This document shows, one piece after another, positions 1 through 64,000 of a stretch of DNA of 64,000 nucleotides. This DNA is from Paraburkholderia sp. (GTDB taxonomy: Bacteria > Pseudomonadota > Gammaproteobacteria > Burkholderiales > Burkholderiaceae). Each line of letters starts with the position of its first letter. Position 1 is the first letter of the stretch. A program made the translations under genes and the position numbers. The notes beneath the pieces were generated by a model. It had not been told where the DNA came from. It saw nothing but the letters and a program-made list of their open reading frames with translations, and did no database searches. The DNA lies in assembly GCF_004298475.1 (NCBI RefSeq), contig NZ_SCRP01000037.1:39138-103137 (forward strand). Direction: 5' to 3'.

Positions 1-176
1 GGACCGGCGCCGCGCAAGAAGAGGTGTGGTTATGCCATTCCAGCGAATCGCGCATGACGGCGCACCGACACGCGATCTGATGGAATGACACAAAGCTCTG
101 CTCCGTGGTCCGGTCCCGCTGATACTGCTATTACGGCTTTTACAGCTATGACGGCCTGCACTGCATTGTGCTGCTC

Positions 177-206
177 AACGGTACGCCTGATGCGAAGCGT
201 ACCGTT
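177..206 (-). promoter_or_regulatory. Hairpin in rpsO-pnp intergenic region
   Basis: Two 10-base arms (177-186 and 197-206) are perfect inverted complements around a 10-base loop. The hairpin lies about 60 bases downstream of the rpsO stop, on the side where pnp normally follows. No T-run follows it on the minus strand, so it does not look like an intrinsic terminator. In E. coli an RNase III-cleaved stem in this position lets PNPase control its own mRNA, and this hairpin may play that role. The pnp gene lies outside the window, so its presence is inferred from family gene order. Confidence 0.45.
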
Positions 207-267
207 CAAAAACAAAATGCCTGCATCAGCGAAACTGACACAGGCATCGTGCTGGAAGAACTTCCGG

Positions 268-537
268 TTACTTGCGCAGACCCAGCTTCTCGATCAGCGA
301 GCGGTAACGGTCAGCGTCCTTGCCCTTCAGGTAGTCGAGCAGCTTGCGGCGGCGGCTCACCATGCGCAGCAGACCGCGGCGGCTGTGGTGATCCTTCGCG
401 TGCGACTTGAAGTGCGAGGTCAGTTCGTTGATACGCGACGTCAGGAGTGCAACCTGAACTTCGGGGGAACCCGTGTCGCCAGTGCCGCGCGCGAATTGCG
501 CGACGATGTCGGACTTCTTGATATCTGCTACGGACAT
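268..537 (-). CDS. rpsO: 30S ribosomal protein S15
   Basis: This encodes the small-subunit protein S15, which binds the central domain of 16S rRNA early in 30S assembly. The 89-residue length is exactly that of the family. The conserved body is visible: [12 protein letters not shown] near residue 22, then [16 protein letters not shown] and a basic tail with [10 protein letters not shown]. The ATG is preceded by AAAGGAAAAG, a good ribosome binding site. A promoter with an extended -10 lies about 70 bases upstream. In most proteobacteria rpsO is co-transcribed with pnp, which should lie just beyond the left edge. Identification is secure. Confidence 0.98.
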
Positions 538-608
538 TTTGCTTTTCCTTTAAAACTAACGGGCGGTCACGGAAGAAAGGCCGTGCCGTGGGTTACGACG
601 AAGCGCGC

Positions 609-637
609 ATTGTAGCACAAGCCCGGTTCGTCGCGAA
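609..637 (-). promoter_or_regulatory. Putative rpsO promoter (extended -10)
   Basis: On the minus strand TGCTACAAT forms an extended -10 (TACAAT at 614-609 with TG one base upstream). A weak -35, TTCGCG, sits 17 bases further up (637-632). The predicted start gives a 5' UTR of about 65 bases before rpsO. The same nine bases occur before the RhlE-type helicase gene at 60941-60949. Confidence 0.5.
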
Positions 638-725
638 CGCAGCGCCCTGGGCGGGGGATTCGGGGGGAACCCGGCGCGGCGGGCGCTCGCTCGCGCCGAG
701 CCAGGTATAGAGCCAGAGGCAGCGC

Positions 726-2084
726 TCAGGGCCGCTTCATGCGGCACGTCATTGTCGGCACGGTGCGCTGCGGCGGCAGCGCGAGCACGGTGCGAAAACC
801 GTATCCCGAGCCCTCGTTGTCGAAGCGCACGCCCGGCGTGCCCGCCTTGTCCATCTGCATCACGTAAAGGGGCTGAATCACCTGATGGTCGTCGGCGCGC
901 ATCCACATCGGATGAAAGCTGCTTTCGTCGCCCGTGAAGCGCATGCCCTCCAGCGCTTTCGCCACCGCGGCCGGATCGGCGGAACCCGCGTTCGTCAGCG
1001 CCTGCCCGAGCATCTCGACGAGCATGACCATGCGCAGCACAGGATAGTCGTCCTGCGGCGCCCGATAGCGCGCACGGAATGCCGCGTACCAGGCGTCGGA
1101 CGCCGCGCCGCCCGCGTTCGGATGCCACTCGGCGACGGCGATTACGCGCTTCACGCCCGCCTTGCCCAGCGCCGCCGGTGCGCCGAGGCTGTTGCCATAG
1201 AACGTGTAGAACTTCGTGTCGAGGCCCTGCTCTCGCGCAGCCTTGACGAGCAATGCGAGGTCGCTGCCCCAGTTGCCGGTGATCACGGCATCCGCGCCCG
1301 ATGCGCGAATCTTCGAGACGTACGGCGCAAAATCCTTCACGCGGCCAACCGGGTGGAATTCGTCGCCGACCACGGCGATATCGGGGCGCTGCTTCGCGAG
1401 TGCCGCACGTGCGAGCGCGCTCACGTCGTGGCCGAAGCTGTAGTCCTGATTCAGCAGGTAAACCTTCTTGACCGACTGATCGGCGGCAATCACATCCGCA
1501 AGCGCGTCCACGCGCATGCCCGCATGGGCGTCGAAGCGGAAGTGCCAGAAGCTGCAGTCCGCGCCGGTGAGCGCGGGATCGACGGCGGAGTAGTTGAGAA
1601 ACAGCGCGCGATTGTCGGGAGCGCGCGCATTCTGACGATCGATCGCCTTCACGAGCGCGGCCGCCACCGCCGAGCTATTGCCCTGCAGGATGAAGCCGAT
1701 ATGGCGATCGGCGGCGGCGCGCAGCTGCATCAGCGCCGTCTCGGTGCTGCCCTTGCTGTCGAGCACGACGAGTTCGAGCGGATGACGCCCATCGCGCAGC
1801 ACGACGCCGCCGTGCGCGTTCACGCGCTCGACACCGAAACGCAGATTGCGCTCCACTGCGGCGCCCGCGTCGGCGAACGGGCCGGACATGCCCTCGATCA
1901 ACGCGAGCCGCACAGGCGCGAGCGTCGGCTGGCTGCCCGGCGCATTGCCGGCCTGCATCGGCTGCGTCGGCTGTATCGCCTGCGCCGCTGCGCCCGCGGC
2001 CATCGCGAGGCCAAAGGCCAGCGGCCCCAGCAGGGCTGCCGCACGGCCCGATCTTCGCGCGCTTCGTGATGGTCGTGCTCTCAT
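726..2084 (-). CDS. Branched-chain amino acid-type ABC transporter substrate-binding protein
   Basis: This is a periplasmic binding protein of the Leu/Ile/Val-binding (type I periplasmic fold) family, 452 residues. The N-terminus is Arg-rich with a hydrophobic stretch ending in AAGAAAQA, a Sec signal with likely signal peptidase I cleavage. The mature part begins with VRLALIEGMSGPFADAG, the typical first strand and ligand loop. No permease or ATPase genes are adjacent, so this is an orphan receptor, or its partners lie elsewhere. The ligand cannot be told from sequence; the family includes amino acid, urea and aromatic-compound receptors. The ATG at 2084 follows a GAGGAAGAGG-like ribosome binding site. 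Confidence 0.85.
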   Translation of the reverse strand: MRARPSRSARRSGRAAALLGPLAFGLAMAAGAAAQAIQPTQPMQAGNAPGSQPTLAPVRLALIEGMSGPFADAGAAVERNLRFGVERVNAHGGVVLRDGRHPLELVVLDSKGSTETALMQLRAAADRHIGFILQGNSSAVAAALVKAIDRQNARAPDNRALFLNYSAVDPALTGADCSFWHFRFDAHAGMRVDALADVIAADQSVKKVYLLNQDYSFGHDVSALARAALAKQRPDIAVVGDEFHPVGRVKDFAPYVSKIRASGADAVITGNWGSDLALLVKAAREQGLDTKFYTFYGNSLGAPAALGKAGVKRVIAVAEWHPNAGGAASDAWYAAFRARYRAPQDDYPVLRMVMLVEMLGQALTNAGSADPAAVAKALEGMRFTGDESSFHPMWMRADDHQVIQPLYVMQMDKAGTPGVRFDNEGSGYGFRTVLALPPQRTVPTMTCRMKRP

Positions 2085-2191
2085 GCCCTCTTCCTCTCGT
2101 TCTCGTCGGTGCTCGATGATCCGAAGCGCGGATCATAGGGCGGCAAGCGCCGCCGCGGCAAGTCCGCTGGACGCCCGTCGCACGCTGCGCA

Positions 2192-2220
2192 TTGCATGTC
2201 AAAATATCGGCTCGACAATT
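2192..2220 (+). promoter_or_regulatory. Putative promoter of the BamE-like lipoprotein gene
   Basis: TTGCAT (2192-2197) and ACAATT (2215-2220) are separated by 17 bases, 37 bases before the ATG at 2257. It lies in the divergent gap between the binding-protein gene and the lipoprotein gene. Confidence 0.4.
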
Positions 2221-2256
2221 ACTGCGGTCGTCGGGACATTGCCGTCGGCGAACTCC

Positions 2257-2802
2257 ATGCTCAACCGTTCTCTTGCCACTGCCCTCGCATCTTCACTGTC
2301 ACGCGGCGCACGACGCGCACTGGCTGCCGCCCTCGGCGCGCTCGCGCTCGCCGGCTGCGCGCAGCCGTGGACGCAGTTCCACACGGGCGACGACGCCCAG
2401 GCCGTGATCGCGCGCTTCGGCCCGCCGCGCGAAACCTACGACCTGCCCGACGGCGGCAAGCGCCTGATGTGGCCCACCCAGCCGATGGGCGAAACCACCG
2501 TCGCCGCCGATATCGACAGCCACGGCAAGGTCGTCGACGTGCGCCAGGTGCTGGACGATAACGAGTTCTACCGCGCCGAGATCGGCAAGTGGACGCGCAC
2601 CGACGTGCTCGTGAACTTCGGCCGCCCGGTGGAGACCTCGTATTTCCCGTTGATGAAGCGTGAAGTGTGGACCTATCGCTATCTGGACGTCGGCGTCTGG
2701 TACATGCTGTACAGTTTCTACTTCGACGACAACGGCATCCTGCGCCTCACGCAAAAGACGCCCGATCCGCTGCACGACCCGGACCGCCGCAACCTGTTCT
2801 GA
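2257..2802 (+). CDS. Outer-membrane lipoprotein with two BamE/SmpA-like modules
   Basis: The predicted protein has 181 residues. An N-terminal basic, hydrophobic segment ends in LALAGC, a lipobox with the lipidated Cys at residue 34. The rest shows two similar modules: VIARFGPPRETYDLPDGG and VLVNFGRPVETSYFPLMK. In each, a helix leads to F-G-x-P and then a beta strand with W (LMWP, VWTYRY), as in the SmpA/OmlA/BamE fold. No signal for a specific partner is visible, so a role in outer-membrane assembly is only inferred from fold. The ATG at 2257 was chosen because it directly precedes the signal peptide; an earlier in-frame ATG would add about 137 residues overlapping the divergent gene. Confidence 0.8.
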   Translation: MLNRSLATALASSLSRGARRALAAALGALALAGCAQPWTQFHTGDDAQAVIARFGPPRETYDLPDGGKRLMWPTQPMGETTVAADIDSHGKVVDVRQVLDDNEFYRAEIGKWTRTDVLVNFGRPVETSYFPLMKREVWTYRYLDVGVWYMLYSFYFDDNGILRLTQKTPDPLHDPDRRNLF

Positions 2803-2851
2803 ACCGCAGCGCGTCGAACGGCAGGACAGACAGCACAGACAGCACAAAGAC

Positions 2852-2885
2852 AAAACCCCCGCGCTCCTGCGAGCGCGGGGGTTTT
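2852..2885. terminator. Bidirectional terminator between lipoprotein gene and leuA
   Basis: AAAA, an 11-bp GC-rich stem (CCCCCGCGCTC/GAGCGCGGGGG), a CTGC loop and TTTT follow both convergent genes. It has A- and T-runs on each side, so it should work in both directions. Confidence 0.9.
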
Positions 2886-2904
2886 ACGTTGTGGAGCCTG
2901 CCGC

Positions 2905-4455
2905 TTACGAACGCTGCGGATTGAGCTTGTCGCTCTCCGACGAGTACAGCTTGTTCAGCGCCGCGATATACGCCTTCGCCGAAGCGGCGACGATGTCCGG
3001 ATCGGTGCCGACGCCGTTCACGATGCGCCCAGCCTTCGACAGACGCACCGTCACTTCGCCCTGTGCCTGCGTGCCGGTCGTGATTGCGTTCACCGAGTAG
3101 AGCAGCAGTTCCGAGCCGCTGCCCACTTCGGTTTCGATGGCGTTCAGCGTGGCGTCCACCGGGCCGTTGCCCGCGGCTTCGCCCGTAACTTCCTTGCCGT
3201 CGGCCGAGAACACGACGCGCGCGTGCGGGCGCTCGCCCGTCTCGGAGTGCTGCGCCAGCGAGATGAACTTGTAGTGCTCCTTCTCGTGCGCTTGCGCCGA
3301 CTCTTCGGTGACGATCGCGATGATGTCTTCGTCGAAGATTTCTGCCTTGCGGTCGGCGAGTTCCTTGAAGCGCGCGAACGCCTGATTCAGTTCGCCTTCG
3401 CTGTCGAGCTGGATGCCCAGCTCCTGCAGACGCTGCTTGAACGCGTTGCGGCCCGAGAGCTTGCCGAGCACGATCTTGTTCGCGCTCCAGCCCACGTCTT
3501 CCGCGCGCATGATTTCGTAGGTATCGCGCGCCTTGAGGACGCCGTCCTGGTGGATGCCCGACGCGTGCGCAAATGCGTTCGCGCCGACCACCGCCTTGTT
3601 CGGCTGCACAACGAAACCGGTGATCTGCGAGACGAGCTTCGATGCCGGCACGATCTGCGTGGTGTCGATGCCGAGGTCGAGGCCGAAGTAGTCCTTGCGG
3701 GTCTTCACGGCCATCACGATTTCTTCGAGCGACGTATTGCCCGCCCGCTCGCCAAGACCGTTGATCGTGCACTCGACCTGGCGCGCGCCGCCCGTGTGCA
3801 CGCCGGCCAGCGAATTCGCCACCGCCATGCCAAGGTCGTTGTGACAGTGCACCGAGAACACCGCCTTGTCGGAGTTCGGAATGCGCTCGCGCAGCGTCTT
3901 CACGAGGTTGCCGTACAGCTCGGGCACGCCGTAGCCGACCGTATCGGCGATGTTGATCGTGGTCGCGCCTTCGTTGATGACGGCTTCCAGCACCCGGCAC
4001 AGGAAATCCATGTCCGAGCGGCTGCCGTCTTCCGGCGAGAACTCCACGTCGTTGGTGAACTTGCGCGCGAAGCGCACGGCAAGCTTCGCCTGCTCCAGCA
4101 CCTGCTCCGGCGACATGCGCAGCTTCTTCTCCATATGCAGCGGCGAAGTGGCGATGAACGTGTGGATGCGGAAGTGATCGGCGGGCTTGAGCGCATCGGC
4201 GGCGCGCTGGATGTCCTTGTCGTTCGCACGGGCGAGCGAGCAGACCGTGCTGTCCTTCACCAGGCCGGCAATCGTGTGGATCGCGTCGAAGTCGCCGTTC
4301 GAACTGGCGGCGAAACCCGCTTCGATCACGTCGACCTTCATGCGCTCGAGTTGCTTCGCGATGCGGATTTTCTCTTCCTTCGTCATCGACGCACCGGGCG
4401 ACTGCTCGCCGTCGCGCAACGTCGTATCGAAGATGATGAGCTTGTCTGCTGCCAT
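2905..4455 (-). CDS. leuA: 2-isopropylmalate synthase
   Basis: This enzyme condenses 2-oxoisovalerate with acetyl-CoA, the first committed step of leucine synthesis. Its 516 residues match the long LeuA form. The N-terminal TIM-barrel signature is [14 protein letters not shown], and [14 protein letters not shown] holds the metal-binding HxHxD-type motif. The C-terminal part carries the LeuA dimer/regulatory domain that binds leucine. The ATG at 4455 has GGAG eight bases upstream. Between this start and the upstream promoter lies a small leucine-rich ORF (4564-4647), so leuA is probably controlled by a leader peptide. pssA and psd lie upstream on the same strand, but a terminator separates them. 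Confidence 0.97.
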
Positions 4456-4509
4456 TTCGTGTCTCCAGAGGGAACTTGTTCAGTGTCTACAAACGGAATT
4501 CGGGTGTTC

Positions 4510-4528
4510 GCGCCACCGTTGGCGACGC
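4510..4528 (-). promoter_or_regulatory. Hairpin in leuA leader RNA
   Basis: On the minus strand GCGTCGCC and GGTGGCGC form an 8-bp stem (one G-U at each of two positions) with loop AAC. It lies between the leader-peptide stop and leuA. GGCGCG at its 3' arm is also complementary to CGCGCC inside the last codons of the leader ORF, so two mutually exclusive foldings are possible. No T-run follows, so classic intrinsic termination is not supported. Confidence 0.4.
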
Positions 4529-4563
4529 TGACAATGAACGAAGCGGACGGAGGGCGAGCGGGA

Positions 4564-4647
4564 TCAGCGCGGCAGGCGCGCTAGCGCTAGTGCACGTAGC
4601 GGCGCACCGGCTTGAAGAGAAAAGAGGGGGAACTGGATCGTTACCAT
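4564..4647 (-). CDS. leuL: Putative leucine leader peptide upstream of leuA
   Basis: This short ORF encodes 27 residues beginning MVTIQFPLFSLQ. Six of them are Leu (residues 8, 11, 17, 20, 22, 25). Leu 17, 20 and 22 are all CTA, a codon that is rare in this high-GC genome. The ORF starts at the base where the upstream promoter (TTGCGC-N17-TATAGT) should begin transcription, so the mRNA would be leaderless, and no ribosome binding site precedes it. Its stop is 108 bases before the leuA ATG. The arrangement fits a ribosome-stalling leader that senses charged leucyl-tRNA. The symbol is used by analogy with enterobacterial leuL; there is no sequence homology claim. Confidence 0.6.
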   Translation of the reverse strand: MVTIQFPLFSLQAGAPLRALALARLPR

Positions 4648-4654
4648 GCCGGCG

Positions 4655-4683
4655 ACTATAGCGGGATTCCGTCGATAGCGCAA
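4655..4683 (-). promoter_or_regulatory. Promoter of leuL-leuA
   Basis: On the minus strand TTGCGC (4683-4678) and TATAGT (4660-4655) are spaced by exactly 17 bases. The expected start, seven bases after the -10, falls on or next to the A of the leuL ATG at 4647. The rest of the interval up to 4800 shows no other gene. Confidence 0.65.
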
Positions 4684-4800
4684 TTGGCGGCGCCCCGCAG
4701 CGCGGGGCGTCCGTTAGCTTGCGCCGTCGAGGCCGCGCGGCGCCACGGAACACCGCGCAAAACCGCACAACACGCAACACATACAGGCTACGTGCAGGCC

Positions 4801-4830
4801 AAAAGAATGGGGCCGCATGGAAGCGGCCCC
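4801..4830 (-). terminator. Terminator after pssA
   Basis: An 8-bp perfect stem (GGGGCCGC/GCGGCCCC) with a 6-base loop is followed on the minus strand by ATTCTTTT. It sits about 45 bases after the pssA stop and separates pssA from the leuL-leuA unit. Confidence 0.7.
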
Positions 4831-4875
4831 GGCAATCACGGCGGGCGGCGCGGTTGCCCGCGTACCGCCTGGCGG

Positions 4876-5751
4876 CTAGCGCTCGCGCGGTGACGAGCGT
4901 GCGGGGTTGTTGCGGCCGCGCATCGCCTGGTAGGCCCAGAACACATATCCGGAAAGGCCGTAAAGCACGAACAGGCCGAACAGCATGAGCGGCGGATCGG
5001 ACGATACGAGCACGAACGCCATGACGACGAGCAGGATCGCGGCGAACGGCACGCGGTGGCGCACGTCGAGCGCCTTGCCGCTGTAAAACGGCGCGTTCGA
5101 CACCATGGTCACGCCCGCATAGATGGTCAGCACGAACGCGACCCACGGCAGCCACGAGAGCTTGACGGGCACACGGTTGTCGGTGGCGAGCCACACGAAG
5201 CCCGCGATCAGCGCCGCCGCCGCCGGGCTCGGCAAGCCCTGGAAGTAGCGCTTGTCGACCACGCCGATGTTCGTATTGAAACGTGCGAGCCGCAGCGCGG
5301 CGCCCGAGCAGTAGACGAACGCCGCGAGCCAGCCCCAGCGCCCGAGATCCTTGAGCACCCACTCGTACATGACGAGTGCGGGCGCGACGCCGAACGAAAC
5401 CATGTCCGAGAGGCTGTCGAACTGCTCGCCGAATGCGCTCTGCGAGTGCGTCATGCGCGCGACGCGGCCATCCATGCCGTCGAGCACCATCGCCACGAAG
5501 ATCGCGATGGCCGCGACCTCGAAACGCACGTTCATCGCCTGCACGACGGCGAAGAAGCCGCAGAACAGCGCGGCAGTCGTGAATGCGTTGGGCAGCAGAT
5601 AAATGCCGCGCTTCCTGAGGAACTGCTGGCGCGCGGCGCGGCGGGTCGCGGCGAGGCCGACCGGCTCCTGCACAGCCTTGTTACGGCGAAACGGCCGCGG
5701 CAGCGGCGAGCCGGCGCTATTGCGGGGACGACGCGATTTGAATCCGGCCAT
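4876..5751 (-). CDS. pssA: CDP-diacylglycerol-serine O-phosphatidyltransferase
   Basis: This integral membrane enzyme makes phosphatidylserine from CDP-diacylglycerol and serine, the step before Psd. The predicted protein has 291 residues and several membrane segments. The CDP-alcohol phosphotransferase motif is clear: DGMDGRVARMTHSQSAFGEQ followed by FDSLSD, giving the D-G-x2-A-R-x8-G-x3-D-x3-D pattern. The start at 5751 is set by AAGGAGGGG a few bases upstream; the longer reading frame from 5937 would overlap psd. It follows psd by 11 bases, so the two phosphatidylethanolamine genes are co-transcribed. Confidence 0.95.
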   Translation of the reverse strand: MAGFKSRRPRNSAGSPLPRPFRRNKAVQEPVGLAATRRAARQQFLRKRGIYLLPNAFTTAALFCGFFAVVQAMNVRFEVAAIAIFVAMVLDGMDGRVARMTHSQSAFGEQFDSLSDMVSFGVAPALVMYEWVLKDLGRWGWLAAFVYCSGAALRLARFNTNIGVVDKRYFQGLPSPAAAALIAGFVWLATDNRVPVKLSWLPWVAFVLTIYAGVTMVSNAPFYSGKALDVRHRVPFAAILLVVMAFVLVSSDPPLMLFGLFVLYGLSGYVFWAYQAMRGRNNPARSSPRER

Positions 5752-5762
5752 CGCACCCCTCC

Positions 5763-6416
5763 TTAAGCCGATTGTGTTTGTAGTTCGGCGAGGATCGTCG
5801 ACGAGGCAGACACCTTCTCGCCGATCGATACGCGCGGGCGGCTGCCCAGCGGCAGGTACACGTCGACGCGCGAGCCAAAGCGGATGAAGCCGTAGCGCTG
5901 GCCGCGCGTGAGCGGCTCGCCCGAACGCACGTAGCACAGAATGCGGCGCGCGATGAGACCGGCGATCTGCACGGAAGTCACCACCGTGCCGTCGGCCATC
6001 GTGAGGACGACGGCATTGCGTTCGTTCTCGGTGGAGGCCTTGTCGATTGCGGCGTTCAGATACGCGCCCGGGAAGTACTCGACCTTGGCGACGGCGCCGT
6101 CCACCGGCGAGCGTTGCGAATGGACGTTGAAGACGTTCATGAACACGCTGATCTTCAGCGCTTCACGGTTTGCATACGGATCGTGCGCGGTCTCGACGGC
6201 GACGATGCGGCCATCGGCGGGACACAGGACGGCATTGGCCTGCTGCGGAATGGGCCGCGGCGGATCGCGGAAGAACTGGACGACGAAGATGAGGATCAGC
6301 CAGAACGGCCACGCGAGGCCGAACCCTGCGACTGCCTGGATCAAGAGCACCACGACGGCCGCAATGGCGATGAACGGCCAGCCTTCGCGGGCGATGATCG
6401 GATGAGGGTAATTCAT
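5763..6416 (-). CDS. psd: Phosphatidylserine decarboxylase proenzyme (short type)
   Basis: Psd converts phosphatidylserine to phosphatidylethanolamine in the inner membrane. This is the short form, about 217 residues, with an N-terminal membrane hairpin (residues 13-50). Autocleavage within RFGSRVDV would turn Ser182 into the pyruvoyl group of the alpha chain, leaving a 36-residue alpha subunit. HSQRSPVDG and [10 protein letters not shown] are typical of the family. The start MNYPHP at 6416 is preferred because an upstream in-frame ATG (6479) lies inside the terminator after ilvC. Its ribosome binding site is weak. Confidence 0.93.
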
Positions 6417-6452
6417 ATTGGCTTCGGTGTTTTTTCGAAAACCGTAGGATAG

Positions 6453-6492
6453 CAAAAGCCGCCCGGGGTTCATCCCCACCGGGCGGCTTTTG
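6453..6492 (-). terminator. Terminator after ilvC
   Basis: CAAAAGCCGCCCGG at 6453-6466 pairs with CCGGGCGGCTTTTG at 6479-6492, giving a strong stem with flanking A and T runs. It lies about 90 bases after the ilvC stop, so psd-pssA may need readthrough or its own promoter. Confidence 0.85.
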
Positions 6493-6584
6493 TTGATGCT
6501 TGCCGCGGCGCGGCGGCGGCATGAATGCCCTTCCGCACGCGCCGCTGGAGCGGCAAATAAGCTGCAAGCGAGCAGCGAATGCGC

Positions 6585-7727
<1,143 letters not shown>

Positions 7728-7795
7728 TCAAGCGCCGCGCCCGGCCGGGTTCCGGCGGTCGATCGTCGAACCTGATCGACGCATGCTGCCGGGCG

Positions 7796-8287
7796 TCACA
7801 CTTTCAGAATGCGCTCGCCGCGCCCGATGCCCGAGCTGCCCGTGCGGACGGTTTCGAGAATCGCCGTGGCGTCGAGCGCCTCGATGAACGCGTCGAGCTT
7901 CTCGCTCGCCCCCGTCAGTTCGATCGTGTAAGTCTTTTCGGTAACGTCGATGATGCGGCCGCGGAAGATATCCGCCATCCGCTTCATCTCCTCGCGTTCC
8001 TTGCCGACCGCCCGAACCTTGATCAGCATCAGCTCACGCTCGATGTGGGCGCCCTCGGTCAGGTCGACCACTTTCACCACCTCGATCAGGCGGTTCAGAT
8101 GCTTCGTGATCTGTTCGATCACGTCGTCAGAGCCAATGGAAACGATGGTCATGCGTGACAGCGACCGGTCTTCGGTCGGCGCCACGGTCAAGGTTTCGAT
8201 GTTGTAGCCGCGTGCGGAGAAGAGGCCGACCACGCGCGACAGCGCGCCCGGCTCGTTTTCCAGCAAAACGGAAATAATGTGTCTCAT
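7796..8287 (-). CDS. ilvH: Acetolactate synthase small (regulatory) subunit
   Basis: The 163-residue protein is the regulatory partner of acetolactate synthase. The N-terminal ACT domain begins MRHIISVLLENEPGALSRV, with the conserved ENEPGAL and GLFSARGYNIE segments that form the valine-binding site. The C-terminal half (from about residue 85) is the second ALS-type domain. It follows the catalytic gene by 117 bases on the same strand. The symbol ilvN is also used in this group. Confidence 0.97.
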   Translation of the reverse strand: MRHIISVLLENEPGALSRVVGLFSARGYNIETLTVAPTEDRSLSRMTIVSIGSDDVIEQITKHLNRLIEVVKVVDLTEGAHIERELMLIKVRAVGKEREEMKRMADIFRGRIIDVTEKTYTIELTGASEKLDAFIEALDATAILETVRTGSSGIGRGERILKV

Positions 8288-8404
8288 GATGTGTTCCGCG
8301 ATTTATCCAGTTTGAGCGTGGCGGCCGCCCTGCCCCCGCGAATTCGCGCGCCCTTTGTGGAGACGCGCGCCGCGCGAAGTGGGAGCGGCGCCGTTCAACG
8401 ACCG

Positions 8405-10189
8405 TTACAGCTCTTCCGAACCGAGCAGCATGTCGGTAATGCCCTTGCCGGGCTGAACCATCGGCCACACGTTTTCGGAAGGGTCGGTCTGGAAATCGAG
8501 GAACACGGTGCGGTCCTTCAGTCGCAGTGCTTCCTTGAGCGCGGGTTCCACATCGGCGGTCTTGTCGACGCGGATGCCCACGTGGCCGTACGCTTCGGCG
8601 AGCTTCACGAAGTCGGGCAGCGCATCCATGTACGAATGCGAATAGCGCTTGTCGTATTCGATCTGCTGCCACTGGCGAACCATGCCGAGGTAGCGGTTGT
8701 TGAGCGAGACGATCTTCACGGGCGTGTCGTACTGCTTGCAGGTCGACAGTTCCTGAATGCACATCTGGATCGAGCCTTCGCCCGTGATACAGACGACGTC
8801 CTCGTCCGGATGCGCCATCTTCACGCCCATCGCCGCCGGCAGGCCGAAGCCCATCGTGCCGAGGCCGCCCGAATTGATCCAGCGGCGCGGCTGGTTGAAG
8901 CGGTAGAACTGCGCGGCCCACATCTGATGCTGGCCGACGTCCGAGCAGACGAACGCATTGCCGCCCGTCAACTCCCACAGTTTTTCGACGACGTACTGCG
9001 GCTTGATGATCTCCGTGCCGCGCTCGAACTTCAGGCAATTCTTCTCGCGCCAGCCTTCGATGTCCTTCCACCAGGCTGCGAGCGCCTCGGTGTCGGGGCC
9101 GTGCTCGGCGTGCTGAAGCTGCTCGATGAGTTCCTTGAGCACTTCCTTCACGTCGCCGACGATGGGGATGTCGACCTTCACGCGCTTCGAAATCGACGAA
9201 GGATCGATGTCGATGTGAATGATCTTGCGCGGACGCGAGGTGAAGTGTGCGGGGTTGCCGATCACGCGGTCGTCGAAGCGTGCGCCGATTGCGATCAGCA
9301 CGTCGCAGTGCTGCATCGCCATGTTGGCTTCGTACGTGCCGTGCATGCCGAGCATGCCGAGGAACTTGCGATCGCTCGCGCGATAGCCGCCGAGCCCCAT
9401 CAGCGTGTTCGTCACCGGGTAGCCGAGCAGGTCGGCGAACTGGTTCAGCTCGCGCGCCGCGTCGGCGAGGATGATGCCGCCGCCGGTGTAGATGTACGGA
9501 CGCCTGGCCGACAAGAGCAGCGAGACCGCCTTGCGGATCTGCCCCGAGTGGCCCTTGGTGACCGGGTTGTAAGAGCGCAGCGAAATGCTCTTGAGCGGCT
9601 CATAGGCGCACGGAGCCTTCGACACGTCCTTCGGAATGTCGATCAGCACGGGACCGGGACGGCCGGTGCGCGCAATGTAGAAGGCTTTCTTGACGGTCGC
9701 CGCGAGGTCGCGCACGTCCTTCACGAGGAAGTTGTGCTTCACGCAGGGACGCGTGATGCCCACCGTGTCGCACTCCTGGAAGGCGTCCTGACCGATCGCG
9801 GCAGTGGGCACCTGCCCGCTGATGACGACCAGCGGAATCGAATCCATGTACGCCGTCGCGATGCCGGTCACCGCGTTGGTAACGCCGGGGCCGGAGGTCA
9901 CGAGACACACGCCGACCTTGCCGCTCGAACGGGCGTAGCCGTCGGCAGCATGCACGGCAGCCTGTTCGTGGCGCACGAGGATGTGCTGGATCTTGTCCTG
10001 CTTGTACAGCTCGTCGTAGACGTAAAGTACGGAGCCGCCGGGGTAGCCCCAGATGAATTCGACCTGCTCGTCGGCGAGCGCCTTCATCAGCACGGTTGCG
10101 CCAATGGAGCGGCCATTTTGGCCTTCGGGGTCGGATTCAGCAGAGCTGGGGGGAATCGACGTGGAGAATTCCGCGCTGGGAATATTCAT
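8405..10189 (-). CDS. ilvI: Acetolactate synthase large (catalytic) subunit
   Basis: This ThDP-dependent enzyme makes 2-acetolactate and 2-aceto-2-hydroxybutyrate. About 594 residues. The catalytic Glu lies in ILVRHEQAAVHAADGYAR, and the ThDP/Mg motif is CITGEGSIQM followed about 25 residues later by NN. GEG replaces the more common GDG at this point. Two adjacent ATG codons exist (10192 and 10189). AAAGGTG ends only one base before the first, so the second has the better spacing. The start of the gene overlaps the stop of a short upstream reading frame. A good sigma-70 promoter lies about 150 bases upstream. Confidence 0.97.
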   Translation of the reverse strand: MNIPSAEFSTSIPPSSAESDPEGQNGRSIGATVLMKALADEQVEFIWGYPGGSVLYVYDELYKQDKIQHILVRHEQAAVHAADGYARSSGKVGVCLVTSGPGVTNAVTGIATAYMDSIPLVVISGQVPTAAIGQDAFQECDTVGITRPCVKHNFLVKDVRDLAATVKKAFYIARTGRPGPVLIDIPKDVSKAPCAYEPLKSISLRSYNPVTKGHSGQIRKAVSLLLSARRPYIYTGGGIILADAARELNQFADLLGYPVTNTLMGLGGYRASDRKFLGMLGMHGTYEANMAMQHCDVLIAIGARFDDRVIGNPAHFTSRPRKIIHIDIDPSSISKRVKVDIPIVGDVKEVLKELIEQLQHAEHGPDTEALAAWWKDIEGWREKNCLKFERGTEIIKPQYVVEKLWELTGGNAFVCSDVGQHQMWAAQFYRFNQPRRWINSGGLGTMGFGLPAAMGVKMAHPDEDVVCITGEGSIQMCIQELSTCKQYDTPVKIVSLNNRYLGMVRQWQQIEYDKRYSHSYMDALPDFVKLAEAYGHVGIRVDKTADVEPALKEALRLKDRTVFLDFQTDPSENVWPMVQPGKGITDMLLGSEEL

Positions 10190-10192
10190 CAT

Positions 10193-10643
10193 TCACCTTT
10201 CGAATTTTCGGCAAAAAATTGATCGGGTGCTCTCCGCCGGGCTTGTGGCTCGGGTTCAAGCGGCGCGTCCAGTTGACAAATGAGCCTCATGGGCCACATC
10301 TGAATTGAGACAGAGTCACTTATATATCGCGAACCGTCGAAGATAGCGATTCGCACGCAACCGGTCAAGCAAATCTTGGCGCCGATGTGTACATGCGGGT
10401 ACATGCTGGAAAACGGGCTGGAAAACACGCCGTAAAACGGGCTGTAAAACGCGCTCGCATGCGGCCGCGGGCGGGCGCGCCGAGCCCCCAGTCGCGCCGC
10501 GCGGGGGCAGAACAGGACAGCCCGAGGACAGCCCGGCCGAGCGATCCATTACCCGGGGGAGGCAAAAATTTGCTAGCATCCGCGAGTTTTTACGACATTT
10601 TTCGAACGGTTACGCGTACGCTGGTGGCGGCGCTCTGCAACGG
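10193..10643. other. Divergent intergenic region between ilvI and the ECF sigma gene
   Basis: This 451-base gap holds the ilvI promoter and about 140 bases of ilvI leader. The 10390-10450 stretch is rich in short repeats of GTAAAACG- and GGAAAAC-like words. Close to the sigma gene TTTGCTAGCAT (about 10573-10583) resembles an extended -10. No convincing gene is seen. A 36-codon frame ending at the ilvI start has no run of branched-chain codons. Confidence 0.5.
10340..10368 (-). promoter_or_regulatory. Promoter of ilvI-ilvH-ilvC
   Basis: On the minus strand TTGACC (10368-10363) and TATCTT (10345-10340) are 17 bases apart, a near-consensus sigma-70 promoter. Transcription should start near 10333, leaving a leader of about 140 bases. 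Confidence 0.7.
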
Positions 10644-11207
10644 ATGGCATCAGACAAGGAACTCGCCGACTTCCTGGCGGGCATCGAAAGACGCGCGTTC
10701 AAGCAGACGGTCTACGCCGTGCGAGACGACGACGCCGCGCTCGACATCGTGCAGGACGCGATGATCAAGCTCGCCGAAAAATATGGCGACCGGCCCGCGG
10801 CCGAGCTGCCCCTGCTTTTTCAGCGCATCCTTCAAAACACAACGCACGATTATTTCCGGCGGCAGAAAGTACGCAATACGTGGGTGAGCCTGTTCTCGTC
10901 GCTCGGCAACGCGGAAGACGAGGATTTCGACCCGCTCGAAACCATCGAGGTGGCGCAGGGATCTGCCGGCGCCGAAAGCAGCGAGCAGCAGCTCGAGCGG
11001 GAACAGGTCCTGAACCTGATCGACGAAGAAGTCCAAAAATTACCGGCGCGTCAACGGGAAGCGTTTCTGATGCGTTACTGGGAAGATATGGATGTCGCCG
11101 AAACCGCCGCCGCCATGGGCTGCTCCGAAGGCAGCGTGAAAACGCACTGCTCGCGGGCCACGCACACGCTGGCACAAGCGCTCAAGGCGAAAGGAATCAC
11201 CCTATGA
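10644..11207 (+). CDS. ECF-type RNA polymerase sigma factor
   Basis: A 187-residue sigma factor with only regions 2 and 4. Region 2 spans roughly residues 15-75 and includes DDDAALDIVQDAMIKLAEKY. Region 4 spans about 125-180, with LPARQREAFLMRYWEDMDVAETAAAMGCSEGS cut by the helix-turn-helix that reads the -35 element. The linker is acidic. Its stop overlaps the next ATG (ATGA), so a DUF3619 protein is translationally coupled, as is usual for anti-sigma partners. The stimulus is unknown; the block is conserved in Burkholderiales. Confidence 0.9.
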   Translation: MASDKELADFLAGIERRAFKQTVYAVRDDDAALDIVQDAMIKLAEKYGDRPAAELPLLFQRILQNTTHDYFRRQKVRNTWVSLFSSLGNAEDEDFDPLETIEVAQGSAGAESSEQQLEREQVLNLIDEEVQKLPARQREAFLMRYWEDMDVAETAAAMGCSEGSVKTHCSRATHTLAQALKAKGITL

Positions 11208-11617
11208 GTTCCGCTCTCGACAACAAAGAATCAGAGTTCGTGCGGGAGCTGCGCCGCGCGCTCGACGAGAGCGCGGCCAGCCTGCCCGTTTCCACTGCCG
11301 ACCGGCTCGCCGTCGCCCGCCAGGCCGCGCTCGCGCGCAAAAAGCCTGAGCTGGAGTTCGTGCGCGCCCCGGCTTTGGCGCCTGCCGGCGTGCCGGCCGA
11401 CTTTGCCGCGCCGCGCCGCCGTTCGCGGCTCGCACGCTTCGCGCTCGCATGGCCGCTCGCGGCGCTCGTCGCCGGGCTCTTCGCCATCGCGTATTTCGAG
11501 GATCAGCAACGTACGGCCGAACTGGCCGATATCGATGCCGCCATGCTGAGCGACGACCTGCCGCTCACGGCGTATCTCGATCACGGTTTCAACGCGTATC
11601 TGTCGCGTTCTCACTGA
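11204..11617 (+). CDS. DUF3619 family membrane protein, possible anti-sigma factor
   Basis: A 137-residue protein. The N-terminal half (to about residue 80) is charged and helical, like a cytoplasmic sigma-binding segment: EFVRELRRALDES and TADRLAVARQAAL. One membrane segment follows (LARFALAWPLAALVAGLFAI), then a periplasmic tail of about 40 residues. The start overlaps the sigma-factor stop by four bases. The topology and coupling resemble anti-sigma factors, but no ZAS zinc motif (HxxxCxxC) is present, so that role is inference. Confidence 0.8.
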   Translation: MSSALDNKESEFVRELRRALDESAASLPVSTADRLAVARQAALARKKPELEFVRAPALAPAGVPADFAAPRRRSRLARFALAWPLAALVAGLFAIAYFEDQQRTAELADIDAAMLSDDLPLTAYLDHGFNAYLSRSH

Positions 11618-11633
11618 CCGGGAGGCTCGCGGG

Positions 11634-12437
11634 GTGAGTTACAAGCGCGGCCTCGCCGTAGTAGCTGGATCGGTCATCGCGGTACTGGTGTCTTATGCGG
11701 CGACCTACCCGCGTTTTCACCCTGGACACGCAACCAGCGCCGTCCAGAGCGCACCGGCCAGCACCCCTTCCGTCGAAACGTCGATCGCCACGGCGTTTGC
11801 GCCGCTGCCCGGCCCGAGCGACCGGCTCGCGTGGGCGAACCTTTCGGACGCGCAGCACGTCGCGCTCGCGCCGTTCGCGAACGAATGGGACCATTTCAGT
11901 GACGAGCGTCGACGCAAATGGCTGAAGATCGCCGCGCGTTACCCCAAGATGTCGCCAGAAGCGCAAGAACACCTGCACGCGCACATGGCCGAATGGGTCG
12001 AGATGACGCCCGAGCAGCGCCGTGTCGCGCGCGAAAATTATCAAGTCTCCAAAGCGCTGCCCGCGCAGGCTCGCCAGCGTGCATGGAAGGACTATCAGAA
12101 GCTTCCCCCTGACCAGAAAGCGCGCCTCGCCGCGAGCGAGCGCAAGCGCCGCACGGTCGTGAGCGCGCCGCCCTCGGGCGGCAAGAGCGAAATTCGCGGC
12201 ATCGAGCGCCTCGTCGAGCGCGAACGCCGCTTGACGCATCCATCGACGGCGCTCCCCGCGTCCCGCCCGGCTGCCGCATCCGCGGCCCACGGCGCATCCG
12301 GCGCGATGAACACGCCGGCGTCCGCGACGGCGGGCACGGCGGCAACCGCGGGCGCAGCGCCCGCCGCCAGCGTCGTTCCCGTGACGCCGACCCCGGTTTC
12401 ACCCGCCGAAGCACCTGCGGCGTTCAAGGGCTCCTGA
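11634..12437 (+). CDS. DUF3106 domain-containing protein
   Basis: The predicted 267-residue protein starts with GTG after a GGGAGG site. A signal-anchor (residues 5-25) precedes a low-complexity linker. The DUF3106 core (about residues 60-175) consists of repeated helical units around W and P: WANLSDAQHVALAPF, WDHFSDERRRKWLKIA, YPKMSPEAQ, WVEMTPEQRRVARENY, WKDYQKLPPDQK. The C-terminal 90 residues are Ala/Pro/Thr-rich and probably disordered. Likely periplasmic and anchored. Function is unknown; it lies 16 bases after the DUF3619 gene and is probably co-transcribed with the sigma factor. Confidence 0.82.
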   Translation: MSYKRGLAVVAGSVIAVLVSYAATYPRFHPGHATSAVQSAPASTPSVETSIATAFAPLPGPSDRLAWANLSDAQHVALAPFANEWDHFSDERRRKWLKIAARYPKMSPEAQEHLHAHMAEWVEMTPEQRRVARENYQVSKALPAQARQRAWKDYQKLPPDQKARLAASERKRRTVVSAPPSGGKSEIRGIERLVERERRLTHPSTALPASRPAAASAAHGASGAMNTPASATAGTAATAGAAPAASVVPVTPTPVSPAEAPAAFKGS

Positions 12438-12538
12438 GCGGCCCCGTCCTGGGACAAACGCCGCGACAAACGGCTTATGCCGCATCGGCGGCGTTCGCGG
12501 TTATCCTTACGGCCTTCCGCTTCCTTACCGACGTACAC

Positions 12539-13063
12539 GTGAACACACGCGCTCCCGCCGCCGCGCCACAGAGCGCCCCCTCCGCACCGCAGCCCGCCAC
12601 GATCCGCCGGCGCCTTGCCGCGCTCGTCTACGAGTCCGTGCTGCTCTTCGGCGTGATCTTTCTCGCCGCGCTCGCATTCAGCCTCGTCTTGCACGCACGC
12701 AACGGATTCACGTACCACAACCTGATGTCGGCGTGGATCACGATTGTCGCGGGCGTGTACTTCGTCGGCTTCTGGCACAGCGGCGGCCAGACGCTGCCGA
12801 TGAAAACATGGCGCATCCGCGTGATCGGCCCGAACGGGAAACCGCCGTCACTGTCGCGCGCCACGGTGCGGTATTTCGCCGCGTGGCTCTGGTTCCTGCC
12901 GCCGCTCGCGCTGCACACGATTTTCCATTTCACGGTTCCGCACACGCTCGTGCTCGTCGCCGTGTGGTTCGTGCTCTGGGTTGCAAGCGCCCGCTTCATC
13001 CCCGGCCGGCAGCTCCCGCACGACCGCATCGCCGGTACGTGCGTCGTGGCGGTGCCGCGCTAA
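12539..13063 (+). CDS. RDD family membrane protein
   Basis: A 174-residue inner-membrane protein with GTG start. After a short Ala/Pro-rich N-terminus, RRRLAALVYESVLLFGVIF starts the RDD domain, here with R-x7-E in place of the canonical Asp. Three to four membrane segments follow, with TLPMKTWRIRV and the late ARFIPGRQLPHDRIAGT as further family marks. RDD proteins have been linked to ion or osmolyte transport in a few bacteria, but most are uncharacterised. It ends the ECF sigma gene block. Confidence 0.88.
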   Translation: MNTRAPAAAPQSAPSAPQPATIRRRLAALVYESVLLFGVIFLAALAFSLVLHARNGFTYHNLMSAWITIVAGVYFVGFWHSGGQTLPMKTWRIRVIGPNGKPPSLSRATVRYFAAWLWFLPPLALHTIFHFTVPHTLVLVAVWFVLWVASARFIPGRQLPHDRIAGTCVVAVPR

Positions 13064-13078
13064 ACGCCCCACCGCCAC

Positions 13079-13120
13079 GGCTGCAAAGGCTGCAAAGGCA
13101 AAGGCTGCAAAGGCTGCAAA
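13079..13120. repeat. Short direct repeats GGCTGCAAA
   Basis: Four copies of GGCTGCAAA, with one partial GGCAAA between the second and third, follow the RDD gene. The tract is non-coding. It may be slipped-strand-derived; no function is evident. Confidence 0.8.
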
Positions 13121-13243
13121 CGCCTGAGAGGCCGTAGCGCGCATCAAAAACGCCGCGCCGCGACGGCGCGCGCAAGCCAGCACGCAAATCTTTCGTCGCA
13201 ACCACACCACAGCCACGGACGGCGTAACACGCCGTTCTCATGA

Positions 13244-13261
13244 CTGTCATGGCACGGTCAC
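13244..13261 (+). promoter_or_regulatory. Pho box (PhoB binding site) before the phosphoesterase gene
   Basis: CTGTCAT-GGCA-CGGTCAC fits the PhoB consensus of two CTGTCAY heptamers separated by four bases. The first half is perfect and the second has one mismatch. The 11-base phase is exact. Ten bases further down CGCAAT (13272-13277) could be the -10 of a PhoB-activated promoter that lacks a -35. The ATG of the phosphoesterase gene is 45 bases after the box. Confidence 0.7.
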
Positions 13262-13305
13262 GCCTGCATGGCGCAATGCACCCATTACAACCCGCCGCGT
13301 GAGCC

Positions 13306-14256
13306 ATGGCCTCAAACACGTCCGCGACCACACTCTTCCGGCAGACCACCGGAACGGCTACCGACCCCGCCGCGTTCCACCCCGGCCCCGCCGACGGTTC
13401 GTTCTCCCCGCCACCGCCGCTGCCCCTGAACGATTCCGCATCGCCCGGCTCCCACGACGACGATCATCCCGCCCCGCATCGCTACCGCACCATCTGGCTC
13501 TCCGATATTCACCTCGGCTCAAGTGGTTGCCAGGCCAACTATCTGCTGGATTTCCTGCGCCATAACGATTCGGACTACCTGTACCTCGTCGGCGACATCA
13601 TCGACGGCTGGCAGCTCAAGAAAGGCTGGTACTGGCCGCAGGCGCACAACGACGTCGTGCAGAAGGTGCTGCGCAAGGCGCGCAAGGGCACGCATGTCGT
13701 GTACGTCCCCGGCAATCACGACGAAGCGGCGCGCCAGTTCTGCGACCTCTCGTTCGGCGACATCCAGGTGCGCGAGGAAGCCTTTCACACGACGCTCGGG
13801 GGCAAGCGCATGTGGGTCGTGCACGGCGATCTCTTCGACGGCGTGATCCAGCATGCGAAGTGGCTCGCCTATCTCGGCGACTCGGCGTACACGGTGATCC
13901 TCGTGCTGAACCGCTGGTTCAACCGGATCCGCTCGCGGCTCGGCTTTCAGTACTGGTCGCTCTCGCAGTACCTCAAGCACCAGGTGAAAAACGCGGTGAA
14001 CTTCATCTCGTCGTTCGAGCGCGTGATGACCGACGAAGCGCGCCGCCGCGGCTGCGACGGCGTGGTGTGCGGCCATATCCACAAGGCCGAGATCCGCGAC
14101 ATCGACGGCATGCTGTACTGCAACGACGGCGACTGGGTGGAGAGCCTCTCGGCGCTCGTCGAAACCTTCGAGGGCGAATTGCGCATCATCTACTGGACCG
14201 TCATGCAGGCGCCGCAGGCGCAGCGCTCGACACGCAAGGCGCGCGTGAGCGCCTGA
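13306..14256 (+). CDS. Calcineurin-like metallophosphoesterase, PlcP-type phospholipase C candidate (LpxH-like)
   Basis: A 316-residue metallophosphoesterase. Metal ligands are visible in order: SDIH (residues 66-69), GDIIDGW (96-102), GNHDE (136-140), VVHGD, and GHIH (256-259). The first 58 residues are Pro/Ser-rich and probably disordered. Databases usually label this family UDP-2,3-diacylglucosamine diphosphatase. The GT4 glycosyltransferase and diacylglycerol kinase downstream, and a Pho box upstream, argue instead for PlcP. PlcP releases diacylglycerol from phosphatidylethanolamine or phosphatidylcholine under phosphate starvation in rhizobia and marine bacteria. That assignment is inference; the hydrolase family is certain. 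Confidence 0.85.
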   Translation: MASNTSATTLFRQTTGTATDPAAFHPGPADGSFSPPPPLPLNDSASPGSHDDDHPAPHRYRTIWLSDIHLGSSGCQANYLLDFLRHNDSDYLYLVGDIIDGWQLKKGWYWPQAHNDVVQKVLRKARKGTHVVYVPGNHDEAARQFCDLSFGDIQVREEAFHTTLGGKRMWVVHGDLFDGVIQHAKWLAYLGDSAYTVILVLNRWFNRIRSRLGFQYWSLSQYLKHQVKNAVNFISSFERVMTDEARRRGCDGVVCGHIHKAEIRDIDGMLYCNDGDWVESLSALVETFEGELRIIYWTVMQAPQAQRSTRKARVSA

Positions 14257-14322
14257 GCGCGCATAACGCGGGCATCGCCCGCGACGGACGACACCAACCG
14301 ACATTTCGAAGGCCGACGACCA

Positions 14323-15354
14323 ATGAAAGTAATGATCGTGACCGATGCATGGGAGCCGCAGGTCAACGGCGTGGTAAGGACCCTGAAGAACACGACGCGC
14401 GAGCTGACTGCGCTCGGCCATCAGGTCGATCTGCTCACGCCGCTCGAATTCCGCACGATCCCGTGCCCGACCTATCCCGAGATCCGCCTTTCGCTGTTTC
14501 CGAAGCGTCATCTGCGCTCGCGCATCGACGCGTTCGGCCCCGACGCGCTGCATATCGCGACCGAAGGCCCGCTCGGCCTCGGCGCGCGCGCCTACGCGAT
14601 CGAGCACAACCTGCCGTTCACGACGGCCTATCACACGCGCTTTCCCGAATACGTGCAGGCGCGCTTCGGCATTCCGCTTGCGGCGACGTATCGCTTCCTG
14701 CACTGGTTCCACAAGCGCTCGCTCGCGGTGATGGCGCCGACGCCCGTCGTCAAGTCGGACCTCGAACAATTCGGCTTCACGAACGTCGTGCTGTGGACGC
14801 GCGGCGTCGATCTCGACATCTTCCAGCCGATGGAATCGAAGGTCCTGAACACCGCGCGGCCGATCTTCCTTTACGTGGGCCGCGTCGCGGTGGAAAAAAA
14901 CGTCGAGGCGTTTCTGAAGCTCGACCTGCCGGGCTCGAAATGGGTCTGCGGCGAGGGCCCCGCACTGGCCGAACTGAAGTCGCGCTATCCGCAGGCGAAC
15001 TACCTCGGCGTGCTGAGCCAGCCCGAGCTGGCGAAGGTCTACGCCGCCGCCGACGTATTCGTGTTCCCGAGCCGCACCGACACCTTCGGCCTCGTGCTGC
15101 TCGAAGCGCTCGCGTGCGGCACGCCGGTTGCCGCGTATCCGGTCACGGGTCCCATCGACGTGCTCGGCACGGGCCAGGCGGGCGCGATGAACGAGGATCT
15201 GCACGAAGCCTGCATCGAAGCGCTCAAGATCGACCGCGCGACGGCGCGCGAGTGGGCGGAGCGCTTCTCCTGGCGCGCGGCATCCGAGCAGTTCGCGTCG
15301 CACCTGAAGCCGCGTGCGCCTGCGACGATGCACGAATCGAGCGCCACGGCCTGA
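14323..15354 (+). CDS. GT4 glycosyltransferase, candidate diacylglycerol glycosyltransferase
   Basis: A 343-residue GT-B enzyme. The N-terminal VTDAWEPQVNGVVRTLKNT is typical of the MgtA/SqdX/Agt-like branch of GT4, and HTRFPEYV follows. The C-terminal nucleotide-sugar domain has FLYVGRVAVEKNVEAFL and the E-x7-E motif in FPSRTDTFGLVLLEALACGTPV. It lies 66 bases after the phosphoesterase and 57 before dgkA. In other bacteria an adjacent PlcP-Agt pair replaces phospholipids with glycolipids when phosphate is scarce. The sugar donor cannot be predicted from sequence. Confidence 0.85.
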   Translation: MKVMIVTDAWEPQVNGVVRTLKNTTRELTALGHQVDLLTPLEFRTIPCPTYPEIRLSLFPKRHLRSRIDAFGPDALHIATEGPLGLGARAYAIEHNLPFTTAYHTRFPEYVQARFGIPLAATYRFLHWFHKRSLAVMAPTPVVKSDLEQFGFTNVVLWTRGVDLDIFQPMESKVLNTARPIFLYVGRVAVEKNVEAFLKLDLPGSKWVCGEGPALAELKSRYPQANYLGVLSQPELAKVYAAADVFVFPSRTDTFGLVLLEALACGTPVAAYPVTGPIDVLGTGQAGAMNEDLHEACIEALKIDRATAREWAERFSWRAASEQFASHLKPRAPATMHESSATA

Positions 15355-15411
15355 GCGGCCCCGGCCTTTAGCGATCTTTCGCTACGTTTAGCGACGACCG
15401 GAGCTTCGACC

Positions 15412-16188
15412 GTGCGCATGCCGACCGACGACAACGAGAAAGCCCGGCCTGCCGGTGCGCCGCAGGCGGCCCACGCGACCCGCAGCGGTTCGCCGTCTGC
15501 CGCCGCAGCGGGCCCGCGTGAGGCGGACTCGCTCGTTACGGCGCCCCGGTCAGCGTACGAAGCGTACGATAGCGATGCACCTACCCGCCTCGCCATGCCT
15601 CTACGCTCACCCTCACCCTCCCACTCTGCCCCGCCATCGGCCTTCACGGCGCCGGAGCGCCGCATTGCGACGCCGCTGGACGACACGCCCGAGCCGCCGC
15701 TCTCGTACCACGACGCGGCCGAACCCGCCGATCCGCACGAGCCCCGCGAACCGCTCGGCCCCGACGATCCGCTTGCGCCCCCGTTCAATCCGTACAAGGG
15801 CAATCGCGGCATCACGCGCGCCTGGCATGCGCTCAAGAACTCGATCGAGGGCTTTCGCGTGGCGATCCGCGAGGAAAGCGCATTTCGTCAGGAACTGACG
15901 CTCGCAGCCATTCTCCTGCCGATCGGCATCGTCGTGCCCGTGGAGCCGGTGGCGCGCGTGCTGCTGCTCGGGTCGGTCATGCTGGTGTTGATCGTCGAGC
16001 TGATCAATTCGAGTATCGAAAACGCCATCGACCGCATCGGGCTCGAGCGCAACGAGCTTTCGCGGCGCGCCAAGGACCTCGGCAGCGCAGCCGTCACCGT
16101 GGCGCTCGCGGTCTGCGTGATGACGTGGGGGCTGATCCTCGTGCCGCTTTTCGGCCCGCCGCTCCTGCGCTGGCTCGGCTCGCTGTAA
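15412..16188 (+). CDS. dgkA: Diacylglycerol kinase with long N-terminal extension
   Basis: DgkA phosphorylates diacylglycerol to phosphatidic acid in the inner membrane. The family core occupies residues 126-258 and starts with NPYKGNRGITRAWHALKNSIEGFRVA. Three membrane helices and the catalytic-Glu region ELINSSIENAIDRIGLERNE are present. The first 125 residues are Pro/Ala/Ser-rich with no family match; a later in-frame ATG at 15595 would halve that extension. Next to a PlcP-like lipase its task would be recycling released diacylglycerol. The GTG at 15412 and ATG at 15418 are both possible starts. Confidence 0.9.
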   Translation: MRMPTDDNEKARPAGAPQAAHATRSGSPSAAAAGPREADSLVTAPRSAYEAYDSDAPTRLAMPLRSPSPSHSAPPSAFTAPERRIATPLDDTPEPPLSYHDAAEPADPHEPREPLGPDDPLAPPFNPYKGNRGITRAWHALKNSIEGFRVAIREESAFRQELTLAAILLPIGIVVPVEPVARVLLLGSVMLVLIVELINSSIENAIDRIGLERNELSRRAKDLGSAAVTVALAVCVMTWGLILVPLFGPPLLRWLGSL

Positions 16189-16219
16189 GTTCCGCCTTCC
16201 CCCGGGCGCAACACACCCG

Positions 16220-16241
16220 GGCCCGCGTCAAGCCGCGGGCC
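16220..16241 (+). terminator. GC-rich hairpin after dgkA
   Basis: GGCCCGCG and CGCGGGCC form an 8-bp perfect stem with a 6-base loop about 30 bases after the dgkA stop. No T-run follows, so termination activity is uncertain. A separate TATAAT (16276-16281) downstream may be the -10 of the TetR gene. Confidence 0.35.
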
Positions 16242-16384
16242 GCTGGCGTTGCCCGTGCCGTCCAGATCACCGGTTTATAATCCCCGGACAGTCTTATGAT
16301 ACAAAGACCAACCGAGTCCGGGCAATCGACGCAGCGGCAAACCAACGGCAGCGCGCAAGCCCGGCACCCACAAGGCCGGACGAC

Positions 16385-17152
16385 ATGGAAGCCAAACCCC
16401 CCCGCCGTACGCGCGAGCGGATTCTCGAGTTGTCGCTCAAGCTGTTCAACGAAATCGGCGAACCGAACGTCACGACGACGACGATTGCCGAGGAAATGGA
16501 AATCAGTCCAGGCAACCTGTACTACCACTTCCGCAACAAAGACGACATCATCAACAGCATCTTCAGCCAGTTCGAGCAGGAGATCGGCCGTCGTCTGCGC
16601 TTCCCCGACGACCATCGCGCCACCATCGACGAAATGTGGGCCTACCTGCAGTACATGGTCGATTTCACGTGGCGCTACCGGTTTCTCTACCGCGACCTGA
16701 ACGATCTGCTCGCGCGCAACCGCACGCTGGAGATGCACTTCAAGCAGATCATCAGCCACAAGGTGCACTTCGCGAAGCAGTTCTGCGAGCAGCTCGTGGA
16801 AGACGGCGAAATGGTGGCGACGCCCGCCGAGATCGCCGTGACCGCGACCAACATCGGCGTGATCGCCACGTACTGGCTCTCGTACCAGTTCGTGATGAAC
16901 CCGCGCAAGTACAACGACCAGGGCGCGATTCGAGACGAGCTGCACCAGGTGAGCGTGCAGATCGTCTCGCTGATGGCGCCGTATCTGCGCGGACGCGCGC
17001 GCCAGCTCTTCGACGACCTCGTATCGGGCAAGCTGCCCAAGCGCGAGTTCTACGACTACCTGCCGCCGCGCGAAGGCGCTGCCGGCACGGGCGCCGAGGT
17101 TGACGAAAAAGCCGACGAAAAATCAGACGAAAACAAGGACATAAGCGAATGA
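16385..17152 (+). CDS. TetR/AcrR family transcriptional regulator
   Basis: A 255-residue regulator. The DNA-binding domain is at residues 8-55: TRERILELSLKLFNEIGEPN, then TTTTIAEEMEISPGNLYYHF with the recognition helix ending in YYHFRNKDDI. The ligand domain has a helical fold to about residue 220. The last 20 residues are acidic and repetitive (DEKADEKSDENK). The stop overlaps the next ATG by four bases, so it is coupled to a LOG-family gene. Target genes and ligand are unknown. Confidence 0.9.
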   Translation: MEAKPPRRTRERILELSLKLFNEIGEPNVTTTTIAEEMEISPGNLYYHFRNKDDIINSIFSQFEQEIGRRLRFPDDHRATIDEMWAYLQYMVDFTWRYRFLYRDLNDLLARNRTLEMHFKQIISHKVHFAKQFCEQLVEDGEMVATPAEIAVTATNIGVIATYWLSYQFVMNPRKYNDQGAIRDELHQVSVQIVSLMAPYLRGRARQLFDDLVSGKLPKREFYDYLPPREGAAGTGAEVDEKADEKSDENKDISE

Positions 17153-17733
17153 AAGCAGTTTGCGTCTATTGCGGTTCATCGTTCGGCGTGAACCCCGTCT
17201 ACGCCGCAGCCGCGAAGGCGTTCGGCCGCGCGCTCGTCGCGGCGAACCTCGGGCTCGTCTATGGCGGCGGCAAGGTGGGGCTGATGGGCGTGATCGCCGA
17301 CACCGTGATGGCCGAAGGCGGCCGCGCGATCGGCGTGATCCCCGAATTGCTGCTGAACAAGGAAGTCGGCCACGAAGGTCTCTCCGAGCTGCATGTCGTG
17401 CACGACATGCATCAGCGCAAGAAAATGATGGCCGATCTGTCCGATGCGTTCGTTGCGCTTCCGGGCGGCGTGGGCACGCTCGAAGAGCTGTTCGAGGTCT
17501 ACACGTGGGCGCAGCTCGGCTATCACCACAAGCCGGTCGGCATACTCAACATCGACGGCTTCTACGATCCGCTCATCGCGCTGCTCAATCACACCGTGAG
17601 CGAAGGCTTCATGCGGCAGACCTACCTCGACCTGCTCCAGATCGACACCGATCCGGCCGCGCTGATCGCGAAGGTGCGCCACTACCACGCGCCCGCCGCG
17701 GACAAGTGGGCCGACATGCGCGAAAACGTCTGA
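17149..17733 (+). CDS. LOG family protein (TIGR00730-type Rossmann protein)
   Basis: A 194-residue LOG-family protein. MKAVCVYCGSSFGVNPVY begins the fold and GGGKVGLMGVIAD follows. The catalytic motif PGGVGTLEELFEVYTW matches PGGxGTxxE. Family members cleave nucleoside 5'-monophosphates to a free base and ribose 5-phosphate; the plant relatives activate cytokinins. In free-living bacteria the physiological substrate is often unclear. The start overlaps the TetR stop (ATGA). Confidence 0.92.
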   Translation: MKAVCVYCGSSFGVNPVYAAAAKAFGRALVAANLGLVYGGGKVGLMGVIADTVMAEGGRAIGVIPELLLNKEVGHEGLSELHVVHDMHQRKKMMADLSDAFVALPGGVGTLEELFEVYTWAQLGYHHKPVGILNIDGFYDPLIALLNHTVSEGFMRQTYLDLLQIDTDPAALIAKVRHYHAPAADKWADMRENV

Positions 17734-17761
17734 TTTTCGAACCTCCCACGGAGAAACGCTG

Positions 17762-18508
17762 ATGAGCAAGGTCGTCCTGATCACTGGCGCGAGCCGCGGC
17801 ATTGGCCGGGCAACCGCGCGGCTGCTCGGCGCGCGCGGCTGGACCGTCGGCGTCAACTATCAGCACAACGAGCCCGCCGCACACGAAACCGCGGCGGAAG
17901 TCGGACGTGCAGGCGGCCATGCGCGCGTGCTGCGCGGCGACGTGTCGAACGAAGCCGATGTGATCGCGATGTTCGACACGCTCGAAAGCGCCTACGGGCG
18001 CATCGACGCGCTCGTCAACAACGCAGGCATCGTCGCGCCTTCGTCGCCGCTCGCCGACATGAGCGCCGAGCGCCTCGCGCGCATGTTCGACGTGAACGTC
18101 TACGGCGCGTTTCTGTGCGCGCGCGAAGCGGCGCGGCGCATGTCGAAGGACCGTGGCGGCGACGGCGGCGCGATTGTGAACGTGTCGTCGGCGGCGGCGC
18201 GGCTCGGGTCGCCCAACGAGTACATCGATTACGCATCGTCCAAGGGCGCAGTCGACACGATGACGGTCGGCCTCGCGAAAGAACTGGGCCCGCAGGGCGT
18301 GCGCGTGAACGCCGTGCGCCCGGGTCTCATCGACACCGACATTCACGCGAGCGGCGGACGCCCCGAGCGCGCCGCCGTGCTCGGCGTGCAGACGCCGCTC
18401 GGGCGTCCGGGCGGCGCCGACGAGGTGGCCGAAGCGATTGTGTGGCTGTTGAGCGATGCCGCGTCGTACGTGACGGGCGCGCTCCTCGACGTGAGCGGCG
18501 GGCGCTGA
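17762..18508 (+). CDS. SDR family NAD(P)-dependent oxidoreductase
   Basis: A 248-residue classical short-chain dehydrogenase. The cofactor motif TGASRGIGRATARLL is at residues 8-22, NNAG lies near residue 85, and the catalytic Ser (NVSSAAARLGS) and YASSK follow. An acidic or basic residue at the end of strand 2 would decide NAD versus NADP; here the segment reads VNYQHNEPAA. It begins 28 bases after the LOG gene and is probably in the same transcript. The substrate cannot be predicted. Confidence 0.9.
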   Translation: MSKVVLITGASRGIGRATARLLGARGWTVGVNYQHNEPAAHETAAEVGRAGGHARVLRGDVSNEADVIAMFDTLESAYGRIDALVNNAGIVAPSSPLADMSAERLARMFDVNVYGAFLCAREAARRMSKDRGGDGGAIVNVSSAAARLGSPNEYIDYASSKGAVDTMTVGLAKELGPQGVRVNAVRPGLIDTDIHASGGRPERAAVLGVQTPLGRPGGADEVAEAIVWLLSDAASYVTGALLDVSGGR

Positions 18509-18571
18509 GCCGCCCCGAATTGACCGAAGCGCGACCGAAGCACGCCGCAATCGCCCGAGGCCAGAACGACG

Positions 18572-19171
18572 CTAGAACGACGAACCCGGCTCGCGCAGGA
18601 ACGCGAGTTCGGCGTCGCTCGACGCGCGTCCGAGCACCGCATTGCGATGCGGAAAGCGCCCGAAGCGGGCAATGACGTCGGCGTGCCGCACGGCGTAGTC
18701 GTAATACCCTTCCCCATCCGGATCCGGAGCCAGCTCGCCGAACAGCCGCAGCGAGTCGCGCTGCGCCTCCATCGATTCCGCATGCTCGAACGGCAGATAC
18801 GCGAAAACGCGATGAAAGACCGTCGGCAGCGTGCGGTCCGCACCACTCGCCACGAGCCGGCGCGCGAGTGCGAGCGCGTGTTCATCGGCGGCAAACGCCC
18901 GCGGCGTGCCGCGATAGCAGTTGCGCGAGAACTGGTCCAGCACGATCACGAGGGCCAACGCGCCTTCGGTGCTTGCGCCCCAGGCGTCGAGTTCGCCCGC
19001 GCACGCCGCATCGAGCAGCGCGCCAAAGCGCTCGCGCAATTGCGCATCGAACGCGTCGTCCTTGCGGAACCACATCTTGCGCGCCGTGCCGTATTCCGGC
19101 GAACCGGGCTCGCCGAACCAGAAATCCAGCACGTCCCGAGCGTTCAGTGCTTCAGGCATGGCGGCCATCAT
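18572..19171 (-). CDS. DUF924 family protein
   Basis: About 199 residues. ARDVLDFWFGEPGSPEYG near the start and QFSRNCYRGTPRAFAADEHAL are hallmarks of DUF924. The fold is related to TPR-like helical repeats, and no enzymatic role is established. The ATG at 19171 overlaps the stop of the alanyl-tRNA editing gene (ATGA); in-frame ATGs at 19168 and 19159 are alternatives. The gene converges on the SDR gene. Confidence 0.88.
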   Translation of the reverse strand: MMAAMPEALNARDVLDFWFGEPGSPEYGTARKMWFRKDDAFDAQLRERFGALLDAACAGELDAWGASTEGALALVIVLDQFSRNCYRGTPRAFAADEHALALARRLVASGADRTLPTVFHRVFAYLPFEHAESMEAQRDSLRLFGELAPDPDGEGYYDYAVRHADVIARFGRFPHRNAVLGRASSDAELAFLREPGSSF

Positions 19172-19902
19172 GCGAGCGCCAGCACGAGACGGCGCGTGCG
19201 CGCGCTCTTCTTTTCGAGCTTCGCCACCGCGAGCGCACCGATCTCCGCCGTGTTGCGCACATGCGTGCCGCCGCACGGCTGCAAATCCACGTTCTCGATG
19301 CGCAACAGCCGCACGCGGCCCAGGCCCACCGGCGGCTTCACGCTCATCGTGCGCACGAGTTCGGGGCGCGCGGCCATTTCTTCGTCGGTGATCCATTCGG
19401 TCGCGACCGCATGCGCGCCCGTCACCAGTTCGGCGAGCCGCGTCTCGATCATGTCGCGCTCGATCGGCTCGACCGTCGCGAAGTCGAGGCGCGCGTAGTC
19501 GGCCGTGATGCTGCAACCGTCGACGGCATAAGGCAGCACCGCGCACATCAGGTGGCTCGCCGTATGAAGCCGCATATGACGGTAACGCCGCTCCCAGTCG
19601 ATTTCGGCCCGCACCGGCTCGCCCGTGCGCAGACGCGCGAGCAGCGCCTCCTGGCCCGGCGCGGGCACGTGCAGCGCGTCGTCGGGCGTGGCGCCTTCGA
19701 ACTTCGCCTTGCGCGTGTCGGCAATCTCGACGCGCGTGCCATCCGCCAGCACCAGCGCACCCGTGTCACCCGCCTGGCCGCCGCCGAGCGGATAGAACAC
19801 CGTCTGGTCGAGCCGCACGCCGTCCTCGCCCACCGCGACGATCGTCGCGTCGCAGTGCGTCAGATAAGCGTCCTCGCGAAACAATGCCCGGGTAGTCGTC
19901 AT
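19168..19902 (-). CDS. Alanyl-tRNA editing protein (AlaX type)
   Basis: A 244-residue free-standing editing domain that hydrolyses mischarged Ser- or Gly-tRNA(Ala). The beta-barrel N-terminal part includes FYPLGGGQAGDTG. The zinc site is HTASH (around residue 113-117) and CGGTHV near residue 210, the same residues as in the AlaRS editing domain. No catalytic aminoacylation part is present. AGGAGGAGA precedes the ATG at 19902. It is coupled to DUF924 downstream. An 8-base tandem repeat lies about 140 bases upstream. Confidence 0.92.
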   Translation of the reverse strand: MTTTRALFREDAYLTHCDATIVAVGEDGVRLDQTVFYPLGGGQAGDTGALVLADGTRVEIADTRKAKFEGATPDDALHVPAPGQEALLARLRTGEPVRAEIDWERRYRHMRLHTASHLMCAVLPYAVDGCSITADYARLDFATVEPIERDMIETRLAELVTGAHAVATEWITDEEMAARPELVRTMSVKPPVGLGRVRLLRIENVDLQPCGGTHVRNTAEIGALAVAKLEKKSARTRRLVLALA

Positions 19903-20040
19903 GCCGAGTCTCTCCTCCTGATCGTGTCGAACCGCCATTATGGGCGGCGTGCGGCGCATCCGGACAGCCAGCCTGCGCGCCTCGTGAACCGGACTGTACC
20001 GGTCCGATAGCCAGTGCGGCTTTCGTCCAGTCCGCCTTTC

Positions 20041-20080
20041 GGCGTTTCGGCGTTTCGGCGTTTCGGCGTTTCGGCGTTTC
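20041..20080. repeat. Tandem 8-bp repeat GGCGTTTC x5
   Basis: Five perfect copies of GGCGTTTC, with a degenerate copy on each side, lie between the permease stop (20101) and the start of the editing gene (19902). The unit length is not a multiple of three, so the tract is prone to slippage. It sits upstream of the editing-protein gene rather than inside a coding frame. Confidence 0.9.
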
Positions 20081-20100
20081 GGCATTGCTGTGCGCTCGCG

Positions 20101-22638
20101 TCAGGCGTCGCGCAGCGACTGCAGCGCGGGCCGCACCAGCACGTGCCGCAGGCTGATCCAGCCGCCGACGCCCGCGCACGCCACGCCCGCCGCAATGCCC
20201 GCCGGCAGGAGCCACGGATCGAACGGCAGATAGAAGTTGAACACGTACGTCGCGAGCACCGAGCCCACCGCCTGCGCGCCGATGGCCGCCATGAGCCCGG
20301 CCAGCGCGCCCACGGCGACGAACTCGGCCACCTGCACCGCGCGCACCTGCCGGTGCGACGCGCCCAGCGCGCGCAGCAGCGCGGATTCGCGCATGCGCTC
20401 GTCGCGCGTGCCCGCGAGCGCCGCATAAAGCACCAGCACGCCCGCCGCCAGCGTGAACAAAAACAGGAACTGCACAGCGCCGATCACCTGTTCGAGCACG
20501 TGCTGGATCTGCGCGAGAATCGGCGCGATATCGACTGCCGTCACGTTCGGATACTCCGCCACGAGGCCGTCCACCACGCTGCGCTGCGTATCGGCCAGAT
20601 GGAAGCTCGTGATGTAGGTGGCCGGGAAATCGCGCAGCAGCGCGGGCGGCATCAGCACGAAGAAGTTCACCTTGAACGAACCCCAGTCGAGCTTGCGCAC
20701 GCTCGTGACCGGCGCGCTCACTTCGAGGCCGGTCACGTCGAACTTGAGCACGTCGCCGGGCTTCACGCCGATCAGCTTCGCCAGCCCCGCTTCGATCGAA
20801 AGCTGCGGCGTGGCCGTGTCGCCGTACCACGTACCCGCGGTGATGCGGTTGTCGCCGGGCAGCTGCGTCGTGTACGAGAGGTTGAATTCGCGGTCGACGA
20901 GCCGCCGCGCGTCCGCGCTCTTGTAGTCCTCGGGATTCACCGGCTTGCCGTTGATCGAAAGCAGCCGGCCTCGCACCATCGGGGCCAGTTCGACATCCGC
21001 GATGCCGTGCGAGCGCAGCCACGCGGCCACGGCATCGTGCTGGTCGGGCTGGATGTCGATGAGAAATTCGTTCGGCGCATCGGGCGGCGTCGATTTGCGC
21101 CAGCCTTCCACCAGATCGTTGCGCGTCATCGCGATCAGCAGCAGGCACATGAGGCCGATGGCGAGCGCTGTGATCTGCAGCGCGCTCGCGCCGGGACGGC
21201 GCTCCAGCGACGCCAGCGCATAGCGCCAGCCGACGCCCGCGCGCACCAGCGCACCGAAACGCCCGCTGCGCGACACGCGCGCCGCCGCCCAGAGCGCGAG
21301 CCGCGCGATGCCTGCGAATACGACGAGCCCGAGCGCGAAGCCGCCCGCGACGATGCCGCCGAGCTTCAGCTCGCCCGCCGCGATGATCAGCAGTCCGGCG
21401 AACAGCGCGATGCCGACGCCGTACGCGGCCCATGCCGTGCGGCTCGCCTCGCCCCACTCGCGCCGCAGCACGCGCACGGGCGACACGTGCGTGAGCGGCA
21501 AGAGCGGCGGCAACGCGAAACCGAGCAGCAGCACGAGCCCCGCCGCGATGCCTTCGAGCGCGGGCAGCGGGCCGGGACGCGGCAGCACGACGTTGATGAG
21601 ATTGCCGAGCCACGCCAGCAGCGCGAGATGGCCTGCATAACCGAGCACGACGCCGACCACGCCGCCCGCGAGTCCGAGCCCCGCGAATTCGAGGATGAAA
21701 AGCGAGCGCAGCGTGCGCTGGCTCGCACCGAGGCAGCGCATGGCCGCGCAACTGTCGAGATGACGGCGCGTGTAGCGGTGCGCGGCCATCGCGATTGCGA
21801 CGGCTGCGAGCAGCGCGGTCAGCAGCGAAACGAGCGTGAGGAAGTGGCGCGCGCGGTCGAGCGTCTCGCGCACCTGCGGCTGGCCGTCGTGCAGCGATTC
21901 GAGGGCGACGCCGCGCATCTGGCCGTCGTCGACGCGCGCATGCGCCCACGCGGCGAACTGCGCGACGGCGGGATCGGCGCCCGCGACGAGCAGCCGGTAC
22001 GTCACGCGGCTGCCGTAGGTGATGAGGCCGGTGGCGGCGATTTCGTCGGCGCGCATCATCAGGCGCGGCGAGAAGTTGACGAACGAAAAGCCGCGGTCAA
22101 GTTCGCGTGTGATGACGGCGCCCACCGTGAAGCGGCTCGCGCCCACGTTCACGACGCTGCCGACGTGGAGCTTGAGCGCATCCATCAGTTCGCCGTCGAC
22201 CCAGACCGTACCGGGCGGCGGAATGCCCCGCGCCTCGCGATCGGGTGCGCCGGGCGAGGACGCGGGTGCAGCCGCAATACGCAGTGCGCCGCGCAGCGGA
22301 TAGCCCTCGGACACCGCCTTGATGGCCGCCAGCCGCGTGAGCGGCTGCCCGTTCGCGCCGGCGGCGCCGACCATGCTCGGGAAGATCACCGTGTTCGCCG
22401 TAGCAAGCGCGAGCGAGCGTGCTTCGTGCGCGAACATCGGATCGACGGGATGATCGGCGCGGACGATGAAATCGGCGGCGATCATGCGCCGCGCATCGCG
22501 TTCGAGGCCGCGCTCGAGACGGTCGGCGAGGAACGCCACGCTCGCGAGCGCCGCGACGGCCAGCGCGAGCGCCACGAGCAGCATCGTCAGTTCGCCCGCG
22601 CGCCAGTCGCGCGCCGTCATGCGTGCGGCGAGCCGCAC
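20101..22638 (-). CDS. FtsX-like ABC transporter permease (YbbP/lipoprotein-releasing type)
   Basis: A large inner-membrane permease of the MacB/FtsX superfamily with about ten membrane helices and two FtsX domains. The N-terminus from GTG 22638 reads VRLAARMTARDWRAGELTML, which matches the start of YbbP-like proteins and gives about 845 residues. A longer frame to 22869 would overlap the DUF4126 gene by 82 bases and add a Gly/Asn-rich segment. No ATPase gene (YbbA type) is next to it. Substrate is unknown; YbbAP-type systems have been linked to lipophilic or envelope cargo. Confidence 0.82.
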   Translation of the reverse strand: MRLAARMTARDWRAGELTMLLVALALAVAALASVAFLADRLERGLERDARRMIAADFIVRADHPVDPMFAHEARSLALATANTVIFPSMVGAAGANGQPLTRLAAIKAVSEGYPLRGALRIAAAPASSPGAPDREARGIPPPGTVWVDGELMDALKLHVGSVVNVGASRFTVGAVITRELDRGFSFVNFSPRLMMRADEIAATGLITYGSRVTYRLLVAGADPAVAQFAAWAHARVDDGQMRGVALESLHDGQPQVRETLDRARHFLTLVSLLTALLAAVAIAMAAHRYTRRHLDSCAAMRCLGASQRTLRSLFILEFAGLGLAGGVVGVVLGYAGHLALLAWLGNLINVVLPRPGPLPALEGIAAGLVLLLGFALPPLLPLTHVSPVRVLRREWGEASRTAWAAYGVGIALFAGLLIIAAGELKLGGIVAGGFALGLVVFAGIARLALWAAARVSRSGRFGALVRAGVGWRYALASLERRPGASALQITALAIGLMCLLLIAMTRNDLVEGWRKSTPPDAPNEFLIDIQPDQHDAVAAWLRSHGIADVELAPMVRGRLLSINGKPVNPEDYKSADARRLVDREFNLSYTTQLPGDNRITAGTWYGDTATPQLSIEAGLAKLIGVKPGDVLKFDVTGLEVSAPVTSVRKLDWGSFKVNFFVLMPPALLRDFPATYITSFHLADTQRSVVDGLVAEYPNVTAVDIAPILAQIQHVLEQVIGAVQFLFLFTLAAGVLVLYAALAGTRDERMRESALLRALGASHRQVRAVQVAEFVAVGALAGLMAAIGAQAVGSVLATYVFNFYLPFDPWLLPAGIAAGVACAGVGGWISLRHVLVRPALQSLRDA

Positions 22639-22787
22639 GAGATCGAAACCGCCGGGAGTGGCGCGCGGCCTGCGCGCCTCAGGCGGCGGCAGGCTGTTGC
22701 CGCCGCCGTTGCCGCCGCTGTTGCCGCCGTAGCCACTCTTGGCTTGGGCGGGCTGCTTATCGATAGGTGAAGAACGCGCGGCGCCGC

Positions 22788-23402
22788 TCAATCGTGGTGG
22801 CTCCGCAAGGACAGGCGCGAGACCATATGCATGGCCATGCCGCGAAAACCGCCCTGCACGCCGCGCCACAGCCGCGGCAGCGCCCAGGCGGCCACGGACA
22901 GGAACGCCACCAGCATCACGAGGAACAGGATCGGGACGAAGAAGGCCATCAGCACGCCGACGAACGTCATGCCGTCCTCGGCGCTCGACGTGACGACGTT
23001 CGAAACCGGCTCCGGCGACAGATTAATGAGCGCGCGCGTACCGGCCTTGGCGAGATGTGCGGTGCCTGCGAGCGTGCCGCCCGCGAGCGCGGCAATCGTG
23101 AGGACGGCCGGATCGGCGTGCCCCATCGCGCCCGCTGCGAGGACGGCGCCGGCCGGAATGCGGATGAAGGTATGAACCGCGTCCCAGAGCGAATCGAACG
23201 CGGGAATCTTGTCGGCGAGGAATTCGAGCAGGGTAAGCGCGGCGGCGACGCCGATCACCCAGGGCGAAGCGAGCATCGAAAGGGTGTCGGGCAGATGGAT
23301 CAGGCCGAAGCGCTGCATGACGCCCGCCATGAGCACGGTGAGATAGAGGCGCAACCCGCTGCCCCACGAAAGTCCCGCTGCCAGCGAAAGTGGTTCCAGC
23401 AT
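22788..23402 (-). CDS. DUF4126 family membrane protein
   Basis: A 204-residue integral membrane protein of five or six helices. MLEPLSLAAGLSWGSGLRLY and later PAGAVLAAGAMGHADP and AGGTLAGTAHLAKAGTRAL are family marks. GAGGAGG precedes the ATG at 23402. Function is unknown in the family. It follows the kdpE gene on the same strand after 234 bases with no gene. Confidence 0.88.
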   Translation of the reverse strand: MLEPLSLAAGLSWGSGLRLYLTVLMAGVMQRFGLIHLPDTLSMLASPWVIGVAAALTLLEFLADKIPAFDSLWDAVHTFIRIPAGAVLAAGAMGHADPAVLTIAALAGGTLAGTAHLAKAGTRALINLSPEPVSNVVTSSAEDGMTFVGVLMAFFVPILFLVMLVAFLSVAAWALPRLWRGVQGGFRGMAMHMVSRLSLRSHHD

Positions 23403-23636
23403 GGCTGCCTCCTCGCAGCGGCGTTGGCCGCACACCGGCTCACCGCCTGGGCAAGTACTGCGCCTCCCGGTACCGCGGCGCTGCCTGGCCCCTCGGGCGC
23501 CAGCGCTCGCCGCATCACCGGAACGTCATCGGCGCGTTTCAGGGTACGGCAGGATACGAAGCGATACGGGTTTCAGAATTCGCGATATGACCGCTTCATT
23601 ATAGACACGCGCGTTGCGGCACAGCGCTTTCGTCTG

Positions 23637-24335
23637 TCATTGCACGCCCACGAGCCGGTAGCCGACGCCGGTCTCGGTGACGATATGCTCGGGCTGCGCG
23701 GGGTCGCGTTCGAGTTTCTGGCGCAGATGCGCCATGTAGATCCGCAGATAGTGGCTGCTCTCCACGTGCGACGGCCCCCACACTTCGCGCAGCAATTGCC
23801 GGTGCGTGAGCACGCGGCCCGCATCGCGCACGAGCGTGGCGAGCAGCCGGTATTCGATGGGCGTGAGATGGACCGGCGCGCCGGCGCGCGTGACCGTGCG
23901 CAGGCCGAGATCGACCGTCACGGGGCCGAAGCTCACCTGCGGCGCTTCGTTCGCGCCGCCGCGATTGCGCCGCCGCAGATGCGCGCGAATCCGTGCGAGC
24001 AGTTCGGAGACGCCGAACGGCTTCGTGAGGTAGTCGTCCGCACCGGCGTCGAGCGCGGCAACCTTCTCGCTCTCCTGCGTGCGCGCCGACAGCACGATGA
24101 CCGGCAGATCGCTCCAGCCGCGTAGCTCGCGGATCACGTCGAGGCCGTCGCTGTCGGGCAGGCCGAGGTCGACGATCACGAGATCGGGCTTGCGCGTGGC
24201 CGCTTCGACGAGGCCCTGCTTGCCGGTCTCGGCGTCGTGGACGACGAACCCCTCGCCCTCCAGCGACACACGCACGAAGCGGCGAATCTGCTTTTCGTCT
24301 TCGATCAGAACAACGGCGACGCTCGGATCACTCAT
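23637..24335 (-). CDS. kdpE: Response regulator KdpE
   Basis: An OmpR-type regulator of 232 residues. The receiver domain (residues 1-120) has the acidic pair EDE and the phosphoacceptor Asp in LVIVDLGLPDSDG, followed by Thr/Ser and Lys (LSARTQ, DYLTKPF). The winged-helix domain ends with LRQKLERDPAQPEHIVTETGVGYRL. It activates kdpFABC. The start overlaps kdpD by eight bases, so the two are co-translated. Confidence 0.96.
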   Translation of the reverse strand: MSDPSVAVVLIEDEKQIRRFVRVSLEGEGFVVHDAETGKQGLVEAATRKPDLVIVDLGLPDSDGLDVIRELRGWSDLPVIVLSARTQESEKVAALDAGADDYLTKPFGVSELLARIRAHLRRRNRGGANEAPQVSFGPVTVDLGLRTVTRAGAPVHLTPIEYRLLATLVRDAGRVLTHRQLLREVWGPSHVESSHYLRIYMAHLRQKLERDPAQPEHIVTETGVGYRLVGVQ

Positions 24336-27300
24336 GGGACGGTTTCGAATCGGCTGGTTTCGCGCCTGGGTTCACGCTTGGGTTCGGATCGGACGGCGCG
24401 GGCGCGGCCCGCTGCGGCACGGGCGCTGCGGGCCCTGCGGACGGCACGACGGATGGCGAGGCGGACGCGCCTTCATCCGCGATCCGCGCCGCCTCGGCGA
24501 GCCCCTCGGCTTGCGCCGCCGCTTCTTCATCGGCGACATCGGCGGCGACGCCGGTCTCGACACCTTCATCGACGCCATCAGGCAGCGGCGGCGGCGACTC
24601 CACCGGCAGCGCGAACCAGAACGATGCGCCTTGCACGCGGCCTTCGGCATCGAGCCGATTCGCGGCGCCGATTGTACCGCCGTGCGCCTCGACAATCGCC
24701 CGGCAGATCGCGAGCCCCAGGCCGATGCCCGGCTTCGCCGATTCCTTCTCGCCGCGCGTGAATTTCTCGAAGACGCGCTCGCCCATGCCGGGCGGCAGGC
24801 CCGGCCCGCTGTCGTCGATCGTCACGCGCACGCACGGCTGGCCGCCCATCTCCACGCGGCGCGCGCCGATGGCGAGCGGCGTGTCGGGCGGCGTGTATTT
24901 CGCGGCGTTTTCGAGCAGATTCGAGAAGAGCCGCTCCATCAGCACGGCGTCGAGCTGCAGGAGCGGCAGCCCGGCTTCGAGCGCCACCTGCACCGGATGG
25001 TGCGCCAGCACGCGCCGGCACGCCGCGAGCGCCGCGCCCACCGTCTCTTCGAGCAGCGTCCACTGGCGGTTCAGCTTGAGGCTGCCGGCCTGCAGCCGCG
25101 CCATGTCGAGCAGGTTCGTGACGATGCCGGTCATGCGCAGCGCCTCGTCGTGGATCGCCTCGATCAGTTCCTCCGAACGCGCATCCGCAGGCGCGCCGGG
25201 CACCGGCTTTTGCGCGAGCATCGACGAGAACCCGACGATTGCCGTCAGCGGCGTGCGCAGATCGTGCGAGATGGCCGACAGGAGCGAATTGCGCAGCCGC
25301 TCCGACTCCATGTTGACGAGCGCGTCGCGTGCGATATCGACGTAGTGCACGCGCTCCAGCGCAAGCGCGATCTGCGCGGCGAACGCATCGAACATGCGCT
25401 GCTGCTCGGGCACCTGCAACTGGCGCGCATCGCGCGTGACGACGGCGAGCACGCCGCGCGTGCGCATCGGCGCCTTGAGCGGCTGATAGCGCGCAGCCGC
25501 CCCGGGCAGCGTGTCGGTGCCGCGGCCAGCGGGTTTTTGCTGGTCGTAGACCCACTGGCCCACGTCGAGATCGAGCTGCGCCGCGTCGAGCATGATCTGC
25601 GGATCGGGCTCCTCGATCTTCTGCTGCACCTTGTCCGCGCTGTCCGGCAGCAAAATCGCGACACGCGCGCCGAACACCTCGCTCACGTGGCGCAGGCCGA
25701 TCGCCACGATCTGCTCGGTCGTGAGCGCCGCAGCCAGTTCGCGCGCCATCGCATACATCGCGCCCGTGCGCTGCTCACGCCGCTGCGCGACACTCGCTTC
25801 GCGGCGCAGGCTCGACGTGAGGTGGCTGATGACGAGCGACGTGAGCAGCATGCCGACGAAGGTCAGCAGGTACTGCGTATCGGTCACGGAGAGCGACATG
25901 CGCGGCGGCACGAAGAAGAAGTCGAACGCCGCGACGCTCGCGAACGAGAGCAACACGCCGGGGCCGCGGCCGAGTCTGGTCGCCGTGAAGATCACGCCGA
26001 GCAGATACAGCATGACGAGATTGGTGAGGTCGATGCGATCGATCAACTGGCTCGCGACCAGCGTGACGCACGCACAGATCACGAGCGCCGCCGCATAGGC
26101 GCGCGGCGGCGAGCGGTGGCCGCTCTTTGCCGCCGTCGCGTCGCGCCAGGCGTTGGCGGCGCGCGCCGCGGCGCCCTCGCCCTGCGACTCGCGCGCGGTG
26201 GTGCCCGTAGTGCCCGTAGTGCCCGCCTCGCCCGCCATGGCGCGTACGAGCGTGAGATCGACGTCGCCCGCCTTTTCGGCGAGCCGCTCGCCGAACGGCC
26301 GGCGCAGCCAGCGTGAAACGCCCGTCCGCAACGAGCCGCCCGCAACGAGCTTCGACACGTTGCGCAGACGGGCGTAGCCCGCGAGCGTCGTCGCTGCGTC
26401 CTCGCCCGCGAGCGTTGCGGTCTCCGCGCCCATCTCGGCGGCGAGTTTCAGCGCGCCGAGCGTGCGTTCGCGAATCGCATCGGGCAGGCGCTGGAGTTTC
26501 GGCGTTTCGACGTAGACCGCGATCCAGTCGGCCTTCAGGCTCGTCGCGAGCCGCGCCGCCGCGCGCACGAGCGCGCTCGCCTCGGGACCGGGCCCGATGC
26601 ACACGAGCAGCCGCTCGCGCGCCTGCCAGACGTGCTGGATCGAGCGGTCGGCGCGGTACTCGCGCATCTGCGCGTCGACGCGGTCGGCGGTGCGGCGCAG
26701 CGCCAGTTCGCGCAGCGCGATCAGGTTGCCCTTGCGAAAGAAGTTGCGCACCGCGCGCTCGGCCTGCGCGGGCATGTACACCTTGCCGTCGCGCATGCGG
26801 TCGAGCAGCTCTTCGGCAGGCAGATCGACGAGCGTCACTTCGTCGGCGTGGTCGAACACGCGGTCGGGCACCGTCTCCCGGACGCGGATGCCCGTGATCT
26901 GCCCGACCACGTCATTGAGGCTTTCGAGGTGCTGGACGTTGACGGTCGTGTAGCAATCGATGCCCGCGTCGAGCAGTTCGTAGACGTCCTGCCAGCGCTT
27001 GAGGTGACGTGCGCCGGGCACGTTCGAGTGCGCGAGTTCGTCGACGAGGATCAGTTGCGGCTTGCGCGCGAGCGCGGCGTCGAGGTCGAACTCGGCGATC
27101 TGGCGGCCGCGCCAGGCGATCTGCGCGCGCGGCAGCACGTCGAAGCCGTCGATGAGCGCGGCGGTCTCGCTGCGCCCGTGCGTCTCGACAATGCCGACGA
27201 CGACGTCGATGCCCTCCTCCGCGCGGCGGCGCGCGGCCTGCAGCATCGCGTAGGTCTTGCCGACGCCCGCCGAGGCGCCGAAGAAAACCTTCAGCTTGCC

Positions 27301-27366
27301 GCGGCGGCGTTTTTCCTCGTCGCGCTGGAGGCGGTCGAGCAGTTCGTCGGGATCGGGGCGGTTCAT
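24328..27366 (-). CDS. kdpD: Sensor histidine kinase KdpD
   Basis: KdpD senses low potassium or turgor and phosphorylates KdpE. Domain order: N-terminal KdpD domain with Walker A GASAGVGKT (about residue 30) and LVDELAHSNVPG, a Usp-like domain, four membrane helices, GAF-like region, H-box AISHDLRTPLTAIVGFSS, and ATPase motifs NLLENAAKYTP and GLGLAICRAI. At 1012 residues it exceeds the usual 890-950. The excess is a Gly-Thr repeat insert (GTTGTTGTTA) before the membrane helices and a Pro/Ala/Ser-rich C-terminal tail of about 85 residues. Confidence 0.96.
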   Translation of the reverse strand: MNRPDPDELLDRLQRDEEKRRRGKLKVFFGASAGVGKTYAMLQAARRRAEEGIDVVVGIVETHGRSETAALIDGFDVLPRAQIAWRGRQIAEFDLDAALARKPQLILVDELAHSNVPGARHLKRWQDVYELLDAGIDCYTTVNVQHLESLNDVVGQITGIRVRETVPDRVFDHADEVTLVDLPAEELLDRMRDGKVYMPAQAERAVRNFFRKGNLIALRELALRRTADRVDAQMREYRADRSIQHVWQARERLLVCIGPGPEASALVRAAARLATSLKADWIAVYVETPKLQRLPDAIRERTLGALKLAAEMGAETATLAGEDAATTLAGYARLRNVSKLVAGGSLRTGVSRWLRRPFGERLAEKAGDVDLTLVRAMAGEAGTTGTTGTTARESQGEGAAARAANAWRDATAAKSGHRSPPRAYAAALVICACVTLVASQLIDRIDLTNLVMLYLLGVIFTATRLGRGPGVLLSFASVAAFDFFFVPPRMSLSVTDTQYLLTFVGMLLTSLVISHLTSSLRREASVAQRREQRTGAMYAMARELAAALTTEQIVAIGLRHVSEVFGARVAILLPDSADKVQQKIEEPDPQIMLDAAQLDLDVGQWVYDQQKPAGRGTDTLPGAAARYQPLKAPMRTRGVLAVVTRDARQLQVPEQQRMFDAFAAQIALALERVHYVDIARDALVNMESERLRNSLLSAISHDLRTPLTAIVGFSSMLAQKPVPGAPADARSEELIEAIHDEALRMTGIVTNLLDMARLQAGSLKLNRQWTLLEETVGAALAACRRVLAHHPVQVALEAGLPLLQLDAVLMERLFSNLLENAAKYTPPDTPLAIGARRVEMGGQPCVRVTIDDSGPGLPPGMGERVFEKFTRGEKESAKPGIGLGLAICRAIVEAHGGTIGAANRLDAEGRVQGASFWFALPVESPPPLPDGVDEGVETGVAADVADEEAAAQAEGLAEAARIADEGASASPSVVPSAGPAAPVPQRAAPAPSDPNPSVNPGAKPADSKPSHE
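26201..26227. repeat. Tandem 9-bp repeat inside kdpD
   Basis: Three copies of GTGCCCGTA or its near form encode the TTGTTGTTA insert of KdpD between the Usp-like region and the first membrane helix. It is in frame, so copy-number changes would only alter linker length. Confidence 0.7.
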
Positions 27367-27557
27367 GCGGACCGGGTCTCCGTGATGGGCGCCGCAGGCG
27401 CTTTCGATGCAGCCGCTTTCGATGCCGCGCTTGATGCAGCTTTCAATGCTTCAGCACTGCGAGACATGATGCTGATCGTCGCACCGCGCCACAAAAATGG
27501 CAAACCGCACCCAGCGTGAAGCGCGCGGCGTGCGCTCCGGTTCGTTGCACGGCTCAA
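27363..27557 (-). CDS. Possible small ORF bridging kdpC and kdpD
   Basis: A 64-codon frame fills the gap between kdpC and kdpD. It begins with TTG overlapping the kdpC stop (TTGA) and ends with TGA overlapping the kdpD ATG (ATGA). An internal ATG at 27467 would give 34 residues rich in Ala, Ser and Lys, encoded by near-repeats of GCATCGAAAGCG. It has no membrane segment and no recognised domain. It may simply keep ribosomes moving from kdpC to kdpD, or be non-coding spacer. Confidence 0.3.
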
Positions 27558-28132
27558 CTGGCTGCTTTGCCGTTGAGCGCGAGGTTCAGCTCGAGCACGT
27601 TCACGCGCGGCTCGCCGAACACCCCGAACTGGCGCCCCTTCGTATAGCGGTCCACGAGCGCCTGCACGTCAACCGGGTTCAGGTGGCGCGCGCGCGCGAC
27701 GCGCTCCACCTGATACGCCGCCGCAGCCGGGGAAATCTCGGGATCGAGGCCGCTTGCCGACGACGTCACGAGGTCCGCCGGGATCGGCCTGGAAACATCG
27801 CTGCCCGCAGCCTTGAGCGCGGCGATGCGGCCTTTGACCTCGTCGGCGAGCGCCGGGTTGGTCGGGCCGAGGTTCGAGCCGCCGGAACCCGTCGCGTTGT
27901 ACGGATTCGGCGACGTGGCCGAGAGGCGGCCCCAGAAGTACTGCGGCGCGTCGAACTGCTGGCCGATCAGCTCGGACCCGGCCACCTTGCCGTCGGCAAC
28001 GATCAGGCTGCCGTTGGCCGCGCGGTGAAACGCCGCCTGGCCGAATGCCGTCATCACGGCCGGATACGCGAGACCCGTGATCGCCGTCAGCACGGCGAAG
28101 ATCACGATCAGCGGACGAAACAGCGATTTCAT
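27554..28132 (-). CDS. kdpC: Potassium-transporting ATPase subunit C
   Basis: A 192-residue subunit with one N-terminal membrane helix (about residues 10-30) and a periplasmic domain. [26 protein letters not shown] and the [11 protein letters not shown] segment are typical. KdpC stabilises the complex and raises ATP affinity of KdpB. It lies 49 bases after kdpB. Confidence 0.96.
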
Positions 28133-28181
28133 GTTCTTTCCCGAATGTTCATCGAATAGCTCATAAACAAGCGCGTGCGGA

Positions 28182-30296
28182 TCAGACCCAGCCGAACGCG
28201 GCGAGCACCATGTCGATCAGCTTGATCCCGACGAACGGCACGAGAATCCCGCCCAGGCCGTAGATCAGCAGATTGCGGCGCAACAGGATCGCGGCGCCGA
28301 GCGGCCGGTACTTCACGCCCTTCAGCGCGAGCGGAATCAGCAGCACGATGATGAGCGCGTTGAAGATCACCGCCGAGAGAATCGCCGAAGCCGGCGTCGC
28401 GAGATGCATCACGTTGAGCGCGTTCAGCTGCGGATACGTGGTCGCGAACGCCGCCGGGATGATCGCGAAGTACTTCGCGAGGTCGTTGGCAATCGAGAAC
28501 GTCGTGAGCGAGCCGCGCGTCATGAGCATCTGCTTGCCGATCTCGACGATCTCGATGAGCTTCGTCGGGTTCGAATCGAGGTCGACCATGTTGCCCGCTT
28601 CCTTCGCGGCCTGGGTGCCCGTGTTCATCGCCACCGCGACGTCGGCCTGCGCGAGCGCCGGAGCGTCGTTCGTGCCGTCGCCGGTCATCGCCACGAGCTT
28701 GCCCTGCGCCTGGTGTTCGCGGATCGTCGCGAGCTTCGTCTCGGGCGTTGCCTGCGCGAGGAAGTCGTCCACGCCCGCTTCGGCTGCAATGGCCGCCGCC
28801 GTCAGCCGGTTGTCGCCCGTGACCATCACGGTCTTGATGCCCATCTTGCGCAGTTCGGCGAAGCGCTCCTTGATGCCGCCCTTCACCACGTCCTTCAGTT
28901 CGATCACGCCGAGCACCTGCGCCGCGCCATCCTGCGGGCGATGCGCGACGACGAGCGGCGTGCTGCCGCGACGCGCGACGTCGTCCACAGCCGTATCGAC
29001 TTCAGCCGGGAAGCGCCCGCCGTGGGAGTCGACGTAGTGCTTGAGCGCATCGGCCGCGCCCTTGCGGATCTCGCGGCCCGGCGTACCTGCGGCCGTCCCG
29101 TTGGGATGCAGATCCACGCCGCTCATGCGCGTTTGCGCGCTGAACGAGAGAAACACCGGATGGAGCGTGCCCATGTCGCGCTGGCGAATATTGAAGCGCT
29201 GCTTCGCGAGCACGACGATACTGCGGCCTTCCGGCGTTTCGTCGGCGAGCGAGGCGAGTTGCGCCGCATCCGCGAGGGTTTCTTCGGTCACGCCCGGAGC
29301 GGCAATGAACGCCGACGCCTGGCGATTGCCGAGCGTGATCGTGCCGGTCTTGTCGAGCAGCAGCACGTCCACGTCGCCCGCGGCTTCCACGGCGCGGCCC
29401 GACGTGGCGATCACGTTGGCCTGCATCATGCGGCTCATGCCCGCCACGCCAATCGCCGAAAGCAGCCCGCCGATGGTGGTCGGAATCAGGCACACGAGCA
29501 GTGCGACGAGCGCGGTGATCGTGACGACGTGGCCCGCCTTCGTCGCTTCGACCGAGAACATCGAGAACGGCAGCAGCGTCGCCGTCGCGAGCAGCAGGAC
29601 GATTGTGAGCGCAACGAGCAGGATCGTGAGCGCGATCTCGTTCGGCGTCTTCTTGCGCTTCGCGCCTTCGACCATCGCGATCATGCGGTCGAGGAACGCT
29701 TCGCCGGGGTTCGCCGTGACGCGCACGACGATCCAGTCGGAGAGCACGCGCGTGCCGCCCGTCACCGAAGAAAAATCGCCGCCCGACTCGCGGATCACCG
29801 GCGCGGATTCGCCGGTAATGGCCGATTCGTCCACCGAGGCGACGCCTTCGATCACTTCGCCGTCGGCCGGGATCGTATCGCCCGTTTCCACGAGCACCAC
29901 GTCGCCGCGACGCAGATCGGTCGCGGTCATGATGCGGATCGGCGCTTTCGGATGCGGCTCGTTGAGCTTCTTCGCCATGACGTCGCGCTTGGCCTGGCGC
30001 AGCGACGCGGCCTGCGCCTTCGAGCGCCCTTCCGCGAGCGCTTCGGCGAAGTTCGCGAAGAGGACCGTGAACCACAGCCACAGCGCGATGGCGAGAATGA
30101 AGCCCTGCGGCGCCTCGGCCTGGCCGTTGAGCGCGGCGATCCACAGGATCGTTGTCAGCACGCTGCCGACGTACACGCAGAACATCACCGGGTTGCGAAG
30201 CTGGGTGCGCGGCGTGAGTTTTTTGAACGAGTCCACGATGGCCGGGCGCAGCAGCGCCGGATCGAACATGGACCGTGTAGCACTATGTTGATTCAT
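28182..30296 (-). CDS. kdpB: Potassium-transporting P-type ATPase subunit B
   Basis: The 704-residue ATPase subunit energises potassium uptake. The phosphorylation site is [10 protein letters not shown], the actuator loop is [12 protein letters not shown], and [15 protein letters not shown] is the hinge motif. Seven membrane helices can be placed. The conserved TGE and the Ser of TGES, the inhibitory phosphorylation site known in E. coli KdpB, are present. It begins 16 bases after kdpA. Confidence 0.98.
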
Positions 30297-30312
30297 GTTG
30301 GTGAAGTCCTGT

Positions 30313-32118
30313 TCAATGCACGCCCATCATGATCAGATGCTCGACGCCGGGGCCGAGGGCGAGCGCGGGCACGTAGGTCAGCGCGCCGACGAGCAGCACG
30401 GTGCCGAGCAGCAGCACGACGAAGAGCGGTCCGTGCGTGGGCAGCGTGCCGCCGGTTTCGGCGAGACGCTTCTTGCTGGCGAGCGAGCCCGCGATGGCGA
30501 GCACCGGCACGATGGTGCCGAAGCGGCCGAACCACATGGCGATGGCGAGCATCCAGTTATAGAACGGCGTATTCACCGTGAGGCCCGCGAAGGCGCTGCC
30601 GTTGTTGTTCGCCGCCGAGCTGAACGCATAGAGAATCTCCGAGAAGCCATGCGTGCCCGGATTGGCGATGCCCGCCTTGCCCGCGTCGGCGAGCACGGCA
30701 ATCGAAGTGCCGAGCAGCACGAGCATCGGCGTGAGCAGCACGACGATCGAGACCATCTTCATCTCGAACGACTCGATCTTCTTGCCGACGTATTCGGGCG
30801 TGCGGCCAATCATCAGCCCCGCGACGAACACCGCGAGCAGCGCGAACACGAGCATGCCGTAGAGCCCCGAGCCGACGCCGCCGAAGATCACTTCGCCGAG
30901 CTGGATGAAGAGCATCGGAACCAGGCCGCCGAGCGGCGTGAGCGAGTCATGCATCGCATTCACGGCGCCGCACGACGCAGCGGTGGTCGCGACCACGAAG
31001 ATGCTGGTCTGCGCGATGCCAAAGCGCGTCTCCTTGCCTTCCATGTTGCCGCCCGCCTGCAGCAGGCTCGCGTGCTGATCGACGTTGAGCGACGTGAAGA
31101 GCGGATTGCCCGCCTGTTCCGCACCGAGTTCGACGCCCACGGCCAGCACGAAGGCAATCGTCATGACGGCGAGCACCGCGATGCCCTGGCGCCGGTCGCC
31201 CACGACGTTGCCGAACACGAGACAGAGCGCCGCCGGAATGATCAGGATGGCCAACATCTCGACGACGTTCGAGAACGGCGTCGGGTTTTCGTACGGATGC
31301 GCCGAGTTCGCGTTGAAGAAGCCGCCGCCGTTGGTGCCGAGCATCTTGATCGCGACCTGCGAAGCGGCCGGGCCCATGGCGATGGTCTGCGTGGCGACCT
31401 TCGTATCGACCGTGACGGCGTTACCCTGCGCGTCCTTCACGGGAGTGCCCTGCGCGTCGAGCTTCGGCGCCGCGTACGTGGTGGTTTGAAGCACCGGCAC
31501 GTCCTGATACGCCTTGAAGTTCTGGATCATGCCCTGGCTCATCAGGAGCGCGGCGATGACCGCCGCCATCGGCACGAGCACGTAGAGCGTGGTACGCGTG
31601 AGATCGACCCAGAAGTTGCCGATGGTCTGCATCGAGTGGCGGGCAAAACCGCGGATCAGCGCGATCACGACCACGATGCCCGTCGCCGCCGAAAGGAAGT
31701 TCTGCACGGTGAGACCGAGCATCTGCGTGAGGTAGCTCACGGTCTGCTCGGGCGTGTAGTCCTGCCAGTTCGTGTTGGTGACGAAGCTCACAGCCGTGTT
31801 GAACGCGCCGTCCACGGTCATCGGGCCGAACCGCTGCGGATTGCCCGGCAGCCAGCCCTGGATGCGCAGCAGCACGTAAAGAAACACCGCGCCGAGCACG
31901 TTGAACGCGATCGTGGCGAGCGCGTAGCGCTTCCAGTTCATCTCCGCTTGCGGATCGACGCCCGCGATGCGATAGAGCAGATTTTCGAGCGGCGCGAACA
32001 GGCGCACGACGCGCGAGCGTCCGTCGAGGACCCGCGTGATATAGCCCGCGACCGGCACGGCGAGCGCGAGCAGGACGACGAGGAAAATGCCGGTCTGCAG
32101 CAAGTTGCTGGCGTTCAT
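30313..32118 (-). CDS. kdpA: Potassium-transporting ATPase subunit A
   Basis: The 601-residue channel-like subunit has four M1PM2 repeats. The first selectivity loop contains [14 protein letters not shown] and another contains [19 protein letters not shown], as in E. coli. [23 protein letters not shown] starts the first helix. The ATG at 32118 has GGAGGATAT upstream and overlaps the kdpF stop (ATGA). Confidence 0.97.
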
Positions 32119-32207
32119 TCGATATCCTCCGCGCGCAGGAGCGCGTAGATGAGATAGCCGAACAGCAACAGCGTTGCCGTACCCGACAGCCACAGGACCC
32201 AGGTCAT
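32115..32207 (-). CDS. kdpF: Potassium-transporting ATPase subunit F
   Basis: A 30-residue single-helix peptide: [20 protein letters not shown] then [10 protein letters not shown]. The hydrophobic core and the ending ALLRAE match KdpF, which associates with KdpA. The gene is too short for most automatic calls. Its start overlaps the stop of another small membrane ORF and its stop overlaps the kdpA start, so all three are coupled. Confidence 0.92.
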
Positions 32208-32320
32208 GAGCGGGCTCCCCGCTCGCCGCGCCCGTACTGCATGAGCTTCTCGCAGCCGGCGAGCAACGCGTAGGTGAGCCCCGCGAACACCGCCAGCCCC
32301 CCGATGCACAGCACGTCCAT
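32204..32320 (-). CDS. Small membrane protein upstream of kdpF
   Basis: A 38-residue ORF starting [20 protein letters not shown], followed by [10 protein letters not shown] and a basic tail. It is one predicted membrane helix with a short cytoplasmic end. GGAG lies nine bases before the ATG at 32320; an in-frame ATG at 32335 is a weaker alternative. Its stop overlaps the kdpF ATG. Similar unnamed short ORFs occur before kdpF in other proteobacterial Kdp operons, to my knowledge without an assigned role. Co-translation suggests an accessory subunit. Confidence 0.65.
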
Positions 32321-32383
32321 TGTCGTGTTCTCCATTGACCGATTTCAGATGGAGAACAGTACGGGTTTGCGCGTCAAGAACGG

Positions 32384-32421
32384 ATTAAAGGTCGCGGGAT
32401 GCCCGTAAAAAACGCGTAAAC
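32384..32421 (-). promoter_or_regulatory. kdp promoter with KdpE-like T-rich box
   Basis: On the minus strand 32421-32401 holds a 21-base element, GTTTACGCG followed by TTTTTTACGGGC, that recalls the T-rich KdpE site of E. coli kdp. TTTAAT (32389-32384) lies 17 bases after the six-T run and could be the -10. The lack of a proper -35 fits an activator-dependent promoter. The site is about 65 bases before the first small ORF. Confidence 0.5.
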
Positions 32422-32441
32422 ACGCACGCGGCGAGCGCATG

Positions 32442-32475
32442 AAAAAAGGCGCGCAAGCGAGGCTTGCGCGCCTTT
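32442..32475 (-). terminator. Terminator after the quinone oxidoreductase gene
   Basis: An 11-bp stem (AGGCGCGCAAG/CTTGCGCGCCT) is followed on the minus strand by six T residues, 30 bases after the oxidoreductase stop. It separates that gene from the kdp promoter. Confidence 0.9.
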
Positions 32476-32504
32476 ACCGTGAAAGACACCCGCGGCGGGG
32501 GCGA

Positions 32505-33479
32505 TCAGGGAATGAGGATGGTCGAGCCGGTGGTGCGGCGCGCTTCGAGATCGGCGTGCACCTGCGCGACGTCCTTGAGCGCATAGCGCTGGTTGATCGA
32601 CGTCTTCACCTTGCCCGAAGCGACGACATCGAAGAGTTCGGCGGCCATGCGCTCGTAGTCGGCGCGTTTGGCCATATAGGTGAAGAGCGTCGGGCGCGTG
32701 AAGAAGAGCGAGCCGCGTCCGGCGAATTCGGACGAATCGATCGGCGGCAGCGGACCCGACGCATTGCCGAAGCTCACGAAGAGACCGAGCGGCGCGAGAC
32801 AGTCGAGCGACTTTGCAAACGTGTCCTTGCCGATCGAGTCGTACACCACCGGCACGCCCGCGCCTTGCGTAATGTCGCGCACGCGCGTGGCGAAATCCTC
32901 GCGCGTGTACACGATCGGGTAATCGCAGCCGTGCGCTTTCGCGATCTGCGCCTTCTCGTCGGAACTCACGGTGCCGATCACCGTCGCGCCGAGCGCCTTC
33001 GCCCACTGGCACACAAACAGTCCGACGCCGCCTGCGGCGGCCTGGATCAGGATCGTGTCGCCCGCCTTCACGGGATACGTGCGGCGCAGCAGATATTGCG
33101 CGGTGAGGCCCTGAAGCATGATCGATGCCGCGGCCTCGTCGCTGATCGCATCGGGCAGGCGGATCAGCTGATCGGCGCGCAGCACGCGCTCCTCGGCATA
33201 CGCGCCCGGCGGCCGCGCCACGTACGCGACGCGGTCGCCCACCTTGAGGTCCGTCACGCCGGGGCCGAGCGCCGACACCACGCCGGCCGCCTCCATGCCG
33301 AGCCCGGCGGGCAGCGGCTGCGGATAAAGACCGGTGCGGAAATACACGTCGATATAGTTGAGCCCGCACGCAGTCTGCCTGAGCCGCACCTGGCCCTCGC
33401 CCGGCTCGCCCACGTCGACATCCACCCACTTCATGACTTCGGGGCCGCCGGTCTGCTCGATTCGGATTGCCTTGCTCAT
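32505..33479 (-). CDS. Quinone oxidoreductase (zeta-crystallin-like)
   Basis: A 324-residue NADPH-dependent reductase of the medium-chain family without zinc ligands. CGLNYIDVYFRTGLYPQPLP is the family signature near residue 40. The Rossmann motif is AAAGGVGLFVCQWAK (about residue 148). It reduces quinones or alkenals by one or two electrons. The start at 33479 follows AAGGAGACA. It is close to E. coli QorA in length and motifs. Confidence 0.93.
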   Translation of the reverse strand: MSKAIRIEQTGGPEVMKWVDVDVGEPGEGQVRLRQTACGLNYIDVYFRTGLYPQPLPAGLGMEAAGVVSALGPGVTDLKVGDRVAYVARPPGAYAEERVLRADQLIRLPDAISDEAAASIMLQGLTAQYLLRRTYPVKAGDTILIQAAAGGVGLFVCQWAKALGATVIGTVSSDEKAQIAKAHGCDYPIVYTREDFATRVRDITQGAGVPVVYDSIGKDTFAKSLDCLAPLGLFVSFGNASGPLPPIDSSEFAGRGSLFFTRPTLFTYMAKRADYERMAAELFDVVASGKVKTSINQRYALKDVAQVHADLEARRTTGSTILIP

Positions 33480-33555
33480 CGTGTCTCCTTGTTGTGTTGA
33501 TCGCGCCGCAGCTTGATGGCGGCGCTTCGGTGCGCTTCGGTGCGCTGCGGGCCGC

Positions 33556-33945
33556 TCAGGCCGCGCCCGAAACACGCACCTTGAGCGCGTCGAGAATCAT
33601 GCGCGCCGTCGCGATATTCGTTGCGCACGGCACGTTGTGCACGTCGCACGCGCGCACGAGTGCGTTGATGTCCGGTTCGTGCGGCTGCGGCGTCATCGGG
33701 TCGCGCAGGAAAATCACCATGTCGACGCGGCCCTCGGCAAGCTGCGCACCGATCTGCAGATCGCCGCCGTGCGGGCCGGAGAGCATGCGCTCGACGTTCA
33801 GCCCGTGCGCGGCCTCGATGCGCGAACCGGTCGTGCCCGTCGCGATGAGCTCGCAGTGACGCAGCGTATCGGCGAATTCGCCGGCCAGTTTGACGATGTC
33901 GTCTTTCTTGTGGTCGTGCGCGATCAGCGCGACGCGAGTTGCCAT
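33556..33945 (-). CDS. mgsA: Methylglyoxal synthase
   Basis: A 129-residue enzyme converting dihydroxyacetone phosphate to methylglyoxal and phosphate. The phosphate loop is ATGTTGSRI, the catalytic Asp is in IFLRDPM, and [13 protein letters not shown] is conserved. The active-site His is in VHNVPCATN. Methylglyoxal synthesis relieves sugar-phosphate stress, and the neighbouring quinone oxidoreductase could act on reactive carbonyls, though that link is inference. The gap between the genes is 76 bases. Confidence 0.96.
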
Positions 33946-34012
33946 GACTTCGGTGCTCCTTCGTTTCAGGTGGTCAAGGTACGCCGGAAATTACGACTCA
34001 GTAGGTGCCCGC

Positions 34013-34792
34013 TCAGTAGGTGCCCGGGAAAGCGCCGCCGTCGATCAGCCAGTTTTGTCCCGTGATATAGCCCGCGTGGACGCTGCACAGGAACGCGCAG
34101 GCGCGGCCGAACTCGTCGGACGTGCCGAAACGGCGCGCCGGAATCGACGCGAGGCGGCGCTCGCGCACTTCATCGACCGGGCGTCCGCTCGCGCGCGACT
34201 GGGCGACGAGCGTGGCCTGGATGCGGTCGGTATCGAACGCGCCCGGCAGCAGATTGTTGATCGTGACGCCCGTGGCCGCGACCTGGCGCGCGACGCCCGC
34301 GACGAAGCCCGTGAGCCCCGAGCGCGCGCCGTTCGAGAGGCCGAGCACGTCGATCGGCGCTTTTACCGACGAACTCGTGATGTTGACGATGCGTCCGAAA
34401 CCGCGTGCGATCATGCCGTCGACGGTGGCCTGGATCAGCGCGATCGGCGTGAGCATGTTCGCTTCGAGCGCGGCGGTCCATGCCTCGTGCGTGTACGAGC
34501 GGAAGTCGCCAGGCGGCGGCCCGCCCGCGTTGTTGACGAGGATATCCGGTTGCCCGCAGACGGCGAGCGCGGCGGCGCGGCCTTCGGCGGTGGTGATGTC
34601 GCACGCGACGGTTTTCACCTCGACGCCCGTATTCGCGCGGATCTGCGCGGCGGTTTCCTCGAGCGTCGCTGCGGTGCGCGCAACGATCGTGACGTTGACG
34701 CCCTCGGCGGCGAGCGCCTCGGCGCAGCCGCGGCCGAGGCCCTTGCTTGCCGCGCACACCAGCGCGCTACGTCCTGCGATGCCCATGTCCAT
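34013..34792 (-). CDS. SDR family oxidoreductase
   Basis: A 259-residue short-chain dehydrogenase. The cofactor loop reads AASKGLGRGCAEALAAEG, a variant of TGxxxGxG in which Ala and Ser replace Thr and Gly. NNAGGPPPGDF and the catalytic Ser region (NITSSSVKAPI) are present. The usual Tyr of YxxxK is replaced: the segment reads LGLSNGARSGLTGFV, so Asn and Arg occupy the Tyr and Lys positions. That makes classical SDR chemistry doubtful. This variant belongs to a divergent SDR group common in proteobacteria. Confidence 0.88.
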   Translation of the reverse strand: MDMGIAGRSALVCAASKGLGRGCAEALAAEGVNVTIVARTAATLEETAAQIRANTGVEVKTVACDITTAEGRAAALAVCGQPDILVNNAGGPPPGDFRSYTHEAWTAALEANMLTPIALIQATVDGMIARGFGRIVNITSSSVKAPIDVLGLSNGARSGLTGFVAGVARQVAATGVTINNLLPGAFDTDRIQATLVAQSRASGRPVDEVRERRLASIPARRFGTSDEFGRACAFLCSVHAGYITGQNWLIDGGAFPGTY

Positions 34793-35184
34793 CGTGATCC
34801 GGTCCTTTCGTGCTTGCGTGCCGCTGGCCTGCCGCTTGCCTGCATGCCGCGCGGGTGGGTTGATTTAGCGTTGATTGCTTGAAGGCTGCTCGACGGTTGC
34901 ATGCCGCTTGCAGCAGCCGCCCCCGCCTTGTTACGGATTCTAGAAGAATCGCGCCCGCCGCGCCTGCCCTGGCGCGACATCGCGGGCTTTGACGCACGCC
35001 AGCCGGGACCGGCGCAGGCACGCCGGAGCACGGGCATATCCCGTATACTCCACGCTGTAGCGCGGCCAGTGCGCTGCGCGAGCCGCGCCGGCCATCTCTT
35101 CGGCCGCCTGCCGCGCACGGCGGCAACGCGCTTTCCCGGATTCCCGGGTTCCCCGATTCCTCTTGCAGCCTTGCGCGCCCCGCC
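34793..35184. other. Divergent intergenic region before upp
   Basis: This 392-base gap has no convincing gene. Near upp it contains CGTATACTCC (-10-like TATACT at 35044-35049) without a good -35. The 35115-35160 stretch has short CCCGG-rich near repeats. The upp transcript would carry about 130 bases of leader. Confidence 0.4.
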
Positions 35185-35835
35185 ATGAAACAGGACAGCC
35201 GTTTTCCCAACCTCTTCATCCTCGATCACCCGCTGATCCAGCACAAGCTCACCCACATGCGCGACAAGGACACGTCCACCCGGACGTTCCGCGAACTGCT
35301 GCGCGAAATCACGCTGCTGATGGGCTATGAAATCACGCGCGACCTGCCGGTCACGACACGCCGCGTCACGACGCCGCTCGTCGACGTCGACGCACCCGTG
35401 ATCGCGGGCAAGAAGCTCGCGATCGTGCCGGTGCTGCGCGCGGGCGTCGGCATGTCGGACGGACTGCTGGAACTGATCCCGTCGGCGCGTGTGGGCCATA
35501 TTGGCGTCTATCGCGCCGACGACCATCGCCCGGTCGAATATCTCGTGCGTCTGCCCGACCTCGAAGACCGGACGTTCATCCTGTGCGACCCGATGGTCGC
35601 GACCGGCTACTCGGCGGCGCACGCAGTCGACGTGCTCAAGCGCCGCGGCGTGACGGGCGAGCGCATCTCGTTCCTCGCGCTGGTGGCGGCGCCGGAAGGC
35701 GTCGAGGTATTCCAGCGCGCGCATCCGGACGTGAAGCTCTACGTCGCCTCGCTCGACTCGCATCTGAACGACCACGCCTATATCATCCCGGGCCTCGGCG
35801 ACGCGGGCGACCGGCTCTTCGGCACGAAGAACTGA
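35185..35835 (+). CDS. upp: Uracil phosphoribosyltransferase
   Basis: A 216-residue salvage enzyme that makes UMP from uracil and PRPP. The PRPP-binding loop is [16 protein letters not shown], and [22 protein letters not shown] near the start is typical. The uracil-binding segment [12 protein letters not shown] is present near the C-terminus. Usual length. It is followed by a 508-base gap. Confidence 0.97.
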
Positions 35836-36343
35836 CGACGGCAGCGCGTTCCCCGCGAGCGGTTTTGCCCGGCGCCGCGCCTCTCGGTCGCGTCTCTCAG
35901 TCGCGCCGGGCAGCCGCAAAGCGGACCGACGCGGGCCGAAGTGAGCCGGAGCGGCCAAAACATCCGCACACATCACCCGGGCAAATCGCCCGCGCAAATG
36001 GGCCGCAAAGAGCGCCCTGCACGCTGCCATGGGGGCCGCGGATCGATGACGCCGCCGTGATAAAATTCGGATCCACCTGAACGTGGCGTCCGGCGCGCCC
36101 ACCCCGCGCATGCGGCCCGCGCGAACCGGATACGCGCCGCAGCCGTGCGCAACGAAGCACAGCCAGGCGCAAAACGGAGCCTGGCTCGCGAGCGCACCGC
36201 GTTTCGGGCGGACAAACCAGTCATGGGCGTACCGGCCACGCGCCGCACCGGCGGCACTGCGCAGCCTCGCCCGCGAACACGCATCGACAACTGCAGATTG
36301 CACAATGCACGCGCCCGCGCTGGCGCATGCGACGGAGAAAGGT
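35836..36343. other. Intergenic region between upp and the YebC gene
   Basis: A 508-base stretch without a convincing gene. At 36058-36066 TGATAAAAT is an extended -10-like sequence that could drive the YebC gene with a leader of about 270 bases. No clear terminator follows upp. An in-frame extension of the YebC reading frame to 36083 lacks family similarity. Confidence 0.4.
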
Positions 36344-37072
36344 ATGGCGGGTCATTCGAAATGGGCCAACATCAAGCACAAGAAAGCCGCTACTGACGCG
36401 AAGCGCGGCAAGATCTGGACGCGGCTCATCAAGGAAATCCAGGTGGCGGCGCGCATGGGCGGCGGCGATATCGACTCCAACCCGCGCCTGCGCCTGGCGG
36501 TCGACAAGGCGTACGACGCCAACATGCCCAAGGACAACATCAACCGCGCCATCCAGCGCGGCGTCGGCGGCGTCGATGGCGCGAACTACGAGGAAATCCG
36601 CTACGAAGGCTACGGCATCGGCGGCGCGGCCGTCATCGTCGACACGATGACCGACAACCGCACCCGCACCGTCGCGGAAGTGCGCCACGCGTTCTCGAAG
36701 TTCGGCGGCAACATGGGCACGGACGGTTCGGTGGCATTCATGTTCGATCACGTCGGCCAGTTCGTGTTCGCGCCGGGCACGCCCGAGGACAAGCTCATGG
36801 ACGCCGCGCTCGAAGCGGGCGCCGACGACGTCGTGACGAACGAAGACGGCAGCATCGAAGTGGTCTGCCCGCCGTTCGATTTTCCGAAGGTGAAGGCCGC
36901 GCTCGAAGCTGCGGGCTTCAAGGCGGAAGTGGCCGAAGTCACGATGAAGCCGCAGTCGGAAGTCGAGTTCACGGGCGACGACGCGGTGAAGATGCAAAAA
37001 CTGCTCGACGCGCTGGAAAACCTGGACGATGTCCAGGACGTGTACACCAACGCTTCGATCGCTGAAGAATGA
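36344..37072 (+). CDS. YebC/PmpR family regulatory or translation factor
   Basis: A 242-residue YebC-type protein. [22 protein letters not shown] is the near-invariant start and is preceded by [21 protein letters not shown] and [16 protein letters not shown] are further marks. Members were described as DNA-binding regulators; some recent work places the family in translation of proline stretches. The start was set at 36344 because the conserved N-terminus begins there. Confidence 0.95.
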
Positions 37073-37134
37073 CGCAGGCTGCGCCCTGCCGGGGCGGCAG
37101 CGCCACGTCAGTGTGATACCGCGTGTGATACCAC

Positions 37135-37166
37135 GGCCGGCGCCCACGCGCCGGCCTCACTGTTTT
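37135..37166 (+). terminator. Terminator between the YebC gene and purD
   Basis: A 9-bp perfect stem (GGCCGGCGC/GCGCCGGCC) with a CCAC loop is followed by TCACTGTTTT. It lies about 60 bases after the YebC stop and just before the purD ribosome binding region. Confidence 0.7.
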
Positions 37167-37186
37167 CTGGTCTTTCGGGGATTCAA

Positions 37187-38461
37187 ATGAAGTTACTCGT
37201 CGTCGGTTCTGGCGGCCGCGAACATGCGCTGGCGTGGAAGCTCGCCCAGGCGCCGCGCGTGCAGCTCGTCTACGTCGCACCGGGCAACGGCGGCACCGCG
37301 CAGGACGAGCGGCTCGCCAACGTCGACATCACGGACATCCACGAACTCGCCGACTTCGCCGAGCGCGAACAGGTCGCGCTGACCGTGGTCGGTCCCGAAG
37401 CGCCGCTCGCAGCCGGCATCGTCAACGTGTTCCGCTCGCGCGGTCTGAAGGTCTTCGGCCCGACGAAGGAAGCCGCGCAGCTCGAAAGCTCGAAGGATTT
37501 CGCCAAGGCGTTCATGAAGCGCCACGGCATCCCCACCGCCGCCTACGAGACCTTCTCCGATGCGGCTGCCGCGCACGCCTACATCGACACGCACGGCGCG
37601 CCCATCGTCATCAAGGCCGACGGTCTCGCCGCGGGCAAGGGCGTGGTCGTCGCGATGTCGCTGGAAGAGGCGCATCAGGCCATCGACATGATGCTGGCCG
37701 ACAACCGGCTCGGCGACGCCGGCGCACGCGTCGTGATCGAGGAATTCCTCGCGGGCGAAGAAGCGAGCTTCATCGTCATGGTGGACGGCAAGCACGTGCT
37801 GCCGCTCGCATCGAGCCAGGACCACAAGCGCCTGCAAGACGGCGACCAGGGCCCGAACACGGGCGGCATGGGCGCCTACTCGCCCGCGCCCATCGTCACG
37901 CCGCAACTGCATGCGCGCGTGATGCGCGAAATCATCCTGCCGACCGTCGCGGGCATGGAGAAGGAAGGCATCCGCTTCACGGGCTTCCTCTACGCCGGGC
38001 TCATGATCGACGCGCAGGGCAACCCGAAGACGCTCGAATTCAACTGCCGCATGGGCGACCCCGAAACGCAGCCGATCATGGCGCGCCTGAAGGGCGACTT
38101 CTCGAAGGTCGTCGAGCACGCGATTGCGGGCACGCTCGACCAGGTCGAGCTGGAATGGGACCGCCGCACGGCGCTCGGCGTCGTGCTCGCCGCGCACAAC
38201 TACCCGGACACGCCGCGCAAGGGCGACCGCATCAGCGACATCCCCGCCGAAACCGACAATTCCGTGACTTTCCACGCGGGCACGCAGCTCGTCGACGGCA
38301 AGCTCCTCACGTCGGGCGGCCGCGTGCTGTGCGTGGTCGGCCTCGCGGATTCGGTGCGCAGCGCGCAATCGGTGGCGTACGAGACCGTGAACCGCATCTC
38401 GTTCGACGGCATGCAGTATCGCCACGACATCGGCTATCGCGCCGCCGGCCGCAAGCAGTAA
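37187..38461 (+). CDS. purD: Phosphoribosylamine-glycine ligase
   Basis: A 424-residue ATP-grasp enzyme that joins phosphoribosylamine and glycine in purine synthesis. VVGSGGREHALAWKLAQ begins the protein, and NGGTAQDE follows. IVIKADGLAAGKGVVVA is the ATP-grasp loop and NCRMGDPETQPIM the late signature. It stands alone, not with purH. purT, another glycine-ribotide step enzyme, is at the other end of the window. Confidence 0.97.
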   Translation: MKLLVVGSGGREHALAWKLAQAPRVQLVYVAPGNGGTAQDERLANVDITDIHELADFAEREQVALTVVGPEAPLAAGIVNVFRSRGLKVFGPTKEAAQLESSKDFAKAFMKRHGIPTAAYETFSDAAAAHAYIDTHGAPIVIKADGLAAGKGVVVAMSLEEAHQAIDMMLADNRLGDAGARVVIEEFLAGEEASFIVMVDGKHVLPLASSQDHKRLQDGDQGPNTGGMGAYSPAPIVTPQLHARVMREIILPTVAGMEKEGIRFTGFLYAGLMIDAQGNPKTLEFNCRMGDPETQPIMARLKGDFSKVVEHAIAGTLDQVELEWDRRTALGVVLAAHNYPDTPRKGDRISDIPAETDNSVTFHAGTQLVDGKLLTSGGRVLCVVGLADSVRSAQSVAYETVNRISFDGMQYRHDIGYRAAGRKQ

Positions 38462-38473
38462 GCGCCACGCCGC

Positions 38474-38499
38474 CGCCGCCGTCTCGCGAGACGGCGGCG
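38474..38499. terminator. Perfect inverted repeat after purD
   Basis: A 26-base perfect palindrome of the form CGCCGCCGTCTCG/CGAGACGGCGGCG lies 12 bases after the purD stop. There is no T-run, so it is a weak candidate for intrinsic termination, but its position suits the 3' end of the purD mRNA. Confidence 0.5.
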
Positions 38500-38915
38500 T
38501 GATCGGACCGCCGGGTTTCGACGCTGGGCTTTACGAAATATTGGCCAGGCGCAGGCGACGGTGCCGCTCTCCGGTGCATGTACGAACCGGCGCGAACCGA
38601 ACCTGACCCGAGCGAACCGCCGCGCAACGGCCGACGGTGCGGTGCAATACGCGCAAACCGGGCCAGAACCCCGTTGCCGCAAGGCGCGAGGCTCGCGCGA
38701 CAGCGCGAACGCGCCGCGCATCCAGCCTGGTTGCGCGCCGTCGTCTGCGAGAACGGCGCTACACTGCCGCTGTCAGCCGTGCCGTGCGCTCATCCGTGCT
38801 CCAGCGGCCCGACACCGGCCACCGAACCACGCCATCACGCCCGCCAAAGCTGTTCGGCGCGCCGTTCACCCCGCCGTTAACACAATAAGCCAGCACATCA
38901 AGCCAGCACATAACG
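38500..38915. other. Intergenic region before hemF
   Basis: A 416-base stretch with no convincing gene. It is GC-rich and contains no recognisable operator. The last 60 bases carry two near copies of CAGCACAT (38892 on), close to the hemF start. Confidence 0.35.
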
Positions 38916-39872
38916 ATGACGACCGACTCAATCAGCACCGGCGCGCCCGACGAGCGCACGACTCCCGACAGCGCCGCCGTGCGCGCCTGGCTGTCCGGCT
39001 TGCAGACGCAGATCGCCGACGCGCTCGGCAGCTTCGACGGCACGCCGATGGCCACCGACCGCTGGCAGCGCGCCGCAGGCGAGAAACTGCGCGGCGGCGG
39101 CTGCACGCGCATCCTCGAAGACGGCCAGTTCTTCGAGCGTGCGGGCATCGGTTTCTCGGACGTCTCGGGCGACGCCCTGCCGCCCTCGGCCACCGCCGCG
39201 CGCAACGCGCTCGACGGCCGCGGCTTCGAGGCGATGGGCGTTTCGCTCGTCCTGCACCCGCGCAATCCGTACTGCCCGACCGCGCACATGAACGTGCGCA
39301 TGCTGCTCGCGACCAGGGCGGGCGAAGCGCCCGTCTTCTGGTTCGGCGGCGGTATGGATCTCACGCCTTACTACGGCTTCGAGGAAGACGCGCAGCATTT
39401 CCATCGCGTCTGCCGCGACTCGCTCGCGCCATGGGGCCCTGACCTCTACCCGCGCTTCAAACGCTGGTGCGACGAATACTTCTTCCTGAAGCACCGCAAC
39501 GAAGCGCGCGGCATCGGCGGGATCTTCTTCGACGACTACGCCGAAGGCGGCTTCGACCAGGCGTTCGCGATGGTGAAGAGCGTCGGCGAGGGCTTTCTCA
39601 AGGCGTATCTGCCGATCATCGAAAAGCGCCGCGCGACGCCGTACGGACCAGCCGAACGCGAATTCCAGGCCTACCGGCGCGGCCGCTACGTCGAATTCAA
39701 CCTGGTCCTCGACCGCGGCACGCATTTCGGTCTGCAAAGCGGCGGGCGCACCGAGTCGATCCTGATGTCGATGCCGCCCAGCGCGACCTGGCGCTACGAC
39801 TGGCGGCCCCAGCCCGGTTCGCCGGAAGCGCGTCTCTACACCGATTTCCTGCCCGTGCGCGACTGGATCTGA
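38916..39872 (+). CDS. hemF: Oxygen-dependent coproporphyrinogen III oxidase
   Basis: A 318-residue enzyme that oxidatively decarboxylates coproporphyrinogen III in heme synthesis. Family motifs include [14 protein letters not shown] (substrate His), [18 protein letters not shown] and [19 protein letters not shown]. The N-terminal 16 residues are extra. It is followed four bases later by nadD, so the two share a transcript. Confidence 0.97.
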
Positions 39873-39876
39873 CGCC

Positions 39877-40587
39877 GTGACGCCAGTCGATTCGCCTCGT
39901 CCGCTCGCGCGCCGCATTGGCCTGCTCGGCGGCACCTTCGATCCGATCCACGAGGGCCATCTCGCGCTCGCACGGCGTTTCGCCGGGCTGCTCGGCCTCA
40001 CGGAACTGGTCCTGCTGCCGGCCGGCCAGCCCTGGCAGAAGCCCGAGGTGAGCGCCGCCGAGCACCGGCTCGCAATGACCCGAGCGGCCGCCGCGTCGCT
40101 TGTGCTGCCGGGTGTGACGGTTCGCGTCGATACCGACGAGATCGAGCACCACGGCCCCACGTACACCGTCGAGACGCTGCGCCGCTGGCGCGCGCACCAC
40201 GGCAGCGACGCTTCGCTCACGCTGCTGATGGGCGCCGATCAGCTGCTGCATCTCGACACCTGGCACTTCTGGCGCGAACTGTTCGCCCTCGCGCACGTCG
40301 GCGTGGCGAGCCGTCCGGGCTTCGATTTCGCATCGGTGCCGCCAGCCGTCGCCGCCGAGGTCGAAGCACGGCGCGCCGCGCCCGCCGCGCTCGCCGCGAC
40401 GCCGCACGGCTGCGTCATGATCGACGAGGCGCTCGCGTACGATGTGTCGGCCACCGAAATCCGCCGCCAGATCCGCGCGCGCCGCGCCGCGCACGACACC
40501 GGCGCGCCCGGCATCGCGACGCCCACCGCCTCCATTCCCGCGCCCGTGTGGGACTATATTCTTCAACATCATCTGTACCACGAGTAA
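39877..40587 (+). CDS. nadD: Nicotinate-nucleotide adenylyltransferase
   Basis: A 236-residue enzyme making deamido-NAD from nicotinate mononucleotide and ATP. The nucleotidyltransferase motif is [15 protein letters not shown], and the late motif ISxTxIR appears as [15 protein letters not shown] start. It begins the nadD-rsfS-rlmH block common in proteobacteria, and ends two bases before rsfS. Confidence 0.96.
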
Positions 40588-40589
40588 AT

Positions 40590-41201
40590 ATGGACATCCG
40601 CAAACTGCAACGCGCTATCGTCGACGGCCTCGAAGACGTCAAGGCACAGGACATCAAGGTGTTCAACACCACCCACCTGACCGAACTCTTCGACCGTGTG
40701 ATCGTCGCGAGCGGCACATCGAACCGCCAGACCAAGGCGCTCGCCAACAGCGTGCGCGAGAAGGTCAAGGAAGCGGGCGGCGACATCATCAGCACGGAAG
40801 GCGAGGACATCGGCGAATGGGTGCTCGTGGATTGCGGCGACGCGGTCGTCCATATCCTTCAACCGGCGCTGCGTCAGTACTACAACCTCGAAGAAATCTG
40901 GGGCGACAAGCCCGTGCACCTCAAGCTCGCGAACACCAGCGGTTTCTCGGGTGCGCGGCCGAGCGAGCCGATGGACGACGAAGACGAGGACGAGATCGGC
41001 CACGCAGCGCCCGTCGCCGCGAAAAAGCCGGCTGTGAAGAGGGCTGTGAAGCAGGTTGTGAAGCAGGCTGTGAAGCAGCCCGCGGCGAAAACCGCTGCCA
41101 AGCCTGCCGCTGCCCGGAAGACCACGGCAAAACCCGCTGCCGCAAAGCACGCCGCCGCACCCGCGCGCAAGAGCCCCGCGCGCCGCAGCGCCGCGAAGTG
41201 A
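40590..41201 (+). CDS. rsfS: Ribosome silencing factor with basic C-terminal tail
   Basis: RsfS binds L14 and blocks subunit joining when nutrients are scarce. The family domain covers about residues 1-115, with [20 protein letters not shown] and [19 protein letters not shown]. The 203-residue length is unusual: most are 105-130. After an acidic stretch (DDEDEDE) comes about 65 residues of Lys, Ala and Pro resembling histone H1. It starts with four in-frame 12-base units encoding AVKR/AVKQ-like repeats (41031-41078). The ATG at 40590 was chosen by homology. Confidence 0.95.
41031..41078. repeat. In-frame 12-bp repeat in rsfS
   Basis: Four units of the form GCTGTGAAGCAG (with one GCTGTGAAGAGG and one GTTGTGAAGCAG) encode [12 protein letters not shown] and AVKQ. 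Copy number would set the length of the basic tail. Confidence 0.75.
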
Positions 41202-41223
41202 GCGCCGCACGCACGCTGATCCG

Positions 41224-41694
41224 ATGAAGCTGCATATCGTCGCTGTCGGCCACAAGATGCCGGACTGGATCGCCGAGGGGTTCGAGGAATACACGAAGCG
41301 CATGCCGCCCGAGTTGCGCATCGAGTTGCGCGAGGTGAAGCCCGAGCAGCGCTCATCGAGCCGCAGCGCCGAGAGCGTGATGGCCGCCGAGCGCACGCGC
41401 ATCGAAGCGACGCTGCCGAAGAACGCGCGCCTCGTCGCCCTCGACGAGCGCGGCAAGGACTGGACCACGATGCAGCTCGCGCAGGCGCTGCCGCTGTGGC
41501 AGCAGGACGGGCGCGACGTGGCGTTCCTGATCGGCGGCGCGGACGGGCTCGACCCGCAACTGAAGTCGCGCGCCGATCTGCTGTTGCGCGTGTCGAGCCT
41601 CACGCTGCCCCACGCGATGGTGCGCGTGCTGCTCGCCGAGCAGTTGTACCGCGCCTGGACCATTACGCAGAATCACCCCTATCATCGCGTTTGA
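41224..41694 (+). CDS. rlmH: 23S rRNA (pseudouridine1915-N3)-methyltransferase
   Basis: A 156-residue SPOUT methyltransferase acting on assembled ribosomes at helix 69. [16 protein letters not shown] begins it; [15 protein letters not shown] and [11 protein letters not shown] form the knot and SAM site; [22 protein letters not shown] is the C-terminal signature. Usual length. It completes the nadD-rsfS-rlmH row. Confidence 0.97.
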
Positions 41695-41838
41695 TCCGCG
41701 CAAATCCGCACGATTTGCGCAATCCGCATGATTCGCATGATCCACGTGCAAGCGGGCGCTGCGCGCGCCGTTTTTCCTGATCCGACTGACCCGATTGATC
41801 CGACTGACCCGACTATCCGCCACGTCCGAGACGCTCAG

Positions 41839-42462
41839 ATGGCCTCCTCCGTGACTTATCCGTACGTTTATCTCGCCTCGCAGAGCCCGCGCCGCCAGGA
41901 GTTGCTGCAGCAGCTCGGCGTGCGCTTCGAACTGCTGCTGCCGCGCCCCGACGAGGACGCCGAAGCGCTCGAAGCCGCGCTGCCCGGCGAGCGCGCCGCC
42001 GACTACGTCACGCGCGTCTGCGCGGCCAAAGCCGATGCGGCGCGCGCGCGGCTCGTCGCGGGCGCGCATCCGTTCGCGCCGATCCTCACCGCCGACACCA
42101 CGGTCTCGATCGACGGCCATATCCTCGGCAAGCCGCACGACGCCGCCGACGCCTACGCGATGCTCGAACGCCTCGCCGGACGCGACCACGAGGTGCTCAC
42201 CGCGGTGGCGGTCGTCGATGCGGCAGGCGTGTGTCTGCCCGTCGCGCTTTCGCACTCGCATGTGCGCTTCGCCGCCGCGCTGCCCGCGGCAATTGCGCGC
42301 TACGTCGCGAGCGGCGAGCCGTTCGGCAAGGCCGGCGCATACGGCATTCAGGGCCGTGCAGCCGAATTCGTCGAGCGAATCGACGGATCCTATTCGGGTA
42401 TCATGGGTTTGCCATTATTCGAAACAGCCGCCCTCCTGCGTGCGGCGCGCATCGACTTTTAA
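41839..42462 (+). CDS. Maf/YhdE family nucleotide pyrophosphatase
   Basis: A 207-residue Maf protein that hydrolyses non-canonical or dTTP/UTP nucleotides. [16 protein letters not shown] is the Maf signature, [10 protein letters not shown] carries catalytic Asp, and [12 protein letters not shown] follows. [20 protein letters not shown] is the late motif. Ahead of the start lie short repeats built on GATCCGACTGACC (about 41778-41820). It ends nine bases before the RNase G gene. Confidence 0.94.
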
Positions 42463-42471
42463 AACAACACC

Positions 42472-43941
42472 ATGAACGAAGAAATCCTGATTAATGTCAC
42501 GCCTCAGGAGACGCGCGTCGCGCTCGTCCAGCAGGGCGCAGTGCAGGAGCTTCACGTCGAGCGCACGCTCTCGCGCGGGCGCGTCGGCAATGTCTATCTC
42601 GGCCGCGTCGTGCGCGTGCTGCCGGGCATGCAGTCGGCATTCATCGACATCGGCCTCGAACGCGCCGCATTCCTCCACGTCGCCGACATCTGGCAGCCGC
42701 GCATCGCCGGTGAAACGCATCAGAGCGTGACGCATCAGCCCATCGAGAAAACCGTCTTCGAAGGCCAGACGCTCATGGTGCAGGTCGTGAAGGATCCGAT
42801 CGGCACGAAGGGCGCGCGCCTTTCGACGCAGGTCAGCATCGCGGGGCGCACGCTCGTCTATCTGCCGCAGGAGCCGCATATCGGCATTTCGCAGAAGATC
42901 GAAAGCGAAGCCGAGCGCGAAGCGGTGCGCGCGCGCCTCACGGCCGTGCTGCCCGCCGACGAGAAAGGCGGCTACATCGTGCGCACGATTGCCGAAGACG
43001 CATCGAGCGAAGAACTCGCCGCCGACGTCGCGTATCTGCGCAAGACCTGGACGACGATTCTCGCGCAGGCGCAGCGCCTGCCCGCCACGAGCCTGCTCTA
43101 TCAGGACCTGAATCTCTCACAGCGCGTGCTGCGCGACTTCGTGAACGAAGAGACGACGCGCGTGCAGGTCGATTCGCGCGAGACCTTCCAGAAGCTCATG
43201 GAATTCGCGGTGGAGTTCACGCCGGCTGTGTCGCCGAAGCTGCATCACTACGCGGGCGAGCGCCCGCTCTTCGACCTCTACAACATCGAGGCCGAAATCC
43301 AGCGCGCGCTGTCACGGCGCGTCGATCTCAAGTCGGGCGGCTACCTCGTGATCGACCAGACCGAGGCGATGACGACGATCGACGTGAACACCGGCGGCTA
43401 CGTGGGCGCGCGCAACTTCGACGACACGATCTTCAAGACCAACCTCGAAGCGGCGCACACGATCGCCCGCCAGTTGCGCCTGCGCAATCTCGGCGGCGTG
43501 ATCATCATCGACTTCATCGACATGGAAAACGTCGAGCATCGCGAACAGGTGCTCGGCGAACTGAAGAAGGCGCTCTCGCGCGACCGCACGCGCGTGACCG
43601 TGAACGGTTTCTCGCAGCTGGGGCTCGTCGAGATGACGCGCAAGCGCACGCGCGAATCGCTCGCACACGTGCTGTGCGAGCCGTGCCCCACGTGCCTCGG
43701 CAAGGGCCAGGTGAAGACCGCGCGCACGGTCTGCTACGACGTGCTGCGCGAGATCCTGCGCGAGTCGCGCCAGTTCAATCCGCGCGAATTCCGCGTGGTG
43801 GCGTCGCAGCAGGTGATCGACCTCTTTCTCGAAGAAGAGTCGCAGCATCTCGCGATGCTGATCGACTTCATCGGCAAGCCGGTGTCGCTTCAGGTCGAGT
43901 CGAACCTGAGCCAGGAACAGTACGATATCGTGCTGATGTAA
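42472..43941 (+). CDS. rng: Ribonuclease G
   Basis: A 489-residue endonuclease that matures the 5' end of 16S rRNA and degrades some mRNAs. The S1 domain is at residues 40-130; the catalytic domain has TTIDVNTGGYVGARNFDDTI with the two metal-binding Asp residues, and the zinc-link is CEPCPTCLGKG. It lacks the long RNase E C-terminal scaffold. It follows the Maf gene by nine bases. Confidence 0.97.
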   Translation: MNEEILINVTPQETRVALVQQGAVQELHVERTLSRGRVGNVYLGRVVRVLPGMQSAFIDIGLERAAFLHVADIWQPRIAGETHQSVTHQPIEKTVFEGQTLMVQVVKDPIGTKGARLSTQVSIAGRTLVYLPQEPHIGISQKIESEAEREAVRARLTAVLPADEKGGYIVRTIAEDASSEELAADVAYLRKTWTTILAQAQRLPATSLLYQDLNLSQRVLRDFVNEETTRVQVDSRETFQKLMEFAVEFTPAVSPKLHHYAGERPLFDLYNIEAEIQRALSRRVDLKSGGYLVIDQTEAMTTIDVNTGGYVGARNFDDTIFKTNLEAAHTIARQLRLRNLGGVIIIDFIDMENVEHREQVLGELKKALSRDRTRVTVNGFSQLGLVEMTRKRTRESLAHVLCEPCPTCLGKGQVKTARTVCYDVLREILRESRQFNPREFRVVASQQVIDLFLEEESQHLAMLIDFIGKPVSLQVESNLSQEQYDIVLM

Positions 43942-43964
43942 CGCAGCAACACGGAGCACAGCAG

Positions 43965-45080
43965 TTGAACCAGCAGCGCGTCACCATCGGACAGATCGGC
44001 GAATTCGACGAAATCATCGACGTCAGAACGCCGCTCGAATACGCGGAAGACCACATTCCCGGCGCAATCAATGCGCCGGTGATGAGCAATGAAGAACGCG
44101 TGATCGTCGGCACGCTGTACAAGCAGTCGCCGTTCGAAGCGGCGCGTGTTGGCGCGGCGATTGCCGCGCGCAACATCGCCACGCATCTCGACACGCTGTT
44201 CGCCGAACGGCCGCGCAGCTGGCGCCCGCTCATCTACTGCTGGCGCGGCGGCAAGCGCTCCGGGTCGATGACGACGATGTTCAACATGATCGGCTGGCGC
44301 GCACGCCAGCTCGAAGGCGGCTACAAGACGTACCGGCAGTCCGTGGTCGAGGCGCTCGGCGCCCTGCCCGCGAACTACCGCTATATCGTGCTCGCAGGCC
44401 CCACGGGCAGCGGCAAGACGCGCCTGTTGCAGGCGCTCGCAGAAGCCGGCGCGCAGACGCTCGATCTAGAAGCACTCGCGGCGCATCGCGGCTCGCTGCT
44501 CGGCGCGCTGCCCGAACGCGGGCAGCCGTCGCAGAAGTCGTTCGATACGGCGCTGGTTCAGGCGCTGCACGCGCTCGATACGGAGCGGCCGGTGTTCGTC
44601 GAAGCGGAAAGCCGGCGCATCGGGACCATCACGGTGCCGGTCGCGCTCATCGACACGATGCGCGCGGCGCCATGCGTCGTGGTGGAGGTCGCGCGCGACG
44701 AGCGCGTCGCGCTGCTGCTGGAGGAATACGGCCACCTGCTCGGCGACCGCGACTACTTCCGGGAGCAACTGCTGAAGCTTGTGCCGCTGCATGGACATGA
44801 GCGCATCGAGACGTGGTGCCGTCTGCTCGACGCCGACGATCGCATGACGCTGACCGAGGCGCTCGTCGCCGAGCACTACGATCCGGCCTATACGCGCAGC
44901 ACCCGGCGCAACTTCGCAAAACTGGAAGCGGCGCCGCGTTTTGCGTTCCATCCTGTGCGCGGCGACACGGTCATGCAGGCGCAAACGCTGCTCGATCAAT
45001 TGCGCGAGACCCGCGCAGAGAGCGGCGATAACGACGACAGCGCCGATAACGCAAACCACGACGGCAGCACACTTCGCTGA
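43965..45080 (+). CDS. mnmH: tRNA 2-selenouridine synthase
   Basis: MnmH (SelU) replaces sulfur with selenium in mnm5s2U34 of Lys, Glu and Gln tRNAs, via a geranylated intermediate. The rhodanese part holds YCWRGGKRSGSM, with catalytic Cys92, and the P-loop GPTGSGKT is at residues 145-152. The only start that fits is TTG at 43965, with CGGAG 10 bases before; this gives 371 residues, the normal length. A selenophosphate synthetase would be needed and is not in this window. The last 20 residues are Asp/Asn-rich. Confidence 0.92.
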   Translation: MNQQRVTIGQIGEFDEIIDVRTPLEYAEDHIPGAINAPVMSNEERVIVGTLYKQSPFEAARVGAAIAARNIATHLDTLFAERPRSWRPLIYCWRGGKRSGSMTTMFNMIGWRARQLEGGYKTYRQSVVEALGALPANYRYIVLAGPTGSGKTRLLQALAEAGAQTLDLEALAAHRGSLLGALPERGQPSQKSFDTALVQALHALDTERPVFVEAESRRIGTITVPVALIDTMRAAPCVVVEVARDERVALLLEEYGHLLGDRDYFREQLLKLVPLHGHERIETWCRLLDADDRMTLTEALVAEHYDPAYTRSTRRNFAKLEAAPRFAFHPVRGDTVMQAQTLLDQLRETRAESGDNDDSADNANHDGSTLR

Positions 45081-45135
45081 GCGGCGCGGCGGCTCACAGT
45101 CCGCGTCGCGGCGCCCTCAACGGAAAGCGGCGTGC

Positions 45136-45444
45136 TCAGTGGTTGTACATCGCGTTCCAGTCTTGCACCGACACCTTCGACGGGCCACCGGCTTGCGACG
45201 TGCCATCAGCCGTGCCGCCAACTCCGGTCTTGCCGTTCAGCGCGGCCACGCGTGCTTCAGCGGCCTGGATCGCCTCCGGATAGTTGGTGTTGTCGCCGTC
45301 ACCGACGTGGTAGCCCACCTGCTCGAGTTGCACGAGTTCCGCGCGAACCTGCTCACGCGTAATGGTCGAGTGCGACTGGGCGAACGAAGCGACGGGAACA
45401 ACGAGTGCGGCGGCAACGGCAACGGCTTGAATCAGGGACTTCAC
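45136..45444 (-). CDS. DUF4148 domain-containing secreted protein
   Basis: A 102-residue protein starting with GTG 45444. A Sec signal peptide (KSLIQAVAVAAALVVPVASFAQ) is followed by the DUF4148 domain: ITREQVRAELVQLEQVGYHVGD. Such proteins are abundant in Burkholderia; their role is unknown. GGAGGATAT precedes the start, and a clear promoter lies 67 bases upstream. A longer frame to 45510 would pass through the promoter region. Confidence 0.85.
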   Translation of the reverse strand: MKSLIQAVAVAAALVVPVASFAQSHSTITREQVRAELVQLEQVGYHVGDGDNTNYPEAIQAAEARVAALNGKTGVGGTADGTSQAGGPSKVSVQDWNAMYNH

Positions 45445-45510
45445 GGTATATCCTCCATTTAGTTTGGTCTGGCCTGCATGCAACGATGTATGCATGTGAC
45501 CGACGTACAC

Positions 45511-45539
45511 AGTCTAGGAGGATCGAGAGTAAGGGTTAA
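45511..45539 (-). promoter_or_regulatory. Promoter of the DUF4148 gene
   Basis: On the minus strand TTAACC (45539-45534) and TAGACT (45516-45511) are 17 bases apart. Transcription would start near 45504, giving a 60-base leader. Confidence 0.55.
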
Positions 45540-45638
45540 CCTCTATTCTTCTAAAATACCGTTCCAGGTATCGAAAGAATCCACCGGCCTCACTTCTACA
45601 TAAAGCTAAAGCGCAGCTCGTTCGATTTATCGTACGAT

Positions 45639-45674
45639 TTGCATGCGTATTTGTATGCGTATTGGTGCGCATTT
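45639..45674. repeat. Three 12-bp direct repeats in an A+T-rich gap
   Basis: TTGCATGCGTAT, TTGTATGCGTAT and TGGTGCGCATTT follow one another. They lie between the DUF4148 promoter and the GT2 gene, in a region with more A+T than its surroundings. Confidence 0.55.
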
Positions 45675-45707
45675 GCCGCAAGGCCGTCGCGTCAACAACG
45701 TTCGGTA

Positions 45708-46634
45708 TTACGGGCGAGACACGTCGCGGTCCATCAAGGCAGCGGTATGCTGCAGTTGCGCCGGCAGGTTCGGCTCCCAGGCTTCGAGGTCCTCGGTCGG
45801 ATAGAGCCCGAACGCATAGAGAACCCGCTTCAGGCGGCTCATGAAACCGGGACGCGGCACGTTCGGAAGTGTTCCGGCTGCCGGGTTACCGGTCTGGCCA
45901 AGATAGTTGTGCCTGAAATCGCGCTGCGAAATCCCCCACTTCATCAGGAACTCGCGGCTGCCGCGATTGCGACGAATACGCCCCGTCGTGCGGCAACCGA
46001 AGTGATAGACGCGGCTCGCGCCAACCGAGCGGAATACCCGGCAGCCGACGAGCCACAGCTTGATCAGGAGGTCGTCATCGCTGCTCATGCCCGGCCCGAA
46101 TTCGATGCTGTAGCCGCCGACCCGCAGCCAGAGTTCGCGACTCACCAGCGTCGGCTGCAATGCGACGCCATCCCGGTCAACCGTGTCCATGTTCGCTGCA
46201 AAGTCCAGCAATCGCGCCTCATCGAAATCGGCGGGGCCGGTGCCGAAGTGCGCGACCGTCACGAGCGCGTTGCCGGTATCGGTCGGCTCGATCATCGTGG
46301 ATGCGAGATAGGCCGGCGTATTCCCGAGCCCGCGCAGCGCTTCGACAAACGCGGTGTCCCACCCCGGCGTGCAATACATGTCGTCGTTCATGTACAGAAG
46401 CCACTCGCGGGATGCAAGGCGTGCGACGTCGTTGACCGCGATGCATACGCCAACGTTGCCCTTGCTCCAGGTGTGTCGAATACCCTGCTCGCGGACCCAT
46501 TCGAGCGTGCCGTCGCTGCCGTCGTTGACGTGCACGAGAATTTCATGCTCGTACGCAGAGTGGCACCGGATACTGTCGATGCACAGTTTCAGATACGGCA
46601 GATTATTCCAGGTCGGAATCAGGATGCTGAACAT
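45708..46634 (-). CDS. GT2 family glycosyltransferase (LPS/O-antigen region)
   Basis: A 308-residue GT-A transferase. FSILIPTWNNLPYLKLCIDS begins the nucleotide-binding fold; the DxD-type motif appears as YMNDDMYC after WLL. It transfers a sugar from a nucleotide donor to an envelope glycan or another acceptor; which one is unknown. It lies 14 bases after the O-antigen ligase gene on the same strand, so the two likely act on the same polymer. Confidence 0.85.
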   Translation of the reverse strand: MFSILIPTWNNLPYLKLCIDSIRCHSAYEHEILVHVNDGSDGTLEWVREQGIRHTWSKGNVGVCIAVNDVARLASREWLLYMNDDMYCTPGWDTAFVEALRGLGNTPAYLASTMIEPTDTGNALVTVAHFGTGPADFDEARLLDFAANMDTVDRDGVALQPTLVSRELWLRVGGYSIEFGPGMSSDDDLLIKLWLVGCRVFRSVGASRVYHFGCRTTGRIRRNRGSREFLMKWGISQRDFRHNYLGQTGNPAAGTLPNVPRPGFMSRLKRVLYAFGLYPTEDLEAWEPNLPAQLQHTAALMDRDVSRP

Positions 46635-46648
46635 GTCGATTCTAATGA

Positions 46649-47926
46649 TTAAGCGGCTGACACGGCGTCGGCGCGATCGGTGATCGCCAGCAGCACGGCG
46701 ACCACGGTCGCATAGAAAGCCACCGTGCCTTTCAGGTCGAAAGTCTCTACCGTCAAGCCAAAAACAAGAAACATCAGGACGAACGAAAGTCCCATGAGCG
46801 CCGTACGGCGCACCGTGCCCGATGCCGCCCTCAAACGGCTAGCGAAAAAGAGTGCGGGTACGACATAGATGCCGAGCAGTGCAATGCCGCCCACGATGCC
46901 GAAATTGACCGTATAGGCCAGCAACTGGTTGTGTGTCTCACCAATGCCGAATTGCGCCGCAAGCGGCGTAAGCGCACCTTGCCGGACAAGCCCGGGCATC
47001 GCATCGCGAAAGCCCTCGCCGCCGAGGCCCAGCACCGGATGCTGGCGAATCAGCGTGAATGCCACGTCGTAGAGCTGCAGCCGGATTCCAACCGCCGTGT
47101 CGCGTTCCCCATGCGTGTACTGCGCTAAATCGGACGACACCATGTCGATGCGCTCGCGCACCGAACCGGACAGGCCGTAGACGAGCGCAAGCAGCGCCAC
47201 AACGGCAAGGGGCGCCAGCACGTTCCAGCGCAAGGACTTGCCGCGGCCGCGCTCCCACAGAATCAGCACGGCGATGGGCGGAATCGCGGCCCATCCGCCG
47301 CGCGAGCCGGTCAACAACGAAACCGCGAGGCCTGCAAAAAGACCTGCGATCTTGAGTACGCGTAAAAGCACCGTGTCCTTGCGCCACCAGTTCAGCGAAA
47401 GCGCCGACAGCACGGCAAACGCAAGCGCGATGTCCCCGAAATGAATCGGATTGAGAAATTTGCTGCTAACCCGGCCGTCGCCCCAGTCGCGTGACATGAA
47501 CAGGATGATCACCAGGGTCGACAGCACGCCAAGCGTAAAGGACAGATCCGCCCACGCGAAGACCCGCTGCGGCGCGCGTCGCAGGGCGAGAAAGAGCGGA
47601 ACGGCGAGAAGAAACCGCGACGGAGAATCCCAGTACCGGAGGGACACGTGGCCGTGCAGGCGCGTGCTCAGCATCACTGCGACAAGCGGCCCGGCCAGCG
47701 CGACACAGACGGCCAGCCCAAGACGCCTGGGGCGTGCGTAACCATAGGGTGCACCGGAACGCGGCCAGCACAACACAGCAAGCGAAAGAGCCGACGCAAT
47801 GATCGACATGGCGCTCGCGCCGCCATTCAGAAGCATTGCCACAGACGGAAATGTCAGCAGAAAAAGCGCAATCAACCAGTCACCGTGCACCGTCTGTCGT
47901 TTGTCAGTTTTAACGGATGTCGGCAT
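46649..47926 (-). CDS. O-antigen ligase family protein
   Basis: A 425-residue membrane protein with about 12 helices. LLTGSRGGWAAIPP is the conserved Arg-rich motif, and the large periplasmic loop around HPVLGLGGEGFRDAMPG and GIGETHNQLLAY contains the His proposed as catalytic in WaaL. It joins undecaprenyl-linked O-polysaccharide to lipid A-core. Relatives also include polymerases and exopolysaccharide ligases, so the substrate is not fixed by sequence. Confidence 0.88.
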   Translation of the reverse strand: MPTSVKTDKRQTVHGDWLIALFLLTFPSVAMLLNGGASAMSIIASALSLAVLCWPRSGAPYGYARPRRLGLAVCVALAGPLVAVMLSTRLHGHVSLRYWDSPSRFLLAVPLFLALRRAPQRVFAWADLSFTLGVLSTLVIILFMSRDWGDGRVSSKFLNPIHFGDIALAFAVLSALSLNWWRKDTVLLRVLKIAGLFAGLAVSLLTGSRGGWAAIPPIAVLILWERGRGKSLRWNVLAPLAVVALLALVYGLSGSVRERIDMVSSDLAQYTHGERDTAVGIRLQLYDVAFTLIRQHPVLGLGGEGFRDAMPGLVRQGALTPLAAQFGIGETHNQLLAYTVNFGIVGGIALLGIYVVPALFFASRLRAASGTVRRTALMGLSFVLMFLVFGLTVETFDLKGTVAFYATVVAVLLAITDRADAVSAA

Positions 47927-48049
47927 TATGATTTTCTATTATCGGTAACGACACTTGACCACAGCACAATATTTACGCGTGTCAAACCAGATGAGAAGCC
48001 TGACATTGTACTCACACATGAGTTGCTCAAACCAATTGTAAATTTTACG

Positions 48050-48069
48050 GGAGCGGCATAAGCCGCTCC
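48050..48069 (+). other. Hairpin in the divergent gap before the GT9 gene
   Basis: GGAGCGGC and GCCGCTCC form an 8-bp stem with an ATAA loop. It lies in the A+T-rich gap (47927-48158) between divergent LPS genes. There is no T-run on the plus side. It may be a leader structure of the GT9 gene or an old terminator. Confidence 0.4.
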
Positions 48070-48158
48070 GTCGGCTGATACCGCCCCAGCCTCCGGGCAA
48101 GAGCCGCCGCCATGTTAGACTCGGCGTCCACCCGTGGACAAGAATTAGGACAAGGCCC

Positions 48159-49316
48159 GTGTTTCAGCAGCCCCGCCCGAGCACTTCATGGTTTGCGCCT
48201 GCCAACTGGCTGGACAACGCCGTCGCCAGGTCCGTCAACATCCCGTATGCGGGTGTGCCGCACGAACCAGACGTATTTCTCAACGGCAACAGTCGCATCA
48301 AGATTGCGAAGAAGTATCTGCACAAGAGGATGCTGTTGGGCGCGCGCCGGCAGCTTCGACACGAACGGCCGCATCTCGACGGCTCGCAGCGCGTGCTGTG
48401 GATTTACGCCAAGCGGAACTTCGGCGACGCAACGATGGACATGGCGGGCCGCGCGCTGCTCAAAAACACGGGGGTTCGCCTCGACCTCCTCACATTGCCA
48501 TCGCAGGTTCCGCTTTTCAGGGAAGACGACATATTCGGCAGGGTATATGGCGATCCGCTCGAAGTCGACGCGAACCTGTACGACGCGATACTGCTGTCCG
48601 AATACAACCTGCAGTCGATCCGCCTGAAGGCGCGCTACTTTCGCAAACTGCCCCATGCGTGCCTGTACCAGTACTTCAACGGACCCGATCGCAATCAGAC
48701 ATGCTTTAGCTATGCGGGCGTGAACGACGTCTTCTCGCTCGGCTACGACGTCGACGAACTGGCTTCGATCAGCAAGCCCTATCTGTCCAGCTGCGACGCG
48801 ACGCGCGACTCGGTGCGCCCGCTGCTTCCTGCGCAACCGTTCATCGCACTCGCCGCGGGCGGCGTGGACCCCAACCGGACGTACCACCGCTGGCCGGAAT
48901 TCGTCGACATGCTGAGCCGCTGCGACGACGCTCGCATACCTAAGGAACTTGTCGTGCTCGGCTCGGATAACGGCACGGAAATCGCGCAGAATCTGTGCGC
49001 GCGCGCGCCGGGCAACGTGGCGATCCGTTCGCTCACCGGCAAGCTGGCGTTCCTGCAGGCACGGGAGATCGTCGCGCACGCCGCACTGTTTGTCGGCGCC
49101 GATGGCGGACTCATGCACGTCGCGCATAGCACGTCCACGCCAAGCGTTTCGCTGTTCTCGCACCGCGAACCGCCCTATCTGCGATTGACCGAGGCATGCC
49201 ACTCCATCGGCCTGCAAGGCAGCGGCAACGTCGACACCATCGAGCCTGCGCAGATCATGGACGCCGTACTCCAGCAACTGGCCACTCGTCAGCCTTCGCT
49301 TTCCTGCGCCGACTAG
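48159..49316 (+). CDS. GT9 family glycosyltransferase (heptosyltransferase-like)
   Basis: A 385-residue GT-B enzyme with GTG start. The N-terminal 70 residues are family-poor. RVLWIYAKRNFGDATMDMAGR replaces the classical (R)xGDxxxxTP region. The C-terminal half has FIALAAGGVDPNRTYHRWPE, ELVVLGSDNG and the signature ALFVGADGGLMHVAHST. Members add heptose or hexose to the LPS inner core. It reads away from the O-antigen ligase gene. Confidence 0.85.
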   Translation: MFQQPRPSTSWFAPANWLDNAVARSVNIPYAGVPHEPDVFLNGNSRIKIAKKYLHKRMLLGARRQLRHERPHLDGSQRVLWIYAKRNFGDATMDMAGRALLKNTGVRLDLLTLPSQVPLFREDDIFGRVYGDPLEVDANLYDAILLSEYNLQSIRLKARYFRKLPHACLYQYFNGPDRNQTCFSYAGVNDVFSLGYDVDELASISKPYLSSCDATRDSVRPLLPAQPFIALAAGGVDPNRTYHRWPEFVDMLSRCDDARIPKELVVLGSDNGTEIAQNLCARAPGNVAIRSLTGKLAFLQAREIVAHAALFVGADGGLMHVAHSTSTPSVSLFSHREPPYLRLTEACHSIGLQGSGNVDTIEPAQIMDAVLQQLATRQPSLSCAD

Positions 49317-49317
49317 C

Positions 49318-49364
49318 GGGTCAAACCCGGGGTCAACCCCGGGCTCAAACCCAGACTCAATCCG
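49318..49364. repeat. Degenerate direct repeats after the GT9 gene
   Basis: Four near copies of GGGTCAAACCC follow the GT9 stop. Two of them make a hairpin (CCCGGGG/CCCCGGG at 49326-49343). No T-run is present. It may mark the boundary with the convergent msbA gene. Confidence 0.5.
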
Positions 49365-49482
49365 CGGCTCACAGCCACGCATCCTCGCCCGCACCCGATA
49401 GCGCCAGCGGCGCTCGCCAGATCACCGCTGCAGCGTGTGCAGCTTCACGCGCCGCAGCGTCACAATCACCGCCACTGTCACA

Positions 49483-51267
49483 TCAAGCCGCGCTTTGCTG
49501 ATACTGGATCCGGTGCAGGTGCGCGTACAGCCCGCCATTCTCAAGCAACTGCTGGTGCGAGCCGGATTCGACGATGTGGCCGCCATCCATCACGAGGATG
49601 CGATCCGCGCGCTCGATCGTCGATAGACGGTGTGCGATCACGAGCGTCGTGCGCCCCTGCATCAGCGTTTCAAGCGCCGCCTGCACATGGCGCTCCGATT
49701 CCGAATCGAGCGCCGACGTCGCTTCGTCGAGGATCAGGATCGGCGCGTCCTTGTAGATCGCGCGGGCAATGGCGAGGCGCTGACGCTGCCCGCCCGAGAA
49801 TTTCATGCCGTTGTCGCCAATCAACGTGTCCATGCCGTCAGGAAGCGCCGAAACCGTTTCCCACAGGTTCGCGGCACGCAGTGCACGCTGCACACGCTCG
49901 CGGTTCGCCGTTTCACCATAGGCGACGTTGTTTGCGACCGTATCGTTGAACAGCACCACGTCCTGGCTCACCATCGCGAACTGTCGGCGCAGCGCATGCA
50001 CGTCGTAGTCGGTAATCGGCACGCCGTCGACGAGCACCTCGCCGCCGGTCGGGTCGAAAAAGCGCGGCAACAGATTCACGAGCGTCGTTTTGCCACTGCC
50101 CGACGGGCCTGCGAGCGCCACCATCTCGCCAGGCTTCACCCGGAACGACACATGGTCAAGCGTCGCGCGATGGCTCGCGCCATAGGCGAACGAAACATCG
50201 CGGAACTCCACCTCGCCGCGCGCGCGCTCAAGCGGCATGCCGCCGCCAGCCGGCTCCGGCGGTTCGTCGATCAGCCCGAAAATCAGCTCGGCCGCGGTCA
50301 TCCCGCGCTGCAGCGGCTGGTTCACGTCGATCAGGTGCTTGAGCGGCGAGATCACGAGCAGCATCGCCGTGACGAACGCGACAAACCCGCCGACCGTCGT
50401 CTGGTCATTCGACGCCTGCACGACCGCAATGGTGATGACGACCGCCAGCGCGATCGACGCAAGGAACTGCGTGAGTGGCTGCGCGAGCCCGCCCGAGACC
50501 GTCATGCGCATCTGGTAGCCGCGCAACCGGCGGCTCATCGCGCCGAAGCGATCCTTTTCGTACTGCTCGCCATTGTGAACCTTGATCACCTTGTGGCCGC
50601 CGACGGTCTCCTCGACGATATAAGACAGCTCGTTCGTCAGCGACTGATGCTCGCGGTTCAGACGCCGCAGACGCCGGTTGATCTTGCTGACGAGCCAGCC
50701 GATGCCCGGCAACAGCACCGCGACGATCAGCGTGAGCCGCCAGTTCAGGTAAAACAGGTAACCGAGCAGGAACACCACTGTCAGCGAATCGCGCACGAGC
50801 GTGACCAGCACGCCGAGCAGCACGCCCAGAATCTGGTTGACTTCGAAGACGATCGCGTTGATCACCGTACTCGCGGTTTCGCGCTGGAAGAACCCGACGC
50901 TTGCGTGAATCATCCGCTCGAACATCTTGAGCCGCAGCGCGAGCAGCACGCGGTTCGACACGTACTGCAGCAGATAGCCGGATGCATATTGCGCAACGCC
51001 GCGTATGAGCGACAGCCCGATGACCGCAACCGGCACCAGCCACTTCGCCTTCGGATCGCCCCGCGTGCCAAAGCCGTGATCGAGCAACGGCTTGAGCAGC
51101 GCGGGAATGCCGGCCTCGGTGGCCGCCACCACGGCCATCGACACCACGCCGGCGACAAGCACCCAGACAAGGGGCTTCAGATACGGCCACAGCCGGCGCC
51201 CGATCTCCACCGGCGACGACTTCGTGCCGGAACCGACCGGCTTGCTCAGGGTTGATTTCCCGCCCAA
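49483..51267 (-). CDS. msbA: Lipid A export ABC transporter (MsbA)
   Basis: MsbA flips core-lipid A across the inner membrane. The protein has six membrane helices in the first 320 residues, then an ATPase domain: Walker [18 protein letters not shown], signature [11 protein letters not shown], Walker [12 protein letters not shown]. No ATG lies at the family start; TTG at 51267, preceded by CGAGGGCA, gives 594 residues. The upstream in-frame extension to 51504 lacks similarity. The LPS-core setting fits this assignment. Confidence 0.94.
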
Positions 51268-51614
51268 AATGCCCTCGAAAAAATGCGGATGAAGCGTTCC
51301 GCCCGCAGGCGGGCAAACAAGTACGCCATTGTAAACGCTCGGCCAATGCGGCGATGAACTGGTTCTCCCGGGCGATGTCCGCGCGCCTTGACGTGCAGTC
51401 CGCATGAGCGCCGTCACCTGCCACCCGCGCACGGTGTACTGGCGCAAATTTTTGTATATACTGCCTCGTTTCATCGGCGGCATGGACGTGCGCCGATGAA
51501 CCACTTACAACGCCGGAACCGGCTCTGATCGGTATCCAGCGCGGTATCCGGCGGATATCCAGCTGTATCCAGCGGTATTCAGCCCCTTTTTCAAGCCTTC
51601 GCAAGCCAGCGCCG
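51268..51614. other. Divergent gap between msbA and the GT2 pair
   Basis: This 347-base gap contains TTTTTGTATATACT near 51449-51462, a -10-like element (TATACT) for the GT2 genes without a clear -35. Direct repeats at 51531-51584 follow it. No gene is seen. Confidence 0.4.
51531..51584. repeat. Five degenerate GGTATCCAGCG repeats
   Basis: Units GGTATCCAGCGC, GGTATCCGGCGG, ATATCCAGCT, GTATCCAGCG and GTATTCAGCC stand in a row, 30 bases before the first GT2 gene. They lie in its presumed 5' UTR. Confidence 0.65.
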
Positions 51615-52427
51615 ATGAGTGACATCGCCAAACCCGATGCGATCAGTGTCATCGTCATCGTCAAGAACGAAGCACACGATATTCGGGCGTGTCTTGCATC
51701 AGTCCAGGGCTGGGTCGACGAAATCGTCGTGCTCGACTCGGGCAGCACGGACGGCACCCAGGCAATCTGCCGCGAGTTCGGCGCCACGGTCGTCGAAACC
51801 GACTGGCCCGGCTTCGGGCCGCAGAAACAGCGCGCGCTCGAAACGGCGCGCGGACCCTGGATTCTCTCGCTCGATGCCGACGAACGCGTTCCCACGGCGC
51901 TGCGCGATGAAATTCTGGCGAGCGTGAAAGCGAATGCCGCCGACCTGTTCCAGTTGCCCCGCCGCTCGAACTACTGCGGACAGTGGATACGCCACTCCGG
52001 CTGGTCGCCCGATTATGTGACGCGGCTCTTTCGTCGCGACGCCGCCCGCTTCTCGAACGATCTCGTTCATGAACGCGTGCTCTACTCGCCCGATTCGCGT
52101 ATCGCCGCGCTTCGCGAACCATTGCTTCACTACAGCTTTCGCGACTTCTCCGACGTGCTCGGCAAGATCGACAGCTATTCGACCTATGGCGCAACGCAGG
52201 GCGCGGTGCGCGGCAAGCGCGGCAGTCTCGGCAAAGCACTGATGCACGGGTTCTGGACCTTCGTGCGCACCTGGATCATCCAGCGCGGGTTCCTTGACGG
52301 CAAGATGGGCCTCGTGCTCGCGATTTCCAACGCCGAAGGCACCTACTACCGTTACCTGAAGCTGATGCTGCTCGATACGAAACAGCCAGCCGCTGCCGCC
52401 CCCGGTGACCGCGCGAGTGGCCGATGA
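51615..52427 (+). CDS. GT2 glycosyltransferase, WaaE/KdtX-like LPS core
   Basis: A 270-residue transferase. ISVIVIVKNEAHDIRACLAS and WVDEIVVLDSGSTDGTQAIC begin the GT-A fold; SLDADERVP is the DxD motif. LFQLPRRSNYCGQWIRHSGW is the motif typical of the WaaE/KdtX group that adds beta-1,4-glucose to the inner core. The stop overlaps the next ATG by four bases. Confidence 0.9.
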   Translation: MSDIAKPDAISVIVIVKNEAHDIRACLASVQGWVDEIVVLDSGSTDGTQAICREFGATVVETDWPGFGPQKQRALETARGPWILSLDADERVPTALRDEILASVKANAADLFQLPRRSNYCGQWIRHSGWSPDYVTRLFRRDAARFSNDLVHERVLYSPDSRIAALREPLLHYSFRDFSDVLGKIDSYSTYGATQGAVRGKRGSLGKALMHGFWTFVRTWIIQRGFLDGKMGLVLAISNAEGTYYRYLKLMLLDTKQPAAAAPGDRASGR

Positions 52428-53257
52428 ACGGGCCACGCGACATGCTGATTTCCGTGGTCGTCAGCACTTATAACCGTCCCGACGCACTTGAGCGCGTACT
52501 GACCGCCTGCACCGCGCAGACCGACACGAACTACGAAATCATCGTCGCCGACGACGGTTCAACCGACTCGACGCGCGAGACCGTTGTACGCTGCGCCCAG
52601 GCCAGCACGGTACGCATCGAACACGTCTGGCAGGAAGACGACGGGTTCCGCGCCGCCGAGATTCGCAACAAAGGGATTGCGAAGTCCCGTGGCGACTACG
52701 TGATCTTTCTGGATGGCGATTGCGTTCCACAGCACGACTTCGTACAGCGACACCGTCGACTCGCCACCGAGCGCGTCGTCGTCACAGGCAGCCGGATTCT
52801 GCTCGACGAAACGCTGACGCAACAGGTCATCGGCCAGAAGCTCTCGTTGCCGGACGAAGGCATCGGCTTCTGGGCACGGCAGCGCATGGGCGGCCATGTC
52901 AACAAGATCGCGCCGCTCTTCATCAAGCTGCCGGACCACCCATGGCGCGACATCGACCAGTTCAAATGGCGCGGCATCAAGAGTTGCAACATGAGCGCGT
53001 GGCGCTGCGATCTGGAGCGCGTGAACGGTTTCGACGCCAGCTTCGTCGGCTGGGGGCACGAGGATGCCGATCTCGTGATCCGGCTCGCCAACTGCAACGT
53101 GCACCGCAAGCTCGGCGCATACGCCACGGAGATATTCCACCTGTGGCACCGGGAGCAGCCGCGTACGCAGGAAAGCTCCAACTATGAGCGCGTCAAGGCG
53201 CGCATCGCGGACGGCACGGTGCGCGCCGCGCGCGGCCTGGCGGAACTGCCGCTGTAG
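52424..53257 (+). CDS. GT2 glycosyltransferase with chondroitin-synthase-like C-terminus
   Basis: A 277-residue transferase. LISVVVSTYNRPDALERVL begins the nucleotide-binding fold, IFLDGDCVP is the DxD motif, and VGWGHEDADLVIRLANC is the galactosyltransferase/chondroitin-synthase-like motif. The acceptor is likely an LPS-core sugar, by neighbourhood with the WaaE-like gene and msbA. Coupled by ATGA to the preceding GT2. Confidence 0.88.
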   Translation: MNGPRDMLISVVVSTYNRPDALERVLTACTAQTDTNYEIIVADDGSTDSTRETVVRCAQASTVRIEHVWQEDDGFRAAEIRNKGIAKSRGDYVIFLDGDCVPQHDFVQRHRRLATERVVVTGSRILLDETLTQQVIGQKLSLPDEGIGFWARQRMGGHVNKIAPLFIKLPDHPWRDIDQFKWRGIKSCNMSAWRCDLERVNGFDASFVGWGHEDADLVIRLANCNVHRKLGAYATEIFHLWHREQPRTQESSNYERVKARIADGTVRAARGLAELPL

Positions 53258-53326
53258 ACGGCTTGCCCCGGTGCATGGCAAGTCGCCACATGATCCGACC
53301 GAAACGCTGCTGCGGGCCCAAGCCAG

Positions 53327-56300
53327 TCAGTACACGATCTCGATAGCGCTGCCGGCCAGTTCGCTGCGCAGCGCCGCGAGCAGGTCGTCGGTGGGTTTGA
53401 CGCGCCATGCGTCGCCCAGCCGGACCTCGCCTTCCGCGCGTTCGTTGCGATAGGCGATCTGCACCGCAAGCCCGTTCGGAATCACCGCGTGGCTGCGCTC
53501 GCGATCACGGCCGTAGCCGCCACCCTCGCGGCCGCCGCGAGTGCGCGCGGGCTCGGCGGGCGCGGGTAGCGTGTCGTCGGGCTTCGCGCGATGCGCCTCC
53601 AGCACGGCGCGCAGCGCATGCACGTCGGCATTGCCGTTCACCTGCAGCTTCACGGCCTGGGCATAACGGCTGCGCGCGCGCTCCAGATCCATCACCGTGT
53701 CCACGGTGAAGCGGATGCCGCCCGTGAAGGCGTCGTTGCGCGCGCCGCCCTGCACGACCAGCAATTCGTCTTCCTTGAAAAGCGCCTTGTGCGCTTCGTA
53801 CTGCTCGTTGAAGACCGTCACTTCGCACTGGCCGGAGCCGTCGTCGAGCAGCGCGATCAGCATCTTCCCGCGCTGGGTCATCTGCGTGCGCAGCGACGCG
53901 ATCACGCCCGCGATGAGCTTGTCGCGCCCTTCCTTCAGCTCGCCGATCTTCTGGCGCACGAAGCGGCGCACTTCGTCCTTGTAGGCGTCGAACAGGTGCC
54001 CGGAGAGATAGAAGCCGAGCGCCCCCTTCTCTTCCTGAAGCTTGCGTTTTTCCGGCCAGGCCGGTTCGTCGATGAGTTCGTGCGCGGCCAGCGGCGCATC
54101 GCCCATGTCGAAGAGGCCCGCCTGCATGGCGTTGGCGCTCGCCTGGTCGGCGGCTTCCATCGCGAGCGGCACGGACGCGAGCAGTTGCGCGCGATTCGCG
54201 TGGAGGGCGTCGAACGCGCCCGCGCGGATCATCGCTTCGATCGTGCGGCGGTTCACGACGCGCCGGTCGATACGCTCGCAGAAGTCGAACAGATCCTTGA
54301 AGAGTCCGCCTTCTTCACGCGCACGTAAAATTTCTTCGATGGCGTTCTGGCCGCTGCCCTTGATTGCCCCAAGGCCGTAGCGGATCGTGCGCGAGCGCGC
54401 GCCAGCGACCGCGGGATCGAAATCGGCGACCGGCTCGAAGCGGTACGCCGACGCATTGACGTCGGGCGGCAGCACCTTCATGCCGTTCGCGATGCAGTCC
54501 TCGAAGAGGATCTTCACCTTGTCGGTGTCGTCCATGGCGAGCGACATGTTGGCCGCCATGAATTCCGCCGGATGGTGCGCCTTGAGCCATGCGGTGTAGT
54601 ACGCCAGCAGCGCGTAGGCGGCCGCGTGCGACTTGTTGAAGCCGTAGCCCGCGAACTTCTCCATCAGGTCGAAGATCTCGTCGGACTTCTCGCGCGTGAG
54701 CCCGTTCGTCGCCGCGCCCTCGGCGAAAATCTCGCGATGCTCCGCCATCTCCTCGGGCTTTTTCTTGCCCATTGCACGGCGCAGCAAGTCGGCGCCGCCC
54801 AGCGAGTAGCCGCCGATGATCTGCGCCATCTGCATCACCTGCTCCTGGTAGACCATGATGCCGTAGGTCTCTTTCAGGACGGGTTCGACGCGCGGATCGG
54901 GATATTCCACCACTTCGCGGCCGTGCTTGCGCGCGCAGAAGCTCGGGATCAGGTCCATCGGGCCCGGCCGGTACAGCGCCACGAGCGCGATGATGTCCTC
55001 GAAACGGTCGGGCTGGGCGTCTTTCAGCATGCCCTGCATGCCGCGGCTTTCCAGCTGGAACACCGCGACCGTGTTCGCCTTCTTGAGGATCTGGAACGAC
55101 GGCGCGTCGTCGAGCGGCACCTGCGCGAGCGACCAGTCTTTCTTCGATGGGTCGAGCCTGCGGATATAGCGCTCGGCCCAGTCGAGGATCGTCAGCGTCG
55201 TGAGGCCCAGAAAGTCGAACTTCACGAGGCCGACGGCTTCCACGTCGTCCTTGTCGTACTGGCTCACGACGCCGCTTTCGTCGCCCTGCGTGTAGAGCGG
55301 GCAGAAGTCCGTGAGCTTGCCCGGCGCGATCAGCACGCCGCCCGCGTGCATGCCGACGTTGCGCGTGAGGCCCTCCACGAGCTGCGCGAGGTCGAGCAGC
55401 TGGTGCACTTCGTCTTCGTTGTCGTAGCGCTCCTGCAGGAGCGGCTCTTCCTTCATCGCATCGGCGATGGTGACGTGCTTGCCGGGCTTGAACGGGATGA
55501 GCTTCGCCACGCCGTCCGTGAAGTTGTAGCCGAGGTCGAGCACGCGGCCGATGTCGCGCACGGCCGCCTTCGCGGCCATGGTGCCGAACGTCGCGATCTG
55601 GGACACGGCGTCCGCGCCGTACTTCTCCTTCACGTACTGGATCACGCGGTCGCGGCCGTGCTGGCAGAAGTCGATGTCGAAGTCGGGCATCGACACGCGT
55701 TCCGGATTCAGGAAACGCTCGAACAGCAGGTTGTAGCGCAGCGGATCGAGGTCGGTGATGCCGAGCGCGTACGCGACGAGCGAGCCCGCGCCCGAGCCGC
55801 GGCCCGGCCCGACCGGCACGCCGTTGTTCTTCGCCCAGTTGATGAAGTCCGCGACGATCAGGAAGTAGCCGGGGAAGCCCATCTTGACGATGGTTCCGCA
55901 CTCGAATTCCAGACGCTCGTAGTAACGCGCGCGCTCCTGCTCACGCTCCGCTTCGTCCGGGTACAACTGCACGAGGCGCTTTTCGAGCCCCTCTTTCGAG
56001 AGCTGCACGAGGTAGTCGTCGAGCGAGAGGCCGTCCGGCGTCGGGAAGAGCGGCAGCTTCGGCTTGCCGAGTTCGAGCGTGAGATTGCAGCGCTTCGCGA
56101 TTTCGACCGTGTTCGCCACCGCCGACGGAATATCGGCGAAGAGCGCCGCCATTTCCTCTTGCGACTGGAAGCGCTGCAGCGTCGTGAAGCGCTTCTGGCG
56201 GCGCGGATTCGCGAGGATGTCGCCCTCCGAGATGCACACGCGCGCTTCGTGCGCGGTGTATTCCTCGGCCTGCATGAACTGCATCGGATGCGTGGCGACC

Positions 56301-56899
56301 ACCGGCAGGTTCAGGTCCGCCGCCAGCGCGACCGCCTGCTGGACATACGGTTCGCCGCCCGGCTGGCCGCAGCGTTGCAGTTCGATATAGAAGCCGTTCG
56401 GGAACAGCTTCGCCCAGCGCTGTGCGTGACGCTTCGCGCTTTCGGTGTTGCCCGCCGCGAGCGCGAGGCCGACATCGCCCTGTTGCGCGCCCGAGAGCGC
56501 GAGCAGCCCCTCCCCGAGGCCCCCTTCGAGCCATGCAACATCGATTTCCGCGCGGCCGCGGTGCTGGTTCGTGAGCCACGCCTTCGACAGCAATTCGCAG
56601 AGGTTCAGGTAACCGCGCTTGTCCTTCACGAGCAGCAAGAGACGCGAAGGCTTGTCGCGGTCGTCCGGATTCATGACCCAGACGTCGCAGCCGGCAATGG
56701 GTTTGATCCCTTTGCCGCGGGCTTCCTTGTAGAAACGAACGAGGCCGAATGCGTTGGCGAGGTCGGTAAGCGCGAGCGCCCCCTGGCCGTCTTTCGCCGC
56801 CGCCTTGACGAGGTCGTCGAGGCGCACGATGCCGTCGGCAATCGAAAATTCGGAGTGGATGCGAAGATGAACGAAGCGGGGATCTGACATGGGCGCCAT
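53327..56899 (-). CDS. dnaE: DNA polymerase III subunit alpha
   Basis: The replicative polymerase, about 1190 residues. The PHP domain starts RFVHLRIHSEFSIADGIV. The palm has the catalytic Asp pair in SMPDFDIDFCQHGRDRVIQY and further GFPGYFLIVADF upstream. The C-terminal part has the helix-hairpin-helix, OB-fold and clamp-binding regions. The ATG at 56899 has GGAG five bases upstream; ATG 56890 (MSDPRFVHL) is an alternative. It is divergent from trhO. Confidence 0.97.
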   Translation of the reverse strand: MAPMSDPRFVHLRIHSEFSIADGIVRLDDLVKAAAKDGQGALALTDLANAFGLVRFYKEARGKGIKPIAGCDVWVMNPDDRDKPSRLLLLVKDKRGYLNLCELLSKAWLTNQHRGRAEIDVAWLEGGLGEGLLALSGAQQGDVGLALAAGNTESAKRHAQRWAKLFPNGFYIELQRCGQPGGEPYVQQAVALAADLNLPVVATHPMQFMQAEEYTAHEARVCISEGDILANPRRQKRFTTLQRFQSQEEMAALFADIPSAVANTVEIAKRCNLTLELGKPKLPLFPTPDGLSLDDYLVQLSKEGLEKRLVQLYPDEAEREQERARYYERLEFECGTIVKMGFPGYFLIVADFINWAKNNGVPVGPGRGSGAGSLVAYALGITDLDPLRYNLLFERFLNPERVSMPDFDIDFCQHGRDRVIQYVKEKYGADAVSQIATFGTMAAKAAVRDIGRVLDLGYNFTDGVAKLIPFKPGKHVTIADAMKEEPLLQERYDNEDEVHQLLDLAQLVEGLTRNVGMHAGGVLIAPGKLTDFCPLYTQGDESGVVSQYDKDDVEAVGLVKFDFLGLTTLTILDWAERYIRRLDPSKKDWSLAQVPLDDAPSFQILKKANTVAVFQLESRGMQGMLKDAQPDRFEDIIALVALYRPGPMDLIPSFCARKHGREVVEYPDPRVEPVLKETYGIMVYQEQVMQMAQIIGGYSLGGADLLRRAMGKKKPEEMAEHREIFAEGAATNGLTREKSDEIFDLMEKFAGYGFNKSHAAAYALLAYYTAWLKAHHPAEFMAANMSLAMDDTDKVKILFEDCIANGMKVLPPDVNASAYRFEPVADFDPAVAGARSRTIRYGLGAIKGSGQNAIEEILRAREEGGLFKDLFDFCERIDRRVVNRRTIEAMIRAGAFDALHANRAQLLASVPLAMEAADQASANAMQAGLFDMGDAPLAAHELIDEPAWPEKRKLQEEKGALGFYLSGHLFDAYKDEVRRFVRQKIGELKEGRDKLIAGVIASLRTQMTQRGKMLIALLDDGSGQCEVTVFNEQYEAHKALFKEDELLVVQGGARNDAFTGGIRFTVDTVMDLERARSRYAQAVKLQVNGNADVHALRAVLEAHRAKPDDTLPAPAEPARTRGGREGGGYGRDRERSHAVIPNGLAVQIAYRNERAEGEVRLGDAWRVKPTDDLLAALRSELAGSAIEIVY

Positions 56900-56983
56900 T
56901 GTAACTCCAGCCTCGCGCGAATTCGGACCGCCCGGGCGGCGTTGGCCGTCTGGACAAGCCCTCCCAGGCCCGCGGGCAAAGCC

Positions 56984-57013
56984 GGCTGAACCTGGCTGAA
57001 CCTGGCCGGACCT
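56984..57013. repeat. Three 10-bp tandem repeats in the dnaE-trhO gap
   Basis: GGCTGAACCT, GGCTGAACCT and GGCCGGACCT stand in a row between the two divergent starts. No function evident. Confidence 0.6.
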
Positions 57014-57126
57014 GGACCGGGCGCCACGTCGCGAAGCAGGGTTGAGAGATAATGCCGAATTGCGCCCGCCGCCCGGTCTACCTCCCAAAGCCGGACGCCG
57101 CGGGCAAGTCTCTCCGGTTTTCCCCC

Positions 57127-58044
57127 ATGCGCATCCTCAATCTCTCCGCCTACCAGTTCGCGACACTCGACAAACTCGCCGAATGGCGTCCGCTTGTGCT
57201 CGAACGCTGTCAGTCGCTCGATTTGCGGGGCACGATCCTGCTCGCGCCGGAGGGCATCAATCTGTTCGTCGCCGGCGACGAAACCGCCGTGCGCGCCTTC
57301 ATCGACTACATCCGGCACGATCCGCTCTTCGAAGGCAAGTTCGCGACGCTGCAGTTCAAGGAAAGCTTCTCGGAAACGCGCCCGTTCAAGCGCATGCTCG
57401 TGCGTCTGAAGCGCGAGATCATCACGATGAAGAAGCCCGCGATCCGCCCCGAAGCAGGCCGCGCGCCATCCGTCTCACCGGTCACGCTCAAGGCCTGGCT
57501 CGATCGCGGCCACGACGACGAGGGCCGCCCGGTCGTCATGCTCGACACGCGCAACGCTTTCGAAGTCGACGTGGGCACATTCGATCAGGCGCTCGACTAC
57601 CGCATCGGCAAGTTCAGCGAATTCCCCGGCGTAATCGAGGCGAACCGGGCCGATCTCGAAGGCAAGACCGTCGTGTCGTTCTGCACGGACGGCATCCGCT
57701 GCGAGAAGGCCGCGATCCACATGAAGGAAGTGGGCATCGAACACGTCTATCAGCTCGAAGGCGGCATTCTCAAGTACTTCGAGGAAGTGGGCGGCGCGCA
57801 TTATCGCGGCGACTGCTTCGTGTTCGACCAGCGCAGCGCGCTCGATCCGCAACTCGCGCCGTCCCCCACCGTGCAGTGCCGCTCGTGCGGCGCGGCCGTG
57901 ACGCCCGCCGGGCTGGCGTCGCCGCTCTATGTCGAGGGCGAGACCTGCCCCGCCTGCCATCCGGCGCGCGAAGACGACGCTGGCGCTTCGGCGCAGGCCA
58001 GTGCAAGCCCACAAGAGCGCCTGAGCCCGCACGAGCGTGACTGA
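57127..58044 (+). CDS. trhO: tRNA uridine(34) hydroxylase (rhodanese family)
   Basis: TrhO (YceA) hydroxylates U34 of tRNAs that carry cmo5U or mcmo5U. The N-terminal ferredoxin-like part includes [16 protein letters not shown]. The rhodanese domain holds the catalytic Cys in [13 protein letters not shown]. Near the C-terminus CRSCGAAV and CPAC form a likely zinc site. 305 residues. The final 35 residues overlap in the DNA with gluQRS (eight bases). Confidence 0.93.
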
Positions 58045-59056
58045 CACCCGCCGCGCGGCACCGTCCGGCCCTCTGCCCTATCGCGGACGCTTCGCGCCCT
58101 CGCCGACCGGCCCGCTCCATTTCGGCTCGCTCGTCTCGGCGCTCGCGAGCTGGCTCGACGCGCGCGCGCACGGCGGCGCGTGGCTCGTGCGCGTCGAGGA
58201 CATCGACGGCCCGCGCACCGTGCCCGGCACCGACCTCGACATCCTCGCGACGCTCGAACGCTTCGGCTTTCACGCCGACGAACCGCCCGTCTGGCAAAGC
58301 GCGCGGATCGAGCGCTATCGCGCGGCGCTCGACGCACTGGTCGCGGCGGGCCACGCCTATCCGTGCGGCTGCACGCGCAAGGAAATCGCCGATTCGCAAC
58401 TGCACGCGCATCAGCGCAACACCACGCTGATCTACCCCGGCACCTGCCGCAGCGGCCTGCACGGCAAGCCCGCGCGCGCCTGGCGCCTGCGCGTGCCGGA
58501 TTACGCACACCCGGACGCACACGCGGACACACATACGGACACACATACGGACAAACATACGGACAAACATACGGACAAACATGCGGACGCGCCCGCGCAC
58601 GCAGCCGTGATCCGCTTCGACGATCGCTGGCAAGGTTCGCAGTCGCAGAATCTTGCGACCGAAGTGGGCGACTTCGTGCTGCTGCGCGCGGACGGGCAGT
58701 GGGCGTACCAGCTTGCGGTGGTGGTCGACGACGCCGAGCAGGGCATCACGCACGTCGTGCGCGGCGCGGACCTGCTCGATTCGACGGCGCGCCAGATCTG
58801 GCTGCAACGCTGCCTTGGCGTGCCGACGCCCGCTTACCTGCACGTCCCGGTCGTGACGAATGAGGAAGGCGAAAAGCTGTCGAAGCAGACCGGCGCGCAG
58901 GCGCTCGATCCCGAGCGCCCGCTCGATGCGCTCATCGCGGCTTCCCGGCATCTGGGGCTCGCGCTGCGCGACCCGGCGTCAACGTCGCTCGAAGCATTCC
59001 AGGCCGACGCCATCGACGCCTGGCGGCGCAGGCTCGCGCAATTGCCGGCCGCCTGA
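58037..59056 (+). CDS. gluQRS: Glutamyl-Q tRNA(Asp) synthetase
   Basis: A truncated GluRS that glutamylates queuosine 34 of tRNA(Asp). GTG start. [20 protein letters not shown] holds the HIGH-type signature, and KLSKQTGAQ replaces KMSKS. The zinc ligands are in YPCGCTRKE and YPGTCRSG. An unusual insert at residues 158-188 follows, made of six HxDx units. Length 339, about 30 longer than the family because of it. The eight-base overlap with trhO links two wobble-position modifiers. Confidence 0.95.
58520..58591. repeat. In-frame 12-bp repeat in gluQRS (six HxDx units)
   Basis: Six 12-base units of the form CAT-ACG-GAC-AAA encode [20 protein letters not shown] and HADA, residues 162-185 of GluQRS. 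The inner copies are nearly identical at DNA level, so the tract should vary in copy number without shifting the frame. Confidence 0.9.
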
Positions 59057-59100
59057 ACGCAGCGACGCGAGCGGCGCCAGCGGCAGATCAGGGCGCGCAA

Positions 59101-59142
59101 AAACGAAACGGCGCGTCAGGCATCACGCCGGACACGCCGTTT
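59101..59142. terminator. Terminator between gluQRS and the RhlE-type gene
   Basis: AAACGGCG (59106-59113) pairs with CGCCGTTT (59135-59142), with inner complementary bases. On the minus strand TTTCGTTTTT follows, so it ends the helicase transcript; it also lies 45 bases after the gluQRS stop. Confidence 0.6.
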
Positions 59143-59169
59143 GTCGGTGTGTTGATCAGCCGAAAAAAA

Positions 59170-60639
59170 TCAGTTCGACGACGACGAAGGCTTGTTGCGC
59201 CACGACGCGCCGAGCCCGCCCAGCAGCGCGGCGAGCGGCTGCTTCGACTGCGGCTTTTGCGGCGCGCCGTTGTTCGACGCGGAGAGATCCTCGGCGGCCT
59301 TGCGCGCCACCGGCGACGGCTCATAGGGCTTCAGGAAGAAGTCGTCGACGGGCTGCGCGCGATGATGCGGCCGCTCGTACGACGTCGTGCGGCGATGGCC
59401 GTGCGTCGGGCGCTCGCCACGTTCGCCGCGCTCGTGGCGCGGGCGGCTGCCGCCGTCGTGATGCGCGACCGGCGTATCGACCGTGAGACGCTCGACGGGC
59501 AGCGAGCGCTTGATGAGCTTCTCGATGTCGACCAGCTGCTTCTTCTCGTTCGCGCTGCACAGCGAGAGCGCGTCGCCCGACGCACCGGCGCGGCCCGTGC
59601 GGCCGATGCGGTGCACGTAGTCTTCGGCATTGAACGGCAGGTCGAAGTTGATGACGGCGGGCAGTTCCGCGATGTCGAGGCCGCGCGCGGCCACGTCGGT
59701 CACCACGAGCGCTTCGATGTCGCCGCGCTTGAAGGCGTCGAGCGCCTGCATGCGCTCGCTTTGCGAGCGGTCGCCGTGAATCGCCGCGGCGACGATGCCC
59801 TGCTTCTCGATCTGGCGCGCAAGACGGCTCGCGCCGATCTTGCTGTTGCAGAACACGATGACCTGTTTCAGGCCGCGCTCGCGGATCAGTTGAACGACCG
59901 CGCCGGTCTTGTCGCCCTCGGCGACTTCGAAGACGATCTGCGTGACGTTCGTGGCCGTCGAATTGCTGCGCGCGACTTCGATGGTCTGCGGCGTGCGCAG
60001 ATACGTGGCGGCGAGCTTCTTGATTTCCGGCGAGAACGTCGCCGAAAAGAGCAGCGTCTGACGCTCCTTCGGCAGCAGATTCAGGATGCGCTGCAGGTCC
60101 GGCAGGAAGCCCATGTCGAGCATGCGGTCGGCTTCGTCGAGGACGAGCATCTGCACCTGGCCGAGGTTCGTGGTCTTTTGCTGGACGTGGTCGAGCAGGC
60201 GGCCCGGCGTCGCGATCAGGATTTCGACGCCGCGGCGAAGCTCGTCGGACTGCGGATTCATGTCGACGCCGCCGAACACCACCGCGCTGCGCAACTGCGT
60301 GTGCCCGGCGTACGAGCGCACGTTCGCGGCAACCTGGTCGGCCAGTTCGCGTGTGGGGGTGAGGATCAGCGCGCGCACGGGATGGCGCGCGGGCGAGGCG
60401 CTCGTGTTCGCGCCGGGCAGCAGACGCTGGATGATCGGCAGCGAGAAGCTCGCGGTCTTGCCGGTGCCGGTCTGCGCGGCGCCCATCACGTCGCGGCCTG
60501 CGAGGACGACGGGGATCGCCTGCGCCTGGATCGGCGTAGGCGTCGTGTAGCCCTGCTGCTCGATTGCCTTCAGGATTTGGGGTGCAAGGCCAAACTGGTC
60601 GAAGGTCGCAGTGGTGGGCTTGACGTCGGTGTCGGACAT
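59170..60639 (-). CDS. rhlE: DEAD-box RNA helicase, RhlE type
   Basis: A 489-residue helicase. The Q motif is FDQFGLAPQILKAI; AQTGTGKTASF, LVLDEADRMLDMG, FSATF and HRIGRTGRAG follow in order. The C-terminal 95 residues are basic and His/Arg/Pro-rich (RPRHERGERGERPTHGHRR), with QPLAALLGGLG near the end, as in Burkholderia RhlE proteins. The start is set at 60639 by MSDTDVKPTTATFDQFG. A promoter about 300 bases upstream implies a long leader. Confidence 0.93.
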   Translation of the reverse strand: MSDTDVKPTTATFDQFGLAPQILKAIEQQGYTTPTPIQAQAIPVVLAGRDVMGAAQTGTGKTASFSLPIIQRLLPGANTSASPARHPVRALILTPTRELADQVAANVRSYAGHTQLRSAVVFGGVDMNPQSDELRRGVEILIATPGRLLDHVQQKTTNLGQVQMLVLDEADRMLDMGFLPDLQRILNLLPKERQTLLFSATFSPEIKKLAATYLRTPQTIEVARSNSTATNVTQIVFEVAEGDKTGAVVQLIRERGLKQVIVFCNSKIGASRLARQIEKQGIVAAAIHGDRSQSERMQALDAFKRGDIEALVVTDVAARGLDIAELPAVINFDLPFNAEDYVHRIGRTGRAGASGDALSLCSANEKKQLVDIEKLIKRSLPVERLTVDTPVAHHDGGSRPRHERGERGERPTHGHRRTTSYERPHHRAQPVDDFFLKPYEPSPVARKAAEDLSASNNGAPQKPQSKQPLAALLGGLGASWRNKPSSSSN

Positions 60640-61158
60640 GGTGGCTTCGCTATAAAGGCCGGTACTCACGGCCGGGCGCCTCATCAGGACGAAATCGCGG
60701 GACGAAGTCGCGGGGCGCAGTCGTGGGACACAGTCGCAACTCGCGGCCCGGCGGGCCGCAAGGAGTACGCCTGGCAAAGGTCACCGGCGTACAGCCGGGG
60801 TAACGCTTCCGCACCGGCAGTCCGGCTCGGAGGCTGGGATGCGCGCACTACGGCTGTATACCCTGCGCGCGCCAACCCCGGCTCTCATCCGGCAGCCACG
60901 GCGGCCTGATGCGGCCGGCGCACCTCGCCGAAAGCGCGGTATTGTAGCACCCTGGCATAAATCCTGATGGCAGCGCGCCCGGGCTTCTGCGCGCGAGCGC
61001 CTGCGCGAGCCCGCAGGTCCTCGGGTTCGCACAGCGCCGCCCGAATCCTCCGCGCAGCCGTGCCGCATATTACCGGCCCAACATGACGGAAAATCGTCGC
61101 TCGCGAGGCGAGTCTGCCGAGCCGGTCTGACTAATCGGTCTGACGAATCGGCCTGACT
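60640..61158. other. Long intergenic and leader region of the helicase gene
   Basis: This 519-base gap holds the probable helicase promoter (60941-60949) and its 5' UTR of about 290 bases. The leader is GC-rich with several small inverted repeats built on CCCGGC/GCCGGG. No convincing gene lies in it. Confidence 0.5.
60941..60949 (-). promoter_or_regulatory. Extended -10 promoter of the helicase gene
   Basis: TGCTACAAT on the minus strand, the same extended -10 as for rpsO. The -35 region is poor (CATCAG 17 bases up), as is common for extended -10 promoters. Confidence 0.45.
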
Positions 61159-61542
61159 TCAGCGCATGATCGTCGCGCAACCGGCGAGAATGGGCGGCGC
61201 ATTTTCGCCAGCCGAGGCGTCGTAGAGATCGGCGCGCGGGCCTTTCGTCCACCAGGTATAGCGGCCAGCCTGATATTTCACGCCCGACGCCGCAATGGTT
61301 TCGACCAGCAGCAGACGCTGTCCCTCCACCGGCACCACCGCAAAGCTCTGGCCGTTTTTCGTGTTGATATAGGCGACCTTGAAGGTCCTGCCGTTCGCGC
61401 AGGTGTAGCTGAACGCGTGGCGGGCCTGCGTCTGGATCTCAGGAACGTTCAGCGGCGCAGCCTGCGCTTGCGCCATTGCGCCGCAGGCCAGCGCGAGGCT
61501 TGCTGCGCGAAACGCCCAACCCGCAATCCGTTTGTTCTGCAT
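61159..61542 (-). CDS. MliC/PliC-type lysozyme inhibitor
   Basis: A 127-residue periplasmic protein. The signal peptide ends near AQAQA. Mature YTCANGRTFKVAYINTKNGQ and GRYTWWTKGPRADLYDAS are typical of the C-type lysozyme inhibitor fold, with Cys pair. The lipobox is poor (LALAC), so it is more likely soluble (PliC) than lipid-anchored (MliC). It protects against host or amoebal lysozyme. GGAGAAACCC precedes the ATG. Confidence 0.83.
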   Translation of the reverse strand: MQNKRIAGWAFRAASLALACGAMAQAQAAPLNVPEIQTQARHAFSYTCANGRTFKVAYINTKNGQSFAVVPVEGQRLLLVETIAASGVKYQAGRYTWWTKGPRADLYDASAGENAPPILAGCATIMR

Positions 61543-61869
61543 GGGTTTCTCCGTGAGTGACGACGTGCGCCGCTTACGGGGCGGCACGTCAGGGATCGAT
61601 GATGTCAGCGCAGGCTTCGGTCGCGCGGCGCGGGCATGGCCCACGACCGGCACGATCTTCAGCCCCGCCGACGCTATGCGGCTCGGCTCAGCTCGGTGCG
61701 ATGCAGCACGGCGCGGCCTGTGCGCGACTCGCCGCGCCCTGCTGGCGAACATGCGCTGCGCGTCACTCCGAGCGCAGCGCCCTGAGCAGCTTTGCGACGC
61801 TCGGTCAGTCGCGCAGTCAGTCGCTCATTAAGCTCATTAAGTCACGCAGTCAGCCAATCAGCCCCGGGC
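61543..61869. other. Intergenic region between the lysozyme inhibitor gene and purT
   Basis: A 327-base stretch without a gene. Near purT it holds two tandem copies of GCTCATTAA (61823-61840), flanked by CGCAGTCAG copies, and CCGAGCG/CGCTCGG arms (61768-61804). These may form the purT 3' end. Confidence 0.45.
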
Positions 61870-63093
61870 TCACTCCGCCACGCTGCCCGACACCGGCTGC
61901 ACCGCCGCTGCCACTGCGCGGGCACGGGCGCGCGCTTCCTCGATATCGGCGCCGGTCGCGAGCGCAACGCCCATGCGGCGCTTCACGAAGCTCTCCGGCT
62001 TGCCGAACAGACGCAGATCCGAACCCGGCACCGCAAGCGCCGCCGCAACGCCTTCGAACGCGATCCCGCGCTCCTCGCGCCCGCCGTAGATAACGGCCGA
62101 CGCACCCGGACCGCGTGCCGTCGTATCGACGGGCAAGCCGAGGATCGCGCGCGCGTGCAGTTCGAACTCCGAAAAACGCTGCGACGCGAGCGTGACGAGC
62201 CCGGTGTCGTGCGGACGCGGACTCACTTCCGAGAACCACACTTCATCGCCGCGCACGAACAGCTCGACGCCGAAAATCCCGCGCCCGCCGAGCGCCTCGG
62301 TCACCTTGTGCGCGATCTCGCGCGAGCGTTCGAGCGCCTTCGGGCTCATCGGCTGCGGCTGCCACGATTCGACGTAGTCGCCGTCCACCTGCAAGTGGCC
62401 GATCGGATCGCAGAAATACGTCTCGACCTGCCCGCTCGCCGGATCGATGGCGCGCACGGTCAGCAGGGTGATCTCGTAATCGAATTTGACGAAACCCTCG
62501 ACGATCACCCGGCCGTAGTTCACGCGCCCGCCCGCGAGCGCGTACAGCCAGGCGGCTTCGACGTCGGCGTCGCTGCGCAATACCGACTGCCCCTTGCCCG
62601 ACGACGACATCACCGGCTTCACGACGCACGGGTAGCCGATATTCGCGATGCCCGCCTTCAGTTGTTCGAGCGAATCGGCGAAGGCGTACGGCGACGTGGC
62701 AATGCCGAGTTCCTCGGCGGCGAGGCAGCGGATGCCCTCGCGGTTCATCGTGAGCTGCGCGGCGCGCGCGGTCGGGATCACCTCGGCGACACCGGCGGCT
62801 TCGACGGCTGCGAGCGCTTCGGTGGCGATGGCCTCGATCTCGGGCACGACGAGATGCGGGCGCTCCGCGTCGATCACCGCGCGCAGCGCCTGCGGATCGG
62901 TCATGTCGACGACATGCGCGCGATGCGCGACCTGATGGCCCGGCGCGTTCTCGTAGCGGTCGACGGCGATCACTTCGACGCCCAGGCGCTGCAGCGCGAT
63001 GATCACTTCCTTGCCGAGCTCGCCAGCGCCAAGCAGCATGACGCGCGTGGCCGAGGCTGACAGCGGCGTGCCGATGCGGGTGCCGATCTGCAT
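61870..63093 (-). CDS. purT: Formate-dependent phosphoribosylglycinamide formyltransferase
   Basis: A 407-residue ATP-grasp enzyme that formylates GAR using formate and [24 protein letters not shown] begins the first domain; [16 protein letters not shown] is the ATP-grasp loop and [14 protein letters not shown] appears as [14 protein letters not shown]. The start at 63093 was set by [12 protein letters not shown]. It is an alternative to PurN. Confidence 0.97.
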
Positions 63094-63322
63094 GATGTCT
63101 CCAGAATAACGATGGTGCTGCTCCATACGAGCGAGCGCCGATGTTAACACGCAGCCCAGGCGGCGCCGCAGCAGAGAGCGCACCGCCGTGGCACGCAGGC
63201 GCTGACCTGCGCGTGCGCTTCAGCATGCTTCAACGTGCTTCGGCCTGCCTCGACGTTTGGCTCGCGCGCATGGCCGCTACTGCGTTACGCTTACGCCTTC
63301 GCCGATTACCAGGACCGAAGCG

Positions 63323-63943
63323 ATGTCATTTCGCCTGAGCACGCGCCCGCACGGGCACCCTACCCTGCGCCTGATCGCATCGCGCGCGGCGCCGTTCGCA
63401 CTCGCGCTGATGCTGGCTGCGTGCAAGATGCCCGTGCACACGGACGCTTCCGCGCCGCCGTCGGATCCGTTCATCCCCGCCGCCACGCAGTTGCTCGACA
63501 ACACGAAATGGCAGCTCACCGAATGGAAGGAGGCTAACGGCACGCTGCGTACGCTGCCCGGCGTGAGCGCCTCGACGGCCGCTGCACCCGCCGCACCCGC
63601 CACGTCAGCCGCCGCAGCGGCAGCGAACCCGATCACGCTCGAACTGTCGACGGCGACCGGCCAGCGCCACGCCAGCGGCTTCTCGGGCTGCAACCGCTAC
63701 GCGGGCGCCTATGCGCTCAAAAACGGTCTCTTGTCGTTCGGTACGCTCGCGGGCACGCGCATGGCGTGCATCGGCACAGGCGGCGACGTCGAGGGCGCCT
63801 ACCTCGACGCCCTCAGCCGCATCGCGCGCAGCGGCATGCAAATGGACGCGCCACAAGCGCTGCTGTTGATCCTCGACAACGGTGACCGCCTGACCTTCAC
63901 GCATCCGGCCGACGCCGCACCGGCGGCCCAGCCGAAGCAGTAA
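63323..63943 (+). CDS. META domain-containing lipoprotein
   Basis: A 206-residue lipoprotein: the lipobox LMLAAC places the lipidated Cys near residue 34. The META domain (about 60-195) has LLDNTKWQLTEWKE, SGFSGCNRYAGAY and GTRMACIG, the HslJ-like pattern. An Ala/Pro-rich linker (STAAAPAAPATSAAAAAA) interrupts the domain. Members are linked to heat or novobiocin resistance, but function is unclear. ATG 63323 is preceded by GGACCGAAGCG. Confidence 0.85.
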   Translation: MSFRLSTRPHGHPTLRLIASRAAPFALALMLAACKMPVHTDASAPPSDPFIPAATQLLDNTKWQLTEWKEANGTLRTLPGVSASTAAAPAAPATSAAAAAANPITLELSTATGQRHASGFSGCNRYAGAYALKNGLLSFGTLAGTRMACIGTGGDVEGAYLDALSRIARSGMQMDAPQALLLILDNGDRLTFTHPADAAPAAQPKQ

Positions 63944-63971
63944 TCGACCCGCGACCCACCCGCAACCAACG

Positions 63972-64000
63972 CGCGATTGAACCGCGATTGAACCGCGATT
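63972..64000. repeat. Direct repeats CGCGATTGAAC at the window edge
   Basis: Two full and one partial copy of the 11-base unit run off the right edge, after the META-domain gene. The full extent is not visible. Confidence 0.7.

Follow-up and report, generated by a model that had tools for sequence, protein, structure and literature searches.

Three adjacent genes in a Paraburkholderia sp. genome, plcP, agt and dgkA, very probably form a PhoB-controlled membrane-remodelling operon. They lie within a 64,000-nucleotide stretch of DNA (the window), and, judging from their sequences, would most likely allow Paraburkholderia to exchange phosphorus-containing membrane lipids for sugar lipids when phosphate is scarce. 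Glycolipid remodelling by PlcP and Agt has been documented for alpha- and gammaproteobacteria. The pairing of lipase and sugar transferase is known from other bacteria, and the new twist seems to be a diacylglycerol kinase fixed behind the pair. Our literature search found no report of a betaproteobacterial PlcP-Agt form with dgkA, and an earlier mention elsewhere is possible. The original prediction had read this trio as the betaproteobacterial version of the pathway, and that reading holds in every part open to testing in silico. The trio occurs in Burkholderia, Paraburkholderia, Caballeronia, Trinickia, Cupriavidus and Ralstonia, and at some Polynucleobacter loci, among named loci that are the best 80 of at least 582 confirmed relatives and are therefore biased towards sequences closely related to the window. 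Six of these 80 loci end too early to judge agt or dgkA, leaving 74 that are readable.

Table 1. Features of the plcP-agt-dgkA locus, with positions counted in the window
Feature	Position	Strand	Basis or remark
Conserved upstream island	13224..13262	+	Column conservation, 33 orthologous stretches; includes the two features listed next
Degenerate third repeat CGTTCTC	13233-13239	+	Precedes the Pho box in 11-base register
Pho box CTGTCAT-GGCA-CGGTCAC, predicted PhoB site	13244-13261	+	2 mismatches to CTGTCATNNNNCTGTCAT
Conserved leader, Pho box to start codon	13267..13305	+	Column conservation; contains CAAT (13274-13277)
plcP-like gene for an intracellular metallophosphoesterase, putative phospholipase C	13306..14256	+	PlcP identity, tree, LpxH profile score
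agt-like gene, GT4, predicted diacylglycerol glycosyltransferase	14323..15354	+	PF13439, PF00534; Agt1 identity
dgkA, prokaryotic diacylglycerol kinase	15412..16188	+	PF01219 (DAGK_prokar) 106.3 bits, cut-off 22.3

The first gene groups with PlcP rather than LpxH

Pfam identified the first protein as a calcineurin-like phosphoesterase (Metallophos). Its metal-site motifs are SDIHL, GDIIDGW, GNHD, HGD and GHIH, and they correspond to those claimed for it at the outset (SDIH, GDIIDG, GNHDE and GHIH). The protein is 54% identical to the Pseudomonas aeruginosa PA3219 equivalent and 52% identical to Sinorhizobium meliloti PlcP. We assigned both references from their gene neighbours and from their mutual identity of 46.6%; the published value for PA3219 and S. 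meliloti PlcP is 46%. In a phylogeny, PlcP-like sequences (47 rows) and LpxH (28 rows) separated with an SH-aLRT of 100, and the window gene grouped with characterised PlcP. This tree was built by a quick method without bootstrap, and several long LpxH branches were flagged. Two of the 103 PlcP-like segments, which were short or had an internal stop, were removed from the tree and kept in the motif count, and the remainder were thinned by similarity to the 47 rows, the window's included. The 28 LpxH sequences were extracted with a pattern allowing either NRD or NHD, which missed 3 of 31 loci. The GNRD variant of the metal motif is a mark of LpxH; the window protein lacks it and carries GNHD instead. 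NHD was present in all 103 aligned PlcP-like segments, and NRD in 28/28 extracted LpxH sequences.

Database records call such genes UDP-2,3-diacylglucosamine diphosphatase, and if this first gene were LpxH as annotated, the trio would serve lipid A or envelope synthesis. The fold is common to both families: while a sequence search of solved structures returned no meaningful relative of the first protein (best E 0.008), the top solved Foldseek matches to its predicted model were LpxH structures (E 5e-10, TM-score 0.43/0.56, 17% identity). Given the model's mean pLDDT of 73 and its low-confidence first 54 residues, this search indicates a shared fold only. LpxH also shares most metal-site motifs with the window protein, and in one genome (G049) two plcP-like copies are present and no LpxH exceeds the cut-off. 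Against the annotation, the first protein fell far below both NCBIfam LpxH cut-offs (TIGR01854, 32.3 bits vs 190.35; NF003743, 37 vs 134). The separate true LpxH gene that a wrong label would lead one to look for lies elsewhere in this genome (216.9 bits, cut-off 190.35), and the first protein aligned to it over 43 residues only (23% identity, E 0.026). A separate LpxH was likewise found in 47/48 plcP-bearing genomes searched. Because a true LpxH is encoded elsewhere, this gene very likely carries the wrong label, as had been proposed, and the missed profile and the tree split argue the same way. Taken with GNHD, these results make an LpxH identity so improbable that we rejected it. The comparisons support a PlcP-like protein, predicted to be a phospholipase C.

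A conserved Pho box precedes plcP

The original prediction had placed a Pho box 45 bases before the first gene. The box is present with its 2 mismatches to the consensus (Table 1), at a distance that we measured as 44 nt from the ATG at 13306. Within the window, sites with at most 3 mismatches numbered 6 against 2.1 expected, a count reached by 3 of 100 shuffles, so that window counts alone are weak evidence for the box. Across the genus, all 34 gene-bearing genomes (35 sampled) have a box of no more than 4 mismatches whose distance to the start codon is 44-45 nt, and this conservation of both sequence and position indicates more than chance. In the 33 full-length upstream stretches used for the column count (one of the 34 was too short and was omitted), conservation climbs sharply at about -82 and extends as far as the start codon; further upstream there is almost none. 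Among the named upstream stretches (best 80 of at least 582 relatives), 50 have a site with at most 3 mismatches, compared with 24/1600 shuffled stretches, and 30 have no such site.

A pattern derived from the box had three matches in the 4.25 Mb genome, which lie before plcP, before pstS and beside phnG; the control gave 0 matches. Thirteen sites in the genome have at most 2 mismatches, and neighbour proteins were scored for plcP and three others; phnS also has a Pho-box site, with 2 mismatches. We rejected a chance Pho box on the grounds of conservation and genome-wide specificity, despite the weak excess in the window. The CAAT in the leader sits where the -10 element of a PhoB-dependent promoter would be expected and may be that element; a consensus scan of the leader found no sigma-70 consensus promoter. 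Three terminator-like sites lie upstream of plcP, all on the other strand and near the number expected from shuffling.

agt and dgkA follow plcP

The genes are separated by exactly the 66 and 57 bases initially reported (14257-14322 and 15355-15411). The second protein has GT4/GT1 glycosyltransferase domains (Table 1) and is 52% identical over residues 1-338 to the equivalent of P. aeruginosa Agt1 (PA3218), in agreement with its earlier placement in the MgtA/SqdX/Agt branch of GT4. By analogy with this counterpart, it may glucosylate diacylglycerol. It is the sole close Agt copy in the genome; the candidates for a second copy, all GT4 proteins, were only distantly related (30-37% across some 85-110 residues). 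At the readable named loci (best 80 of at least 582 relatives), agt adjoins plcP in 69/74.

The score of the third protein (Table 1) bears out its identification as DgkA, and it is the genome's only DAGK_prokar protein. Its family domain begins at residue 143, behind a long low-complexity N-terminus; this N-terminus and the GTG start are uncertain. On the same strand and within 1.9 kb of plcP, dgkA was found in 51/74 readable named loci (best 80 of at least 582 relatives); a DgkA motif scan matched 10/51, its pattern being overly strict. Within the genus, dgkA follows agt in 33 of the 34 sampled plcP-bearing genomes, and in G018 the contig stops after agt.

Proposed pathway and alternative readings

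At low phosphate, phosphorylated PhoB would bind the conserved Pho box and turn the operon on. PlcP, if it acts as its clade membership suggests, would then cleave inner-membrane phospholipids into diacylglycerol and a phospho-alcohol, and phosphate would be salvaged from the latter. Agt, given its identity to such an enzyme, would join diacylglycerol to glucose, perhaps to glucuronic acid too, yielding a phosphorus-free glycolipid. DgkA might phosphorylate excess diacylglycerol to phosphatidic acid and so hold the diacylglycerol pool at a safe level; it might also provide the way back once phosphate returns. The phospholipase activity, the glycolipid product and the PhoB induction are predicted from sequence. 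For DgkA, linkage and joint absence are observed, and its role in the trio is a proposal.

We tentatively propose that Burkholderiaceae have recruited their sole DgkA into the phosphate regulon as a third remodelling enzyme. Release (PlcP), capture (Agt) and return (DgkA) of diacylglycerol would then be encoded in one operon, forming a reversible diacylglycerol switch in which DgkA is induced by starvation rather than constitutive. A possible but less likely arrangement is that PlcP and Agt alone make up the Pho-regulated unit, with dgkA as a housekeeping gene that has a separate promoter and is a neighbour only through the lipid that it shares with them. The usual role of DgkA is general diacylglycerol recycling, and with the 57-nt gap and the uncertain start a promoter of its own is possible. 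This arrangement would also fit the 23/74 readable named loci (best 80 of at least 582 relatives) with no dgkA behind agt, and a genome without plcP (G058) in which dgkA lies beside a GT4 gene. It fits less well with six Cupriavidus loci, where every ATG or GTG codon listed as a candidate dgkA start precedes the agt stop, and with two MAG loci (L181 and L189), where one candidate lies at -4; such starts suggest coupling. A consensus scan of the + strand from 13050 to 16400 found no terminator- or promoter-like site, and a genus member without plcP (G033) also lacks a close Agt and DgkA. A point against the proposed pathway is that DgkA spends ATP phosphate in rebuilding a phospholipid precursor, which runs counter to phosphate saving.

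The sole low-phosphate lipid result for Paraburkholderia that we found counts against the glycolipid reading: in P. xenovorans LB400 at 0 or 0.02 mM phosphate, ornithine lipids are described as replacing PE and 2OH-PE ("data not shown"), and no glycolipid is named alongside. Pho boxes have also been predicted before olsB. PlcP might then mainly free head-group phosphate, with ornithine lipids as the real replacement, Agt making a minor glycolipid and DgkA disposing of diacylglycerol. We consider this unlikely, since agt is retained beside plcP at nearly all the readable named loci counted above and MGDG is the product of its P. aeruginosa counterpart; moreover, no phosphate would be saved if all the diacylglycerol ended up as phosphatidic acid.

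Comparison with known systems

The closest known system to the predicted remodelling operon is PlcP-Agt1 of P. aeruginosa (PA3219-PA3218), where mutants and purified Agt1 demonstrate the pathway (PMC8528852). The plcP-agt order and the Pho box in front are the same, with the identities given above. P. aeruginosa, however, has no dgkA behind agt, and it has a second enzyme, Agt2, for a glucuronic acid lipid, whereas the window genome has one close Agt. S. meliloti plcP is under PhoB control (PMC3972451), and its product falls on the same side of the tree as the window protein; unlike in the window, no agt or dgkA is annotated beside it in the record. Among the marine PlcP cluster types 1-6 of Sebastian et al. 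(PMC4796936), some with Pho boxes, type 2 has plcP followed by agt, as in the window; the terms "diacylglycerol kinase" and "betaproteobacteria" each occur 0 times in the main text of that paper. Phosphate islands of HIMB59 alphaproteobacteria (PMC10734472) resemble the window, by gene names only, in having "LpxH", a glycosyltransferase and a diacylglycerol kinase among their genes; the authors read the first of these as LpxH, in contrast to our PlcP reading of the first gene in the window trio.

A lipid A synthesis label on a plcP-like gene can mislead studies of phosphate, and the HIMB59 "LpxH" may be such a case. Control of DgkA by Pho, if true, would raise the question of why a phosphate-spending lipid enzyme is induced during phosphate starvation. 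More broadly, our analysis predicts glycolipid remodelling by PlcP and Agt in Burkholderia, Paraburkholderia, Cupriavidus and Ralstonia, which are important soil, plant and clinical groups.

Organization of the locus

The genome holding the window (4.25 Mb, 38 contigs) has Paraburkholderia as its nearest named relatives among the matches listed. Both intergenic gaps originally predicted within the trio, 66 and 57 nt, were confirmed, and no promoter- or terminator-like sites were found between its genes in the window. At positions 13079-13117, after the upstream gene and ahead of the conserved promoter island, GGCTGCAAA-like units are repeated in short tandem arrays.

Features of the plcP-agt-dgkA locus and genome matches to the plcP-box pattern
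Feature	Position	Strand	Remark
Pho box (predicted)	13244-13261		upstream of plcP start; named in the original prediction
Metallophosphoesterase gene, 316 residues	first of trio within 13306-16188	+	
GT4 glycosyltransferase gene, 343 residues	second of trio within 13306-16188	+	
Prokaryotic diacylglycerol kinase gene	third of trio within 13306-16188	+	
plcP-box pattern match 1	before plcP		
plcP-box pattern match 2	53 nt before pstS		
plcP-box pattern match 3	174 nt before listed phnG start		C-P lyase system

The first gene is PlcP-like by sequence

Sequence comparison indicates that the first gene is PlcP-like and not LpxH, the identity implied by its usual label. Its protein is 54% identical to the Pseudomonas aeruginosa PA3219 equivalent and 52% identical to a Sinorhizobium meliloti PlcP reference, while its alignment with the LpxH of its own genome spans just 43 residues (23%, E 0.026). 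We regard both references as the characterised PlcP proteins because of their neighbour genes (locus names SMc00171, sinI/sinR and cyaB; the S. meliloti gene adjoins acyl-homoserine-lactone synthase and LuxR genes) and because their mutual identity is 46.6%, against 46% in the published comparison (PMC8528852). LpxH as the identity of the first gene was rejected at 32.3 bits, against an NCBIfam cut-off of 190.35, and a separate true LpxH was found in another gene of the same genome, scoring 216.9 bits. Across 59 genomes (own and relatives), a plcP-like gene is present in 48 and LpxH over cut-off in 57, and 47 of the 48 plcP-bearing genomes hold both; the exception, G049, has two plcP-like copies (L076, L077) and no LpxH over cut-off. 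The two families also split with an SH-aLRT of 100 in a tree of 47 PlcP-like and 28 LpxH rows made by a quick method, in which a number of the LpxH branches are long. At the metal site, 103/103 PlcP-like segments read NHD and 28/28 extracted LpxH read NRD. The solved fold nearest to the predicted model (mean pLDDT 73) is LpxH, at 16-19% identity, as would be expected of distant kinship.

Genome G010 carries two plcP copies (L034, L085; contigs C47 and C24), each located at the end of a contig and sharing 97% and 87% identity with that of the window; a mixed assembly or a real duplication may account for them. A P. aeruginosa plasmid (L064, NZ_CP137508.1) carries a block resembling chromosomal PA3219-PA3218 plus neighbours, and the first gene also has matches in two more plasmid records of this species. 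In the S. meliloti record L063 (CP090106.1; 3.7 Mb), whose title is pSymB, plcP adjoins acyl-homoserine-lactone synthase and LuxR genes, which is the chromosomal site; this replicon may be mislabelled.

The second gene is Agt-like by sequence

The predicted GT4 gene of Agt type was recovered as an apparent counterpart of the gene after the PA3219 equivalent (52% identity over residues 1-338), and agt adjoins plcP in 69 of the 74 readable loci among the best 80 of at least 582 relatives. The P. aeruginosa counterpart is described as making MGDG from UDP-glucose (PMC8528852). Since no second close agt copy was found in the genome, a glucose lipid is the likeliest predicted product. At L113 (in G008) and L155 the agt match falls into two or three pieces; the gene may be broken there, or the sequence in error.

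A conserved Pho box precedes plcP

The window alone has 6 Pho-box matches against 2.1 expected, and a match within it, taken alone, is weak evidence of a real site. We conclude on conservation grounds that the predicted box before the plcP-like gene is real. With up to four mismatches allowed, each of the 34 plcP-bearing genomes among the 35 sampled from the genus has a box 44-45 nt ahead of the plcP start codon, a count that leaves out the second G010 copy, whose start is too near its contig end for judgement. Across 33 upstream stretches, column conservation is about zero as far as about -82 and then stays high up to the start codon; the conserved region includes one more repeat, the third, which is degenerate but keeps the 11-base register. 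Among the 80 named loci, the best 80 of at least 582 relatives, which as related loci are not independent of one another, 50 upstream stretches have a site with up to three mismatches, compared with 24 of 1600 shuffles, and 30 have none.

A pattern built from the plcP boxes matched three sites in the whole genome (Table), against none for the control. At up to two consensus mismatches there are 13 sites, four of them adjoining phosphorus genes (plcP, pstS, phnG and phnS) and nine judged by nearby reading frames only. Of all consensus boxes in the genome, the best (L004, G000:C3:3044-3061) has one mismatch; a GntR-type regulator-like ORF and phnG are close by.

Many loci have dgkA as a fixed partner

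Among the 74 readable named loci of the best 80 of at least 582 relatives, a choice that under-samples more distant kin, dgkA lies within 1.9 kb downstream on the same strand in 51, including Burkholderia, Paraburkholderia, Caballeronia, Trinickia, Cupriavidus, Ralstonia and some Polynucleobacter. The other 23, with Thiobacillus, Collimonas and other Polynucleobacter among them, lack it there. In the Cupriavidus loci of this set, listed dgkA starts precede the agt stop. Within the genus, 33 of 34 sampled plcP-bearing genomes have dgkA after agt; in the remaining one, G018, a contig breaks off behind agt and another opens with a dgkA. It is the sole DgkA in 28 of 35 genus genomes, with two or three in six and none in one. 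The genome with no DgkA is G033 (4.1 Mb); it has no plcP either, and a search of it for a close Agt found none (best match 34% over about 100 residues), making a single case of joint absence of all three genes. In G058, which has no plcP match, dgkA is directly followed by a GT4 gene (C11:105786-107108; GT4 part L246) 37% identical to the window's Agt; dgkA-GT4 linkage is therefore possible in the absence of plcP.

A Pho box in front of plcP-agt is already described (PMC8528852; PMC4796936), and a methanotroph likewise has plcP-agt (PMC9239053). The literature searched, whose reach excluded a B. cenocepacia phosphorus-stress study, yielded no description of plcP-agt in betaproteobacteria or of dgkA as part of a plcP-agt operon. 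Phosphate islands of HIMB59 alphaproteobacteria, reported to include an 'LpxH', a glycosyltransferase and a diacylglycerol kinase (PMC10734472), are a possible independent case of such a gene set.

Lipid remodelling and a proposed pathway

No experiment showing glycolipid in Paraburkholderia was found in the literature searched. In P. xenovorans LB400 at 0 or 0.02 mM phosphate, ornithine lipids are reported to replace PE and 2OH-PE (data not shown; PMC7814305); the relevant passages of that account do not mention glycolipid, and PlcP, phospholipase and diacylglycerol each have 0 occurrences in its main text. As far as those passages go, the result supports phospholipid loss, not a sugar lipid.

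The analysis shows which genes are present and in what order, that the Pho box is conserved, where the first protein falls in the tree, that the genes are linked, and that in one genome all three are missing together. In the pathway we propose, PhoB would induce the operon, PlcP would cleave phospholipid to diacylglycerol, Agt would glucosylate the diacylglycerol, and DgkA would recycle the surplus. The predicted DgkA role is the weakest of these steps because the enzyme spends ATP phosphate during starvation, an expense that might be explained as a safety valve against diacylglycerol, or as a route back once phosphate returns.
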